Shown here in pieces: positions 1 to 43,933 of a stretch of DNA of 43,933 bases. The notes beneath the pieces were generated by a model that had not been told where the DNA came from, did not search any database, and was given only the letters and a program-made list of their open reading frames with translations. Position 1 is the first letter of the stretch. Every line of letters starts with the position of its first letter. Source of the DNA: Desulfobacterales bacterium (lineage in GTDB: Bacteria > Desulfobacterota > Desulfobacteria > Desulfobacterales > CAFBRK01); contig JAIPEL010000021.1 of assembly GCA_021737185.1 (NCBI GenBank), positions 1 through 43,933 of the forward strand, read 5' to 3'. The position numbers were made by a program, and so were the translations under genes.

Positions 1-3
1 TGA

Positions 4-24
4 GGCCCCCGTTCTTTGGGGGCC
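4..24. repeat. Short GC hairpin at window edge
   Basis: Perfect 7-bp stem GGCCCCC / GGGGGCC around a 7-nt loop. No gene is visible upstream within the window, so it may be the terminator or tail of a gene outside it. There is no clear U-tract after it. Confidence 0.4.
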
Positions 25-95
25 GAGTTCGAAAGGGCCCCGGCCGGATCTGCGACGCGCAGGAAGAAGCGGGGCGCAGGGCGCCTTTTCTTTTG

Positions 96-129
96 GTTAC
101 TTTTCTTTGGGCGAGCAAAGAAAAGTAAC
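96..129. repeat. 14-bp hairpin repeat (GTTACTTTTCTTTG type)
   Basis: GTTACTTTTCTTTG (96-109) and its exact complement (116-129) flank a 6-nt loop. From memory, near-identical hairpins are scattered in many proteobacterial genomes. It lies in a gene-free stretch (1-554) made up of this hairpin and a longer repeat at about 183-475. Confidence 0.6.
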
Positions 130-182
130 AAGGAAATTTCATAAATATCAGTATATTATATAAAACAGTTTCATCCTTGATC

Positions 183-475
183 AACCTGGATGCTTGCCGG
201 CCAGCGGCGGGGCTTATGTGAAACTAGGCCAAAATGGCATTGTTTCACCCTTGATCAAACTGGTCGGCGAGGCTGGCCAGAGGCGGCGCCCGTATGAAAC
301 TTCGACCGAGGCCGGCGACAATAATCGACCTGCCCCCGCCTTGGGTTTTGGAGGTTGGAGGGCCACGCTCCGTCGTGGCCGGTATTGGGTCATTGCTGGC
401 AACACGGACGCGACAGAGCGCGTCCCTCCACCGTCAGGGGCTTCGATAAGTTTCATCTTTGATCAATCTGCGCGC
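183..475 (+). repeat. Dispersed repeat family A, copy 1
   Basis: Contains the two signature hairpins of the family: GGAGGGCCACGCTCCGTCGT at about 356 and a GACGCGACAGAGCGCGTC stem at about 410. Flanking phrases such as ATGAAACTTCGACCGA and CCCCCGCCTTGGGTTTTGGA recur near 9.6, 26.1 and 40.9 kb. Open reading through it gives low-complexity Arg/Gly/Pro-rich translations, which I treat as non-coding. It fills the region upstream of the amidotransferase gene and may supply part of that gene's leader. Confidence 0.8.
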
Positions 476-554
476 TCCCGCCGGCCAGCGGCGGGAGATG
501 TCGCCTCCCAGCCTCCTGGCTTCCCAGCTTCCCAGCGGAGTGAAAAAAATCTCT

Positions 555-1259
555 ATGGACGCTTTAAGAATTCACTGGCTCCAGCATGTCCCCTTCGAAG
601 GCCTGGGCAGCATCGAATCCTGGGTTCGCAAGAAGGGTCATCGGTTAACCGGCACCCGGATGTGGAATGCCGAATCGGTGCCGTCTGTGGCCGACCTCGA
701 CTGGCTCATCGTCATGGGCGGTCCTATGAGCGTGGCGGACGAAGCTCTTTTTCACTGGCTTGTGGCGGAAAAACGTTTCATCCAAGATTGCCTGGCTGCG
801 GGAAAAAGGGTGCTCGGGATCTGCCTGGGCGCACAGCTCGTGGCAGAGGCCTTGGGCGCGAAGGTGGCACCGAACCGTGAGCCGGAGATCGGATGGTTTC
901 CGGTTCGGTTCGATGCGGCCGCCTGCGCCGCCGAAGGCTGGCAAATGTTTTCCGAAACCCTGAGCGTCTTTCACTGGCACGGCGACCGGTTCGAAATTCC
1001 TCAAGGAGCGACGCTTTTGGGGCAAAGCGTAGCCTGCGACCGCCAGGCCTTTTGCCATGGCAGGCGGGTGCTGGGACTCCAGTTTCATTTGGAGACGACC
1101 GAAGAAGGGGCAAAGGCCCTGATCGAACACTGCCAAGACGAACTGGGAAAAGGGCCGTTTATCCAGGCCCCGGAGCAGATGCTGCCTCGTCCTGAACGGT
1201 TTTCCCGGATTCACCAGGTGATGAAACAGGTGCTGGAACGCATAGAGCATGGCGCATAG
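555..1259 (+). CDS. Class I glutamine amidotransferase (GuaA/PuuD-like)
   Basis: A 234-residue stand-alone class I glutamine amidotransferase domain, expected to release ammonia from glutamine or hydrolyse a gamma-glutamyl bond in the cytoplasm. Seen directly: the nucleophile elbow GICLGAQ with its Cys, the strand leading into it (KRVLGICLG), and the late histidine in LQFHLE, followed by the usual Glu; this completes the Cys-His-Glu triad. The frame is open from 459, but the upstream codons come from the dispersed repeat. The ATG at 555 (MDALRIHW) starts the conserved part, so I chose it. No synthetase domain is fused and no biosynthetic gene adjoins it, so the acceptor or substrate is unknown. 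Many such proteins are annotated simply as 'type 1 glutamine amidotransferase'. Confidence 0.85.
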   Translation: MDALRIHWLQHVPFEGLGSIESWVRKKGHRLTGTRMWNAESVPSVADLDWLIVMGGPMSVADEALFHWLVAEKRFIQDCLAAGKRVLGICLGAQLVAEALGAKVAPNREPEIGWFPVRFDAAACAAEGWQMFSETLSVFHWHGDRFEIPQGATLLGQSVACDRQAFCHGRRVLGLQFHLETTEEGAKALIEHCQDELGKGPFIQAPEQMLPRPERFSRIHQVMKQVLERIEHGA

Positions 1260-1329
1260 AGCATAGAGAAGAAAGCCGAAAGCCTTTGCCCCTTTCTCTA
1301 TGCCCCATGCGCCATGCCCTCTGCGCCTT

Positions 1330-1749
1330 TCATCGTACCACCATCACCGGGCAGGGGGCGTCGTGGGCCACCTTGGTGCTGACGCTGCCGAACACCACGC
1401 CGGCGACAGCCCCCATTCCCCGGGTGCCCATGACGATCAGATCTGCACGGTGCGCCTCGGCGGCAGACACAATGGCATCGGCGGCCGGGCCTTCGAGAAG
1501 ATCTTCTTCCATCTCAAAGGCAGGTTCTCCAAGCCGGCTGCGAGCCGCTTTCATGATTTGTTCCCCGGCGCGCTTTCGTTTGGCCACCTTCTCATTGAAG
1601 CTGTCCCCGCCCCGCAGATCAGAGGTTTCCCGATAGGCATGCAGCAAAAGAAGCTTGCCCCCATGCTTTTCGGCCAGTTCGCGGGCGTAGTCGAGCGCTT
1701 TTAGACTGTGATCCGAGCCGTCAAGGGCTGCGATAATCAAATCGAACAT
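1330..1749 (-). CDS. Universal stress protein (UspA family)
   Basis: A 139-residue single UspA domain, a small cytoplasmic Rossmann-like protein that usually binds ATP and dimerises. The N-terminal strand with Asp (IIAALDGSDHS) and the C-terminal ATP motif G-x2-G-x9-G-S (GTRGMGAVAGVVFGS) are both intact, so this looks like the ATP-binding subclass. A strong ribosome-binding site, AAGGAGG, stands a few bases before the ATG. A 15-bp perfect hairpin begins about 14 bases upstream of the start codon and may influence expression. It is convergent with the amidotransferase gene. A second, more divergent family member lies in the catabolic operon at 33557. Confidence 0.93.
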   Translation of the reverse strand: MFDLIIAALDGSDHSLKALDYARELAEKHGGKLLLLHAYRETSDLRGGDSFNEKVAKRKRAGEQIMKAARSRLGEPAFEMEEDLLEGPAADAIVSAAEAHRADLIVMGTRGMGAVAGVVFGSVSTKVAHDAPCPVMVVR

Positions 1750-1762
1750 CGGTTCCTCCTTG

Positions 1763-1813
1763 CTTTTTAAAAATCGCTGTCGCGATTTTTAAAAAGTTGG
1801 CGCGCTTTGCGCG
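1763..1813. repeat. Double hairpin upstream of usp
   Basis: A perfect 15-bp stem (1763-1777 with 1782-1796, loop TGTC), then a second short GC stem CGCGC/GCGCG at 1801-1813. It lies just 5' of the UspA start codon. The two-hairpin layout resembles those at 16434, 18935, 23668 and 40620, although those lie at 3' ends of genes. Confidence 0.6.
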
Positions 1814-1877
1814 AAGCGCAGGGATAAAGTTTCAGCAAACGCATTTCAACCTTTTAGTATATGTGCGAAATTTGATG

Positions 1878-2006
1878 GTTTCGTAAAAAGTCGCCGAAAC
1901 CTTCGGCCACGCTTCGTTCGGCATTTATAACCAATTGAAATTCCTGGATTCCCGCCTTCGCGGGAATGACGAACAAGGGAGAATTCGGGTTTTTTACGAG
2001 ACTGTC
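1878..2006. repeat. Dispersed repeat family B, copy 1
   Basis: Holds the phrase TCCTGGATTCCCGCCTTCGC and then GGGAATGACGAAC, closed by inverted ends TTTCGTAAAAA (about 1883) and TTTTTTACGAGA (about 1990). A close copy lies at 16263-16325. It fills the gap between usp and the sigma-54 activator. Confidence 0.7.
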
Positions 2007-2012
2007 AAATTG

Positions 2013-2069
2013 GATTATCGCCATTATCGCTGAAGCGGATTTTTCGCTTCAGCGATAATGGCGATAATC
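2013..2069. terminator. 25-bp perfect hairpin spanning a stop codon
   Basis: The arms 2013-2037 and 2045-2069 are exactly complementary, with a 7-nt loop. The arm on the gene side encodes the last codons (DYRHYR) and stop TGA (2049-2051) of the sigma-54 activator. Within each arm TTATCGC is directly repeated. On the minus strand the loop is A-rich rather than followed by a U-tract, so it may act as a 3' stabiliser as well as a terminator. Confidence 0.7.
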
Positions 2070-3572
2070 GATATTGTATTTTTTCACCTTGTAGCCGAAC
2101 TTGCGCACCGTGGTCTTGAGGATATCGGTCGCGGCCGAGATGTTGCCCCGGGTGTTTTTCAAGGCATCGATGAGCATTTCCCTTTCCAAGTTTTCCACCG
2201 CCTCCTCCAGGGACATGGCCGGCAGGGTTCCGGATTCTTTTCCGGTCTGCAGCGTCGGGGGAAGATGGTAGCTGTGAATCACCCCCTCCTCGCAGAGAAG
2301 CACCGCCCGCTCGATGCAGTTTTCAAGCTCCCGGACGTTGCCGGGCCAGTGGTAGTCCATCATCATGTCGATGGCCGGGGTGGAAAAGCGCCGGATATCC
2401 TTGAGGTTTTCCTTGGCGTATTTCTCCAGAAAGTGGTCGGCCAGAAGAAGAATGTCGGTCTTTCGCTCCCGCAGCGGCGGAAGGTAGATGGGAAAGACAT
2501 TGAGCCGATAGTACAGGTCGCCCCGGAAGGTCTGCTCTTCGACGGCCTGCTCCAGGTTTTTGTTGGTGGCGGCGATCACCCGCACGTCGGTGGAGAGGGT
2601 TTTTTGCCCGCCCACCCGCTCGAATTCCTTTTCCTGGAGAACACGCAGCAGGTTGGCCTGAAGGTCGAGCCCGATGGATCCGATTTCGTCTAGAAAAATG
2701 GTGCCTTTGTCGGCCATCTCGAATTTTCCCAGCTTCTGTTTGATGGCCCCGGTAAAGGCCCCCTTTTCGTGGCCGAACAGCTCGCTTTCGATGAGGGTGG
2801 GCGGCAGGGCAGCGCAGTTGACCTTGACCATGGGGCCCTTGGACCGGTGGCTGTTGTAATGGATGGAGTTGGCCACCAACTCCTTGCCGGTGCCGCTTTC
2901 ACCCCGGATCAGAACCGTGGCGTTGCTGCGGGAGACCTGGGAGACCATCTGGAACACCTCCCGCATCTTGTTGCTGTTTCCCACGATGCTGGTAAACCGG
3001 TACTTGTTTTCCAGCTCACCGCGCAGCCGGCGGTTTTCCTCCCGGAGCTGGTCCTTTTCGATCCGGATCTTTTCCAGGTTGATCACGTGCTGGGCGATCA
3101 TGGTGGCCACCACCGAAAGCAGCTTTTCCGCCTCCTTGAGCGGGTAGACATTGTCGATGGGCCGGTCGGCGCTCAGGGCGCCGATGACCTGCTTGCCCTT
3201 CTTGATCGGCACGCAGATAAAGGAAAGGTCCCGGTCCTTGGCCGATTTGCGCGAGGCTGTCCGGTCAAGAAACGTCGGGTCTTCGCTGATCTTGGGGATG
3301 GTGACCGCCTTGCCGGTCTCGATCACCTTTCCGGTGACGCCCTCGCCGATCTTGTACCTGCCCCGCTGCATGGCTGTCCGAGTCATGCCGTGGGCCACCT
3401 CGATGGCGATCTCATCTCTGAGCGGGTCGCGGATGGCCACCGTTCCGCGCACCATGTCCATGGAATTGGACAGGATTTCCAAAACCTTATATATTGATTT
3501 GTGAAGGTCGAGATTCTCGTTGAGGCTTTTGCTGATCTCGTACAGGAGGGTGACTTCCTCGATTTTTTTCAT
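2049..3572 (-). CDS. Sigma-54 activator, GAF-AAA+-Fis (NifA-like)
   Basis: A 507-residue enhancer-binding protein that would activate RNA polymerase carrying sigma-54. Order of domains: N-terminal GAF-like sensor (about 10-165), short coiled linker (about 165-190), AAA+ module with Walker A GESGTGKE (224-231), intact GAFTGA loop (271-276), Walker B FLDEIG (about 293-298), and a C-terminal Fis-type helix-turn-helix (about 455-495). The layout matches NifA, but no nif genes are in the window and no linker Cys cluster is evident, so I do not assign a nitrogen-fixation role. I chose the ATG at 3572 (MKKIEEVTLL), preceded by AAGGATC, over the in-frame ATG at 3608. It is divergent from dinB. Confidence 0.88.
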   Translation of the reverse strand: MKKIEEVTLLYEISKSLNENLDLHKSIYKVLEILSNSMDMVRGTVAIRDPLRDEIAIEVAHGMTRTAMQRGRYKIGEGVTGKVIETGKAVTIPKISEDPTFLDRTASRKSAKDRDLSFICVPIKKGKQVIGALSADRPIDNVYPLKEAEKLLSVVATMIAQHVINLEKIRIEKDQLREENRRLRGELENKYRFTSIVGNSNKMREVFQMVSQVSRSNATVLIRGESGTGKELVANSIHYNSHRSKGPMVKVNCAALPPTLIESELFGHEKGAFTGAIKQKLGKFEMADKGTIFLDEIGSIGLDLQANLLRVLQEKEFERVGGQKTLSTDVRVIAATNKNLEQAVEEQTFRGDLYYRLNVFPIYLPPLRERKTDILLLADHFLEKYAKENLKDIRRFSTPAIDMMMDYHWPGNVRELENCIERAVLLCEEGVIHSYHLPPTLQTGKESGTLPAMSLEEAVENLEREMLIDALKNTRGNISAATDILKTTVRKFGYKVKKYNIDYRHYR

Positions 3573-3702
3573 CGGGTTGATCCTTTTTTTGCGCTGATCC
3601 AGAAACATCCAGAATGGGTTGCCCGGAGCTGTATAGATGGCCGGTTTTCTTTTTTGTTCCTCTTTTGATTGATAATAACAATTTTGTTATAAATTCGCTA
3701 CC

Positions 3703-4878
3703 ATGATTCTTCACATCGACATGGACGCGTTCTACGCATCGGTGGAACAGCAGGACAATCCCTGGCTCAGGGGAAAGTGCGTCATCGTGGGCGGCACCGG
3801 CAACCGAGGTGTGGTCTGCGCCGCCAGCTACGAGGCCAGGAAGTTCGGGGTGCATTCGGCCATGCCCGGCTTCGAGGCCCGGCGGCGGTGTCCGGAAGGA
3901 ATCTTCATCCGTCCCCGGATGAAGCGCTACAAGGAGATATCGGCCAGGGTCATGGACCGATTGAGAGATTTTTCTCCTCTGGTGGAGCCGGTCTCCATCG
4001 ACGAGGCTTACATGGACGTCTCCGGCTGCGAGGCACTTTACGGCGATGCCGAAGCCATTGGACGCCGGATCAAGGAGGCGGTTTTCCAAGAAGTCGGTCT
4101 GACCTGTTCGGTGGGGGCGGCCCCGGTGAAGTTTTTGGCCAAGATCGCTTCGGACATGGACAAGCCCGACGGGTTGACAATCATCGGAGAAGAAGATGTC
4201 TTGGCATTTCTCGAAACCCTGCCCGTGGCTCGGGTGCCGGGGGTGGGAAAGCAGACCTTTGCGGTGCTGGAAGCAATGGGAATTGCAACCCTGGGGGACG
4301 TCAAACGATTTCCCGAAGAAATTCTCTACCGGCAGCTCGGCAAATACGGGCGCCGGATCATGGCCCTGGCCCACGGCGTGGACCGGTCGAAGGTGGAGCC
4401 GGTCCGGGAGCACAAGTCCGCCAGCAGCGAATGCACCCTAAAAGAAGACACCGACGACGCGGCCCTGCTCAAAAAGAGGCTCCTTTCCCAGGCCGAAGAA
4501 GTCGCCGCTGAACTGCGCAAGCTCGACGTAAAGGCCCGCACCGTGGTCCTGAAGCTGAAGCACGCCGACTTTCGGCAGATCGCCCGAAGCGAAACCCTTC
4601 CGATCCCCACCCGCTCTTCTGCGGTGCTCTATCGGGAGGCGGCAAGGCTCCTGGACCAGTACCGACTGAGACAGAAGGTGCGGCTGGTGGGCCTTGGCGC
4701 CTCGGGGTTCGTCTCCTCGGCGCTGCCGGTCCAGCAGGGACTGTTTTCCGGCGGCGAAGACAGAGCGGAAAACTGGGAGCGGGTAGACCGGGTCCTGGCA
4801 TCGATTCAGGAAAAATACGGCGAAGGCGCGGTCTGCCGGGCGGTGCTTCGTGACAACGGCGGGGAAGAAAAAGAGTAG
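3703..4878 (+). CDS. dinB: DNA polymerase IV (Y family)
   Basis: An error-prone translesion DNA polymerase of 391 residues. Palm and metal-binding motifs are clear: IDMDAFYASVE (Asp6, Asp8; Tyr11 takes the steric-gate position) and SIDEAYMD (Asp100, Glu101). A helix-hairpin-helix region (VARVPGVGKQTF) and a little-finger domain follow. Near the C-terminus QQGLF is a good beta-clamp-binding peptide, followed by about 45 more residues ending in an acidic tail, so it is longer than the E. coli enzyme. No strong Shine-Dalgarno precedes the ATG and no LexA-type box was evident by eye. It is divergent from the NifA-like gene. Confidence 0.95.
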   Translation: MILHIDMDAFYASVEQQDNPWLRGKCVIVGGTGNRGVVCAASYEARKFGVHSAMPGFEARRRCPEGIFIRPRMKRYKEISARVMDRLRDFSPLVEPVSIDEAYMDVSGCEALYGDAEAIGRRIKEAVFQEVGLTCSVGAAPVKFLAKIASDMDKPDGLTIIGEEDVLAFLETLPVARVPGVGKQTFAVLEAMGIATLGDVKRFPEEILYRQLGKYGRRIMALAHGVDRSKVEPVREHKSASSECTLKEDTDDAALLKKRLLSQAEEVAAELRKLDVKARTVVLKLKHADFRQIARSETLPIPTRSSAVLYREAARLLDQYRLRQKVRLVGLGASGFVSSALPVQQGLFSGGEDRAENWERVDRVLASIQEKYGEGAVCRAVLRDNGGEEKE

Positions 4879-4941
4879 GCTTCACGGCCCGTTTCCGCTG
4901 CCACGCGAAATGATTTCAATTACTCCAGAAGAAAAAACATT

Positions 4942-6708
4942 ATGAATAGAGATTATTGCAAGCCGTTGACGGTTTCAAGCTCGTCGGATGCTCTCACGGA
5001 AAGGATCAAAGAGCTGAATTGCTTATACGGCATTTCAAACCTTTTTGAGAATCAGGATGTATCCCTGGCATGGATTGTACAACGGGCGGTCGGATTGATT
5101 CCCGCCGCCTGGCAGTATCCGGATCACGCATGCGCCCGTATTCGCCTGGATGGCCAAGAGTATACTTCCAAAAATTTTCTGGAAACACGCTGGCACCAAA
5201 ACACAAAAATTATCCTCAATGGCGAACACGTCGGTGACGTGGATGTTTACTATATCCACCCGCCCCCGGATGAAGGATCTGGACCGTTTCTGGAAGAAGA
5301 AGAGCGTCTTTTACGGGCAATCGGAGAACGGTTGAGCAAAGTCTTATGGCTGAAGCGCAGCGAAGAGGCATTAAAAGAAAGCGAAGAGCGCTATCGGGTT
5401 TTGACCGAACAGGTAGCAGAAGGGGTTTCTCTTGTTCAAGACTCGCGCTTTTACTATGTCAATCCAGCATTCTGCAGGATGTTCAATGTGGCTTCGGCAG
5501 AAGAGATGAAAGGTGGGCTTGTTCACAGCCCGCCGGCAGGTGAGGCGAAAGAAATCATCAAACTATTCGGAGAGGAAACAGAACCCATTCTCGATTCCAG
5601 TATCGAGAAAGTCCATCGGATCTCACGATTGGAAAAGACATATTGGATACAGGTATGCCACAGCCCCATTTCCTTTAAAGGCAGACCCGCTCTTTTGTCC
5701 ACTTTCAAGGATATCACCGAGATCAAAGAGCAGCAGGTAGCTGCACAACGCCTGGCGGACTTTCTGGACAGCGAAAACCGGGTGTTGCGCTCATCATTGA
5801 AGGAACGGTATCGGCTGGGAGATATCCTGGGCCGGTCGCCGGCAATGCAAAAAGTCTACGAATTGATTCTAAAGGCGGCGTCTACGGACGCCAGCGTGGC
5901 TGTTTTCGGCGAATCCGGCTCGGGAAAAGAATTGGTAGCCCGTGCGATACACGAACAAAGTTCCCGCAAACACAAGCATTTTGTCGCAGTCAACTGTGGA
6001 GCGATTCAAGAAACCCTGTTTGAACGTGAATTTTTTGGCCATCGGAAGGGTGCGTTCTCCAGTGCGCATGCAGATTCGCCCGGCTATCTGGATATGGCGG
6101 ATGGAGGAACCCTGTTTCTTGATGAGGTCAGCGATTTAACCACCAACATGCAAGCCAAGTTGTTACGGGCCATCGAAGGAGGCGGTTACCGCCCTGTCGG
6201 CGGCATGGAATCTATCTCAAGCGATTTTCGCATCATCGCGGCCTCGAATACGGCGCTGAGCGATAAAGTGACCCAGGGACAGATGCGAAATGACTTTTTT
6301 TATCGGATCCAGGTGATCCAAATTCAATTGCCGCCCCTGAGGGAACGCAAACAGGACATCCCTCTATTGGTGGAGCATTTTCTGAAAAAAATGAAAAGTC
6401 CTGCTGAACATTCGAGGATTCCAGGGCAGATCATGGATATCCTCATGGAATATGATTGGCCGGGCAATGTTCGTGAATTGCGAAACGTTCTGCAGCGATA
6501 TATCACCCTTGGCCACCTTGAATTTTTTCCATCAACCCCAGAGTCTCGGCATGTTGTCTCACCTGTGGACTTGGATCTCCGGAAAGCCGTTCGGACAGTG
6601 GAAAAGGACCTTATCTCAAAGGCATTGGGACAGGCGGACGGCAATCGCACCCGGGCGGCAGAACTGCTTGGCATATCCCGAAGAGCCCTTTTCCGTAAAA
6701 TGTCATAG
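4942..6708 (+). CDS. Sigma-54 activator with GAF-like and PAS sensors, GAFSSA variant
   Basis: A 588-residue enhancer-binding protein. Residues about 20-135 form a GAF-like domain (motif VGLIPAAWQYP) often seen beside PAS domains in deltaproteobacterial sensors. A PAS domain follows (about 145-265), then a coiled linker, then AAA+ with Walker A GESGSGKE (323-330), Walker B LFLDEV (about 391-396) and an Arg-finger-like RNDFFYRI. A Fis helix-turn-helix (GNRTRAAELLGISRRALFRK) ends the protein almost without a tail. The sigma-54 contact loop reads GAFSSA (370-375) instead of GAFTGA. A near-consensus sigma-54 promoter lies about 190 bp beyond its stop, ahead of the transhydrogenase operon, making that operon the obvious target. 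The sensed signal is unknown. Confidence 0.9.
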   Translation: MNRDYCKPLTVSSSSDALTERIKELNCLYGISNLFENQDVSLAWIVQRAVGLIPAAWQYPDHACARIRLDGQEYTSKNFLETRWHQNTKIILNGEHVGDVDVYYIHPPPDEGSGPFLEEEERLLRAIGERLSKVLWLKRSEEALKESEERYRVLTEQVAEGVSLVQDSRFYYVNPAFCRMFNVASAEEMKGGLVHSPPAGEAKEIIKLFGEETEPILDSSIEKVHRISRLEKTYWIQVCHSPISFKGRPALLSTFKDITEIKEQQVAAQRLADFLDSENRVLRSSLKERYRLGDILGRSPAMQKVYELILKAASTDASVAVFGESGSGKELVARAIHEQSSRKHKHFVAVNCGAIQETLFEREFFGHRKGAFSSAHADSPGYLDMADGGTLFLDEVSDLTTNMQAKLLRAIEGGGYRPVGGMESISSDFRIIAASNTALSDKVTQGQMRNDFFYRIQVIQIQLPPLRERKQDIPLLVEHFLKKMKSPAEHSRIPGQIMDILMEYDWPGNVRELRNVLQRYITLGHLEFFPSTPESRHVVSPVDLDLRKAVRTVEKDLISKALGQADGNRTRAAELLGISRRALFRKMS

Positions 6709-6725
6709 CAGTGAGTGCCAGAATC

Positions 6726-6738
6726 GCCCGATCAGGGC
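6726..6738. promoter_or_regulatory. Inverted repeat, candidate upstream activator site 1
   Basis: GCCC-GATCA-GGGC, about 165 bp upstream of the -24 element. It shares the TCGCCC half-site with the stronger inverted repeat at 6803. Both are plausible binding sites for the activator encoded immediately upstream; this is inference from position and symmetry. Confidence 0.4.
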
Positions 6739-6802
6739 ATTTCCGCCCATTTCGAATAAGCACGTAATATCAAATAGCTAGTAGTTTTTCAGCGCAATTC
6801 AT

Positions 6803-6818
6803 TGGGCGTTATCGCCCA
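6803..6818. promoter_or_regulatory. Inverted repeat, candidate upstream activator site 2
   Basis: TGGGCG-TTAT-CGCCCA, a perfect 6-bp-arm palindrome centred about 85 bp upstream of the -24 GG. This is the usual distance for an enhancer bound by a sigma-54 activator. Confidence 0.5.
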
Positions 6819-6893
6819 TCCTCCTGTGCTGCCGCATCTCCCGCCGGATTTTATTAATCCATAAATTCAAGCAGTTATTTATTATTTGTCATC

Positions 6894-6911
6894 TTGGCAC
6901 TCCTCTTGCGT
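6894..6911 (+). promoter_or_regulatory. Sigma-54 (-24/-12) promoter
   Basis: TTGGCACTCCTCTTGCGT matches the sigma-54 consensus TGGCAC-N5-TTGC. The invariant GG (6896-6897) and GC (6908-6909) are separated by exactly 10 bases. Predicted transcription start is near 6921, leaving a leader of about 150 nt before the first gene at 7072. The activator gene upstream and the paired inverted repeats support it. Confidence 0.88.
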
Positions 6912-7071
6912 GATGTCCTGAATTCATGCGGAACCGGTGCTCGTATTTCAGGAAACAGGCAAACGAGAGCCATTTATCGTGGAATGAACGCAGAAAAGTG
7001 ATTGGCGGTGCCAATTTCCCAATCAAATAGTTTGAGAACTGAAAAAGCAATGCCAAGAAAGGAACAAGGAA

Positions 7072-7506
7072 ATGGAAAAAGATCCTTTTGGAAATCTAAC
7101 GGACTGGGGCCCGGTTCTCGATTTGCTCGACGAATTATCTGAAAATGGAACTATTTCCAAATGCCAGCCAGGCCTCATTCGGATACTCAGATATAAGGGA
7201 AACTGGAGACTTCGTGAGGAAGCGCTCAAGAGAGTAAATAAAGTCGAGAATCCATGCGATGGATTGGTATTACAAATCAGCAACCTTCTTGCGGACGACA
7301 ATCTTTATTACGATGCAAGAATACTCGCCGGCAATGCGCTGGTTCAATTATCAAAAAATACGGAAAACGGATTTCCCATCGAATTGAACAAAGAAATTCA
7401 AAAGGTAATTATAAAGCTTCAAAGTACGCCCCACCCGCCATTTTTTGAATATGCAGTGGAAAAGGTTCACTCAAATGTCATCAAACAGGAAGTGTTTGAA
7501 AATTAA
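7072..7506 (+). CDS. Hypothetical protein, first gene of sigma-54 operon
   Basis: A 144-residue protein with no signal peptide or membrane segment. I do not recognise the family. The sequence looks all-helical, with repeated Leu-rich helices and short turns (for example LLDELSENG and ILAGNALVQLSK), which resembles HEAT-like or other alpha-solenoid folds without a firm match. A clear ribosome-binding site (AAGGAACAAGGAA) precedes the ATG. It is the first gene after the sigma-54 promoter and is followed 32 bases later by a small Cys-rich gene, then the transhydrogenase genes. An accessory or regulatory role for the redox enzymes downstream is possible but not shown. Confidence 0.7.
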   Translation: MEKDPFGNLTDWGPVLDLLDELSENGTISKCQPGLIRILRYKGNWRLREEALKRVNKVENPCDGLVLQISNLLADDNLYYDARILAGNALVQLSKNTENGFPIELNKEIQKVIIKLQSTPHPPFFEYAVEKVHSNVIKQEVFEN

Positions 7507-7538
7507 AAAAGTCCCATTGCATGGAAAAGGAGCAAAAA

Positions 7539-7760
7539 GTGAAAAATATTCATTCTAAAATGCCGCTAAAGGAGAACGGGATATGTGTGAACTGCTACCA
7601 GAAAAAAGACTGCAATTATGCATGCTTTGGCGAAGAAGTCCTCTTCTGCGACGAATATTCTTGTCGAGACTCCGGCGGCAGGAAAAGTAGATATTCGGGG
7701 TTCGGTCAAATGGATTTTTCAGGGTTTAACATACGAGATCTTATCCCGGGATGGAAATAA
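7539..7760 (+). CDS. Small Cys-rich protein (possible zinc-binding)
   Basis: About 73 residues. The middle carries C-x2-C-x6-C-x3-C, then after about seven residues C-x4-C (CVNCYQKKDC, CDEYSC), a spacing suited to a zinc knuckle or small metal site. The C-terminal part is Gly/aromatic-rich and ends in PGWK. I favour the GTG at 7539 because AAGGAG stands five bases upstream; an in-frame ATG at 7521 would add six residues but has no ribosome-binding site. Second gene of the sigma-54 operon, 57 bases before pntAA. Function unknown. Confidence 0.65.
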   Translation: MKNIHSKMPLKENGICVNCYQKKDCNYACFGEEVLFCDEYSCRDSGGRKSRYSGFGQMDFSGFNIRDLIPGWK

Positions 7761-7817
7761 TAATCGATCAAGGCGGTGTATAATTCCTTCTCAAATAATT
7801 TGACAAAAGGAATAATC

Positions 7818-8975
7818 ATGAGAATTGGCATACCAAAAGAGATTTTAGCTGAAGAAAAAAGAGTGTCAGCTACACCGGATACCGTGAGAAAATATATTGC
7901 CATGGGCTTTGATGTATCGGTCGAATCATCAGCCGGCGAAGGCATTTTCTTGTCGGATGATGATTATCGAAGTGCAGGAGCAAGTATCCTATCCGATTCG
8001 GAGAGCCTGTTTGTCGAATCGGATATCGTTTTGAAAGTAAAGCAGCCTGTATTCAACGAAAATATTGGAAAACATGAAGTCAATATGCTGCGCGACGGCA
8101 GCATCCTGGTTACTTTTTTACACCCGGCGGCTCCGGAAAATCACGAAATGATCAAACGGCTCAAGGATAAAAATATCACGTCGTTTACCATGGATGGTAT
8201 CCCGCGGATCTCCCGCGCCCAGAGGATGGACGCCCTGTCATCCATGAGCTCGGTCACCGGATATAAGGCCGTGATCATGGCGGCCAATCAATTGCCAAAA
8301 TTCATTCCCATGATCGGGACCGCCATCGGTACGGTCAAACCTGCGCAGTTTCTTGTCATCGGTTCAGGAGTTGTCGGCCTGCAGGCGATCGCTACGGCCA
8401 AACGGCTCGGCGGCGTTGTCAAATCGCTGGATATCAGACAAAACGCCTGCACCGAAGCAGAGAGTCTGGGAGCCAAGGTGATTGAATTCGATATCCCGCA
8501 GGAAGTGGCCGTCGGAAGTGGGGGATATGCCAAATCCATAGAAAGTGAATGGTTGGTAATCGAGCGCAAGGTGATTTCGCCTCATATCGAAGAAGCTGAC
8601 GTGATCATCCTCAGCGCCTTGGTGCCCGGTGAGGTCGCCCCGATTCTGGTCACCGGCCAGATGGTTTCAACGATGAAGCCCGGTGCGGTGATTATGGATG
8701 TTTCGGTGGATCAAGGCGGCAACTGTGAAATCACCGAACCGGGAGGTTTCAGCCAAAAATTGGGGGTTCACATTTGCGGCATACAGAATATTCCAGGGCG
8801 AATGGCAGTACATGCAAGCTGGCTGTATGCGAACAACATGTACCACTATATGCTGAACCTCTTCGATAACGGCTCGGGGGAGCTCAATCTGGAAGACGAG
8901 ATCGTCAAAAGCTCCCTTGTCACCCATCAATCCGTGATCCACCACGAAGGCACGATCAAAGCCATGGGGTGTTAA
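7818..8975 (+). CDS. pntAA: NAD(P) transhydrogenase alpha subunit part 1 (domain I)
   Basis: A 385-residue soluble domain I of proton-translocating transhydrogenase, the NAD(H)-binding half that passes hydride to domain III. It is related to alanine dehydrogenase but carries transhydrogenase signatures: RIGIPKEI at the N-terminus, the dinucleotide-fold motif VIGSGVVGLQAIATAKRLG, an acidic residue at the end of the next strand (SLDIR) favouring NAD, and the RQNACTEAESLGA loop. The start at 7818 has AAAAGGAATAATC upstream; an in-frame ATG at 7776 is less likely. The alpha subunit is split, as in Rhodospirillum, with the membrane part encoded separately by the next gene. It would work at the cytoplasmic face of the inner membrane. 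Confidence 0.93.
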   Translation: MRIGIPKEILAEEKRVSATPDTVRKYIAMGFDVSVESSAGEGIFLSDDDYRSAGASILSDSESLFVESDIVLKVKQPVFNENIGKHEVNMLRDGSILVTFLHPAAPENHEMIKRLKDKNITSFTMDGIPRISRAQRMDALSSMSSVTGYKAVIMAANQLPKFIPMIGTAIGTVKPAQFLVIGSGVVGLQAIATAKRLGGVVKSLDIRQNACTEAESLGAKVIEFDIPQEVAVGSGGYAKSIESEWLVIERKVISPHIEEADVIILSALVPGEVAPILVTGQMVSTMKPGAVIMDVSVDQGGNCEITEPGGFSQKLGVHICGIQNIPGRMAVHASWLYANNMYHYMLNLFDNGSGELNLEDEIVKSSLVTHQSVIHHEGTIKAMGC

Positions 8976-9049
8976 TTAGCTCAACTTTCGGGTTTTATGA
9001 CGCCTCGAAATGGCCGGGCGAACCCGCAAACCGTAAGGTCGGTGTCAAC

Positions 9050-9343
9050 ATGACGAATTTACTTCTGATGGTGGGCGTCTTTCTGGCGTCCTTCGGGGTG
9101 GGGTACATGCTGATCTCAAAAGTCCCGACCCTTTTGCATACCCCCTTGATGTCGATGACCAATGCCATTTCGGCGGTGACGATTTTAGGGGCCCTGCTCC
9201 TTTTCGCGGTGCCTACGAATACCGCGCACACCGTATTGGGCGCCATCGCCATCACTGCCGCCTCGTTTAACGTCTACGGCGGCTTTTACATCACGGACCG
9301 AATGCTTGGGCTCTTCAGGGAAAAGGGATCCGATTCGAATTGA
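9050..9343 (+). CDS. pntAB: NAD(P) transhydrogenase alpha subunit part 2 (membrane)
   Basis: A 97-residue membrane protein forming the first helices of transhydrogenase domain II. The family hallmark SKVPTLLHTPLMSMTNAIS is present, with three to four hydrophobic segments spread over the chain. The ATG at 9050 (MTNLLLMVG) gives the normal PntAB length; an upstream in-frame start at 8969 would overlap pntAA and add unconserved residues. A gap of 366 bp containing a dispersed repeat separates it from pntB, although the three subunits are normally encoded almost back to back. Confidence 0.92.
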   Translation: MTNLLLMVGVFLASFGVGYMLISKVPTLLHTPLMSMTNAISAVTILGALLLFAVPTNTAHTVLGAIAITAASFNVYGGFYITDRMLGLFREKGSDSN

Positions 9344-9424
9344 CGCGCCGGCCCCGATGTCCCGCCAGCAGCCGGGATTTGATCCAGGGCCCGGAATGAC
9401 GGACTTGTGATGACGGAGTTTCAC

Positions 9425-9705
9425 ATAAGCCCCGCCGCTGGCGCGGCTTTCAGGGTTCGGGGTTCAGGGTTTGCCGGAAGGAATTCTATAGGAATTTTTT
9501 GGCCTGAGCCGACCAGTTTGATCAAATAGGAAACTGATGTCGAAGCCCCTGCCGGTGGAGGGACGCGCATTGTCGCGTCCGTGTCGCCGGTAATGAACAA
9601 AAGCCGGCCACGACGGAGCGTGGCCCTCCAACCGCCAAAACCCAAGGCGGGGGCAGGTCGGTTTTTACCGCCTACCTCGGTCGAAGGTTCATACGAAAAG
9701 AGCCC
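9425..9705 (-). repeat. Dispersed repeat family A, copy 2, inside the pnt operon
   Basis: Reverse-orientation copy of the family. It starts with GCCGCTGGCGCGGC, passes through a CAGGGTT-type stretch and an ATTCTATAGGAAT palindrome, and carries both signature hairpins (about 9563-9590 and 9603-9632). The match with the copy at 26035-26332 runs nearly full length, including the outer CCCTGAA tract. It separates pntAB from pntB without adding a stop-prone gene, so transcription presumably reads through it. Confidence 0.85.
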
Positions 9706-9709
9706 GCTC

Positions 9710-11710
9710 ATGACCTTTCTTATCGATTTCTTCATCATTTCTGTCCTCATCTTCGGCATCGCCCTTTTCCGGGAACCGCTCAAGGCAAGGTTCGGCAACT
9801 GGACGGCGGCCTTCGCGCTGCTATGCGCATTGGGATTGGTGCTTTACCGCAACGGGATCATCGATGTCGGCACGGTTCTCATCGCATTGTTGGTGGGCGC
9901 CGTCTTGGGACACGCCGTGGCCCGGGCGGCCAGCATGATCCAAATCCCGTCCATCGTGGCGTTTCAGCATGGTGCCGGCGGGGTGGCGGCCTTTCTGGTT
10001 TCGTTTGTCGAACTGACCCGCGGCGACCACGCGCTGTCGCTGGTCAACGAAATCTCCGGGGTGCTGGGCTTGACCATTGGGGCCTTGACCTTCAGCGGCA
10101 GCATGATCGCCAGCGCCAAACTGGCGAACAAGATGCGCCAGGCGCCGCAAATTCTTCCGGCCCACACGCTGTTGCTGCTTTCCAATGCGGCCTTGCTTGC
10201 GATGGTGGGGAGCGCATCCTTTTTCGTATCTTCCCAGGCGGCGACATTCCTGTTTGTTGCTCAGATCCTGCTAGCCGCCTCGTTTGGTATCCTGTTTTCC
10301 ATCCGCATTGGGGGCGCCGACATGCCGGTTCTGATATCCTTTCTGAACGCCACGGCGGGTTTTGCGGCGGCATTGTGCGGGATGGTGATCGAAAACCAGC
10401 TTCTGATCGCGTTCGGAGCGACGGTGGCGGCATCCGGGTCCATACTGACCCATGTCATGTGCAAGGCCATGAACCGAACCATCGCACACATATTTTTGCC
10501 GAACCTCAAAAAGCAGCCATTGTCCGCGCCGAAGACGACAGATTCAGCCGAACCGGCATTCAGCTTGAAGGCAAAGTCCTCAGGCAACGAAAACGATCTG
10601 AAGAGGGCGGCCGCCATCTTGAAAGAGGCCCAGAAGGTGGTCTTCGTGCCGGGCTACGGCATGGCCCTGGCCAAGGCCCAGCAGGAGGTCGCTGCCCTTG
10701 CAACCCGTTTGATGGGGATGGGAATAGAGGTCAAATACGCCATTCACCCGGTGGCCGGCAGGATGCCGGGACACATGAATGTGCTTCTGGCCGAGGCCGG
10801 CATCGACTACGACATGCTCGTCGAGATGGACGAAATCAATCCCCACTTTCATTTCACCGATGCCGCGGTCATTGTCGGTGCCTGCGATGTGGTCAATCCG
10901 TCGGCCAATGAAACCGAAGGGACCCCGATATCGGGCATGCCGATTTTGATGGCCCAAAATGCGAAGAACATCATCTGCTGCAACTTCGACAAGAAGCCCG
11001 GCTATTCCGGAGTCGAAAATTCGTTATACGGCAGAGAAAATACCATTATGCTGCTCGGAGATGCGAACAAGACGATCCGCGATCTTTCGAGGTGTTTGAA
11101 CAACGGCAAGCCGGAAACCACCGGTGAAACGAAAAGTTCGGGCGATATCACCCTTGAAGCGGCAACAGCGCTGGCCTGCGCCAAAAAGGTGATCATCATC
11201 CCGGGCTACGGCATGGCGTTGGCCAAGGCCCAGTTTACAATTGCAGAATTGGCTGCGCTTCTGACCGAAATGGGAGTGGAAGTGAAGTACGCCATTCATC
11301 CGGTGGCCGGAAGAATGCCGGGACATATGAACGTCATATTGGCCGAGGCGGAAGTCGAGTATGATGACCTTCTCGAACTCGAAGAAGTGAATCCTTTGTT
11401 TGGGGAAACGGATGTCGCGTTGGTCATTGGGGCCTGCGACGTCGTGAATCCGGCAGCCATGCAAATGGAAGGGACCCCGATATCCGGAATGCCGATTTTA
11501 CTGGCCCATGAAGCAAAAAAAATTATTGTGTGCAATTTAGACGAAAAACCGGGCTATTCGGGCGTTGGCAATCCTCTTTATGCGAACCCAAACACCATTA
11601 TGATGCTGGGCGACGCAAAAGCTTCGGCAAACGCGTTGATTTCCTCTTTATCACGATCCGTCGGCATCACTCACCATGCCACCCATGGACAGGAAAGGAC
11701 TGGGCTATGA
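9710..11710 (+). CDS. pntB: NAD(P) transhydrogenase beta subunit with two tandem domain III copies
   Basis: A 666-residue PntB, versus about 460 normally. Residues about 1-265 are the membrane domain II (conserved VAFQHGAGG with its His; [22 protein letters not shown]). Two complete nucleotide-binding domain III modules then follow (about 290-467 and 480-666), each with [42 protein letters not shown] and the C-terminal LLGDA/MLGDA strand. In E. coli the segment KRS before GYAG holds the NADP 2'-phosphate; here both copies read differently (N425-F-D and N609-L-D before KPGYSG). The frame is open upstream into the repeat, so the ATG at 9710 (MTFLIDFF) is the first plausible start. It ends overlapping the next ATG. 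This is a standard proton-pump beta subunit by homology; the consequence of the doubling is unknown. Confidence 0.92.
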
Positions 11711-12816
11711 AGCTCTTTGCATCGATGGAAGAACGCAACCATGAGCAGGTCATTTTCATCAACCATCTCGAATCCGGATTAAAGGGGATTATCGCGATTC
11801 ATAGCACGATTCTCGGCCCGGCACTGGGTGGGACGCGGATGTGGCAGTACGAGAACGAGGAGGCAGCATTAAAGGACGTTCTTCGTCTTTCCCGTGGAAT
11901 GACGTATAAGGCCTCGGCCGCCGGGTTGAACCTCGGGGGTGGAAAGGCGGTGATCATCGGAAATCCCAAAACCGACAAGACTGAAAAGCTGTTTCGGGCC
12001 TTCGGTCGTTTCATTCATGGGTTGAGCGGAAGATACATAACAGCGGAGGATGTGGGAACGTCGGTCAAGGACATGGAATGGGTTCGGATGGAAACGGATT
12101 TTGTCACGGGCATCGATGAAGCGCTGGGGGGAAGCGGGGACCCCTCCCCGGTGACGGCCATCGGGACGTATTACGGGATCAAGGCGACGGCAAAAAAAGT
12201 GTGGGGCAGCGATTCTTTGGCTGGAAAGACGGTGGCGGTCCAAGGTTTGGGCCATGTAGGATATCACCTGATCAATCACCTTCAAAAGGAGGGGGTCAAT
12301 CTGATCGTTGCCGATATCGACGAAGCCGCAACGAAACGCGTTGTCGATGAGTTCGGCGTAAAAGCGATCGGCGCCGATGAAATATACGGCGTGGAAGCCG
12401 ATATTTTCTCACCCTGTGCTCTTGGGGCTGTCGTCAACGACGAGACCATCCCTAAGTTTAGATTCAAGATCATTGCCGGAGCCGCGAACAATCAGCTAGC
12501 CGTAGAGGACAAACACGGAAAAGCGCTTCGCGACAGGGGGATACTGTATGCCCCCGATTACGTGATCAACTCCGGAGGACTGATCAACGTGGCCAACGAA
12601 CTGGAAGGCTACCACCGGCAAAGAGCCTTGAACCAGGCAATGGGTATTTATGACATTCTCCTTCAAGTTTTCGATATCGCGGAAAAAGAGAATATATCCA
12701 CCCATGCGGCCTCCAATCACCTAGCTGAAAAACGGCTCCAAGACGTGGCGGCCGTAAGGCGCATTCATACTCAGCGGACCGTCATCCACCGGGACCGCAG
12801 AAGAAACGCAAACTAA
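11707..12816 (+). CDS. Leucine-type (Glu/Leu/Phe/Val) dehydrogenase
   Basis: A 369-residue NAD-dependent amino acid dehydrogenase, oxidatively deaminating a branched-chain or related amino acid to the 2-oxo acid, ammonia and NADH. It has the N-terminal catalytic region with [10 protein letters not shown], substrate-side Lys in MTYKAS and catalytic Lys80 in [10 protein letters not shown], the YITAEDVGT segment, and a Rossmann fold with GLGHVG followed by VADID, whose acidic end favours NAD. The ATG overlaps the pntB stop as ATGA with GGAAAGG upstream, so translation is probably coupled. Being co-transcribed with transhydrogenase suggests the NADH formed feeds that enzyme. The C-terminus is Arg-rich and a little unusual. 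Leucine versus valine or phenylalanine specificity cannot be read by eye. Confidence 0.88.
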
Positions 12817-12972
12817 CGGGGCATCATGGCTGGAGAGCCGTGACGGCTGGCATGTGGACAAGAAAAAAGGCCCGGATGGAGGCCTAAAACCGAACAGGGT
12901 GCTGATCGGATCAGCCGGTGCTCATGTGAAACTTTGTCTGGGGGAAAAAAGGCGAAACAAACAGGCCGCACT

Positions 12973-13338
12973 TTACATCGTGTTGTACGTCCAGACGACT
13001 TCTTCATTCAACACCCGAGCAAACCGGCCGCCTTTGGAGGATAGCTTCTCCCATTCCCCCAATGTATAAACGAGGATTTCTGCCGGTACCGGCAGGCGGC
13101 TGAGATCCCATTCGATGGGACGGCGCTCGAACGGTTCGTTCGTTTCTTTTACGACCGCGATCAGGTCGAGATCGCTTCCGACCCCCCAGTCTCCGCGTGC
13201 GTAGGATCCGAAATATCCGATGGCAGCAATGTCAGGCCGCTTCTTCACCTGTTCGGCGGTCCAGGACCGCACTGCCCGGTCTATCGCATCGGCGCTAGGC
13301 CATTTGAGAACGGACGAATTCAAGGATCTCACCGGCAT
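12973..13338 (-). CDS. MNT-type nucleotidyltransferase (antitoxin candidate)
   Basis: About 121 residues forming a minimal nucleotidyltransferase. The motif G-S-Y-A-R-G followed by SDLDLIAV carries the two metal-binding Asp residues, and WDLSRLPVPAEILVYT gives the later strand. It overlaps the end of the HEPN gene by 44 bases, as expected for a HEPN/MNT toxin-antitoxin pair in which MNT neutralises HEPN, in studied cases by adding AMP groups. The start is uncertain: ATG 13338 is used here, and a TTG at 13323 has a better-placed GGTGAG. Longer in-frame starts would lie deep inside the partner gene. Confidence 0.82.
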   Translation of the reverse strand: MPVRSLNSSVLKWPSADAIDRAVRSWTAEQVKKRPDIAAIGYFGSYARGDWGVGSDLDLIAVVKETNEPFERRPIEWDLSRLPVPAEILVYTLGEWEKLSSKGGRFARVLNEEVVWTYNTM

Positions 13339-13678
13339 AGTCGATCGCATCCCTGCTTTGAATTTTGCCGTAGTGCTCAAACGGCGCGCCTTCCGGGTGA
13401 CCGTTGGCATATCGGGTCGGAATATAGAAGCCGTCCAGGACTTTGGCTTTGTCGATCAGATCTGTTGAAACGGAAAACGGAAGTTCATGCAGAAGCCGGG
13501 CAACCACATGGCCCCAGGCTTCCTGCTTCAGAAACAGGTGCAGTGCTTTTACGGCTTTTTCAGCGGACTGGTGCGCGGCGAAACATGCCCATTCATGCCG
13601 GTTCTCCTTCTGGGAAGACTTTGCCTGCTCCAGGTCCCGTTCTGCCTGGTCCAACCAATCTCGGGAACGATCCGCCAT
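13295..13678 (-). CDS. HEPN domain protein (toxin candidate)
   Basis: A 127-residue HEPN-domain protein of the PF05168 type, all-helical, with the characteristic stretch ACFAAHQSAEKAVKALHLFLK and GHVVARLLHEL. HEPN partners of MNT proteins can act as RNases in toxin-antitoxin or abortive-infection modules. The classical R-x4-6-H catalytic motif is not evident: the candidate R and H pairs have the wrong spacing (R-x8-H at NRHEWACFAAH, R-x2-H at ARLLHE). RNase activity is therefore doubtful from sequence alone. The ATG at 13678 follows GGAAAAACCCC. The pair sits alone between the leucine dehydrogenase and the ABC exporter. Confidence 0.85.
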   Translation of the reverse strand: MADRSRDWLDQAERDLEQAKSSQKENRHEWACFAAHQSAEKAVKALHLFLKQEAWGHVVARLLHELPFSVSTDLIDKAKVLDGFYIPTRYANGHPEGAPFEHYGKIQSRDAIDYAGEILEFVRSQMA

Positions 13679-13770
13679 GGGGTTTTTCCATTATTTTAGC
13701 AATTAATTTCAATAGTTTTTTGTCGATATCACGATGCCACAGCCATGGCAAGACTTTGAGCGTTGCCTCA

Positions 13771-14556
13771 TTACTTGATAAGTCTGCGCCGCATGGCCGC
13801 CAAAGCGGCCAGAGTGAAAACCACCGAAAACACGACAAGATAGGCCAGGCTCAGAAGACTGGAGGTTTCATGGGCGCCGAGGCCGAAGCCGCGGACCATC
13901 TCCACCAGGTGGTGCAAGGGAAAGGCCAGGGCCAGAGGCCGGGCCCAGGCCGGAAGGTTGGAGACCGGGAAAAAGGTGCCGGAAAACAGAAACATCGGGG
14001 TGATGAACAGAAAGATCGGCAAATTGAACATCTCGATGCTCGGGGTGACGCCGGTAAAAAACAGGCCCACCGCGCCGAAGGCCAGGCCCCCGAGCAGGGC
14101 GGTCGGCAGGATCAGGAGCCCCGCGGGAAAATCCACGAACCCGAGCACACCCAAGACGGTCATCATGATGGCGGCAGCGGCCGTTGCCTTGGTGGCGCTC
14201 CAGACGATTTCGGCGATGATGATTTCCTCCAGGGAAAGGGGCGTTGCCAGCATTCCGTCAAACGTCTTCTGGTAGTACATCCGGACAAAGGACGCGTAGG
14301 TGGTTTCGAAAAAAGCGTTGTACATCACGGCCACGGCGATGAGCGCCGGGGCCATGAACTGGGTGTAGGAAAAATCCGCGCCGGCATAGGAAACGGCGTC
14401 GATTATCCCCGAGAACCCGAGGCCGAAGGCCAGGATGAACAGCATCGGTTCTAGAAGCGGCGTGATGAAGCTCACCTTCCAGATCTTTTGGTAGGTGACC
14501 AGGTTTCGCTTCCACACCTTGAAAAACCGCCAGGAGATGGTGTCGAGTCGGATCAT
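13771..14556 (-). CDS. ABC-2 type transporter permease (NodJ-like)
   Basis: A 261-residue integral membrane protein with six predicted helices, the membrane half of an ABC-2 exporter. The segment FLFSGTFFPVSNLPAW followed by LPLHHLVE-like LAFPLHHLVEMVRG is typical of the NodJ/DrrB subfamily. The ATG at 14556 overlaps the TGA of the ATPase gene (ATGA), so the two are translationally coupled; the longer open frame to 15252 is antiparallel overlap with the ATPase gene and is not used. The substrate is unknown; relatives export lipo-oligosaccharides, drugs or polysaccharide. Confidence 0.88.
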   Translation of the reverse strand: MIRLDTISWRFFKVWKRNLVTYQKIWKVSFITPLLEPMLFILAFGLGFSGIIDAVSYAGADFSYTQFMAPALIAVAVMYNAFFETTYASFVRMYYQKTFDGMLATPLSLEEIIIAEIVWSATKATAAAAIMMTVLGVLGFVDFPAGLLILPTALLGGLAFGAVGLFFTGVTPSIEMFNLPIFLFITPMFLFSGTFFPVSNLPAWARPLALAFPLHHLVEMVRGFGLGAHETSSLLSLAYLVVFSVVFTLAALAAMRRRLIK

Positions 14557-15518
14557 TCCCGAAGCTCCCTTCCGGTGAGGCGCAGGAACACGTCCTCCAG
14601 GGTTCCGTTTCGAAACGTGCATTTGTCCATGCAGAATTTCTCCCGGATGGTGTCGTTGATGGACGCATCCTCCGATGTATACAGGATCAGCCGGTGCTCT
14701 AAGTCCTCGTGGGCGATGTTTCTGTCGACCACGAACTTTCGAAGCGACTCGTCGGGTCCTTCCACCTCGATGACGTGGCGGCCGGCATGTTCGGCGATGA
14801 GCGACTCGGGGCTGCCTTCGACCAGGATTTTGCCGTGGTCGACGATGACCAGCCGGTCGCAGAGCTGGGCGGCTTCTTCCATGTAGTGGGTGGTGATCAC
14901 CACGGTGATGCCGCTTCGCTTCAGGGCGTCGAGTTTGTCCCAGAGCTGGTGCCGGGACTGGGGATCGAGGCCGGTGGTCGGCTCGTCCAAGACCAGCAGG
15001 TCGGGCCGATTGATCAGTGCCCGGGCCAGGATCAGCCGGCGGGCCATTCCTCCGGACAGTTCGGCCACCTTGGCGTGTTTCTTGTGGGACAGGGCGAAAA
15101 ACTCGAGCAGTTCTTCGGCCCGGTTGCGGGCCTCGTCCGGCGGAACGGAAAAGTAGCCGGCAAAGATATGAAGATTCTGCACCACGGACAGGTCCGGATC
15201 GAGGGTGTTTTCCTGGTGGCAGACGCCGATGCGGGCTTTGACTTCGCGCCATCCGTCTTCGATGTTGATGCCGAACACCCGGATGACCCCCGCAGAAGGC
15301 GGGGAAAAGCCGTAGAGCATCCGAATGGTGGAAGTCTTCCCCGCTCCGTTTGGCCCCAGAAGACCGAAGAACTCTCCCTTGGCCACTGAAAAGGAGACGC
15401 CGTCCACGGCCGTGACCTTTCCGAACCGTTTGTAGAGATTTTCGACCTGAATGATGTGTTCCACGTACCGACCGTTTCCGCTTCCAAATGCGAGGCGGGG
15501 TGTATGTCCGCCCGTCAT
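14553..15518 (-). CDS. ABC transporter ATP-binding protein (NodI-like)
   Basis: The ATPase subunit of the exporter, 321 residues if begun at 15518. All motifs are present: Walker A GPNGAGKT, Q-loop VCHQENTLDP, signature LSGGMARR, Walker B LLVLDEPTTGLDP, and the switch His in ITTHYMEEA. A C-terminal DUF4162-like extension follows (about 220-321). The first ~18 residues are unconserved; a GTG at 15464 just before VEHIIQVENLYKRFG with purine-rich GGAAGCGGAAACGG upstream is an equally good start. It pairs with the NodJ-like permease directly downstream. Confidence 0.9.
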   Translation of the reverse strand: MTGGHTPRLAFGSGNGRYVEHIIQVENLYKRFGKVTAVDGVSFSVAKGEFFGLLGPNGAGKTSTIRMLYGFSPPSAGVIRVFGINIEDGWREVKARIGVCHQENTLDPDLSVVQNLHIFAGYFSVPPDEARNRAEELLEFFALSHKKHAKVAELSGGMARRLILARALINRPDLLVLDEPTTGLDPQSRHQLWDKLDALKRSGITVVITTHYMEEAAQLCDRLVIVDHGKILVEGSPESLIAEHAGRHVIEVEGPDESLRKFVVDRNIAHEDLEHRLILYTSEDASINDTIREKFCMDKCTFRNGTLEDVFLRLTGRELRE

Positions 15519-15617
15519 GTTCCGTTATATGATGGTAAACCGATTAAAAAACGATAAGTCCGAAAGCCGGAAAGTGAAGGGCCTGCCGTCGTTATGCTCC
15601 GGTGAACAGCCAACGGT

Positions 15618-16157
15618 TTATCGGCTCAGCAGCTCGTTGACGATAGCCGCGATTACCTCCTCCGGCGACAGGATGTCGCAGTCGATGCGCATGTCCTCGT
15701 AGCGGCGATACAATGGGCTTCTTTCCCGGTAAAGATCGGCCACGGTCTGTCCGGGTGCCCGGACCACCCCCCGGGCGTCCATGTTGTCGAGGCGCTGCTT
15801 CAAAAGGGACGGTTCAAGGTCGAGATGGACGATGACGGCGCCGTCGCGCAGGTGGGTCATGGCTCTTTCGCTGTAGACTACGCTGCCTCCGGTGGCGATG
15901 ACGCACCCGGCAGGAGAGATCGAAAGGACGTGCTGCTCCTCGATCCGGCAAAATCCGGCGAGACTTTCCCGCTGAATGATCTCGGACAGCCGCAGTCCCT
16001 CCAGTGTCTGGATATGGACATCGGTGTCGAGAAAGCCGAGGCCGAGACGCTTGGCCAGCAGCACCCCGGCCGTGCTTTTCCCCACCCCCGGCATGCCGAT
16101 CAGGACAACACCTGTTTTATCCGGTCGTCTAACGTTTCTCATCTGAAACTTCATCAT
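15618..16157 (-). CDS. aroK: Shikimate kinase
   Basis: A 179-residue P-loop kinase phosphorylating shikimate in aromatic amino acid synthesis. Visible: Walker A GMPGVGKST, LDTDVHIQ (Asp pair near Mg and shikimate), CRIEE in place of the usual FR-x2-E, ATGGSVV (family normally GGG), and a lid/adenine region with RERSPLYRR. The GGS change and the altered FR-x2-E motif mean another small-molecule kinase is possible, so the symbol is tentative. Three ATGs compete for the start (16157, 16154, 16142); none has a well-spaced ribosome-binding site, and a repeat lies directly upstream. Confidence 0.75.
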   Translation of the reverse strand: MMKFQMRNVRRPDKTGVVLIGMPGVGKSTAGVLLAKRLGLGFLDTDVHIQTLEGLRLSEIIQRESLAGFCRIEEQHVLSISPAGCVIATGGSVVYSERAMTHLRDGAVIVHLDLEPSLLKQRLDNMDARGVVRAPGQTVADLYRERSPLYRRYEDMRIDCDILSPEEVIAAIVNELLSR

Positions 16158-16330
16158 TCCCAGCCCGTCATCCCCCGCCAGAGGGGGGGATCCAGAAATA
16201 CCTGGATTCCCCCGGATCGAGTCCGGGGCAAGCTTTTTTGATCTGGCATCCAGAAGTGTTAGAAATTACTGGATTCCCGCCTACGCGGGAATGACAAAAA
16301 AGGGAAATTCGGACTTTTTACGAAGGCATC
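16158..16330. repeat. Tandem dispersed repeats (family B and relatives)
   Basis: Two units. About 16165-16240 has CATCCCCCGCCAGAGGGGGG and CCCCCGGATCGAGTCCGGGG hairpins. About 16263-16325 has CTGGATTCCCGCCTACGCGG then AATGACAAAAAAGGG and TTTTTACGAA, a close copy of 1941-2000. A fragment of family A (GACCAGCGGCGGGGCTCGTA) follows at about 16368. Confidence 0.7.
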
Positions 16331-16433
16331 AATCTTGAATCTTGAATTTGGAATCTCGAATCGGCCTGACCAGCGGCGGGGCTCGTATGCCACTTCGCCT
16401 GAAGCAGACGTTTTTGTAGGGTACGATCTCCGT

Positions 16434-16478
16434 ATGCGGCGCAGCCGCATCAAAATAAACTCGCGCAGCGAGTTTATT
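16434..16478. terminator. Double hairpin over racemase stop codon
   Basis: Stem 16434-16440/16444-16450 (7 bp, loop GCA) and stem 16454-16464/16468-16478 (11 bp, loop GCA). The second stem contains the TAA stop (16474-16476) of the racemase gene on the minus strand. Same architecture as 18935-18977 and 23668-23714. Confidence 0.65.
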
Positions 16479-17166
16479 GAAGGGCGAAATCCACGGCGGC
16501 TTCGGCGTGAATTTGGGTGGTGTCGAACAACGGCACCGGGCAGTCGGCGCTTCCGACCAGCAGCCCGATCTCGGTGCATCCGAGGATCACCCCCTCTGCG
16601 CCGGCCGAGGCCATTCGCTCCATGATCGAAACATAACGGCGTTTGGAGGCGTCCTCGATTCTACCCCGACACAACTCTTCGAAGATGATCCGGTTGATGT
16701 CTTCGATCTCTTTTTCTGCCGGAATCGTCACCTTCAGCCCGTAATTTCGTTCGAGCCGCTGCCGGTAAAAGGGTTCGACCATGGTGGCGCGGGTTCCCAG
16801 CAGGGCCACGTGGTGCAGGCCGGCAGCCCGGATTTTTGCTCCGGTGGCATCGGCGATGTGCAGCAGCGGGATGCCGACGGCCTCCTGGACCTGCGGGGCG
16901 ACCTTGTGCATGGTGTTGGTGCAGATCAGCAGAAAATCGGCGCCGGCCAGCTCCAGCCTCTGGGCAGCCTGGATCAGCCGATCGGTGATCTCTTCCCACT
17001 GTGCGGTGCGCATCAAAACCTCGATCTCGGCAAAATCGACGGACAGCAAAAGGCACCGGGCAGAATGCAGTCCTCCGAGCCGTTCTTTCACCCGCTCGTT
17101 CACGATCCGGTAGTATTCGACCGACGATTCCCAGCTCATCCCACCGAGAAGTCCGATGGTTTGCAT
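16474..17166 (-). CDS. Aspartate/glutamate racemase family protein
   Basis: A 230-residue cofactor-independent amino acid racemase. Both catalytic cysteines are in place: ICTNTMHK for the first and LGCTEIGLL for the second. The N-terminus IGLLGGMSWESS is typical of the aspartate racemase (YgeA-like) branch. It probably makes a D-amino acid in the cytoplasm, D-aspartate or broader. The ATG at 17166 has GGAGG eight bases upstream. Its last codons and stop lie inside a double hairpin. Convergent or unrelated neighbours give no pathway hint. Confidence 0.9.
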   Translation of the reverse strand: MQTIGLLGGMSWESSVEYYRIVNERVKERLGGLHSARCLLLSVDFAEIEVLMRTAQWEEITDRLIQAAQRLELAGADFLLICTNTMHKVAPQVQEAVGIPLLHIADATGAKIRAAGLHHVALLGTRATMVEPFYRQRLERNYGLKVTIPAEKEIEDINRIIFEELCRGRIEDASKRRYVSIMERMASAGAEGVILGCTEIGLLVGSADCPVPLFDTTQIHAEAAVDFALQ

Positions 17167-17202
17167 GAGAGTTGCCTCCGTTTGTTTATCTGGCTGTTGA
17201 AT

Positions 17203-17276
17203 CTCGCGCAGAGGCGCAGGGGCGCAGAGATAATTCTATACATTCTTCTCCGCGTCTCTGCGCCTCTGCGCGAGGA
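17203..17276. repeat. Inverted repeat CTCGCGCAGAGGCGCAG type
   Basis: TCTCGCGCAGAGGCGCAG near 17204 is matched by CTCTGCGCCTCTGCGCGA near 17258 with a short AT-rich centre. From memory, closely related inverted repeats occur in several bacterial phyla. Located between the racemase and the deacetylase, upstream of both genes. Confidence 0.6.
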
Positions 17277-17429
17277 CAAATTGAATGCAGGCCCCCAAAG
17301 CAACAGTTTCTGGGTCACGGCCACAATATATCGATTTTATCTTGACAACAACCACAATATTTTGTATTGACCGGCAAACCTCACCCCTTCCCGAGCCGGG
17401 AGTGTCGCTTGCTGCATCCGGGATCTTCG

Positions 17430-18203
17430 ATGAACCGCAGAAAATTCCTTTTCTGGGCCGCCGCCTCTTTTCTCGGCCTGGCGACCCCGGCATCGGCTGC
17501 CGCAGCGCTCTTTCCCAGCCGCCGGCCCAACCCCGGCTTTGCCGCACTGATCATCGACGATATCGGCTACAGTCGGTGCCGGGCGCAGATGTTCCTGAAA
17601 CTCCCGATACCCATCACCTATGCGGTGCTGCCGCGTCTTGCCCTTACCCGGCCGCTGGCCGTCGAGATTTACGAGGCAGGGCACCAGCTTTTGCTGCATC
17701 AGCCCATGGAGCCGGTCGACGGCAGGTTCGATCCGGGACCGGGCGCCCTCTATGTCCGTTACGAGGCCGACCGGATCGCAGACATTTTAGAGGAGAACCT
17801 CTACAGCGTCGCCTTTGCCGCGGGGGTAAACAACCACATGGGATCGCTTTTCACGGCCAGCGCGGGCAAGATGTGCACCGCGATCGAGGCGCTGAAAGAA
17901 CAAGACCGCTTCTTTGTCGACAGCGTCACCTGCCGGCAGTCGGCCGGCTTCCGTACCGCCATGTGGCTCAATGTGCCCTGCGCCCGCCGGCATGTGTTTC
18001 TCGACAATATCCGGGAAGAGTCGGCGATTTTCGGACAGCTCCGGTGCCTGGCGCAGATCGCGCTTCAAAACGGCTGCGCCGTCGGGATCGGACATCCCTT
18101 TCCGGAGACGGCCGAGGCCATCGGCCGCTTTTTCCAGTCCCCCGAATCCGCGCTGATCGAGCCGGTCTACGTGTCTTCTTTGCTGACCCTGCCCAGCGGG
18201 TAG
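17430..18203 (+). CDS. Divergent polysaccharide deacetylase (DUF610/PF04748)
   Basis: A 257-residue secreted protein. The N-terminus MNRRKFLFWAAASFLGLATPASA looks like a Tat-style or Sec signal peptide ending in an AxA site. The mature part has the family's metal and catalytic stations: LIIDDIGYS, LHQPMEP, NNHMGS and GIGHPFPET. Members are thought to be carbohydrate deacetylases in the periplasm, but enzymatic activity is rarely shown. The start at 17430 follows GGGATC; an in-frame start at 17367 would bury the signal peptide. A possible -35 (TTGACA at 17342) lies upstream in AT-rich DNA. Confidence 0.87.
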   Translation: MNRRKFLFWAAASFLGLATPASAAAALFPSRRPNPGFAALIIDDIGYSRCRAQMFLKLPIPITYAVLPRLALTRPLAVEIYEAGHQLLLHQPMEPVDGRFDPGPGALYVRYEADRIADILEENLYSVAFAAGVNNHMGSLFTASAGKMCTAIEALKEQDRFFVDSVTCRQSAGFRTAMWLNVPCARRHVFLDNIREESAIFGQLRCLAQIALQNGCAVGIGHPFPETAEAIGRFFQSPESALIEPVYVSSLLTLPSG

Positions 18204-18254
18204 TCTCAGATAGCCCTAAGAAAAGATTTCATGAAACATCAGGGTTAGTGAGGG

Positions 18255-18932
18255 TCAGGATTTCTGGACAGCATCAGAATCGGTGCCGCCGTCGAGCAGC
18301 GCGTCCAGTTCAGAAAGCTTCTGGATTTGGCAGACCGCGTCGAGTTGCTGATCGCCGTAGGCCACCAGGGCGACACCGGCTGCGCGGGCTGCCTCCTCGT
18401 CCACCTTGGAGTCTCCCAGATACAGGGCCTGCTCGGCCGAGACGTTGAAATGGTCCAGGACTTTGAGCAGCATGTCCGGATGCGGTTTCGGGCGGGGGAC
18501 GTCGGATGAACAGACCACCAGATCGAATGCATCCTTCAGGCCGAATGTATCCAGCAGCGGCTTCATGGTATCGGTTCGATTGGTGGCGACGGCGGTTTTC
18601 CAGCGGGGTCGAAGCGATGCCAGCAGCGGTTTCAGGGTCGGCTCCATCTCCATATACGGCAGAAACGGCTGGTAGCCCATCTGCCTTCGAAACTCGTGGG
18701 CGGCCTTTCGTTCTTCCGGATCGTCGAACAGGTAGGCAAGGGCGTTGTCCACCGTGTGCATATGCACGTAGGTGAACTGCTCCTCGGTGAGAAGCGGCCG
18801 GCCGACGTGGGATAGAAGGCTGTTGTAGTAGGCCCGGTTGGCCCGCCGGGTGTCGAACAAAACCCCGTCACAGTCGAAGACGACTACCTGAATGTCACGG
18901 AAAGAAAAAGAGGGGCAGTTCATAATGATCAT
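18255..18932 (-). CDS. HAD-superfamily phosphatase (Gph-like)
   Basis: A 225-residue haloacid dehalogenase-fold hydrolase, subfamily IA. Motif I FDCDGVLFDT holds the nucleophile Asp and the acid/base Asp, motif II is AVATNRT, motif III Lys is in RPKPHPDM, and motif IV is LGDSKVDEEAA. The nearest common relatives are phosphoglycolate phosphatases, but the substrate is undetermined. ATG 18932 lies two bases from a strong hairpin; a second ATG at 18923 with GGAA upstream may be the true start. It lies 41 bases downstream of the DUF1573 gene on the same strand. Confidence 0.87.
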   Translation of the reverse strand: MIIMNCPSFSFRDIQVVVFDCDGVLFDTRRANRAYYNSLLSHVGRPLLTEEQFTYVHMHTVDNALAYLFDDPEERKAAHEFRRQMGYQPFLPYMEMEPTLKPLLASLRPRWKTAVATNRTDTMKPLLDTFGLKDAFDLVVCSSDVPRPKPHPDMLLKVLDHFNVSAEQALYLGDSKVDEEAARAAGVALVAYGDQQLDAVCQIQKLSELDALLDGGTDSDAVQKS

Positions 18933-18934
18933 TC

Positions 18935-18977
18935 CGGCGGCGCAGCCGCCGCATATAAATGCGCGCAGCGCATTTAT
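18935..18977. terminator. Double hairpin over DUF1573 stop codon
   Basis: Stems 18935-18941/18945-18951 (7 bp, loop GCA) and 18955-18964/18968-18977 (10 bp, loop GCA). The TAA stop (18974-18976) of the DUF1573 gene is inside the second stem. The whole element fills the gap before the HAD gene and would also mask that gene's ribosome-binding site. Confidence 0.65.
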
Positions 18978-19675
18978 TCTGTGACGTATCCGTATATCTT
19001 GATCTTTATCTCCGGCTTCACCGGGCTGTCGGTTTTGAGCACGATTTGCTCAAAGTACCGGCCTTTTTCCTCACGGATGTTTTTCACGGTGAGAAGGTAG
19101 CCCGGTTGGCCGGGATTGTCGAGCCGGGAAAGCATATAGTGGATATTGTCCGTCTGCTCTTCCACCGGCCCCAGAATCCGGAACCGGTATCGATCTTCGG
19201 GGACGATCCGGATCGTGGCGTGAATGTCTTCTCCCGCCCTTCCGAACAGCTTTGCAAAGTTAGGCTCGATGGAGGCGAACCGCTCTACCTTGCCGAGAAT
19301 GACCAGCGAAAACTGCTGCCGCCGCGGGTCGTTGCAGTAGACCAGGGCGGTTTTGGACAGGTGCTGGCCGCCATAGCCTTCGGTGTTGACATTGATGACG
19401 ATGTTTCCCTCGCCGCCGGGAGGGATCTGCCTCGGATAGGAGGCAACCGAGCATCCTCAGCCGGTGCGGACGTTTTTGATGACCAGGGGGGCGTTACCGG
19501 TGTTGCGGACCGAAAAGGCGTGGGTGACCTGCGTTCCTTCTACCACCGGATCGAACGCGTACCGCACTTTTTCGATTTCGACCCGCGGCGCCGCCGGCGT
19601 CTGGCTCGGGGCGGCCTCCGCAAAGGACACGGGCAGCAGCAGCAGTGCAAGTATGCCGAATATTCTGAGCTTCAT
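18974..19675 (-). CDS. DUF1573 protein with predicted selenocysteine (UGA at codon 73)
   Basis: Read through one TGA (19457-19459), this is a 233-residue exported protein. Signal peptide MKLRIFGILALLLLPVSFAEA, then a DUF1573 (PF07610) Ig-like domain: VEIEKVRYAFDPVVEG, NTGNAPLVIKNVRTG, then U-G-C-SVASYP, IPPGGEGNI, GGQHLSKTALVYCNDP. The family normally has C-G-C at this point, so TGA replaces exactly the first Cys. The frame after TGA is open for 160 codons, conserved through NDP, and ends in TAA inside a hairpin. AAGGAG stands eight bases before the ATG. Candidate SECIS stems follow the TGA. A sequencing error or nonsense mutation is the alternative, but the position makes Sec more likely. 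The in vivo role of DUF1573 proteins is unknown; a periplasmic redox function for U-x-C is inference. Confidence 0.82.
19428..19459 (-). promoter_or_regulatory. Candidate bacterial SECIS (UGA plus stem-loop)
   Basis: After the TGA (19457-19459) the sequence can form TGCCTC (19445-19440) with GAGGCA (19433-19428), a 6-bp stem extendable by a G-U pair, loop CTATCC, placed about 11 nt after the UGA. An alternative stem CTCGG/CCGAG gives an 11-nt loop. Spacing fits bacterial SECIS elements, but neither loop starts with the usual G, so the call is tentative. Confidence 0.5.
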
Positions 19676-19764
19676 CGATTCACTCCTTTGTAATCGAAAA
19701 ACCATACGGCGCATAACATCGTCTGTCAAGCCGCCGGAGCGCCCTCCCATGGCTCCGCCAAAGT

Positions 19765-19885
19765 CCGCGGAACGGACGAACCATTGATGGGGCGCCGGTC
19801 GTATCGACCGTTGGAGGGACGCGCGCAGTCTAGTCCGACCGCGGGCGGCCACGACAGAGCGTGGCCCTCCATTTTCGGACTTTGA
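19765..19885 (-). repeat. Dispersed repeat family A, copy 3 (partial)
   Basis: Reverse-oriented fragment with both signature hairpins: GGAGGGACGCGCGCAGTCTA (about 19814) and GGCCACGACAGAGCGTGGCC (about 19847). It occupies most of the gap between priA and the DUF1573 gene. Confidence 0.75.
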
Positions 19886-19923
19886 CGGGACCCTGAGCGC
19901 CCTCCGGGCCTCCGGGCGGCGAC

Positions 19924-22347
19924 TTAGAGCATCGACACCGGGTCAACGTCCACGGACACGCGGACCCGGCGATCCGAGGGCGCGTCTTCCGCCAAGAGGA
20001 CCCGGCGGACAAGCTGACGCAGAACTGCGGCGCCGGGGCCTTTGACCAGAAGCTGCCATCGGAATCGGCCTGCAATCTTGGACAGGGGAGATTCGATGGG
20101 ACCCAGCACTTCGACCTCGGAATGCAGCATCCCGGCTGCGGCGCGCAGCCGGTCTCCGATCTGGCGCGCGGTTCGGGCGACCGCGCCTTTTTCCTTTCCA
20201 CTGAATCGAAGCTGAAGCAGGCGGGCAAACGGCGGGTAGTTGAGCTTGCGGCGAAATTCGATTTCCCGCGTGAAAAAGGTCCTAAAGTCCTGGTCCCTTG
20301 CGGCTGTGATGCAGAAATGGTCCGGGTTGTAGGTCTGCATCACTACCCGGCCGGGGCGGTCGCCCCGGCCGGCCCGGCCGGCGACCTGGGCCAGCAGTTG
20401 AAACGTCCGCTCCCCGGCCCGAAAATCCGGAAAGTTCATCGAAAGATCCGCGGACACAATGCCCACCAGGGTGATGTTGGGAAAGTCGTGCCCCTTGGCC
20501 ACCATCTGGGTGCCGATCAGGACGTCGATTTCCCTTCGGCGCAGGGCGCGCAGCAGCTTCAAGATGGTCCCCTTGCGGCCGGTGGTGTCGCGGTCCATCC
20601 GGGCGACGCGAGCCTCTGGAAACAGACCTTGAACCGTTTGCTCAAGTTTTTCGGTGCCGAGACCGAGCAGCCGGATGGCTTCGGCACCGCAGGCGTCGCA
20701 GACGGATTGGGAGGGCCGCTGGTAGCCGCAGTAGTGGCAGCGATAGACGTTTTGTCCCTGGTGGAAAGTCATGGCGATGTTGCAGTGCCTGCAGGTGACC
20801 GGGCTGCCGCAGGCCCCGCAGACCGGAAAGCTCGAGTAGCCTCTCCGGTTGAGAAACAGCAGCACCTGTTCATTGCGCTGCAGGGCTTCTGCCATGGCAC
20901 GGCGCAGCGGCTCGGTCAGATACCGCTGCGGTCCGCGAAGATCCCTTACAGCCGTCAGGTCGACCACCTCGATGGCCGGCATGGGGCGGCTTTCGATCCG
21001 TTCGGGAAGCTGGATTTCGACAAACTTGCCGCTCTGCGCATTGTGAAACGACTGAACCGAGGGGGTCGCCGAGCCGAGCACGGCGACAGCCCCGGCCAGT
21101 TTGGCCCGAACCAGGGCCATGTCTCGGGCATTGTACCGAAGTCCGGTCTCCTGCTTGAAGGATGGGTCGTGTTCTTCGTCGACGACGACCAGGCCCAGGG
21201 GAGTCACCGGGGCAAACAGGGCCGACCGGGCGCCGATGACCACCTTTGCCTCGCCGCGGACGACCCGCATCCATTGATCGAACCGCTCCCCGGCGGTCAG
21301 GGCGCTGTGCAGCACCGCGATATGCGCCCCAAAGCGCGCCCGAAACCGCCTTTCCATTTCGGTGATCAAGGCGATCTCCGGAACCAGCACAAGGGTTCCC
21401 TTTCCCAGATCGAGGGCCTCCCGGGCCGCATGAAGGTAGACCTCGGTTTTGCCGCTGCCGGTCACCCCGGTCAAAAGAAAGGCGGCGTATCCGTCCGGCA
21501 GCCGCGCCGTGATCGTGTCCACTGCAGCGCGCTGGGCATCGGTCAGCGCAGGAGGGCTGTCCGGGGGGATTGGCTCTCCGAAGGGATCGCGGTAGACCGT
21601 CTGCCAGTGGATGAGGACCTGTCCGTCTTTTTCCATGGCCCGGATCAGTGCCGGCGCCGTGGGAACATGCTCTTTGAGGCGGCGGATCGGCATCGGCCCC
21701 TGCGACGCCAACATCGCGATGATTTTCTTCCGGGGTTCGGAAAGGGCTGCCGCGGGCGCAGGCGGGGACAGGGCGGCGATCCGCTCCTTGAGATGCCGGG
21801 CGCTGCCTCCGGCCAGCTGGGTTTGCCGCCGGACGTATCCGCCGGCCTCCAACTCGCGAACGAGGGCCTGATTTTTCGCAGGCGCGTTCCGGCCGACCAC
21901 CCTCTGGATGGAAACCGGGTGCTGCAGCCGCTGAAGAAGATCCCGGGCGGCGGTCCTGAGCCCGCCGCCGGCCAGCAGCTCCCGTCCCCGATCGGTGATG
22001 GTCAGCGTCGTCTGGTCCGATACGGTGACGCCTCCGGGCAGGCCGGTGCGAATCGTCTCTCCTAAAGGATGCAGATAATACTCTGAGATCCATCGAAAAA
22101 AGGGGATCATGGATTCGGAAAAGATCGGCGCCTCGTCCATGACTTCGATCACCGGTTTCAGGGCTTTTTCCTTGATCGGTATGCCGGGCCCCAGGACGAA
22201 TCCGGTGACCCGCCGGTTTCCGAAGGGAACCAGTACCCGCTTGCCGGGAAGCACGTCCTGAACAAGGCCTTTGGACACTCCGTAAGTGAAGGTCCCCTCC
22301 ACCGGGAGGGCGACTGCGATTTCGAGCGTTTGGAAGAATTTTGCCAT
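19924..22347 (-). CDS. priA: Primosomal protein N' (replication restart helicase)
   Basis: A 807-residue superfamily 2 helicase that reloads the replisome at stalled forks. The N-terminal 3'-DNA-binding domain (VALPVEGTFTYGV) is followed by a winged helix, then the helicase core with Walker A GVTGSGKTEVYL and DEEH box VVDEEHDPSFKQE. Eight zinc-binding cysteines follow (CGACGSPVTCRHC, RCHYCGYQ, CDACG), then motifs V-VI (GTQMVAKGHDFPNI, QVAGRAGRGDRPG) and a C-terminal domain. Full length. The start at 22347 has a weak GGCGGG upstream. Confidence 0.97.
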   Translation of the reverse strand: MAKFFQTLEIAVALPVEGTFTYGVSKGLVQDVLPGKRVLVPFGNRRVTGFVLGPGIPIKEKALKPVIEVMDEAPIFSESMIPFFRWISEYYLHPLGETIRTGLPGGVTVSDQTTLTITDRGRELLAGGGLRTAARDLLQRLQHPVSIQRVVGRNAPAKNQALVRELEAGGYVRRQTQLAGGSARHLKERIAALSPPAPAAALSEPRKKIIAMLASQGPMPIRRLKEHVPTAPALIRAMEKDGQVLIHWQTVYRDPFGEPIPPDSPPALTDAQRAAVDTITARLPDGYAAFLLTGVTGSGKTEVYLHAAREALDLGKGTLVLVPEIALITEMERRFRARFGAHIAVLHSALTAGERFDQWMRVVRGEAKVVIGARSALFAPVTPLGLVVVDEEHDPSFKQETGLRYNARDMALVRAKLAGAVAVLGSATPSVQSFHNAQSGKFVEIQLPERIESRPMPAIEVVDLTAVRDLRGPQRYLTEPLRRAMAEALQRNEQVLLFLNRRGYSSFPVCGACGSPVTCRHCNIAMTFHQGQNVYRCHYCGYQRPSQSVCDACGAEAIRLLGLGTEKLEQTVQGLFPEARVARMDRDTTGRKGTILKLLRALRRREIDVLIGTQMVAKGHDFPNITLVGIVSADLSMNFPDFRAGERTFQLLAQVAGRAGRGDRPGRVVMQTYNPDHFCITAARDQDFRTFFTREIEFRRKLNYPPFARLLQLRFSGKEKGAVARTARQIGDRLRAAAGMLHSEVEVLGPIESPLSKIAGRFRWQLLVKGPGAAVLRQLVRRVLLAEDAPSDRRVRVSVDVDPVSML

Positions 22348-22529
22348 CGACCCGCCATAATGAGCGAATATTGCTGTTTATTATTGACACTGTCCCAAGA
22401 GATAGCCTATTTTACGGGACATATGACAAAGACCCGGTTGCCGCTTCCCGGCAGTAGCGGTCTGCAGATGCTGCGGGCCGGGAAACCCGACACGGCGATG
22501 CGGGCTTTCCTTTCACCGAAGGAGGACCC

Positions 22530-22829
22530 ATGGTCAAGAAATGGAAGATCCCGCTGGTCATGATCGTTGCCGCCGCCCTGATCGCCGTTCCCTGCGGGGG
22601 TGTTCTGGCGCAGGAAGAGCCGTATGAAAAGGACCGGGATCCAGGCGCCATGACCGTGGATCTGGTGTTTGCCCGCCCCGTGGGGCTGGCCGCCATGGTG
22701 GTCGGCACCGCCGTATTCGTGCTTTCCATACCGTTTTCGGCGATGGGTGGCAACACCGGCCAGGCATGGCAGAAACTGGTCATCGATCCGACCGACTACA
22801 CCTTTCACCGGCCCTTGGGGGAGTTCTAG
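22530..22829 (+). CDS. Small conserved membrane/exported protein
   Basis: A 99-residue protein with a signal peptide (MVKKWKIPLVMIVAAALIAVPCGGVLA) and one further hydrophobic segment (VGLAAMVVGTAVFVLSIPFSAMGG), ending in FHRPLGEF. The core RPVGLAA-VVGT-PFSAMGGN and terminal RPLGEF recur in small deltaproteobacterial proteins sometimes labelled 'multidrug transporter', a label I do not trust. A strong ribosome-binding site GAAGGAGG precedes the ATG. Divergent from priA, with a hairpin after its end. Function unknown. Confidence 0.8.
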   Translation: MVKKWKIPLVMIVAAALIAVPCGGVLAQEEPYEKDRDPGAMTVDLVFARPVGLAAMVVGTAVFVLSIPFSAMGGNTGQAWQKLVIDPTDYTFHRPLGEF

Positions 22830-22841
22830 CCCGCCAACGCA

Positions 22842-22870
22842 GAAGCGATCCGGCCCGTCCGGATCGCTTC
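22842..22870 (+). terminator. 12-bp hairpin after the small membrane protein gene
   Basis: GAAGCGATCCGG (22842-22853) and its exact complement (22859-22870) around CCCGT, 13 bases after the stop. There is no U-tract, so it may be an inefficient terminator or a 3' stabiliser. Confidence 0.55.
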
Positions 22871-23046
22871 CGACCGGCTTGCCGCTTATATCCCCACCCT
22901 ATATATGTAACTCAACTTTCGGGTTTCGTCTCCAGATATACGCGGTTCGACACCATCAACATCTGCCGATTGAAGCGTCGATCGCCAGTGCGACGCGTCT
23001 TTCGGTACCTGCCAGCCCCTGATCCGAACCTGACAAAGGAGGCCCC

Positions 23047-23673
23047 ATGCCGCTTCACGTGGCCACACACCCGCTGATCCGGCACAAGCTCGGACTCATG
23101 CGCCGGAACGACATCCCCACGAAGGACTTTCGGGGTCTTTGCTCCGAGATCGCCCGTCTTTTAACCTATGAAGCCACGAAAAATCTGGCCACGGAAAAGC
23201 AGACCATCCAGGGATGGGCCGGCCCTGTGGACGTGGAAGGCATCAAGGGGAAAAAAATCACCATCGTGCCGATACTGCGGGCCGGGCTGGGGATGATGCC
23301 TGGTGTTCTGGACATGATCCCTTCTGCGAGGGTCAGCGTCGTCGGACTGTATCGCAACGAGGAGACCCTCGAACCGGTGCAGTATTACGTGAAGATGACC
23401 AGCCACATGGAAGAGCGGATCGCCCTGATCCTGGATCCGATGCTGGCGACCGGCGGCACGCTGCTGTCCACCATCGACATGATCAAAAAGGCCGGATGCC
23501 GACAGATCAAGGGGCTTTTCATCGTCTCCGCCCCCGAGGGGCTGAAGCGGGTGGAAAACGCCCATCCCGACGTGGAGATCTACACTGCCGCGGTGGATGA
23601 AAAGCTCAACGACATCGGTTACATCTTGCCCGGACTCGGCGACGCCGGCGACAAGATTTTCGGCACCAAATAA
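23047..23673 (+). CDS. upp: Uracil phosphoribosyltransferase
   Basis: A 208-residue enzyme converting uracil and PRPP to UMP in pyrimidine salvage. The PRPP-binding loop [13 protein letters not shown], the N-terminal [12 protein letters not shown] and the C-terminal uracil-binding [18 protein letters not shown] are all diagnostic. AAAGGAGG stands just before the ATG. Its stop codon is embedded in a 12-bp hairpin. A uracil permease gene normally follows upp; here only an internally deleted remnant is found at 24094. Confidence 0.97.
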
Positions 23674-23714
23674 AATCGCTCCGCGATTTTATTTGTGTTT
23701 CGCGTTCCGCGAAA
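23668..23714 (+). terminator. Double hairpin over upp stop codon
   Basis: Stem 23668-23679/23683-23694 (12 bp, loop TCC) contains the TAA stop (23671-23673). A second stem TTTCGCG/CGCGAAA (23698-23704/23708-23714) follows, then CCAAAAAATT. Same design as the hairpins at 16434 and 18935. Confidence 0.65.
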
Positions 23715-23757
23715 ACCAAAAAATTACGGAATTATGTACCCGTTTAAGGCTGCAGTC

Positions 23758-23963
23758 AGGGCTGTGGGGGGATCTTCCCGGAGGACGGGAAACTGTTTGA
23801 GGAGTTTAGTGGCCGTTGGACCGAACAGCGATGGATGCCCTGCAAATTTGGACAGTGGCCGGGTAGCCTTTAGCCTATTTTCCGAAATCAAGTCCCTGTT
23901 CGGTTCTACGGCCACTTGGCTCCGAGTTTTTCACGGCTTCCGGGAAGATCCCCCCACAGCCCT
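23758..23963. mobile_element. MITE-like element with long terminal inverted repeats
   Basis: The 25-bp ends (23758-23782 and 23939-23963) are exact inverted repeats beginning AGGGCTGTGGGGGGATCTTC. Similarity continues inward imperfectly for about 50 more bases, including AGTGGCCGT and ACCGAACAG in both arms, so nearly the whole 206 bp could fold into one hairpin. No transposase is encoded. It lies between upp and the damaged uraA. A clear target-site duplication was not found. Confidence 0.7.
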
Positions 23964-24093
23964 CAGATAAACCTTATAATCGTGCATAGGCCCGAAAAAT
24001 TATAGATCACGCGGTGCAAAGCCAAGGGGAATGTTTTCCCCTACCCGCTCGACCACGCAACCTGCAAACCAATCAACTGAAACAGGAGAAGGC

Positions 24094-24432
24094 ATGGCGG
24101 AAAACGCAACTCCCCGGACGTATTTAACCACTTCTAAAGAAATCGTGGTCGGCGGCCAGATGCTGTTCGTGGCCTTCGGGGCGATCATGGTGGTGGGCCT
24201 AAACAGCCTGGTCAAGGCCGGACAGGACCTGACAGAGCCGAGGAACCTGTCCATCGCCGCGCTGATCCTGGTGTTCGGCATCGGCGGGATGAGCCTATCT
24301 GCAGGGGAGTTCAGCCTCGAGGGAATCGGTCTGGCAGGCATCATGGGGGTGGTGCTGAATCTGGTGCTGCCGCGTGGGAAAGCAGAGGACAGAGAAAAGA
24401 CCGATGTCGGAGGTCCGATGTCAGATGTCTGA
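24094..24432 (+). pseudogene. uraA: Uracil permease gene with in-frame internal deletion
   Basis: A 112-residue product versus roughly 400 or more for UraA. The first ~33 residues (MAENATPRTYLTTSKEIVVGGQ and MLFVAFGA) match the N-terminus and first helix of uracil:H+ symporters. The rest (GLNSLVKAGQDLTEPRNLSI, LILVFGIGGMSLSAGEFSLE) matches the last two helices and C-terminus. The join falls in FGAIMVVG, a short phrase plausible in both regions, suggesting recombination that removed about 300 codons in frame. A good ribosome-binding site (CAGGAGAAGGC) survives. It cannot form the 14-helix carrier. upp stands upstream as usual, separated by a MITE-like element. Confidence 0.8.
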
Positions 24433-24559
24433 GAAGGGCAAGAGGACGGAGGACAGAAAGCGGCGGATAAAAAAATCCCAAGCCCCAAGCGCCAAATTCC
24501 AAACAATGCTTGAAATTTGGAAGTTTTCTGCCCCGCCGCCTTTGCTTCGGGCGAAGTTG

Positions 24560-24790
24560 CTTATGAGCGGGAGCCTCTGGCCGGTGTTGCTGGCCAGTTT
24601 GATAAAAAGTGAAACTTCCCTTTTCCGTCATCCCGGCCGCAGCGGAGCGGAGAGCCGTGGTTCGACAGGTTCGACAAGCTCACTGCAGGCAGGCTCACCA
24701 CCCTGAGTCCCGCCGAGGCGGGATTGAAGGGGGATCCACAAAAATCTGGATTCCGGGTCAAGCCCGGAATGACGAACCTTATATGTCGTA
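24560..24790. repeat. Mosaic of dispersed repeats
   Basis: Contains a family A fragment (GGCCAGTTTGATAAAAAGTG, about 24591), a GGTTCGACAGGTTCGACAAG-type unit (about 24659), CCCGCCGAGGCGGG hairpin and TCCGGGTCAAGCCCGGA hairpin (about 24752). The stretch 24433-25059 has no convincing gene; it holds these repeats and a bidirectional terminator. Confidence 0.65.
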
Positions 24791-24952
24791 GTTTCACGTG
24801 AGCTTAGAGCGCTTGTCAACCAGCCGATCCATGACCTTGAGTTCGGTGGGCTTCAGTGCATATCAAGCTCTCTCAAACGGAACGAAAATATGACAATCCC
24901 TATAGATGCTCTAAAATGCGTTCTGATTAGCGGTTCAATGATATCCAACAAC

Positions 24953-24986
24953 AAAGGGGGAGGAGCAATCGCTCTTCCCCCTTTTC
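24953..24986. terminator. Bidirectional intrinsic terminator
   Basis: AAAGGGGGAGGAGC (24953-24966) pairs with GCTCTTCCCCCTTT (24971-24984) with one G-U, loop AATC, followed by TCTTTTTT on the plus strand and TTGTTGTT on the minus strand. It can end map transcripts coming from the right and anything coming from the uraA side. Confidence 0.8.
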
Positions 24987-25044
24987 TTTTTTCAGAGCGC
25001 GCAGCGCCCTGCATCATGGCATCCAAGGTTCCCAGCATCCCAGC

Positions 25045-25059
25045 GGCGCGCAGCGCGCC
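25045..25059 (-). terminator. GC hairpin directly after map stop codon
   Basis: GGCGCG/CGCGCC stem with loop CAG, abutting the TAA of map (25060-25062). A second GAGCGC/GCGCCC-like stem lies near 24996, again giving a two-hairpin gene end. Confidence 0.5.
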
Positions 25060-25941
25060 TTACAGCCTATAGGGCGTCAGGCTTTCGCATCCCTCATCGG
25101 TGACCAGCAGGGTCTGCTCGAACTGGGCCGACAGGGAGCCGTCCCGGGTGACGGCCGTCCAGTTGTCCTTCAGGACCCTCAGCTCCTTGCCGCCGAGATT
25201 GATCATCGGTTCGATGGTAAAGACCATGCCCGGGGCCAGCGGAATTCCCTGCCCCCTCTGGCCGTAGTGGGGAATCTGCGGGGCTTCGTGAAATTCGAAG
25301 CCGACCCCGTGGCCGACGAATTCCCGAACCACGGAGCAGCCCTCGGATTCGGCCAGATCTTGAATAACCCATCCGATATCGCCGACCGTGTTTCCGGGCC
25401 GAACCATTGAGATGCCGGCCCTCAGGCAGGCCGCTGCGACCCGGACGATTTTCTCGGCTTCCGGTCCGGGGGCGCCGACAAAAAAGGTTTTGTTCGCGTC
25501 GGCGTAGTAGCCTTCCAGAATCGAAGTGACGTCGACGTTGACGATGTCTCCTTCTCTCAGTACCCGCCCTCCCGGGATGCCGTGGCAGATCACCTCGTTG
25601 ACCGACACGCAGACGCTTTTGGGAAACCCGCGGTAGTTGAGGGGGGCCGGTACGGCGCCCCGGGCCACCGTCATCTTGTGAACGATGGTGTTGATTTCCT
25701 CGGTTTCCATGCCGGGCCGAATTGCGGCCTCCACGGCCTGGAGCGTTTCCACCACCAGTTTCCCGCAGCGCCGGATACCCTCGATGTCCTTTGGCTCCTT
25801 GAGCTGGATCCGGTGTTTTCGAAGGTAGGCGTCTTTGAGCGGCTCCACGGCGGATTGCTGCTGCTTCAGGGCGCAGCACTTTTTATATTTCAGGCCGCTG
25901 CCGCAGGGGCAGGGGTCGTTTCTGCCGACTTTGGTTTTCAT
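25060..25941 (-). CDS. map: Methionine aminopeptidase type I with N-terminal SEC-C zinc motif
   Basis: A 293-residue enzyme removing the initiator Met from nascent proteins. Residues 6-23 form a SEC-C zinc knuckle ([18 protein letters not shown]), as in SecA tails and some bacterial Map proteins, where it may aid ribosome docking. The pita-bread catalytic part has metal ligands in [37 protein letters not shown] and FEQTLLV. The ATG at 25941 has GGAAAAGATGA upstream. Monocistronic, with hairpins and a bidirectional terminator downstream. Confidence 0.95.
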
Positions 25942-26034
25942 TCATCTTTTCCGGAAAGAATTATTGTCGCCAAGAGAATCGAATAAAATTCCTTTACCTG
26001 AATCTTGAATTTTGAACCTGGAACCTTGAATCCC

Positions 26035-26332
26035 GGCGCGGCCAGCGGTGGGGCTCATATGAAACTTCGACCGAAGCCGGCGGCAAAAACCGACCTGTCT
26101 CCGCCTTGGGTTTTGGAAATTGGAGGGCCACGCTCCGTCGTGGCCGGCATTTGGTCGTTACCAGCAGCTCGGACTAGACTGCGCGCGTCTCTCCACCGGC
26201 AGGGGCTTCGACATAAGTTTCAGGTTTGATCAAACCGGCCGGTTCAGGCCAAAAAATTCCTATAGAATTTCTTCCGGCAAACCTTGAACCCTGAACCCTG
26301 AACCCTGAACCCTGAACGCCGCGCCAGCGGCT
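26035..26332 (+). repeat. Dispersed repeat family A, copy 4, with CCCTGAA tandem repeats
   Basis: Nearly full-length copy: ATGAAACTTCGACCGAAG, GGAGGGCCACGCTCCGTCGT hairpin, TTTGATCAAACC, AATTCCTATAGAATT palindrome, then about five CCTTGAA/CCCTGAA heptamers (26282-26316) and the end hairpin GCCGC-GCCA-GCGGC. It is the counterpart of the copy at 9425-9705 and lies between map and gltA. Confidence 0.85.
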
Positions 26333-26336
26333 TCCC

Positions 26337-27617
26337 CTACCGCTCCTCCAGGGGAACGAACTTGGTCAGGGAGGGACCGATATAGATCTGCCGGGGACGG
26401 CCCAGCTTCCAGTTCGGGTCGTCTAAACTTTCCTTCCACTGGGCGATCCATCCGGGAAGGCGGCCGATGGCGAACATCACGGTGAACATGTTCGTCGGAA
26501 TCCCGATGGCCCGCAGGACGATCCCGCTGTAGAAGTCGACGTTGGGATAGAGGCGGTGCTCCACGAACCAGTCGTCTTCCAGGACGGTCTGTTCCAGATC
26601 CTTGGCGATTTCCAGCAGCGGATCGCGGATATGCAGCTTTTCCAGGAGCGTGTCGCAGATTTTCTTCATGATCCGCGCCCGCGGGTCGTATGCCTTGTAG
26701 ATCCGGTGGCCGAAGCCCATGAGCCGAAACGGGTCGTTTCTGTCCTTGGCCCGCTTGACAAACGGCTTGACGTCGCCGCCCTTTTCCTCGATCTCTTCGA
26801 GCATTTCGATGACGGCCTGGTTCGCCCCTCCGTGGAGCGGTCCCCACAGCGCCGCGATTCCCGAAGAGATGGCGGCGTACAGATTGACCCGCGCGCTGCC
26901 CACCAGCCGCACGGCCGACGTGGAGCAGTTCTGTTCGTGATCGGCGTGAAGGACCCAAAACAGCCGCAGGGCGTGAACCACATCCTGGTCGATTTCATAA
27001 GGGCGCACCGGCGAGTCGAACATCATGTTCAGGAAATTGGCGCAATACGCTAGGTCCGGGCGCGGATAGACGACCCGGTGGCCCCGGGAGATCTTGTAGG
27101 ACATCGCCGCCAGGGTGCGCACTTTGGACAGCAGCCGGGTAACCGTGATGTTGATCTCCTCTTCCATGGTCTGCAGCTCCGGATAGAAGCTTCTCAGCGT
27201 GTTGACCATGGAAGACAGGATTCCCATGGGATGGGACGCCCTGGGAAAGTTGGAGAAAAATTCCCGCATGTCCTCGTGGACCAGGGAGTGGTCGTTGAGC
27301 AGCACGGAAAACCGGGTGAGCTCGCTTCGGTTGGGAAGTCTGCCGTTGATCAACAGGTAGGCGGTTTCCTTGAAGGTGGCGTGTTCGGCCAGCTCTTCGA
27401 CCGGAATCCCCCGGTAGCGGAGAATGCCGTTTTCCCCGTCGACGAAAGTGATGGCGCTGGTGCAGCTTCCGGTGTTGACGTATCCCGGATCGAGGGTGAT
27501 CAAACCGGACTGGTTGCGCAGCTCGGAAATGTCGATTGCCTTTTCGCCTTCGGTTCCCTCGACAATGGGAAGCTCGTAGATGCGGCCCTGATATTCGAGT
27601 TTGGCGGTGTCGCTCAT
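26337..27617 (-). CDS. gltA: Citrate synthase
   Basis: A 426-residue type II citrate synthase condensing acetyl-CoA and oxaloacetate. Catalytic residues fall in known motifs: LHADHEQNCST (His), GPLHGGANQAVIEML (His), GFGHRIYKAYDPRA (His/Arg) and VDFYSGIVL (Asp). The N-terminal domain (LEYQGRIYELPIVEG) is of the proteobacterial hexameric type that is often NADH-sensitive. AAGGAAAT precedes the ATG. Divergent from the GntR regulator, with 494 bp of repeat DNA and regulatory sites between. Confidence 0.96.
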   Translation of the reverse strand: MSDTAKLEYQGRIYELPIVEGTEGEKAIDISELRNQSGLITLDPGYVNTGSCTSAITFVDGENGILRYRGIPVEELAEHATFKETAYLLINGRLPNRSELTRFSVLLNDHSLVHEDMREFFSNFPRASHPMGILSSMVNTLRSFYPELQTMEEEINITVTRLLSKVRTLAAMSYKISRGHRVVYPRPDLAYCANFLNMMFDSPVRPYEIDQDVVHALRLFWVLHADHEQNCSTSAVRLVGSARVNLYAAISSGIAALWGPLHGGANQAVIEMLEEIEEKGGDVKPFVKRAKDRNDPFRLMGFGHRIYKAYDPRARIMKKICDTLLEKLHIRDPLLEIAKDLEQTVLEDDWFVEHRLYPNVDFYSGIVLRAIGIPTNMFTVMFAIGRLPGWIAQWKESLDDPNWKLGRPRQIYIGPSLTKFVPLEER

Positions 27618-27691
27618 GGCGGATTTCCTTCAGGTCGATACGGTTGCCATATCAGCCCCGCCGATGACCGGCGCGGCGAGTCGAAATGAAT

Positions 27692-27880
27692 CTCCCTGCA
27701 GCCTCGCCAAAGCGGGATTTCCGCTTCGCTCCAACAAGCTGCAGGGTATCAAGCGGGATCTGATCTTACCCCCCCTCACCCTGACCCTCTCCCACCAGGG
27801 GAGAGGGAATAATTTGGTATCCCGGTTGCCCCTCCAAAGCGGGATTTCCGCTTCGCTCCAACAAGCAACAGGGAATCATC
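27692..27880 (-). repeat. Dispersed repeat family C, copy 1 (full length, inverted)
   Basis: A 189-bp element: two similar hairpin modules, each with AGCGGGATTTCCGCTTCGCT and CCAACAAGC, flank a centre with the CCCTCTCCCACCAGGGGAGAGGG hairpin. It is inverted relative to the copies at 28798 and 35926. Lies between gltA and the GntR gene. Confidence 0.85.
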
Positions 27881-27984
27881 AAGTTGAACCAGGCGTGAAA
27901 AGAGGAGGACACTCTAACCGAATCCAGGGGGAGGGTCAAGGAGGGGAAGATCCGTGGGGTGGATTTCACCTGCAATTTTTTCTC

Positions 27985-28014
27985 TTGACGAAGAGGGGGC
28001 TTGTCACGTAAAGT
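27985..28014 (+). promoter_or_regulatory. Candidate sigma-70 promoter of the GntR gene
   Basis: TTGACG (27985-27990), an 18-bp spacer, then TAAAGT (28009-28014). A palindromic operator begins about 12 bases further on, a position suited to repression. Confidence 0.45.
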
Positions 28015-28025
28015 GTTCAACCAGA

Positions 28026-28049
28026 TTGCATATTGTATATAATATGCAA
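28026..28049. promoter_or_regulatory. Palindromic operator upstream of GntR regulator
   Basis: TTGCATATT (28026-28034) and AATATGCAA (28041-28049) are perfect inverted arms around GTATAT. The core TTGTATA is the kind of site bound by FCD-type GntR regulators and recurs before the CoA-transferase gene at 32304. Probably autoregulatory. Confidence 0.65.
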
Positions 28050-28111
28050 AACGGGATTGACCAATGTATGGCCTCAGAACCATGCTTGACATTGGAGAAT
28101 AGCAAGACGCG

Positions 28112-28786
28112 ATGGGAATCGAATCGATCAAGGTAGAATCCCTGGAATCGCAGGTTTCCTATAGAATTCGGGAAATGATCCGGCAGCGGATATTGACCAA
28201 GGGACAGAAGGTGAAAGAACGAGAGCTCTGCGAAAAGCTTGGGATCAGCCGCACCCCGGTCCGGGAGGCGCTTCGCACCCTCAAATCCGAAGGATTGATC
28301 GATATCATTCCAAACAAGGGCGCCTTTGTCTCCGAGCCTTCCATCGAAAATATCAAGGAAATCTTCGAAGTAATGTCGCTTCTGGAGGGGGAGGCTGCCC
28401 GTCTTGCCGCCCGGCGGATCACCGACCTGGAGCTCAAAAAGCTGGAAGCGATCCACCAGGAGCTCAAGCGCCATCACGCGGAAAGAAACAGCGAAAAGTA
28501 TCTGGCCGCCAACAGCCGGTGCCATCAGTACATCCGAAAGCTTGCCAAGAATCAGCTGCTCTATGAATTGGTCCAATCCCTTCAGGTTAAAATTTTTCTA
28601 TACCGAACCCAGCAGCTCAACAAGCTTGGGCGCTTCGATCAGTCGGTCAAAGAGCATGAAGAGTTGATGAAAGCATTCCGGAAAAAGGACGCCAGGGCAG
28701 CGGAAAGGGCGATGAAAGCCCACCTGAAGAACCAGGAAGAGGCCCTGGTTGCCATGCAGGGCACCGATTCTTCCAAGGTGGCCTGA
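28112..28786 (+). CDS. GntR family regulator, FCD (FadR-like) subfamily
   Basis: A 224-residue transcription factor. The N-terminal winged helix (residues about 10-75) has the GntR signature VKERELCEKLGISRTPVREALRTLKSEGLI. The C-terminal all-helical FCD domain carries the metal/effector His positions (NSRCHQYI, KEHEELMKA, KAHLKNQEEAL). It stands immediately upstream of the TRAP transporter and catabolic operon, with a palindromic operator in its own promoter and a similar core site before the CoA-transferase gene, so it most likely controls this island in response to a carboxylic acid. The ribosome-binding site is weak (GGAGA, 15 bases away). Confidence 0.9.
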   Translation: MGIESIKVESLESQVSYRIREMIRQRILTKGQKVKERELCEKLGISRTPVREALRTLKSEGLIDIIPNKGAFVSEPSIENIKEIFEVMSLLEGEAARLAARRITDLELKKLEAIHQELKRHHAERNSEKYLAANSRCHQYIRKLAKNQLLYELVQSLQVKIFLYRTQQLNKLGRFDQSVKEHEELMKAFRKKDARAAERAMKAHLKNQEEALVAMQGTDSSKVA

Positions 28787-28797
28787 TTCCACTGGAT

Positions 28798-28920
28798 GAT
28801 TCCCGGTTGCTTGTTGGAGCTACGCGGAAATCCCGCTTCTGCGGGGCAACCGGGATACCAAATTATTCCCTCTCCCCTGGTGGGAGAGGGTCAGGGTGAG
28901 GGGGGTAAGATCAGATCCCG
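28798..28920 (+). repeat. Dispersed repeat family C, copy 2 (one module)
   Basis: Has the first module with stem TCCCGGTTGC (28801-28810) / GCAACCGGGA (28846-28855) and the central CCCTCTCCCCTGGTGGGAGA hairpin; the second module is missing. Together with copy 1 it flanks the GntR gene as an inverted pair. Confidence 0.85.
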
Positions 28921-29037
28921 CGACCTCGCCGGCGAAACCGACCCGGACGGATGATGCACCGGCTGTCGTTGACAGCCGTTTCGTATAGCCCGAAAGAGGG
29001 AGGCTTATTAACCCAACGGAAGTATGAGGAGGCATTG

Positions 29038-30048
29038 ATGAAAAAAAGAGCCGTATTAAGCACGATTTTGGTCTGCCTGGTGAGCGTCGCATTTCTGTGT
29101 ACGACGGCGGACGCCAGACCGGTCACGTTGAAAGTATCCCACCAGTTTGCCAAGGGTGATGTGCGGGACGAAATGACCCGGGTCTTCGGAGAAAAGGTCA
29201 CGGAGATGACCAACGGTCAGGTCAAGTTCCGGTATTATCCTGCTTCCGCTCTTTTCAAGGCGAAAGAGCAGTGGGACGCCATGCGCATGGGAAGCTTAGA
29301 CATGTCGCTGTTTCCCCTTGACTATGCGTCCGGCAAGGTTCCCCAGTTCTCCGTCAGCCTGATGCCCTGCGCGGTGCAGAACGTGGCCCAGGGGCTCACC
29401 TGGCGAAACAAGCCCATCGGAAAGAAGCTCGAAGCCATGATGCTGGAAAACGGCGTTCGGAACCTGGCCTGGGCCTGGTTTTCAGGCGGCATCGGATCCA
29501 ACGTCCGGCAGATCAAGGTGCCCGAAGATGTCAAGGGCGTGAAGCTGCGGGCCGCCGGTAAGAAGTTCGAGTACATGATGAAAGAAGCCGGCGCCTCGAT
29601 CACCAGCATGCCGTCTTCGGAGGCCTATCAAGCCCTGGCCACCGGCGTTATCGACACAGTGCTCACCTCGGCGGCGTCCTTCGTGAGCTACCGCCTGTAT
29701 GAGCAGCTCGACTACGCCAACGTGCCGACGAAATACTCCATCTGGTACATGGCGGAAAACCTCTGCATCTCGGAAAAAACCTGGCAGCGCCTGACGGCCG
29801 ACCAGCAAAAGGCCTTTTTGGAGGTCGCCGAATGGATGCACCAGGACTGGATCGTTGAAAACTTCGACGCGTTGGCCCGTGAAATGTACGATGAGTACAA
29901 GAAGGCCGGCGTCGAGATCCACGAGATGACCAAGGAAGAGTTCGCCATCTGGCGGGATTTTGCCAAAAAGACCGCCTGGAAGGATTTTGCCGACAACGTC
30001 GAAGGCGGGCAGGAGATTCTGGACCTGGCCGTGGACGCCATGGAGTAA
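29038..30048 (+). CDS. dctP: TRAP transporter substrate-binding protein (DctP family)
   Basis: A 336-residue periplasmic binding protein delivering a carboxylate to the DctQM carrier. The signal peptide is MKKRAVLSTILVCLVSVAFL with cleavage after a TADA-like site. The DctP fold shows in TLKVSHQFAKGD, FRYYPASALFKAKEQWDAM, the ligand region KGVKLRAAGKKFE (the conserved Arg that grips the carboxylate), and SSEAYQALATGVIDTVLTS. AGGAGG precedes the ATG at 29038. The substrate cannot be read; the downstream CoA-transferase and decarboxylase suggest an organic acid. Confidence 0.93.
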   Translation: MKKRAVLSTILVCLVSVAFLCTTADARPVTLKVSHQFAKGDVRDEMTRVFGEKVTEMTNGQVKFRYYPASALFKAKEQWDAMRMGSLDMSLFPLDYASGKVPQFSVSLMPCAVQNVAQGLTWRNKPIGKKLEAMMLENGVRNLAWAWFSGGIGSNVRQIKVPEDVKGVKLRAAGKKFEYMMKEAGASITSMPSSEAYQALATGVIDTVLTSAASFVSYRLYEQLDYANVPTKYSIWYMAENLCISEKTWQRLTADQQKAFLEVAEWMHQDWIVENFDALAREMYDEYKKAGVEIHEMTKEEFAIWRDFAKKTAWKDFADNVEGGQEILDLAVDAME

Positions 30049-30177
30049 CCATCCGGCAAAACCGCTGCGGAGTCCCGATGGCAACCGGGGCTCCGCAGTC
30101 GCTTTTTATAGCGCGGTGCGGCCGCTTCATCCCTGGTGAAGACGAATCGGATCCCATACAAATTCTGGAAGGTAACG

Positions 30178-30747
30178 ATGAAAATGTTTTGGAGGGTCAT
30201 CAAATCCCTGATCGAAGGGCTCAGCGTCATTACGGGGTTTCTTTCCGCCATCGGCATCGTCGCGGCGTCCGTGATCATCACCGAGGCGGTGTTCGTGCGC
30301 AAGGTCTTGAACATATCCACCATCTGGCAGACGGAGATGTCGGTGTTCCTGCTGATTTTCGCGACGTTCGTGGGTGCGGCGTTCGTGCAGAAAAACGACC
30401 ACCATCTCAACGTCGATTTTCTGCTGGTCTACCTGCCCCCGAAGGTCCGCGAATCGTTTCTGCTGTTCGGATCGATTTTCACCATGGTGCTTTCGGCGAT
30501 CATCGCCTGGTACGCCTATCCCATGTGGTGGGAGACGGTGGTCGAAAACTACCATTCCATGTCCCTGTGGGGGCCGCCGTTGTGGATTCCCTACGCGTTC
30601 ATCCCCTTCGGTCTGACCCTTCTCGTGCTGCAGTACCTCGTTCAGATCGTCGACAAGATCGGCAAGTTCAGGGCCGGGGAGTTCGAAGAAAGCATGGTCC
30701 GGGCGGAGATCAAGGACATCGACCTGGACGCCGCCAAATCAGAATAG
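30178..30747 (+). CDS. dctQ: TRAP transporter small membrane subunit (DctQ family)
   Basis: A 189-residue protein with four predicted transmembrane helices. The family hallmark is the second-third helix zone ISTIWQTEMSVFLLIFATFVGAAFVQKNDHHLNVDFLL. ATG 30178 is chosen (GGAAGGT upstream) over an in-frame start at 30136. It bridges DctP and DctM, and the C-terminal tail is charged and cytoplasmic. Confidence 0.9.
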   Translation: MKMFWRVIKSLIEGLSVITGFLSAIGIVAASVIITEAVFVRKVLNISTIWQTEMSVFLLIFATFVGAAFVQKNDHHLNVDFLLVYLPPKVRESFLLFGSIFTMVLSAIIAWYAYPMWWETVVENYHSMSLWGPPLWIPYAFIPFGLTLLVLQYLVQIVDKIGKFRAGEFEESMVRAEIKDIDLDAAKSE

Positions 30748-30846
30748 CCGGTCTACCATCCGATTCGGTTTGCCCCGACCTCTTCTGCAACCTCGAATTG
30801 GGACTTGTTTCGGACACCTACAGATGATTCAGGATGGAGCTTGAAT

Positions 30847-32187
30847 ATGGAACAATTTTTCATCAACATCTTTCTGTTCGGCGGCGCACTGCTGCTCCTG
30901 ATTTCCGGAATGCCGATCTGGGCCGGTCTGGCGGGCATATCGGTCATCGCGGTCCTGATCTTTTCTCCGTATATCCTTCAGTCGATTCCTTACGTACTGT
31001 ACAGCAGCCTCGACAATTTTGCCCTGCTGGCGATTCCGCTGTTTATCATGTTGAGTGCGCCCATCGCCGCATCCAGGGCGAGCAAGGACCTGTATGAGAC
31101 CCTGCACAAATGGATGTACAAGATCCCCGGGGGCCTGGGCATCTCCAACATGCTCGCCTGCGGCATCTTCGCCGCGCTCAGCGGATCGAGCCCGGCCACG
31201 GCGGCCGCCATCGGCGGAGTGGGGATCCCGGAAATGAGGAAAAAGGGGTATTCTGCGGCCCTGGCCACCGGCCTGATCGCCCATGCCGGCACCTTCGGCA
31301 TCCTCATTCCCCCCAGCGTCACCATGATTCTGTACGGCGTGGCCACCGAGACCTCCATCGGCAAGTGCTTCATCGCCGGCATTCTGCCTGGGCTGCTGGA
31401 GATCGCCTTTAGCTGCGTCTGGGTCTCCGGCGTCTTTTTCTACCGCAAGAAGATTCCGGCCAAGGCCGGCGCCATATACTATATCGAGGACCGGGGGGAG
31501 ACCGAATCCTTTTCCTGGGCCGACCGGTTCCGGTCTCTGGGCAAGGTGGCACCGTTTGTGGCGATCATCATCGGCATCATGCTGGCCTTGTACGGCGGCT
31601 GGGCCACGCCCAGCGAGGCCGGCGGCGTCGGGGCGGTGATGGCATTCATCCTGGTGATTATCATCTACAAGGTCACCAACCCGGCCAAGCTGTGGGACAT
31701 CATCATCAAGGCCTTGAACGAGAGCGCCATGATCCTGATGATCATGGCCGCGGCCCTGATTTTCGGATATGTTTCCTCGGACCTGTACGTGACCCAGTCC
31801 CTGGCCGAGTGGATCCTGGGACTGCCCTTCGGAAAATGGGGCATCATTTTCATGGTCAACCTCCTGCTGCTGGTGCTCGGCTTCTTCATTCCGCCGGCCG
31901 CGGTCATCGTCATGGTGGCGCCGCTCTTGCTGCCGGTGATCACCGGACTGGGGTTCGACCCGGTCTGGTTTGCGGTGATCATGACGGTGAACCTGGAGAT
32001 CGGCCTGGTGACGCCGCCGGTGGGTCTGAACCTGTATGTCGTCAAGAGCATCGCGCCGGACGTTCCAATGTCCAAGGTCCTGATGGGCGTGTTTCCCTTT
32101 CTGGTCATCGAAGTCGCCGTGATCGTTTGCGTCTGCATCTGGCCGGAACTGGCCACCTGGCTGCCGAATAAAATGCTGGGTGTATAG
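30847..32187 (+). CDS. dctM: TRAP transporter large permease (DctM family)
   Basis: A 446-residue carrier with about 12 helices, coupling solute uptake to the sodium gradient in characterised members. Two inverted repeats hold the scoop motifs SGSSPATAAAIGGVGIPEM, AGTFGILIPPSV and PPAAVIVMVAPLLLPVITGLG followed by LVTPPVGLNLYV. GGATGGAGC lies upstream of the ATG. Last gene of the transporter unit; a 12-bp stem follows 34 bases later. Confidence 0.94.
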   Translation: MEQFFINIFLFGGALLLLISGMPIWAGLAGISVIAVLIFSPYILQSIPYVLYSSLDNFALLAIPLFIMLSAPIAASRASKDLYETLHKWMYKIPGGLGISNMLACGIFAALSGSSPATAAAIGGVGIPEMRKKGYSAALATGLIAHAGTFGILIPPSVTMILYGVATETSIGKCFIAGILPGLLEIAFSCVWVSGVFFYRKKIPAKAGAIYYIEDRGETESFSWADRFRSLGKVAPFVAIIIGIMLALYGGWATPSEAGGVGAVMAFILVIIIYKVTNPAKLWDIIIKALNESAMILMIMAAALIFGYVSSDLYVTQSLAEWILGLPFGKWGIIFMVNLLLLVLGFFIPPAAVIVMVAPLLLPVITGLGFDPVWFAVIMTVNLEIGLVTPPVGLNLYVVKSIAPDVPMSKVLMGVFPFLVIEVAVIVCVCIWPELATWLPNKMLGV

Positions 32188-32220
32188 CGATAGCCCCAAT
32201 AAACGCTCCATCCCGGAACA

Positions 32221-32254
32221 TCTCCCGCCCCGTGCGTCACCGCGGGGCGGGAGA
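32221..32254 (+). terminator. GC-rich hairpin after dctM
   Basis: TCTCCCGCCCCG (32221-32232) pairs exactly with CGGGGCGGGAGA (32243-32254), 10-nt loop, no U-tract. It separates the transporter unit from the CoA-transferase operon. Confidence 0.6.
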
Positions 32255-32303
32255 ATCGGAAAGGAGCCCTGATCCACCGGCGTGGATTTTTTTAAGAGTT
32301 TGG

Positions 32304-32317
32304 TTGTATACATAATA
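32304..32317. promoter_or_regulatory. Candidate GntR site before the CoA-transferase operon
   Basis: TTGTATACATAATA, containing the perfect palindrome TGTATACA (32305-32312), shares the core TTGTATA with the operator at 28026. It lies about 35-50 bases before the CoA-transferase start. Confidence 0.45.
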
Positions 32318-32352
32318 CTAAATAGAAGTTCATTCAGCTTATGGAGAAGCCC

Positions 32353-33543
32353 ATGGAAAACAGCATGAGAAACATCAAGGTTCTGGATTTTTCCCAGGCC
32401 CTGGCAGGGCCGTACTGCACGTTGATGCTCGGAGACGCCGGCGCGGAAATCATCAAGGTCGAGCGCCCCGGCTCCGGAGACATGAGCCGGGCCTGGGGGG
32501 CGGAGTTTGCCCCGGGCATGAATTCGTATTTTGCCAGCATCAACCGCAACAAAAAATGCATGACGGTGAGAATGGACTCAGACGAGGGTCGAGACATCAT
32601 CCACCGGCTGGCCAAATGGGCCGACGTGGTGGTGGAAAACTACCGGCCCGGGGTCACTGCCAAACTGGGAATCGACTACGACACCCTGTCCAAGATCAAC
32701 CCCGGGATCGTCTACTGCTCCATTACCGGATTCGGCACGGTCGGCCCCGACAAGAAGCGGCCGGGATTTGACCTGATCGCCCAGGGCATGGGCGGCATCA
32801 TGGGCATCACCGGCCAGAAAGGCGGGATGCCGACAAAAGTCGGGGTGGCCATCGGCGACATCATCGCGGGCATGTTCGGCGCCTTCGGCGTCATGCGGGC
32901 CCTGCTTGAAAGAGAGCACACCGGCGTCGGCCAGCACCTGGAGACCTCGTTGCTGGAAGGGCAGATGGCGCTATTGACATTTCAGGCCGGGGGGTATTTC
33001 ATCACTGGAAAATCGCCGGAACCCGCGGGCAACATCCATCCGTTTATCGCCCCGTATGAAACCTTTCCGACCCAGGACGGCTACATCAACATTGCCGCTG
33101 GCAACGACGGATTGTGGAGCAAGCTTTGCGCCGTGCTGGACATCCCCGAGCTGGAGAAGGATCCCCGCTTCGACACCAATCCAAAGCGGGTGCAAAACCG
33201 GCCGGAGCTGGTGCCGCTGCTGGAAAAAGAGACCGTCAAGTACGGAAAGGACGAACTGTTGGAGAAGGTGGGCAAGGCCGGCATCCCGGTCGGCCCGGTC
33301 AACACCTTCGAAGAGCTGTTCAGTTCCGAGCAGGTCAAGGCCCTGCAAACTGTGCAAGAGGTCGTTCATCCCAAGGTCGGCAAGATGAAGGTGATCAAGT
33401 CTCCCATCAACTACTCCAAGACGCCGGATGAAATCAGAACGCCGCCGTCGCTGCTGGGAGAGCACACCGAACAGATTCTGGCCGAGGTATTGACCATGAG
33501 CGAAGCTGAAATCAAGGCGCTGAAAGAAAAAACCATCATCTGA
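32353..33543 (+). CDS. Family III CoA-transferase (CaiB/BaiF)
   Basis: A 396-residue CoA-transferase moving CoA between carboxylic acids. Visible family features: VLDFSQALAGPYCTLMLGDAGAEIIKVE at the N-terminus, SINRNKKCMTV, RPGVTAKLGIDYDTL, and the catalytic Asp in VAIGDIIAGMFGAFGVM (about residue 170). ATG 32353 has GGAG six bases upstream; an ATG at 32341 would add four residues. First gene of a long operon with a Na+-pumping decarboxylase and sucCD, so it probably activates an acid using succinyl-CoA or acetyl-CoA; the exact pair is unknown. Confidence 0.9.
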   Translation: MENSMRNIKVLDFSQALAGPYCTLMLGDAGAEIIKVERPGSGDMSRAWGAEFAPGMNSYFASINRNKKCMTVRMDSDEGRDIIHRLAKWADVVVENYRPGVTAKLGIDYDTLSKINPGIVYCSITGFGTVGPDKKRPGFDLIAQGMGGIMGITGQKGGMPTKVGVAIGDIIAGMFGAFGVMRALLEREHTGVGQHLETSLLEGQMALLTFQAGGYFITGKSPEPAGNIHPFIAPYETFPTQDGYINIAAGNDGLWSKLCAVLDIPELEKDPRFDTNPKRVQNRPELVPLLEKETVKYGKDELLEKVGKAGIPVGPVNTFEELFSSEQVKALQTVQEVVHPKVGKMKVIKSPINYSKTPDEIRTPPSLLGEHTEQILAEVLTMSEAEIKALKEKTII

Positions 33544-33556
33544 AAGGAGCGGGGTC

Positions 33557-33958
33557 ATGAAGATTATCGTCGGATATGCCGGCGGCGGCGTCGGCAACAA
33601 GGTGCTGCAGCTGGCCAAACAGGAGGCCAAGGCCCACAACGCATCGGTGGAGATCATATACACCAGCGATCTGGAGACGAAAACCCGGAGCGAAATGGCC
33701 AAACGCGAGGAGGCCGAAAAAGATCTTCAAAAAGTCGCTGACGATTTCAAGGCCGATGGCATCTCCTGCAACGCGGTCCTGAAAAGCGGGCTGACCCCGG
33801 GCGAGGTAATCGTGGAAGAGGCCCGGAGCGGCGGCGCGGATATGATCGTGATCGGACTGCGGAGAAGATCGCGCCTGGGCAAATTCGTTTTCGGGTCGAC
33901 GGCCCAGTACGTCATCCTGGAGGCCCCCTGCCCGGTATTGATCGGATCAGACACCTAA
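33557..33958 (+). CDS. Universal stress protein family, operon-embedded
   Basis: A 133-residue UspA-fold protein. The N-terminus MKIIVGYAGGGVGNKVL replaces the usual acidic VDGS strand end, and the ATP motif is of the GLRRRSRLGKFVFGST type, common in Usp proteins encoded within metabolic operons. AAAGGAG precedes the ATG, 13 bases after the CoA-transferase stop. Its role among catabolic enzymes is unknown. Confidence 0.85.
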   Translation: MKIIVGYAGGGVGNKVLQLAKQEAKAHNASVEIIYTSDLETKTRSEMAKREEAEKDLQKVADDFKADGISCNAVLKSGLTPGEVIVEEARSGGADMIVIGLRRRSRLGKFVFGSTAQYVILEAPCPVLIGSDT

Positions 33959-33977
33959 AAAGAAAGACGCATGCCCT

Positions 33978-35537
33978 ATGTCTATTTTGAGCGCGAAAGA
34001 AAAGATTGCAGAGCTTCAGAAAAAGCATGAACAAATCGAAAAAGGGGGCGGAGATAAAGCCATCTCCGTCCAGCACGAAAAAGGGAAGCTCACCGCCCGG
34101 GAGCGCATCGACCTGCTCTTTGATTCGGGGACGTTCAAGGAGGTCGACGTCTTTGTCACCCACCGAAGCAACTACCGGGGGATGCAGGGGGTGGAAACCC
34201 CCGGAGACGGGGTCGTCACCGGCTACGGCACGGTCAACGGCCGCCTGGTGTTTGTCTACGCCCAGGACTTTACCGTCATGGGAGGCTCCTTAGGGGAGAT
34301 GCACGAAGCCAAGATCACCAAGGTTCAGGACATGGCCCTGAAGATGGGCGCGCCGGTCATCGGCATCAACGACTCGGGCGGGGCCAGAATCCAGGAGGGG
34401 GTCTCTTCTCTGATCGGGCTGGGCCACATGTTTTACCGGAACACGATCGCCTCGGGGGTCATCCCCCAGATTTCGATTATCATGGGGCCCAGTGCAGGGG
34501 GCGCCGTATACTCGCCGGCGTTGACGGACTTCGTCTTCATGGTGGACGGCAGCAGCAAGATGTTCATCACCGGCCCCCAGGTCATCAAGACGGTGACCGG
34601 CGAAGAGGTGGACGCCGAGGCCCTGGGGGGGTCGGTCACCCACAACCGGACCAGCGGCGTGGCCCATTTCAGAAGCGCCACCGACGCCGAATGCCTCGAA
34701 ACCGTCAAGGAGCTGCTGTCTTTTCTTCCTTCCAACAACGTGGAGGATCCTCCGAAGGTTGACGCCGGAGACGACCCGGAGCGGCTCAGCCCCGAGCTGG
34801 ACGAGGTGATCCCCGACAATCCGAATCGTTCCTACGATATGCGGGACGTCATCTCGGGGATCGTCGACAGCGGCTATTTTTTCGAGGTGCACAGAGAATA
34901 CGCCCAGAATATCCTGACGGTGTTTTCCCGCCTCGACGGCAAAACCGTCGGCATCATCGCCAACCAGCCCATGCATCTGGCCGGCTGCCTGGATATCAAC
35001 GCGTCCGACAAGGCGGCCCGCTTCATTCGCTTCTGCGACGCCTTCAACATCCCCCTGCTGACCCTGGTCGATGTTCCCGGCTACCTGCCCGGCACGATCC
35101 AGGAATTCAGCGGCATCATCCGCCACGGGGCCAAGGTGCTGTACGCGTACTCCGAGGCCACCGTGCCCAAGGTCACTCTGGTCATCCGCAAAGGATACGG
35201 GGGCGGCTATATCGCCATGTGCAACAAGGGCTTGGGGGCCGACCAGGTATACGCCTGGCCGTCGGCCGAGATCGCGGTCATGGGGCCGGAAGGGGCCGCC
35301 AACATCATTTACCGCAAAGAGATCAAGGCGGCCGACAACCCGGAAGAAAAAAGGCAGGAGATGGTGGAAGAATACCGGAAGGAATTCGCAAACCCCTACA
35401 ATGCCGCGACCTTCGGCTATGTGGAGGACGTCATTCAGCCCTCCCATTCGAGGCCGATACTGATATCCGCCTTTGAAATGCTGGAAACCAAGCAGGATCC
35501 GAGGCCGGCCAAAAAGCATGGAAACATTCCACTGTAG
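33978..35537 (+). CDS. mmdA: Decarboxylase alpha subunit (carboxyltransferase, MmdA/PccB type)
   Basis: A 519-residue biotin-dependent carboxyltransferase. Crotonase-fold signatures: GKLTARERIDLLFDSGTF, YAQDFTVMGGSLGEMHEAKI, the N-half oxyanion region GAPVIGINDSGGARIQEGV and C-half LVDVPGYLPGTIQEFSGIIRHGAK. With the OadG-like, biotin-carrier and beta pump genes downstream it forms a complete Na+-translocating decarboxylase; no biotin carboxylase gene is present, arguing against an ATP-driven carboxylase. Methylmalonyl-CoA is the best-known substrate; malonyl- or glutaconyl-CoA are possible, so the symbol is provisional. Confidence 0.9.
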   Translation: MSILSAKEKIAELQKKHEQIEKGGGDKAISVQHEKGKLTARERIDLLFDSGTFKEVDVFVTHRSNYRGMQGVETPGDGVVTGYGTVNGRLVFVYAQDFTVMGGSLGEMHEAKITKVQDMALKMGAPVIGINDSGGARIQEGVSSLIGLGHMFYRNTIASGVIPQISIIMGPSAGGAVYSPALTDFVFMVDGSSKMFITGPQVIKTVTGEEVDAEALGGSVTHNRTSGVAHFRSATDAECLETVKELLSFLPSNNVEDPPKVDAGDDPERLSPELDEVIPDNPNRSYDMRDVISGIVDSGYFFEVHREYAQNILTVFSRLDGKTVGIIANQPMHLAGCLDINASDKAARFIRFCDAFNIPLLTLVDVPGYLPGTIQEFSGIIRHGAKVLYAYSEATVPKVTLVIRKGYGGGYIAMCNKGLGADQVYAWPSAEIAVMGPEGAANIIYRKEIKAADNPEEKRQEMVEEYRKEFANPYNAATFGYVEDVIQPSHSRPILISAFEMLETKQDPRPAKKHGNIPL

Positions 35538-35546
35538 GAGAATGCC

Positions 35547-35921
35547 TTGGAACGAATAATCGTCGGACTACAGGTAACCGTCATCGGGATGAGCGTCGTT
35601 TTTCTGATCTTGATCCTGATCAACCTGGCGCTCAACTTGATGCGCGTGTTTTTTTCCCAGGCAGAGCCGCCCAAGAAAGCGCCGGCAAAAAGGGCGGAAA
35701 CCGCCGGCGCACTCGACCCGGGTTCGAATCAGGACGAGGGCCGGTTGATCGCCGTGCTCACCGCGGCCATTGTTGCCGACGGAGAGACCAAGGCGCCCTT
35801 CCGAACGTTGTCCATCCGGGCGTTGGATGAAAAGCGCTCGGCCTGGAAGGAAAATGCGAGAAGAGCGCATTTGAGGGGCAAAACCCTGGTCCGGTCCCGG
35901 CCGAAGACCGCCCTTCGCTAA
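35547..35921 (+). CDS. Decarboxylase small membrane subunit (OadG/MmdD-like)
   Basis: A 124-residue subunit with one N-terminal transmembrane helix (VGLQVTVIGMSVVFLILILI), an Ala/Pro/Lys-rich linker and a C-terminal segment with AVLTAAIVA, matching OadG-type gamma/delta subunits that assemble the pump. Initiation is probably at TTG 35547, with AGGAG eight bases upstream; no ATG fits the frame. The C-terminal ~35 residues are Arg/Lys-rich and unusual. A repeat follows directly after its stop. Confidence 0.82.
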   Translation: MERIIVGLQVTVIGMSVVFLILILINLALNLMRVFFSQAEPPKKAPAKRAETAGALDPGSNQDEGRLIAVLTAAIVADGETKAPFRTLSIRALDEKRSAWKENARRAHLRGKTLVRSRPKTALR

Positions 35922-35925
35922 TGAC

Positions 35926-36113
35926 GATTCCCTGTTGCTTGTTGGAGCGAAGCGGAAATCCCTCTTTGGCGGGGCAACAGGGATACCAAATTATTCCCTC
36001 TCCCCTGGTGGGAGAGGGTCAGGGTGAGGGGGGTAAGATCAGATCCCGCTTTGATACCCTTCAGCTTGTTGGGGCTAAGCGGAAATCCCTCTTTGGCGGG
36101 GCTGCAGGGAGAT
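35926..36113 (+). repeat. Dispersed repeat family C, copy 3, inside the decarboxylase operon
   Basis: Full-length element in the opposite orientation to copy 1. First stem TCCCTGTTGC (35929-35938) / GCAACAGGGA (35974-35983); second module CAGCTTGTTGGGGCTAAGCG near 36062. It starts four bases after the OadG-like stop and ends 45 bases before the biotin carrier gene. Confidence 0.85.
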
Positions 36114-36158
36114 GCCATCACCGGCTTTCGAGAACCTATCTGGCAGGAGTATTGAATC

Positions 36159-36554
36159 ATGAAATGTTACCGGATCAAAGTCGAAGGAAAACTATACGAA
36201 GTAGAAGTAGAAGAGATTCAAGGAGAGGCGGCCCAAAGCGAACCGGCCCGGCAGGTGCAGCCCAAGTCCGCCCCCGCGCCGGCCGCCCCGCCTCCGAAAG
36301 CGGCCGCCCCGCCGCCGGCACCGAAGCCGTCTGCGGCCGGAGCCGGCGATGTCACCGCCCCCATGGGCGGGAAGGTCATCTCCATCCAGGTGAACAAAGG
36401 CGACACCGTCGCCGTCGAAGACGTGCTGTTGACCTTGGAAGCGATGAAGCTGGAAAACGAAATCCGGGCCCAGCAGGAAGGAACGGTGACCGACATCCTG
36501 ACCAGCGAAGGGGCCACGGTGGAGGCGGGCGACGTGCTCTTGAAGATCGGGTAA
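36159..36554 (+). CDS. Biotin carboxyl carrier subunit of the decarboxylase
   Basis: A 131-residue biotin carrier. The N-terminal ~40 residues form a small anchor domain (MKCYRIKVEGKLYEVEVEEI), then an Ala/Pro-rich flexible linker, then the biotinyl domain (about 65-131) with the lysine in LEAMKLENEI and the turn VNKGDTVAVEDVLL. It ferries CO2 from the alpha subunit to the membrane beta subunit. AGGAG lies upstream of the ATG. Confidence 0.93.
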   Translation: MKCYRIKVEGKLYEVEVEEIQGEAAQSEPARQVQPKSAPAPAAPPPKAAAPPPAPKPSAAGAGDVTAPMGGKVISIQVNKGDTVAVEDVLLTLEAMKLENEIRAQQEGTVTDILTSEGATVEAGDVLLKIG

Positions 36555-36598
36555 AGGCACCGGCAAAGGACATGTAGAAAAAAGGAAAGAGACATAAC

Positions 36599-37756
36599 AT
36601 GTTTCAAAAAATATTGATGTTTATCAATACGACCGGTGTCATGAACATGACGATCGGGCACGGTGTCATGATGTCGATCGCCCTGGTGCTGCTGTACCTG
36701 GGCATCAAGAAAAAGTTCGAGCCGCTGCTGCTCGTTCCCATCGGCTTTGGCATGCTGCTGTCCAACATTCCCCTGAACGGATTGATGAGCCCGCCTGTGT
36801 TGGAGATCGGGGAACATGCCATCCATACCAAGCAGGTCGGCGGTCTTTTGTACTACCTGTTTCAGGGAGACGAACTGGGCATCTTCCCTCCGCTCATCTT
36901 CATGGGAGTCGGGGCCATGACCGACTTCGGGCCCCTGATCGCAAACCCCAGAAGCATTCTTCTCGGGGCCGCCGCCCAGTTCGGCATCTTTGCCACGTTT
37001 TTCGGGGCTATTTTTCTCGGCTTCACCTATCCGGAGGCGGCCAGCATCGGCATCATCGGAGGCGCGGACGGCCCCACCACCATTTACCTGGCTTCCATGC
37101 TCGCGCCGCATATGCTGGCCGCGACGGCGGTGGCCGCCTATTCTTACATGGCCCTGGTCCCGATCATTCAGCCGCCGATCATGAGGCTGCTGACCACCAA
37201 GGCCGAACGGCGGATCGTCATGGAACAGCTCCGGCCGGTTTCTAAAAAGGAGAAGCTTCTTTTTCCCATTATCGTTACGATTCTGGTCTTGATGCTTTTG
37301 CCTGCGGCATCGCCGCTGATCGGCATGCTCATGCTCGGCAACCTGTTCAAGGAGTGCGGCGTCACCGATCGGCTGAGCGAAACCGCCCAGAATGCCATGA
37401 TCAATATCGTCACCATTTTCCTCGGTATTACGGTGGGCGCCACGGCCACGGCCGAATCCGCCCTCAACGTGAAGACCTTCGGCATCATGGTGCTGGGCAT
37501 CGTCGCCTTTTCCATCGGCACTGCCTCGGGCGTGCTCCTTGCCAAGATCATGAACAAGCTCAGCGGCGGGAAAATCAATCCCCTGATCGGTTCTGCCGGA
37601 GTTTCGGCGGTTCCGATGGCTGCCAGGGTTTCCCAGGTGGTCGGCCAGCAGGAGCGGTCCGACAATTTTCTGCTGATGCATGCCATGGGACCGAACGTGG
37701 CCGGCGTGATCGGCTCGGCGATCGCGGCGGGCGTCATGCTTTCAATTTTTGGATAA
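36599..37756 (+). CDS. mmdB: Sodium ion-translocating decarboxylase beta subunit
   Basis: A 385-residue membrane pump subunit (OadB/MmdB/GcdB family) that decarboxylates carboxybiotin and expels Na+. Key regions are present: [13 protein letters not shown] with the essential Asp, [18 protein letters not shown], and [16 protein letters not shown] plus [18 protein letters not shown] near the C-terminus. About nine to eleven hydrophobic helices. Only 45 bases after the carrier gene, with AAGGAAAGAG upstream. Confidence 0.94.
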
Positions 37757-37791
37757 GTCAATACGGAAATGCAAGAAGGAGGAAGGCGTTA

Positions 37792-38964
37792 ATGAAAATT
37801 CACGAATATCAGGCCAAGGAATTGTTTCGAAACTTCGGCGTTCCGGTTCCGGAAGGAAGCGTGGCGTTCAGCCCTGAGGAAGCGGCGGCAGCGGCCGACA
37901 AGCTCGGCGGGTTTCCCGTCGTCGTCAAGGCCCAGATCCATGCCGGCGGCCGCGGCAAGGGCGGCGGCGTCAAGCTGGCAAAGTCCAGAAAAGAAGTCTC
38001 TTCTCTGGCCGGTGAAATCATCGGAATGAATTTGGTTACCCACCAGACCGGCCCATCGGGGCAGAAGGTGAGAAAAGTTCTCGTGGAGCAGGGGCTCGAT
38101 ATCGCCAAAGAGCTTTACCTGAGCATTTTACCCGACCGCGCCACGGCGACCCACGTCATCATGGCCAGCGAGGCCGGGGGCATGGACATCGAAACCGTCG
38201 CGGCCGAGACGCCGGAAAAGATCATCAAGGTCTTCGTGGATCCGCTCCTGGGCCTGCAGGCCTATCAGTGCCGCCAGGTGGGCTTCGGCCTCAATCTTCC
38301 GCCGGCCGCCCTCAAGCCTTTTTTCAAGCTGCTCACCGGGCTCTACAAACTGTTCGCCCAGTACGACTGCTCCCTGGTGGAGATCAACCCGCTGGTGCTG
38401 ACCGCAGACGACAATGTCCTGGCGCTGGATGCCAAGCTGGACGTGGACAGCAATGCCCTCTATCGCCACAGGGACATCCAGGAATACCGGGATATCGATG
38501 AAGAAGATCCCCTGGAGTACGAGGCGTCCAAACACAACCTGAACTACATCAATCTGCAGGGCGCCGGAAACATCGGCAACATGGTCAACGGCGCCGGATT
38601 GGCCATGGCCACCATGGACATCATCAAGCTTGCCGGCGCGGAACCTGCCAACTTCCTGGATGTCGGCGGCGGAGCCAATGCGGAAATGGTCGAAAACGGC
38701 TTCCGCATCATTCTCGGCGATGAAAATGTCAAAGGCATCCTGATCAATATTTTCGGCGGGATTCTTCGCTGCGACGTGCTCGCCCAAGGCGTGGTCGAAG
38801 CCGCCAAAAAAACCGGCCTCAACGTACCGGTGGTTGTTCGCATGGAGGGGACCAATGTGGAAGAGGGCCGAAAGATCCTGGCTGAATCGGGCCTGAACCT
38901 GATTACGGCGGTCGACCTGAAGGACGCCGCGGCAAAGATAGCGGAGATCGCGGGAAACGCCTGA
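37792..38964 (+). CDS. sucC: Succinyl-CoA ligase beta subunit
   Basis: A 390-residue ATP-grasp subunit. [20 protein letters not shown], the nucleotide-binding [36 protein letters not shown] and [15 protein letters not shown] are all diagnostic. Forms ATP (or GTP) from succinyl-CoA with SucD. AAGGAGG precedes the ATG. Position in a decarboxylase operon suggests recycling of CoA and substrate-level phosphorylation. Confidence 0.96.
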
Positions 38965-39035
38965 GAGCCGGGTGAAAAGACGATGGCCCCCGGTTTGTCG
39001 AAACAAGAAATCCACCAAACACGATAGAGGGTAAA

Positions 39036-39908
39036 ATGAGTATATTTGTCGATAAAAATACGCGCTTGGTTGTCCAGGGAATCACCGGAAAAGAAGGCCA
39101 GTTTCACACCCGCCACTGTATCTCTTACGGCACGCAGGTCGTCGCCGGCGTGACGCCCGGCAAAGGCGGCCAGAAGATGGACGATGTTCCGGTCTTCAAT
39201 ACCGTGGCCGATTCGGTCGACAAGGCCGGGGCCAACTGCAGCCTGATTTTCGTGCCGCCGCCGTTTGCTGCCGATGCCATCATGGAAGCGGCCGATGCCG
39301 GCGTCGACCTGATCGTTGCCATCACCGAAGGCATTCCGGTCATGGACATGCTGAAGGTCAAAAATTACCTAAAAAGCAAACCGTGCCGCCTGATCGGCCC
39401 CAACTGCCCCGGGATCATCACCCCCGGACAGTGCAAGGTCGGTATCATGCCCGGTCCGATTCACAAGCCCGGCGGCCCCATCGGGGTGGTTTCCCGCTCG
39501 GGAACCTTGACCTACGAGGTGGTCCACCAGCTGACCCAGAAAGGGATCGGGCAGACGACCTGCATCGGCATCGGCGGCGACCCGGTCAACGGGACGAATT
39601 TCATCGACTGCCTTGAGGCCTTCGAGGCAGACGATGAGACCCGGGGCGTGGTCATGGTGGGGGAGATCGGCGGCGACGCCGAGGAAAAGGCCGCCGAATT
39701 CATCTCCGCCCGCATGAGCAAACCGGTGGTGGGTTTCATCGCCGGCCTCACTGCGCCTCCCGGCCGCCGCATGGGACATGCCGGTGCGATTATCAGCGGC
39801 AGCAGCGGCACGGCCCAGGGGAAAATCGATTCCATGAAGGCCGGCGGAATCCATGTCTGCGAAAACCTCGGTTCTCTTGGAGATCTTTGCGCCGAGGTGT
39901 TCAAATGA
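39036..39908 (+). CDS. sucD: Succinyl-CoA ligase alpha subunit
   Basis: A 290-residue partner of SucC. CoA-binding fold with [56 protein letters not shown], and the phosphorylated His in [18 protein letters not shown]. Its stop overlaps the start of the next gene (ATGA), implying coupled translation. Confidence 0.96.
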
Positions 39909-40618
39909 AGCGGATTGCCGTGCTCATCCCAGGGATCATGACGCCCGAATCCCTGGCGGCAAGGGTCGATCACTTAAAGAAGTTCGTATCTTCCGACACC
40001 GAGATCAAGCCCCTGGTGTTTTCCGGCCCGGTCCGGGACATCAAGGTCGGCGGCGATGTCTCTTTGCTGGCCGGAGAGACGCGGCAGATCGCCATCGATG
40101 TCGAAAAACAGGGTTTTGACGCGCTGGTGATTCACGGCATCTGCGATTTCGGCATCGAAGCGGCCCGGGGGGCGGTGGAGATGCCGGTGGTGGGACTGGG
40201 GTCGGCGGTCTTCCATCTCGCCAGCCAGCTGGCAGACCGCTTTGGTGTGGTGACCAAAAGCGACGCCACCATTCCCGAATTTTCCCGCCGCATCCAATTG
40301 ATGGGATGCTTTGACCGGATCACTTCCATGCGTCCCCTCAACGTGAAGGAGACCGATCTGCTGGAAAAGCGCGACGAGGTCGAAAAAAAGTTCATCGATA
40401 TCGCCCGATACCAGGTCGAGGAGGAAGGCGCCCAGTTGATCGTGGCCGGCTATTCCGCGATATTGGGCATTTTATCAGACGGCGCCCGCGACGAACTGGA
40501 GACCAACCTGGGTGTGCCGGTCATCGACGGGGTGCCGGTGGCGATGAAAACGGCCGAGATGCTGGTGGATCTGAAAATGACCCACAGCCGGCGGGCCTAC
40601 CCGATGTTTGACGAATAG
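39905..40618 (+). CDS. Asp/Glu/hydantoin racemase-fold protein with one catalytic Cys
   Basis: A 237-residue PF01177-type protein. It keeps a first-half Cys ([23 protein letters not shown]), but the second-half position, normally Cys as in GCxGM, reads AGYSAILG. A two-base racemisation is thus unlikely; a lyase, isomerase or binding role is possible, since relatives such as arylmalonate decarboxylase use a single Cys. Translationally coupled to sucD (ATGA) and the last gene of the operon. In a decarboxylation operon a malonate-type activity is tempting but unproven. Confidence 0.75.
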
Positions 40619-40619
40619 A

Positions 40620-40683
40620 CCGGTCGTTTATCGACCGGCCTGGGGGAGGGCATTTTGTGCCGGCCGCGGTATCCGCGGCCGGC
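40620..40683 (+). terminator. Double hairpin at the end of the catabolic operon
   Basis: CCGGTCG/CGACCGG (40620-40626/40632-40638) begins one base after the stop codon. A perfect 11-bp stem GCCGGCCGCGG (40659-40669) / (40673-40683) follows. No U-tract. Again the two-hairpin gene end seen elsewhere in the window. Confidence 0.65.
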
Positions 40684-40769
40684 TCGACAGCCTTGAAATC
40701 GATGCTGCCGAAGACGGAAAGCGCGTCTACATCTGACATGCCAGCCCCGCCGCCGACCGCGCCAGGATT

Positions 40770-41010
40770 CAAGATTCTCCGGCGGGAGATTTATACGAAT
40801 CTTTCGGTCTCAACCGGCCAGTTTGATCAAAAAGGAAACTATTTTTATCTTTGCGCTTATCCGGAATCCTGCAGGTTGGGGCCGCTGGAGGCCGATGGGT
40901 TTGGGCTTGGAGGGCCACGCGCCGTCGTGGCCGGAATTTGCTCGTTATCGGCAATGCGGACGCGACGGAGCGCGTCCCTCCAACGCTTCCTGATAGAGCC
41001 TCCTTGGGCT
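40770..41010 (+). repeat. Dispersed repeat family A, copy 5
   Basis: Carries GGCCAGTTTGATCAAAAAGG, GGAGGGCCACGCGCCGTCGT and GCGGACGCGACGGAGCGCGT hairpins. Interrupted near 40840-40890 by unrelated sequence. Fills most of the gene-free stretch 40619-41150, together with the double hairpin and an AT-rich TGATTTGGTG tract (41050-41095). Confidence 0.8.
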
Positions 41011-41150
41011 TCATAGATGATCTGCCTTTAGAAAGGCTTTTGTGCTTGTTTGGATATTGTGATTTGGTGTTTGTTTGAATTTTGGTGCTTGGGATTTGGA
41101 TTTTTTTACAAAAGATGACGGCGTACCTATCGCCGGGGAGATATACGCCA

Positions 41151-42026
41151 ATGGCTGACCAGCCGCAATCTGACTGGATCGCATCCGTGATCGAAGACTT
41201 CATTGCAAACAGTCCGGAAAACAATCTCCAGAACCGGACCGGGGAAAAAGCCTTCGAGAATCCGCTGGTGGGATTTGCCGGGGGCGCCGATCCGATCTTT
41301 GACGACTACAAAACCCATGTGGGGCCGTTTCACTGGACTCCGCTTGAAATTTTCCGGGTCACCTTTGCCGAGAGCCGCATCGAGGCCGGGGACCTGACCG
41401 TGATCAGCTGGATCCTGCCCCAGACCTCCCGAACCCGGGCCGACAACCGCAAACAGGATCGGTTTCCGGCCGAGCGCTGGGCCCGGGCAAGGGTCTTCGG
41501 CGAAAAGGTCAATGAAAAGCTGAGGGCCCAAGTGGTTTGCCGGCTCGAAGAAAGAGGGATTCAGGCGGTGGCCCCGATGCTTTCGCCGGGCTGGTCCCGG
41601 GAAATATCGCCCCGGTACGGATATGCCTCGAAATGGTCCGAACGCCACGCCGCTTACGCCGCCGGTTTGGGAACCTTCGGCCTCTGCGACGGTCTGATCA
41701 CCGAAAAGGGCAAGGCCATGCGCACCGGTTCCGTGGTGGCCCGGTGCCGGATCCAGGCAAGTCCCCGGCCGTATACGGACCATCACGCCTATTGCCTTTT
41801 CTATGCCAAGGGGACCTGCGGCAAATGCATCGAACGATGCCCGGTGGGGGCCATAAGCGAAAAAGGCCACGACAAGGAAAAATGCAAGGCCTATATGCGC
41901 GGAGAGGTGGTCCGCGGATACATCAAGGAACACTACGGTTTCGAGGGCAAGGGATGCGGGCTGTGCCAGACGAAAGTGCCCTGTGAAGCGGTTAACCCGG
42001 TGAGGAGTCAGGATCGAACGGCATGA
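41151..42026 (+). CDS. QueG-like 4Fe-4S ferredoxin-type protein
   Basis: About 291 residues, with two ferredoxin-style cysteine clusters near the C-terminus: GTCGKCIERCPVGAIS and GCGLCQTKVPCE. The preceding region (ERHAAYAAGLGTFGLCDGLIT) is the epoxyqueuosine reductase / reductive dehalogenase-like fold. The true QueG has a C-terminal HEAT domain that is absent here, so this is a QueG relative, possibly a corrinoid-dependent reductase, rather than QueG itself. Start ATG 41151 (MADQPQSDW) is preferred, with GGGGAG upstream; ATG 41115 is possible. Confidence 0.82.
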   Translation: MADQPQSDWIASVIEDFIANSPENNLQNRTGEKAFENPLVGFAGGADPIFDDYKTHVGPFHWTPLEIFRVTFAESRIEAGDLTVISWILPQTSRTRADNRKQDRFPAERWARARVFGEKVNEKLRAQVVCRLEERGIQAVAPMLSPGWSREISPRYGYASKWSERHAAYAAGLGTFGLCDGLITEKGKAMRTGSVVARCRIQASPRPYTDHHAYCLFYAKGTCGKCIERCPVGAISEKGHDKEKCKAYMRGEVVRGYIKEHYGFEGKGCGLCQTKVPCEAVNPVRSQDRTA

Positions 42027-42115
42027 CGGCAACAGCATAACCTCTTTACAAGCGGCGTTCAAATTGCTATTGTTTCAAATAATTAGTGTTCCTGGATGAA
42101 ATCGAATATATCGTG

Positions 42116-42145
42116 AGCCCCGGAATGGATCCGGGGCTTTTTTTT
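42116..42145 (+). terminator. Intrinsic terminator in the DEAD-box gene leader
   Basis: AGCCCCGGA (42116-42124) pairs with TCCGGGGCT (42130-42138), loop ATGGA, followed by eight T residues. It ends the QueG-like transcript, and because it lies only 25 bases before the helicase ATG it could also attenuate the helicase gene. Confidence 0.9.
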
Positions 42146-42169
42146 ATGGGGCACAGAAAGAAGGAAAGA

Positions 42170-43351
42170 ATGAGTTTCGAAGCGTTTCATCTTCACCCCG
42201 TCGTTGAGGCGGGTGTTCGAGCGGCGGGCTTTACCGCGCCGACTCCGATCCAGATCCAGGCGATTCCACCGGTCATGCAGCAGCGAGACGTCATGGGACT
42301 GGCCCAGACCGGCACCGGGAAAACCGCTGCATTTGCCCTGCCGATCCTGCATCGGCTGTTGAAGCGGCAGAGCAGACGCCCGGGTGCGCTGATCATCGCT
42401 CCCACCCGCGAACTGGCCGAGCAGATCGAACAGGCCACCAGGGTGCTGGGCCGAAAAACAAGCCTTAAAACCGCGACCGTCTACGGCGGTGTGGGGATCA
42501 ATCCGCAGATTCAGGCGCTCCGGCGCGGCGTTGACATCGTCGTGGCCTGCCCCGGCAGACTATTGGATCATATCGGCCGGAAGACCGTCGATCTTTCCGG
42601 GATCGAGGTGCTGGTACTCGACGAGGCCGACCAGATGTTCGATATGGGCTTTTTGCCCGACATCCGCAGAATCTTGAAGCATCTGCCCGGGCGGCGGCAA
42701 AATCTTTTATTTTCGGCCACCATGCCGGCCCAGATACGGCGGCTGGTCAAGGAAATCCTGCAGGACCCGGTGACTGTCCAGGTGGGCAATGCCGCGCCTG
42801 CCAAAACCGTGCGACACGCATTGTACCCGGTTTCCGCCCACCTGAAAACTCCGCTGCTGCTGAAATTGTTGCACCACACGGACACCGGCCCGGTTTTGGT
42901 CTTCACCCGCACCAAGCATCGGGCCAAGCGGCTGGGAGAAAAACTGCTCAGAGAGGGATTTCGTTCCGCTTCGCTGCAAGGCAACCTTTCCCAGGGACGC
43001 CGTCAGGCCGCCCTCGACGGTTTTCGAAACGGTACCTTCCAGATTCTGGTGGCCACCGACATTGCTGCCCGGGGAATCGATGTTCACCAGGTGTCCCACG
43101 TCATCAACTACGACATCCCGTCTACGCCCGAAGCATATATTCACCGCATCGGAAGAACGGGCCGGATGGAAAATTCCGGTGAAGCCTTCACCCTGATTAC
43201 CGGGGAAGACAAAAAACTGGTGTGGGCCATCGATAAACTTCTTGGCACCCCCATCGAGCGCCGCACCCTGGCAGGTTTCAACTATGAAGTCCCGCCGCCT
43301 CAACGGCCCATTGCAAATTCCCGCACTTTTCGACGAAGGCGGGCCGGATAA
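42170..43351 (+). CDS. DEAD-box RNA helicase (RhlE-like)
   Basis: A 393-residue ATP-dependent RNA helicase. All motifs are present: Q motif region FTAPTPIQIQAIP, Walker A AQTGTGKT, PTRELAEQ, TPGR variant CPGRLLDH, DEAD box LVLDEADQMF, SATMP, and motifs V-VI ATDIAARGIDV and YIHRIGRTGRM. A short basic tail (RTFRRRRAG) ends the protein. Start ATG 42170 has AAGGA upstream. Preceded by an intrinsic terminator that may regulate it. Confidence 0.95.
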   Translation: MSFEAFHLHPVVEAGVRAAGFTAPTPIQIQAIPPVMQQRDVMGLAQTGTGKTAAFALPILHRLLKRQSRRPGALIIAPTRELAEQIEQATRVLGRKTSLKTATVYGGVGINPQIQALRRGVDIVVACPGRLLDHIGRKTVDLSGIEVLVLDEADQMFDMGFLPDIRRILKHLPGRRQNLLFSATMPAQIRRLVKEILQDPVTVQVGNAAPAKTVRHALYPVSAHLKTPLLLKLLHHTDTGPVLVFTRTKHRAKRLGEKLLREGFRSASLQGNLSQGRRQAALDGFRNGTFQILVATDIAARGIDVHQVSHVINYDIPSTPEAYIHRIGRTGRMENSGEAFTLITGEDKKLVWAIDKLLGTPIERRTLAGFNYEVPPPQRPIANSRTFRRRRAG

Positions 43352-43497
43352 GCCGCCCCTTTTTTTTCTCTGTAATTGATGGAATCGTAGAAAGTTCCGA
43401 AACGTCGTGCCGAACCCCGGACTTGCTCCGGGGGCATCCACAACGTACTGAATTTCCTCATATGATATTTCCTATTGCCGCACAACTCGGTTGGATT

Positions 43498-43933
43498 TTA
43501 CATCCGGTCAGCCGTTTTAGCCATTTGAAAAATTCGGGCCGGCAGATCTTGTTCCTTGGTTAAACTCTTGAATCCAGGTAGAATTCGATCGTTGTCATCA
43601 GCGGGAGCCAGGTCTTTGCGGTCAACAACCCCATCCAACTCCGCAAACAAGGTCTCCAGATCGGGCCGGCCGTCGAGCAGGAGCTCCATGTAGTCGGGGT
43701 TGGAAAGGTTTTTGACCAAAGGAGTATCGGCCAGCATCGCCTGCAAGGCGCGATTCATGCGGTTGTCTCCCGTCCGGCGCCGGTGATCGCGGCGCAATCG
43801 ACGGAAAAACTGTTCCAGGATGTTGTTGGTCCGTTGAGGGTAAACGGTAGTCGGGCCTGCAGGGCTTTGCACCTGGATGGGATCGGCGAAGAGTTTGTCG
43901 GCATACTTGTCGATCTGTTCTGCCATTTTTTTA
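43498..43933 (-). CDS. Transposase C-terminal part (partial at window edge)
   Basis: The frame stays open to the window end (no stop before an in-frame ATG at 43926), so the gene is probably cut by the edge. The segment RTNNILEQFFRRLRRDHRRR, then TGDNRMNRALQAMLADTPLV and KNLSNPDYMELLLDG, is a conserved C-terminal signature of a transposase group I cannot place in a named IS family. No inverted repeats were recognised downstream (43352-43497). Confidence 0.65.
   Translation of the reverse strand, partial: KKMAEQIDKYADKLFADPIQVQSPAGPTTVYPQRTNNILEQFFRRLRRDHRRRTGDNRMNRALQAMLADTPLVKNLSNPDYMELLLDGRPDLETLFAELDGVVDRKDLAPADDNDRILPGFKSLTKEQDLPARIFQMAKTADRM

Follow-up and report, generated by a model that had tools for sequence, protein, structure and literature searches.

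The gene and its neighbourhood

The window (the whole stretch of 43,933 nucleotides from a Desulfobacterales genome that was analysed) carries on its minus strand a putative selenoprotein gene of the OS_HP2/DUF1573 type (18974..19675), which begins with an ATG at 19675, ends with a TAA at 18974 and encodes 233 residues when its TGA is read as selenocysteine (Sec). The first-pass annotation had described one frame of this kind interrupted by a single TGA at 19457-19459, and translation confirmed it. This TGA is residue 73, located in the context VRTG-U-GCSVASYPRQIPPGG of the minus-strand translation; the motif around it reads T-G-U-G-C-S, and the Sec-Gly-Cys codons themselves (TGA GGA TGC; 19451..19459, minus strand), read from the sequence, are aligned in relatives. 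The same frame continues for 160 codons after the TGA, and a Pfam match to DUF1573 (5.4e-21) covers residues 33-130 (19286..19579, minus strand; predicted to be Ig-like in fold), in agreement with the earlier statement that DUF1573 sequence goes on beyond the TGA. At the start of the gene, approximately residues 1-21 (19613..19675, minus strand) were judged by eye to be a likely signal peptide, and the sequence AAAGGAG (19683..19689, minus strand) would be the likely ribosome-binding site.

GC3 is 0.78 upstream of the TGA and 0.73 downstream of it. A rule for listing such read-through frames yields 42 in the whole window, so that an open read-through frame alone is weak evidence; what raises this gene above chance is that homology extends to either side of the TGA, that the TGA codon is conserved, and that an RNA structure follows it. 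Here again, a gene that carries TGA seems split unless it is set beside relatives.

A domain scan of the window frames identified a HAD-family hydrolase as the downstream neighbour (18255..18932, minus strand) and priA as the upstream neighbour (19924..22347, minus strand). HAD matches were obtained in 71 of 80 related loci, with a HAD cluster 0.4-1.1 kb downstream in 64, and priA matches in 43 of the 80, with a priA cluster upstream in 42; the flank available exceeded 700 nt downstream in 76 loci and 2500 nt upstream in 64. Additionally, a cluster recognized by eye as polA-like lay downstream in 21 loci. The identified neighbours are housekeeping-type genes and offered no functional clue, and phage records gave no match.

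Family membership and decoding of the TGA

The protein scored 139.8 bits against the NCBIfam model NF041425, ‘OS_HP2 family (seleno)protein’ (curated cut-off 100), and contains the OS_HP2 motif UGC, with TGA at the first Cys and the second Cys retained; since this model exists, annotation that uses it can name the protein. The first-pass annotation knew of no described DUF1573 selenoprotein, a view refuted by NF041425 and by published tables. A DUF1573 (pfam07610) selenoprotein with the motif UGC is tabulated in two reviews (PMC9312934; PMC13188914), where the row in PMC13188914 cites a 2007 paper on the Olavius algarvensis symbiont, a symbiotic deltaproteobacterium (its reference 60), and that of PMC9312934 refers to its reference 63. 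A table from 2008 (PMC2398784) gives OS_HP2 with pfam07610, UxC, and the figures 2, 2 and 354, quoted here without their column heads. The DUF1573 selenoprotein family is already published, since at least 2008, and the gene is not novel in kind.

The genome that holds the window is a 4.54 Mb draft in 201 contigs, 91% complete. The genes for Sec incorporation that had been named for a check, selA, selB, selC, and selD, are all represented in it, by selA (608 bits), selB (367 bits), two full selD genes, both over the cut-off (L006, G000:C61; L007, G000:C60), and a tRNA-Sec with anticodon tca (RF01852 match). A further RF01852 match in this genome that exceeds the score (L009) is a tRNA-Ser. Both selD genes have an in-frame TGA of their own, close to where the match begins. 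In the phylum sample, selB was matched in 276 of 297 genomes at E 1e-50 (263 over the cut-off); being nearly universal there, it discriminates little by its presence and was rejected as an uninformative predictor of the TGA or Cys form. Among the matches listed, 4 of the 61 genomes with a TGA inside the family match were without a selB match at E 1e-50; these four genomes are 76-100% complete and comprise 40-740 contigs.

The family was found in 54 of 58 genomes searched, own genome included (52 above the cut-off), and 32 loci were read, namely the two own-genome copies and 30 relatives chosen by score. Both own-genome copies have UGC, including the second OS_HP2 copy (L002, G000:C142:19485-20165), which is 40% identical and contains one TGA, and the 30 best-scoring relatives divide into 25 with UGC and five with CGC. 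Named genomes were scanned with patterns drawn from five TGA loci, and of the 142 relative-encoding loci obtained, the best 80 by closeness were retained; all 80 have TGA at precisely this codon, with GGN TGY after it. Since the scan was seeded with TGA loci and favoured the closest ones, this count says little about the frequency of Sec in the family. The 80 loci also partly overlap the 30 score-chosen relatives (e.g., L043 = L010, L042 = L011), and the two sets are not independent. Among the TGA-carrying loci are L064, from the genome of Desulfosarcina alkanivorans PL12, which is complete, and L081, from D. cetonica JCM 12296. In the phylum sample of 297 genomes, the family was matched in 119 (above the cut-off in 35), and 61 of these 119 had, among the matches listed, a TGA somewhere inside the family match.

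On the Cys side, 20 further relatives, picked for having no internal stop, contained an in-frame CGC in 15 cases, CAC in three, CFC in one, and a changed second Cys in one. Two expectations of the first-pass annotation, that the TGA would align with a Cys of homologs and that other homologs would carry TGA, were thereby borne out, the former by the five CGC relatives of the 30 and the 15 of the Cys-side set, the latter by the 25 score-chosen relatives and the best 80 of 142 loci.

Several individual loci deserve description. In L126, L133, L134, and L136, CFC or CAC stands for CGC, with the C-x-C spacing kept and the middle residue varied. The Cys form L129 (G346:C192:2612-3499) retains TRQ together with four or more of the five pairs of the RNA helix A described below, and may represent a recent Sec-to-Cys change; its genome (G346) carries a TGA form too. 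In each of G014, G036, G046, G093, and G346, one family match has a TGA inside and another is without TGA, and in G093 the TGA-containing and TGA-free matches lie ∼1 kb apart on one contig.

Two readings would deny the TGA a coding role. If it were a true stop, the gene would be a decayed or split DUF1573 gene, and a standard stop codon does break the frame, the Sec call coming from comparison only; however, the identical TGA codon in the best 80 of 142 loci and in 25 of 30 score-chosen relatives (partly overlapping sets), together with the conserved downstream protein and RNA helix, leaves this reading extremely improbable. A sequencing or assembly error that turned TGC or TGT into TGA could be sought in a draft of 201 contigs, but the same TGA occurs in other genomes, the complete genome (L064) among them, so that error is excluded for the family and deserves hardly any credence for this gene. 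On comparative sequence evidence, the TGA is very probably selenocysteine, and membership in OS_HP2 (DUF1573, ‘UGC’), with UGA read as Sec in a Desulfobacterota-type genome, appears nearly certain.

RNA structure downstream of the TGA

The first-pass annotation had also pointed to a search for a SECIS-like structure after the TGA, and one was found, consisting of a covarying hairpin that is mostly lost in Cys forms. This hairpin, RNA helix A (19429..19444, minus strand), has five pairs and a 6-nt loop, starts 12 nt after the TGA, and joins columns 16-20 with 27-31, numbered from the T of TGA; it was recognized by compensatory changes and by its absence from most Cys forms. In 27 TGA loci, 94.1% of cells were paired, with two-sided changes at three of the five pairs, and in the named TGA loci 94.4% of cells were paired, versus 32-53% when the helix was slid and 37% in the 20 Cys forms. 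All five pairs were present in 64 of 78 TGA forms versus 1 of 20 Cys forms, and four or more in 3 of 20 Cys forms. Pair 17-30, which couples position 2 of a Val/Ala codon with position 3 of the codon at the Arg site, was TA in 40, CG in 22, TG in 16, and CA in none of 78 distinct sequences (Fisher p 1.6e-9, only indicative, as the rows are related). Of 66 Arg codons in helix A, 59 are AGR, compared with 208 of 652 in the remainder of the genes, and the mean predicted pairing probability of the helix falls from 0.78 in TGA forms to 0.01 in Cys forms. In 65 of 79 sequences the first two loop positions are free of G. In the second own-genome copy, L002, helix A is quite different in sequence yet complementary.

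Further downstream, RNA helix B (19406..19425, minus strand; columns 35-42 with 46-54) has a GG-containing apical loop 39 nt after the TGA. Two-sided changes are rare in it (1 of 216 cells), and because there is almost no double-sided covariation, helix B rests on pairing and biased synonymous codons: its Glu codon was GAG in 74 of 77 cases versus 236 of 775 elsewhere, and its Pro codon was CCT or CCC in 78 of 79 cases versus 309 of 654 elsewhere. The mean predicted pairing probability of a 7-pair version was 0.55 in TGA forms and 0.0 in Cys forms. The loop begins with GG in 78 of 79 TGA sequences; GG persists in 17 of the 20 Cys forms, and it also encodes part of a Pro-Pro-Gly-Gly protein motif. 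A candidate lower stem joining columns 4-7 to 34-37 was dropped, as 94.4% of its cells were paired in TGA forms but 85% were also paired in five Cys forms.

The element as a whole was assessed by folding, shuffling, and comparison with the bacterial consensus. With default settings, RNAalifold returned the lower stem and helix A for 27 sequences; for 79 sequences it returned another 5′ stem and part of helix B, with helix A missing, when the UGA was included, and part of helix B only (-1.3) when it was not. Under RIBOSUM scoring, and without the UGA, helices A and B were both obtained for the 79 sequences (-26.7), and neither helix for the 20 Cys forms (-1.1). In single-sequence folding the stretch from the window folded no better than shuffles (z 0.03), so that stability alone identifies no SECIS here. 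Five measures were compared with shuffles, and two did not stand out clearly: for pair types, 471 and 475 of 500 shuffles equalled or surpassed the observed value, and for two-sided pair changes 10 and 27 of 500 did. An Rfam search of the window at gathering thresholds gave no match. In the bacterial SECIS consensus as given in a review (PMC13188914), an apical G lies 16-37 nt from the UGA, and MFE is a further criterion of the model. Stems of five or more uninterrupted pairs whose apical G falls within 16-37 nt were found in 18 of the 79 TGA sequences and in 4 of the 20 Cys forms; relaxing the rule to 40 nt and four pairs gave 74 of 79 TGA sequences versus 11 of 20 Cys forms.

Predicted protein, proposed mechanism and known systems

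The AlphaFold2 model of the protein (mean pLDDT 92.7) is built almost entirely of beta strands, with UGC located where strand 64-71 turns into strand 75-79. Its best PDB structure matches were chains of the ciliary central apparatus, 2qsv from Porphyromonas gingivalis ranked 19, and lower matches included many Ig- and cadherin-type domains; no thioredoxin-fold entry was evident by title among the structure matches listed. A PDB sequence search returned only 2qsv (E 0.016). TM-scores by query length were 0.32-0.42 for the first 20 structure matches, which could reflect two Ig-like domains differing in mutual angle. The predicted fold is a tandem Ig-like beta sandwich and not a thioredoxin.

Among the 80 named loci, 15 have a reading frame of >330 residues, and 10 of these were scanned for domains; an OmpA domain was above the Pfam cut-off in seven, just below it in one, and absent from two. 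The OmpA domain is N-terminal in L046, L059, L094, L095, L102, and L105, and C-terminal in L057. OmpA-like domains bind peptidoglycan, and the fusions of relatives therefore support a periplasmic protein that in some species would be wall-tethered. Together with the signal-peptide-like start, seen by eye, they make a periplasmic location a supported assignment.

In the mechanism that we propose, SelB and tRNA-Sec would read the UGA as Sec, steered by the RNA structure just 3′ of it, as comparison of relatives suggests; the protein would be exported and would comprise two Ig-like beta-sandwich domains, with Sec-Gly-Cys predicted at the turn between two strands. Sec and Cys would then most likely form a reversible selenenylsulfide, exchanging with thiols or disulfides of periplasmic partners. 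Taken alone, this redox step, which corresponds to the periplasmic Sec/Cys pair suggested in the first-pass annotation, is plausible and moderately probable; the predicted fold, which is not thioredoxin-like, and the housekeeping-type neighbours count against it. Alternatively, the Sec and Cys of U-G-C may bind a metal or metalloid (e.g., copper, mercury, arsenic) and not exchange thiols, as a two-ligand UxC/CxC motif on a predicted Ig-like scaffold would allow; in 4 of the 20 non-TGA relatives the C-x-C pattern persists around a different middle residue (three CAC, one CFC), so that it is the spacing and not the Gly that is conserved. However, a scan of 10 window frames near the gene found no metal-handling family, the corresponding check in relatives gave clustered neighbours mostly without annotation, and most selenoproteins of known function are oxidoreductases, as stated in PMC2398784, leaving metal binding an unlikely alternative to the selenenylsulfide exchange.

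As for decoding, the proximal hairpin, usually without an apical G, may fold 16 nt out between the UGA and helix B, and the GG loop of helix B may be the SelB site, its nominal distance of 39 nt becoming an effective 23 nt. The full reading, that OS_HP2 mRNA contains a two-hairpin SECIS (helix A as spacer, helix B with the GG loop as SelB site) and encodes an Ig-fold protein that is wall-tethered where fused to OmpA, is offered tentatively, as possible though rather doubtful. A narrowly worded literature search found no two-stem-loop SECIS, and a separate one found, by title among the papers listed, no OmpA-fused selenoprotein; the two-hairpin RNA and the OmpA fusions are absent from the passages of the published OS_HP2/DUF1573 listings that concern the family, and the word OmpA occurs nowhere in the reviews PMC9312934 and PMC13188914. 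If the two-hairpin reading were true, current bacterial SECIS search rules would overlook a class.

Thioredoxin-like redox selenoproteins have a thioredoxin fold with UxxC or CxxU. The window protein differs from them in its predicted Ig-like fold and its U-x-C motif; it is a likely selenoprotein whose predicted scaffold is Ig-like rather than that of a thioredoxin. With OS_HP2 (NF041425; UGC rows in the reviews) it shares the domain, the UGC motif, and a score over the cut-off, and no protein feature of the window gene lies outside that family. The bacterial SECIS consensus, as given in PMC13188914, shares with the element described here a stem-loop after the UGA, matched by helix B with GG opening a small loop; however, helix A is mostly without an early-loop G, and the loop of helix B, at 39 nt, lies beyond 16-37 nt. 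Finally, DUF1573 proteins with CGC (Pfam PF07610) share the domain and the motif position, with Cys where the window gene has Sec, and, unlike the TGA forms, most are without helix A; the Sec forms, which keep a codon-skewed RNA structure, and the Cys forms, most of which have lost it, make up a natural set for what bacterial SelB requires.
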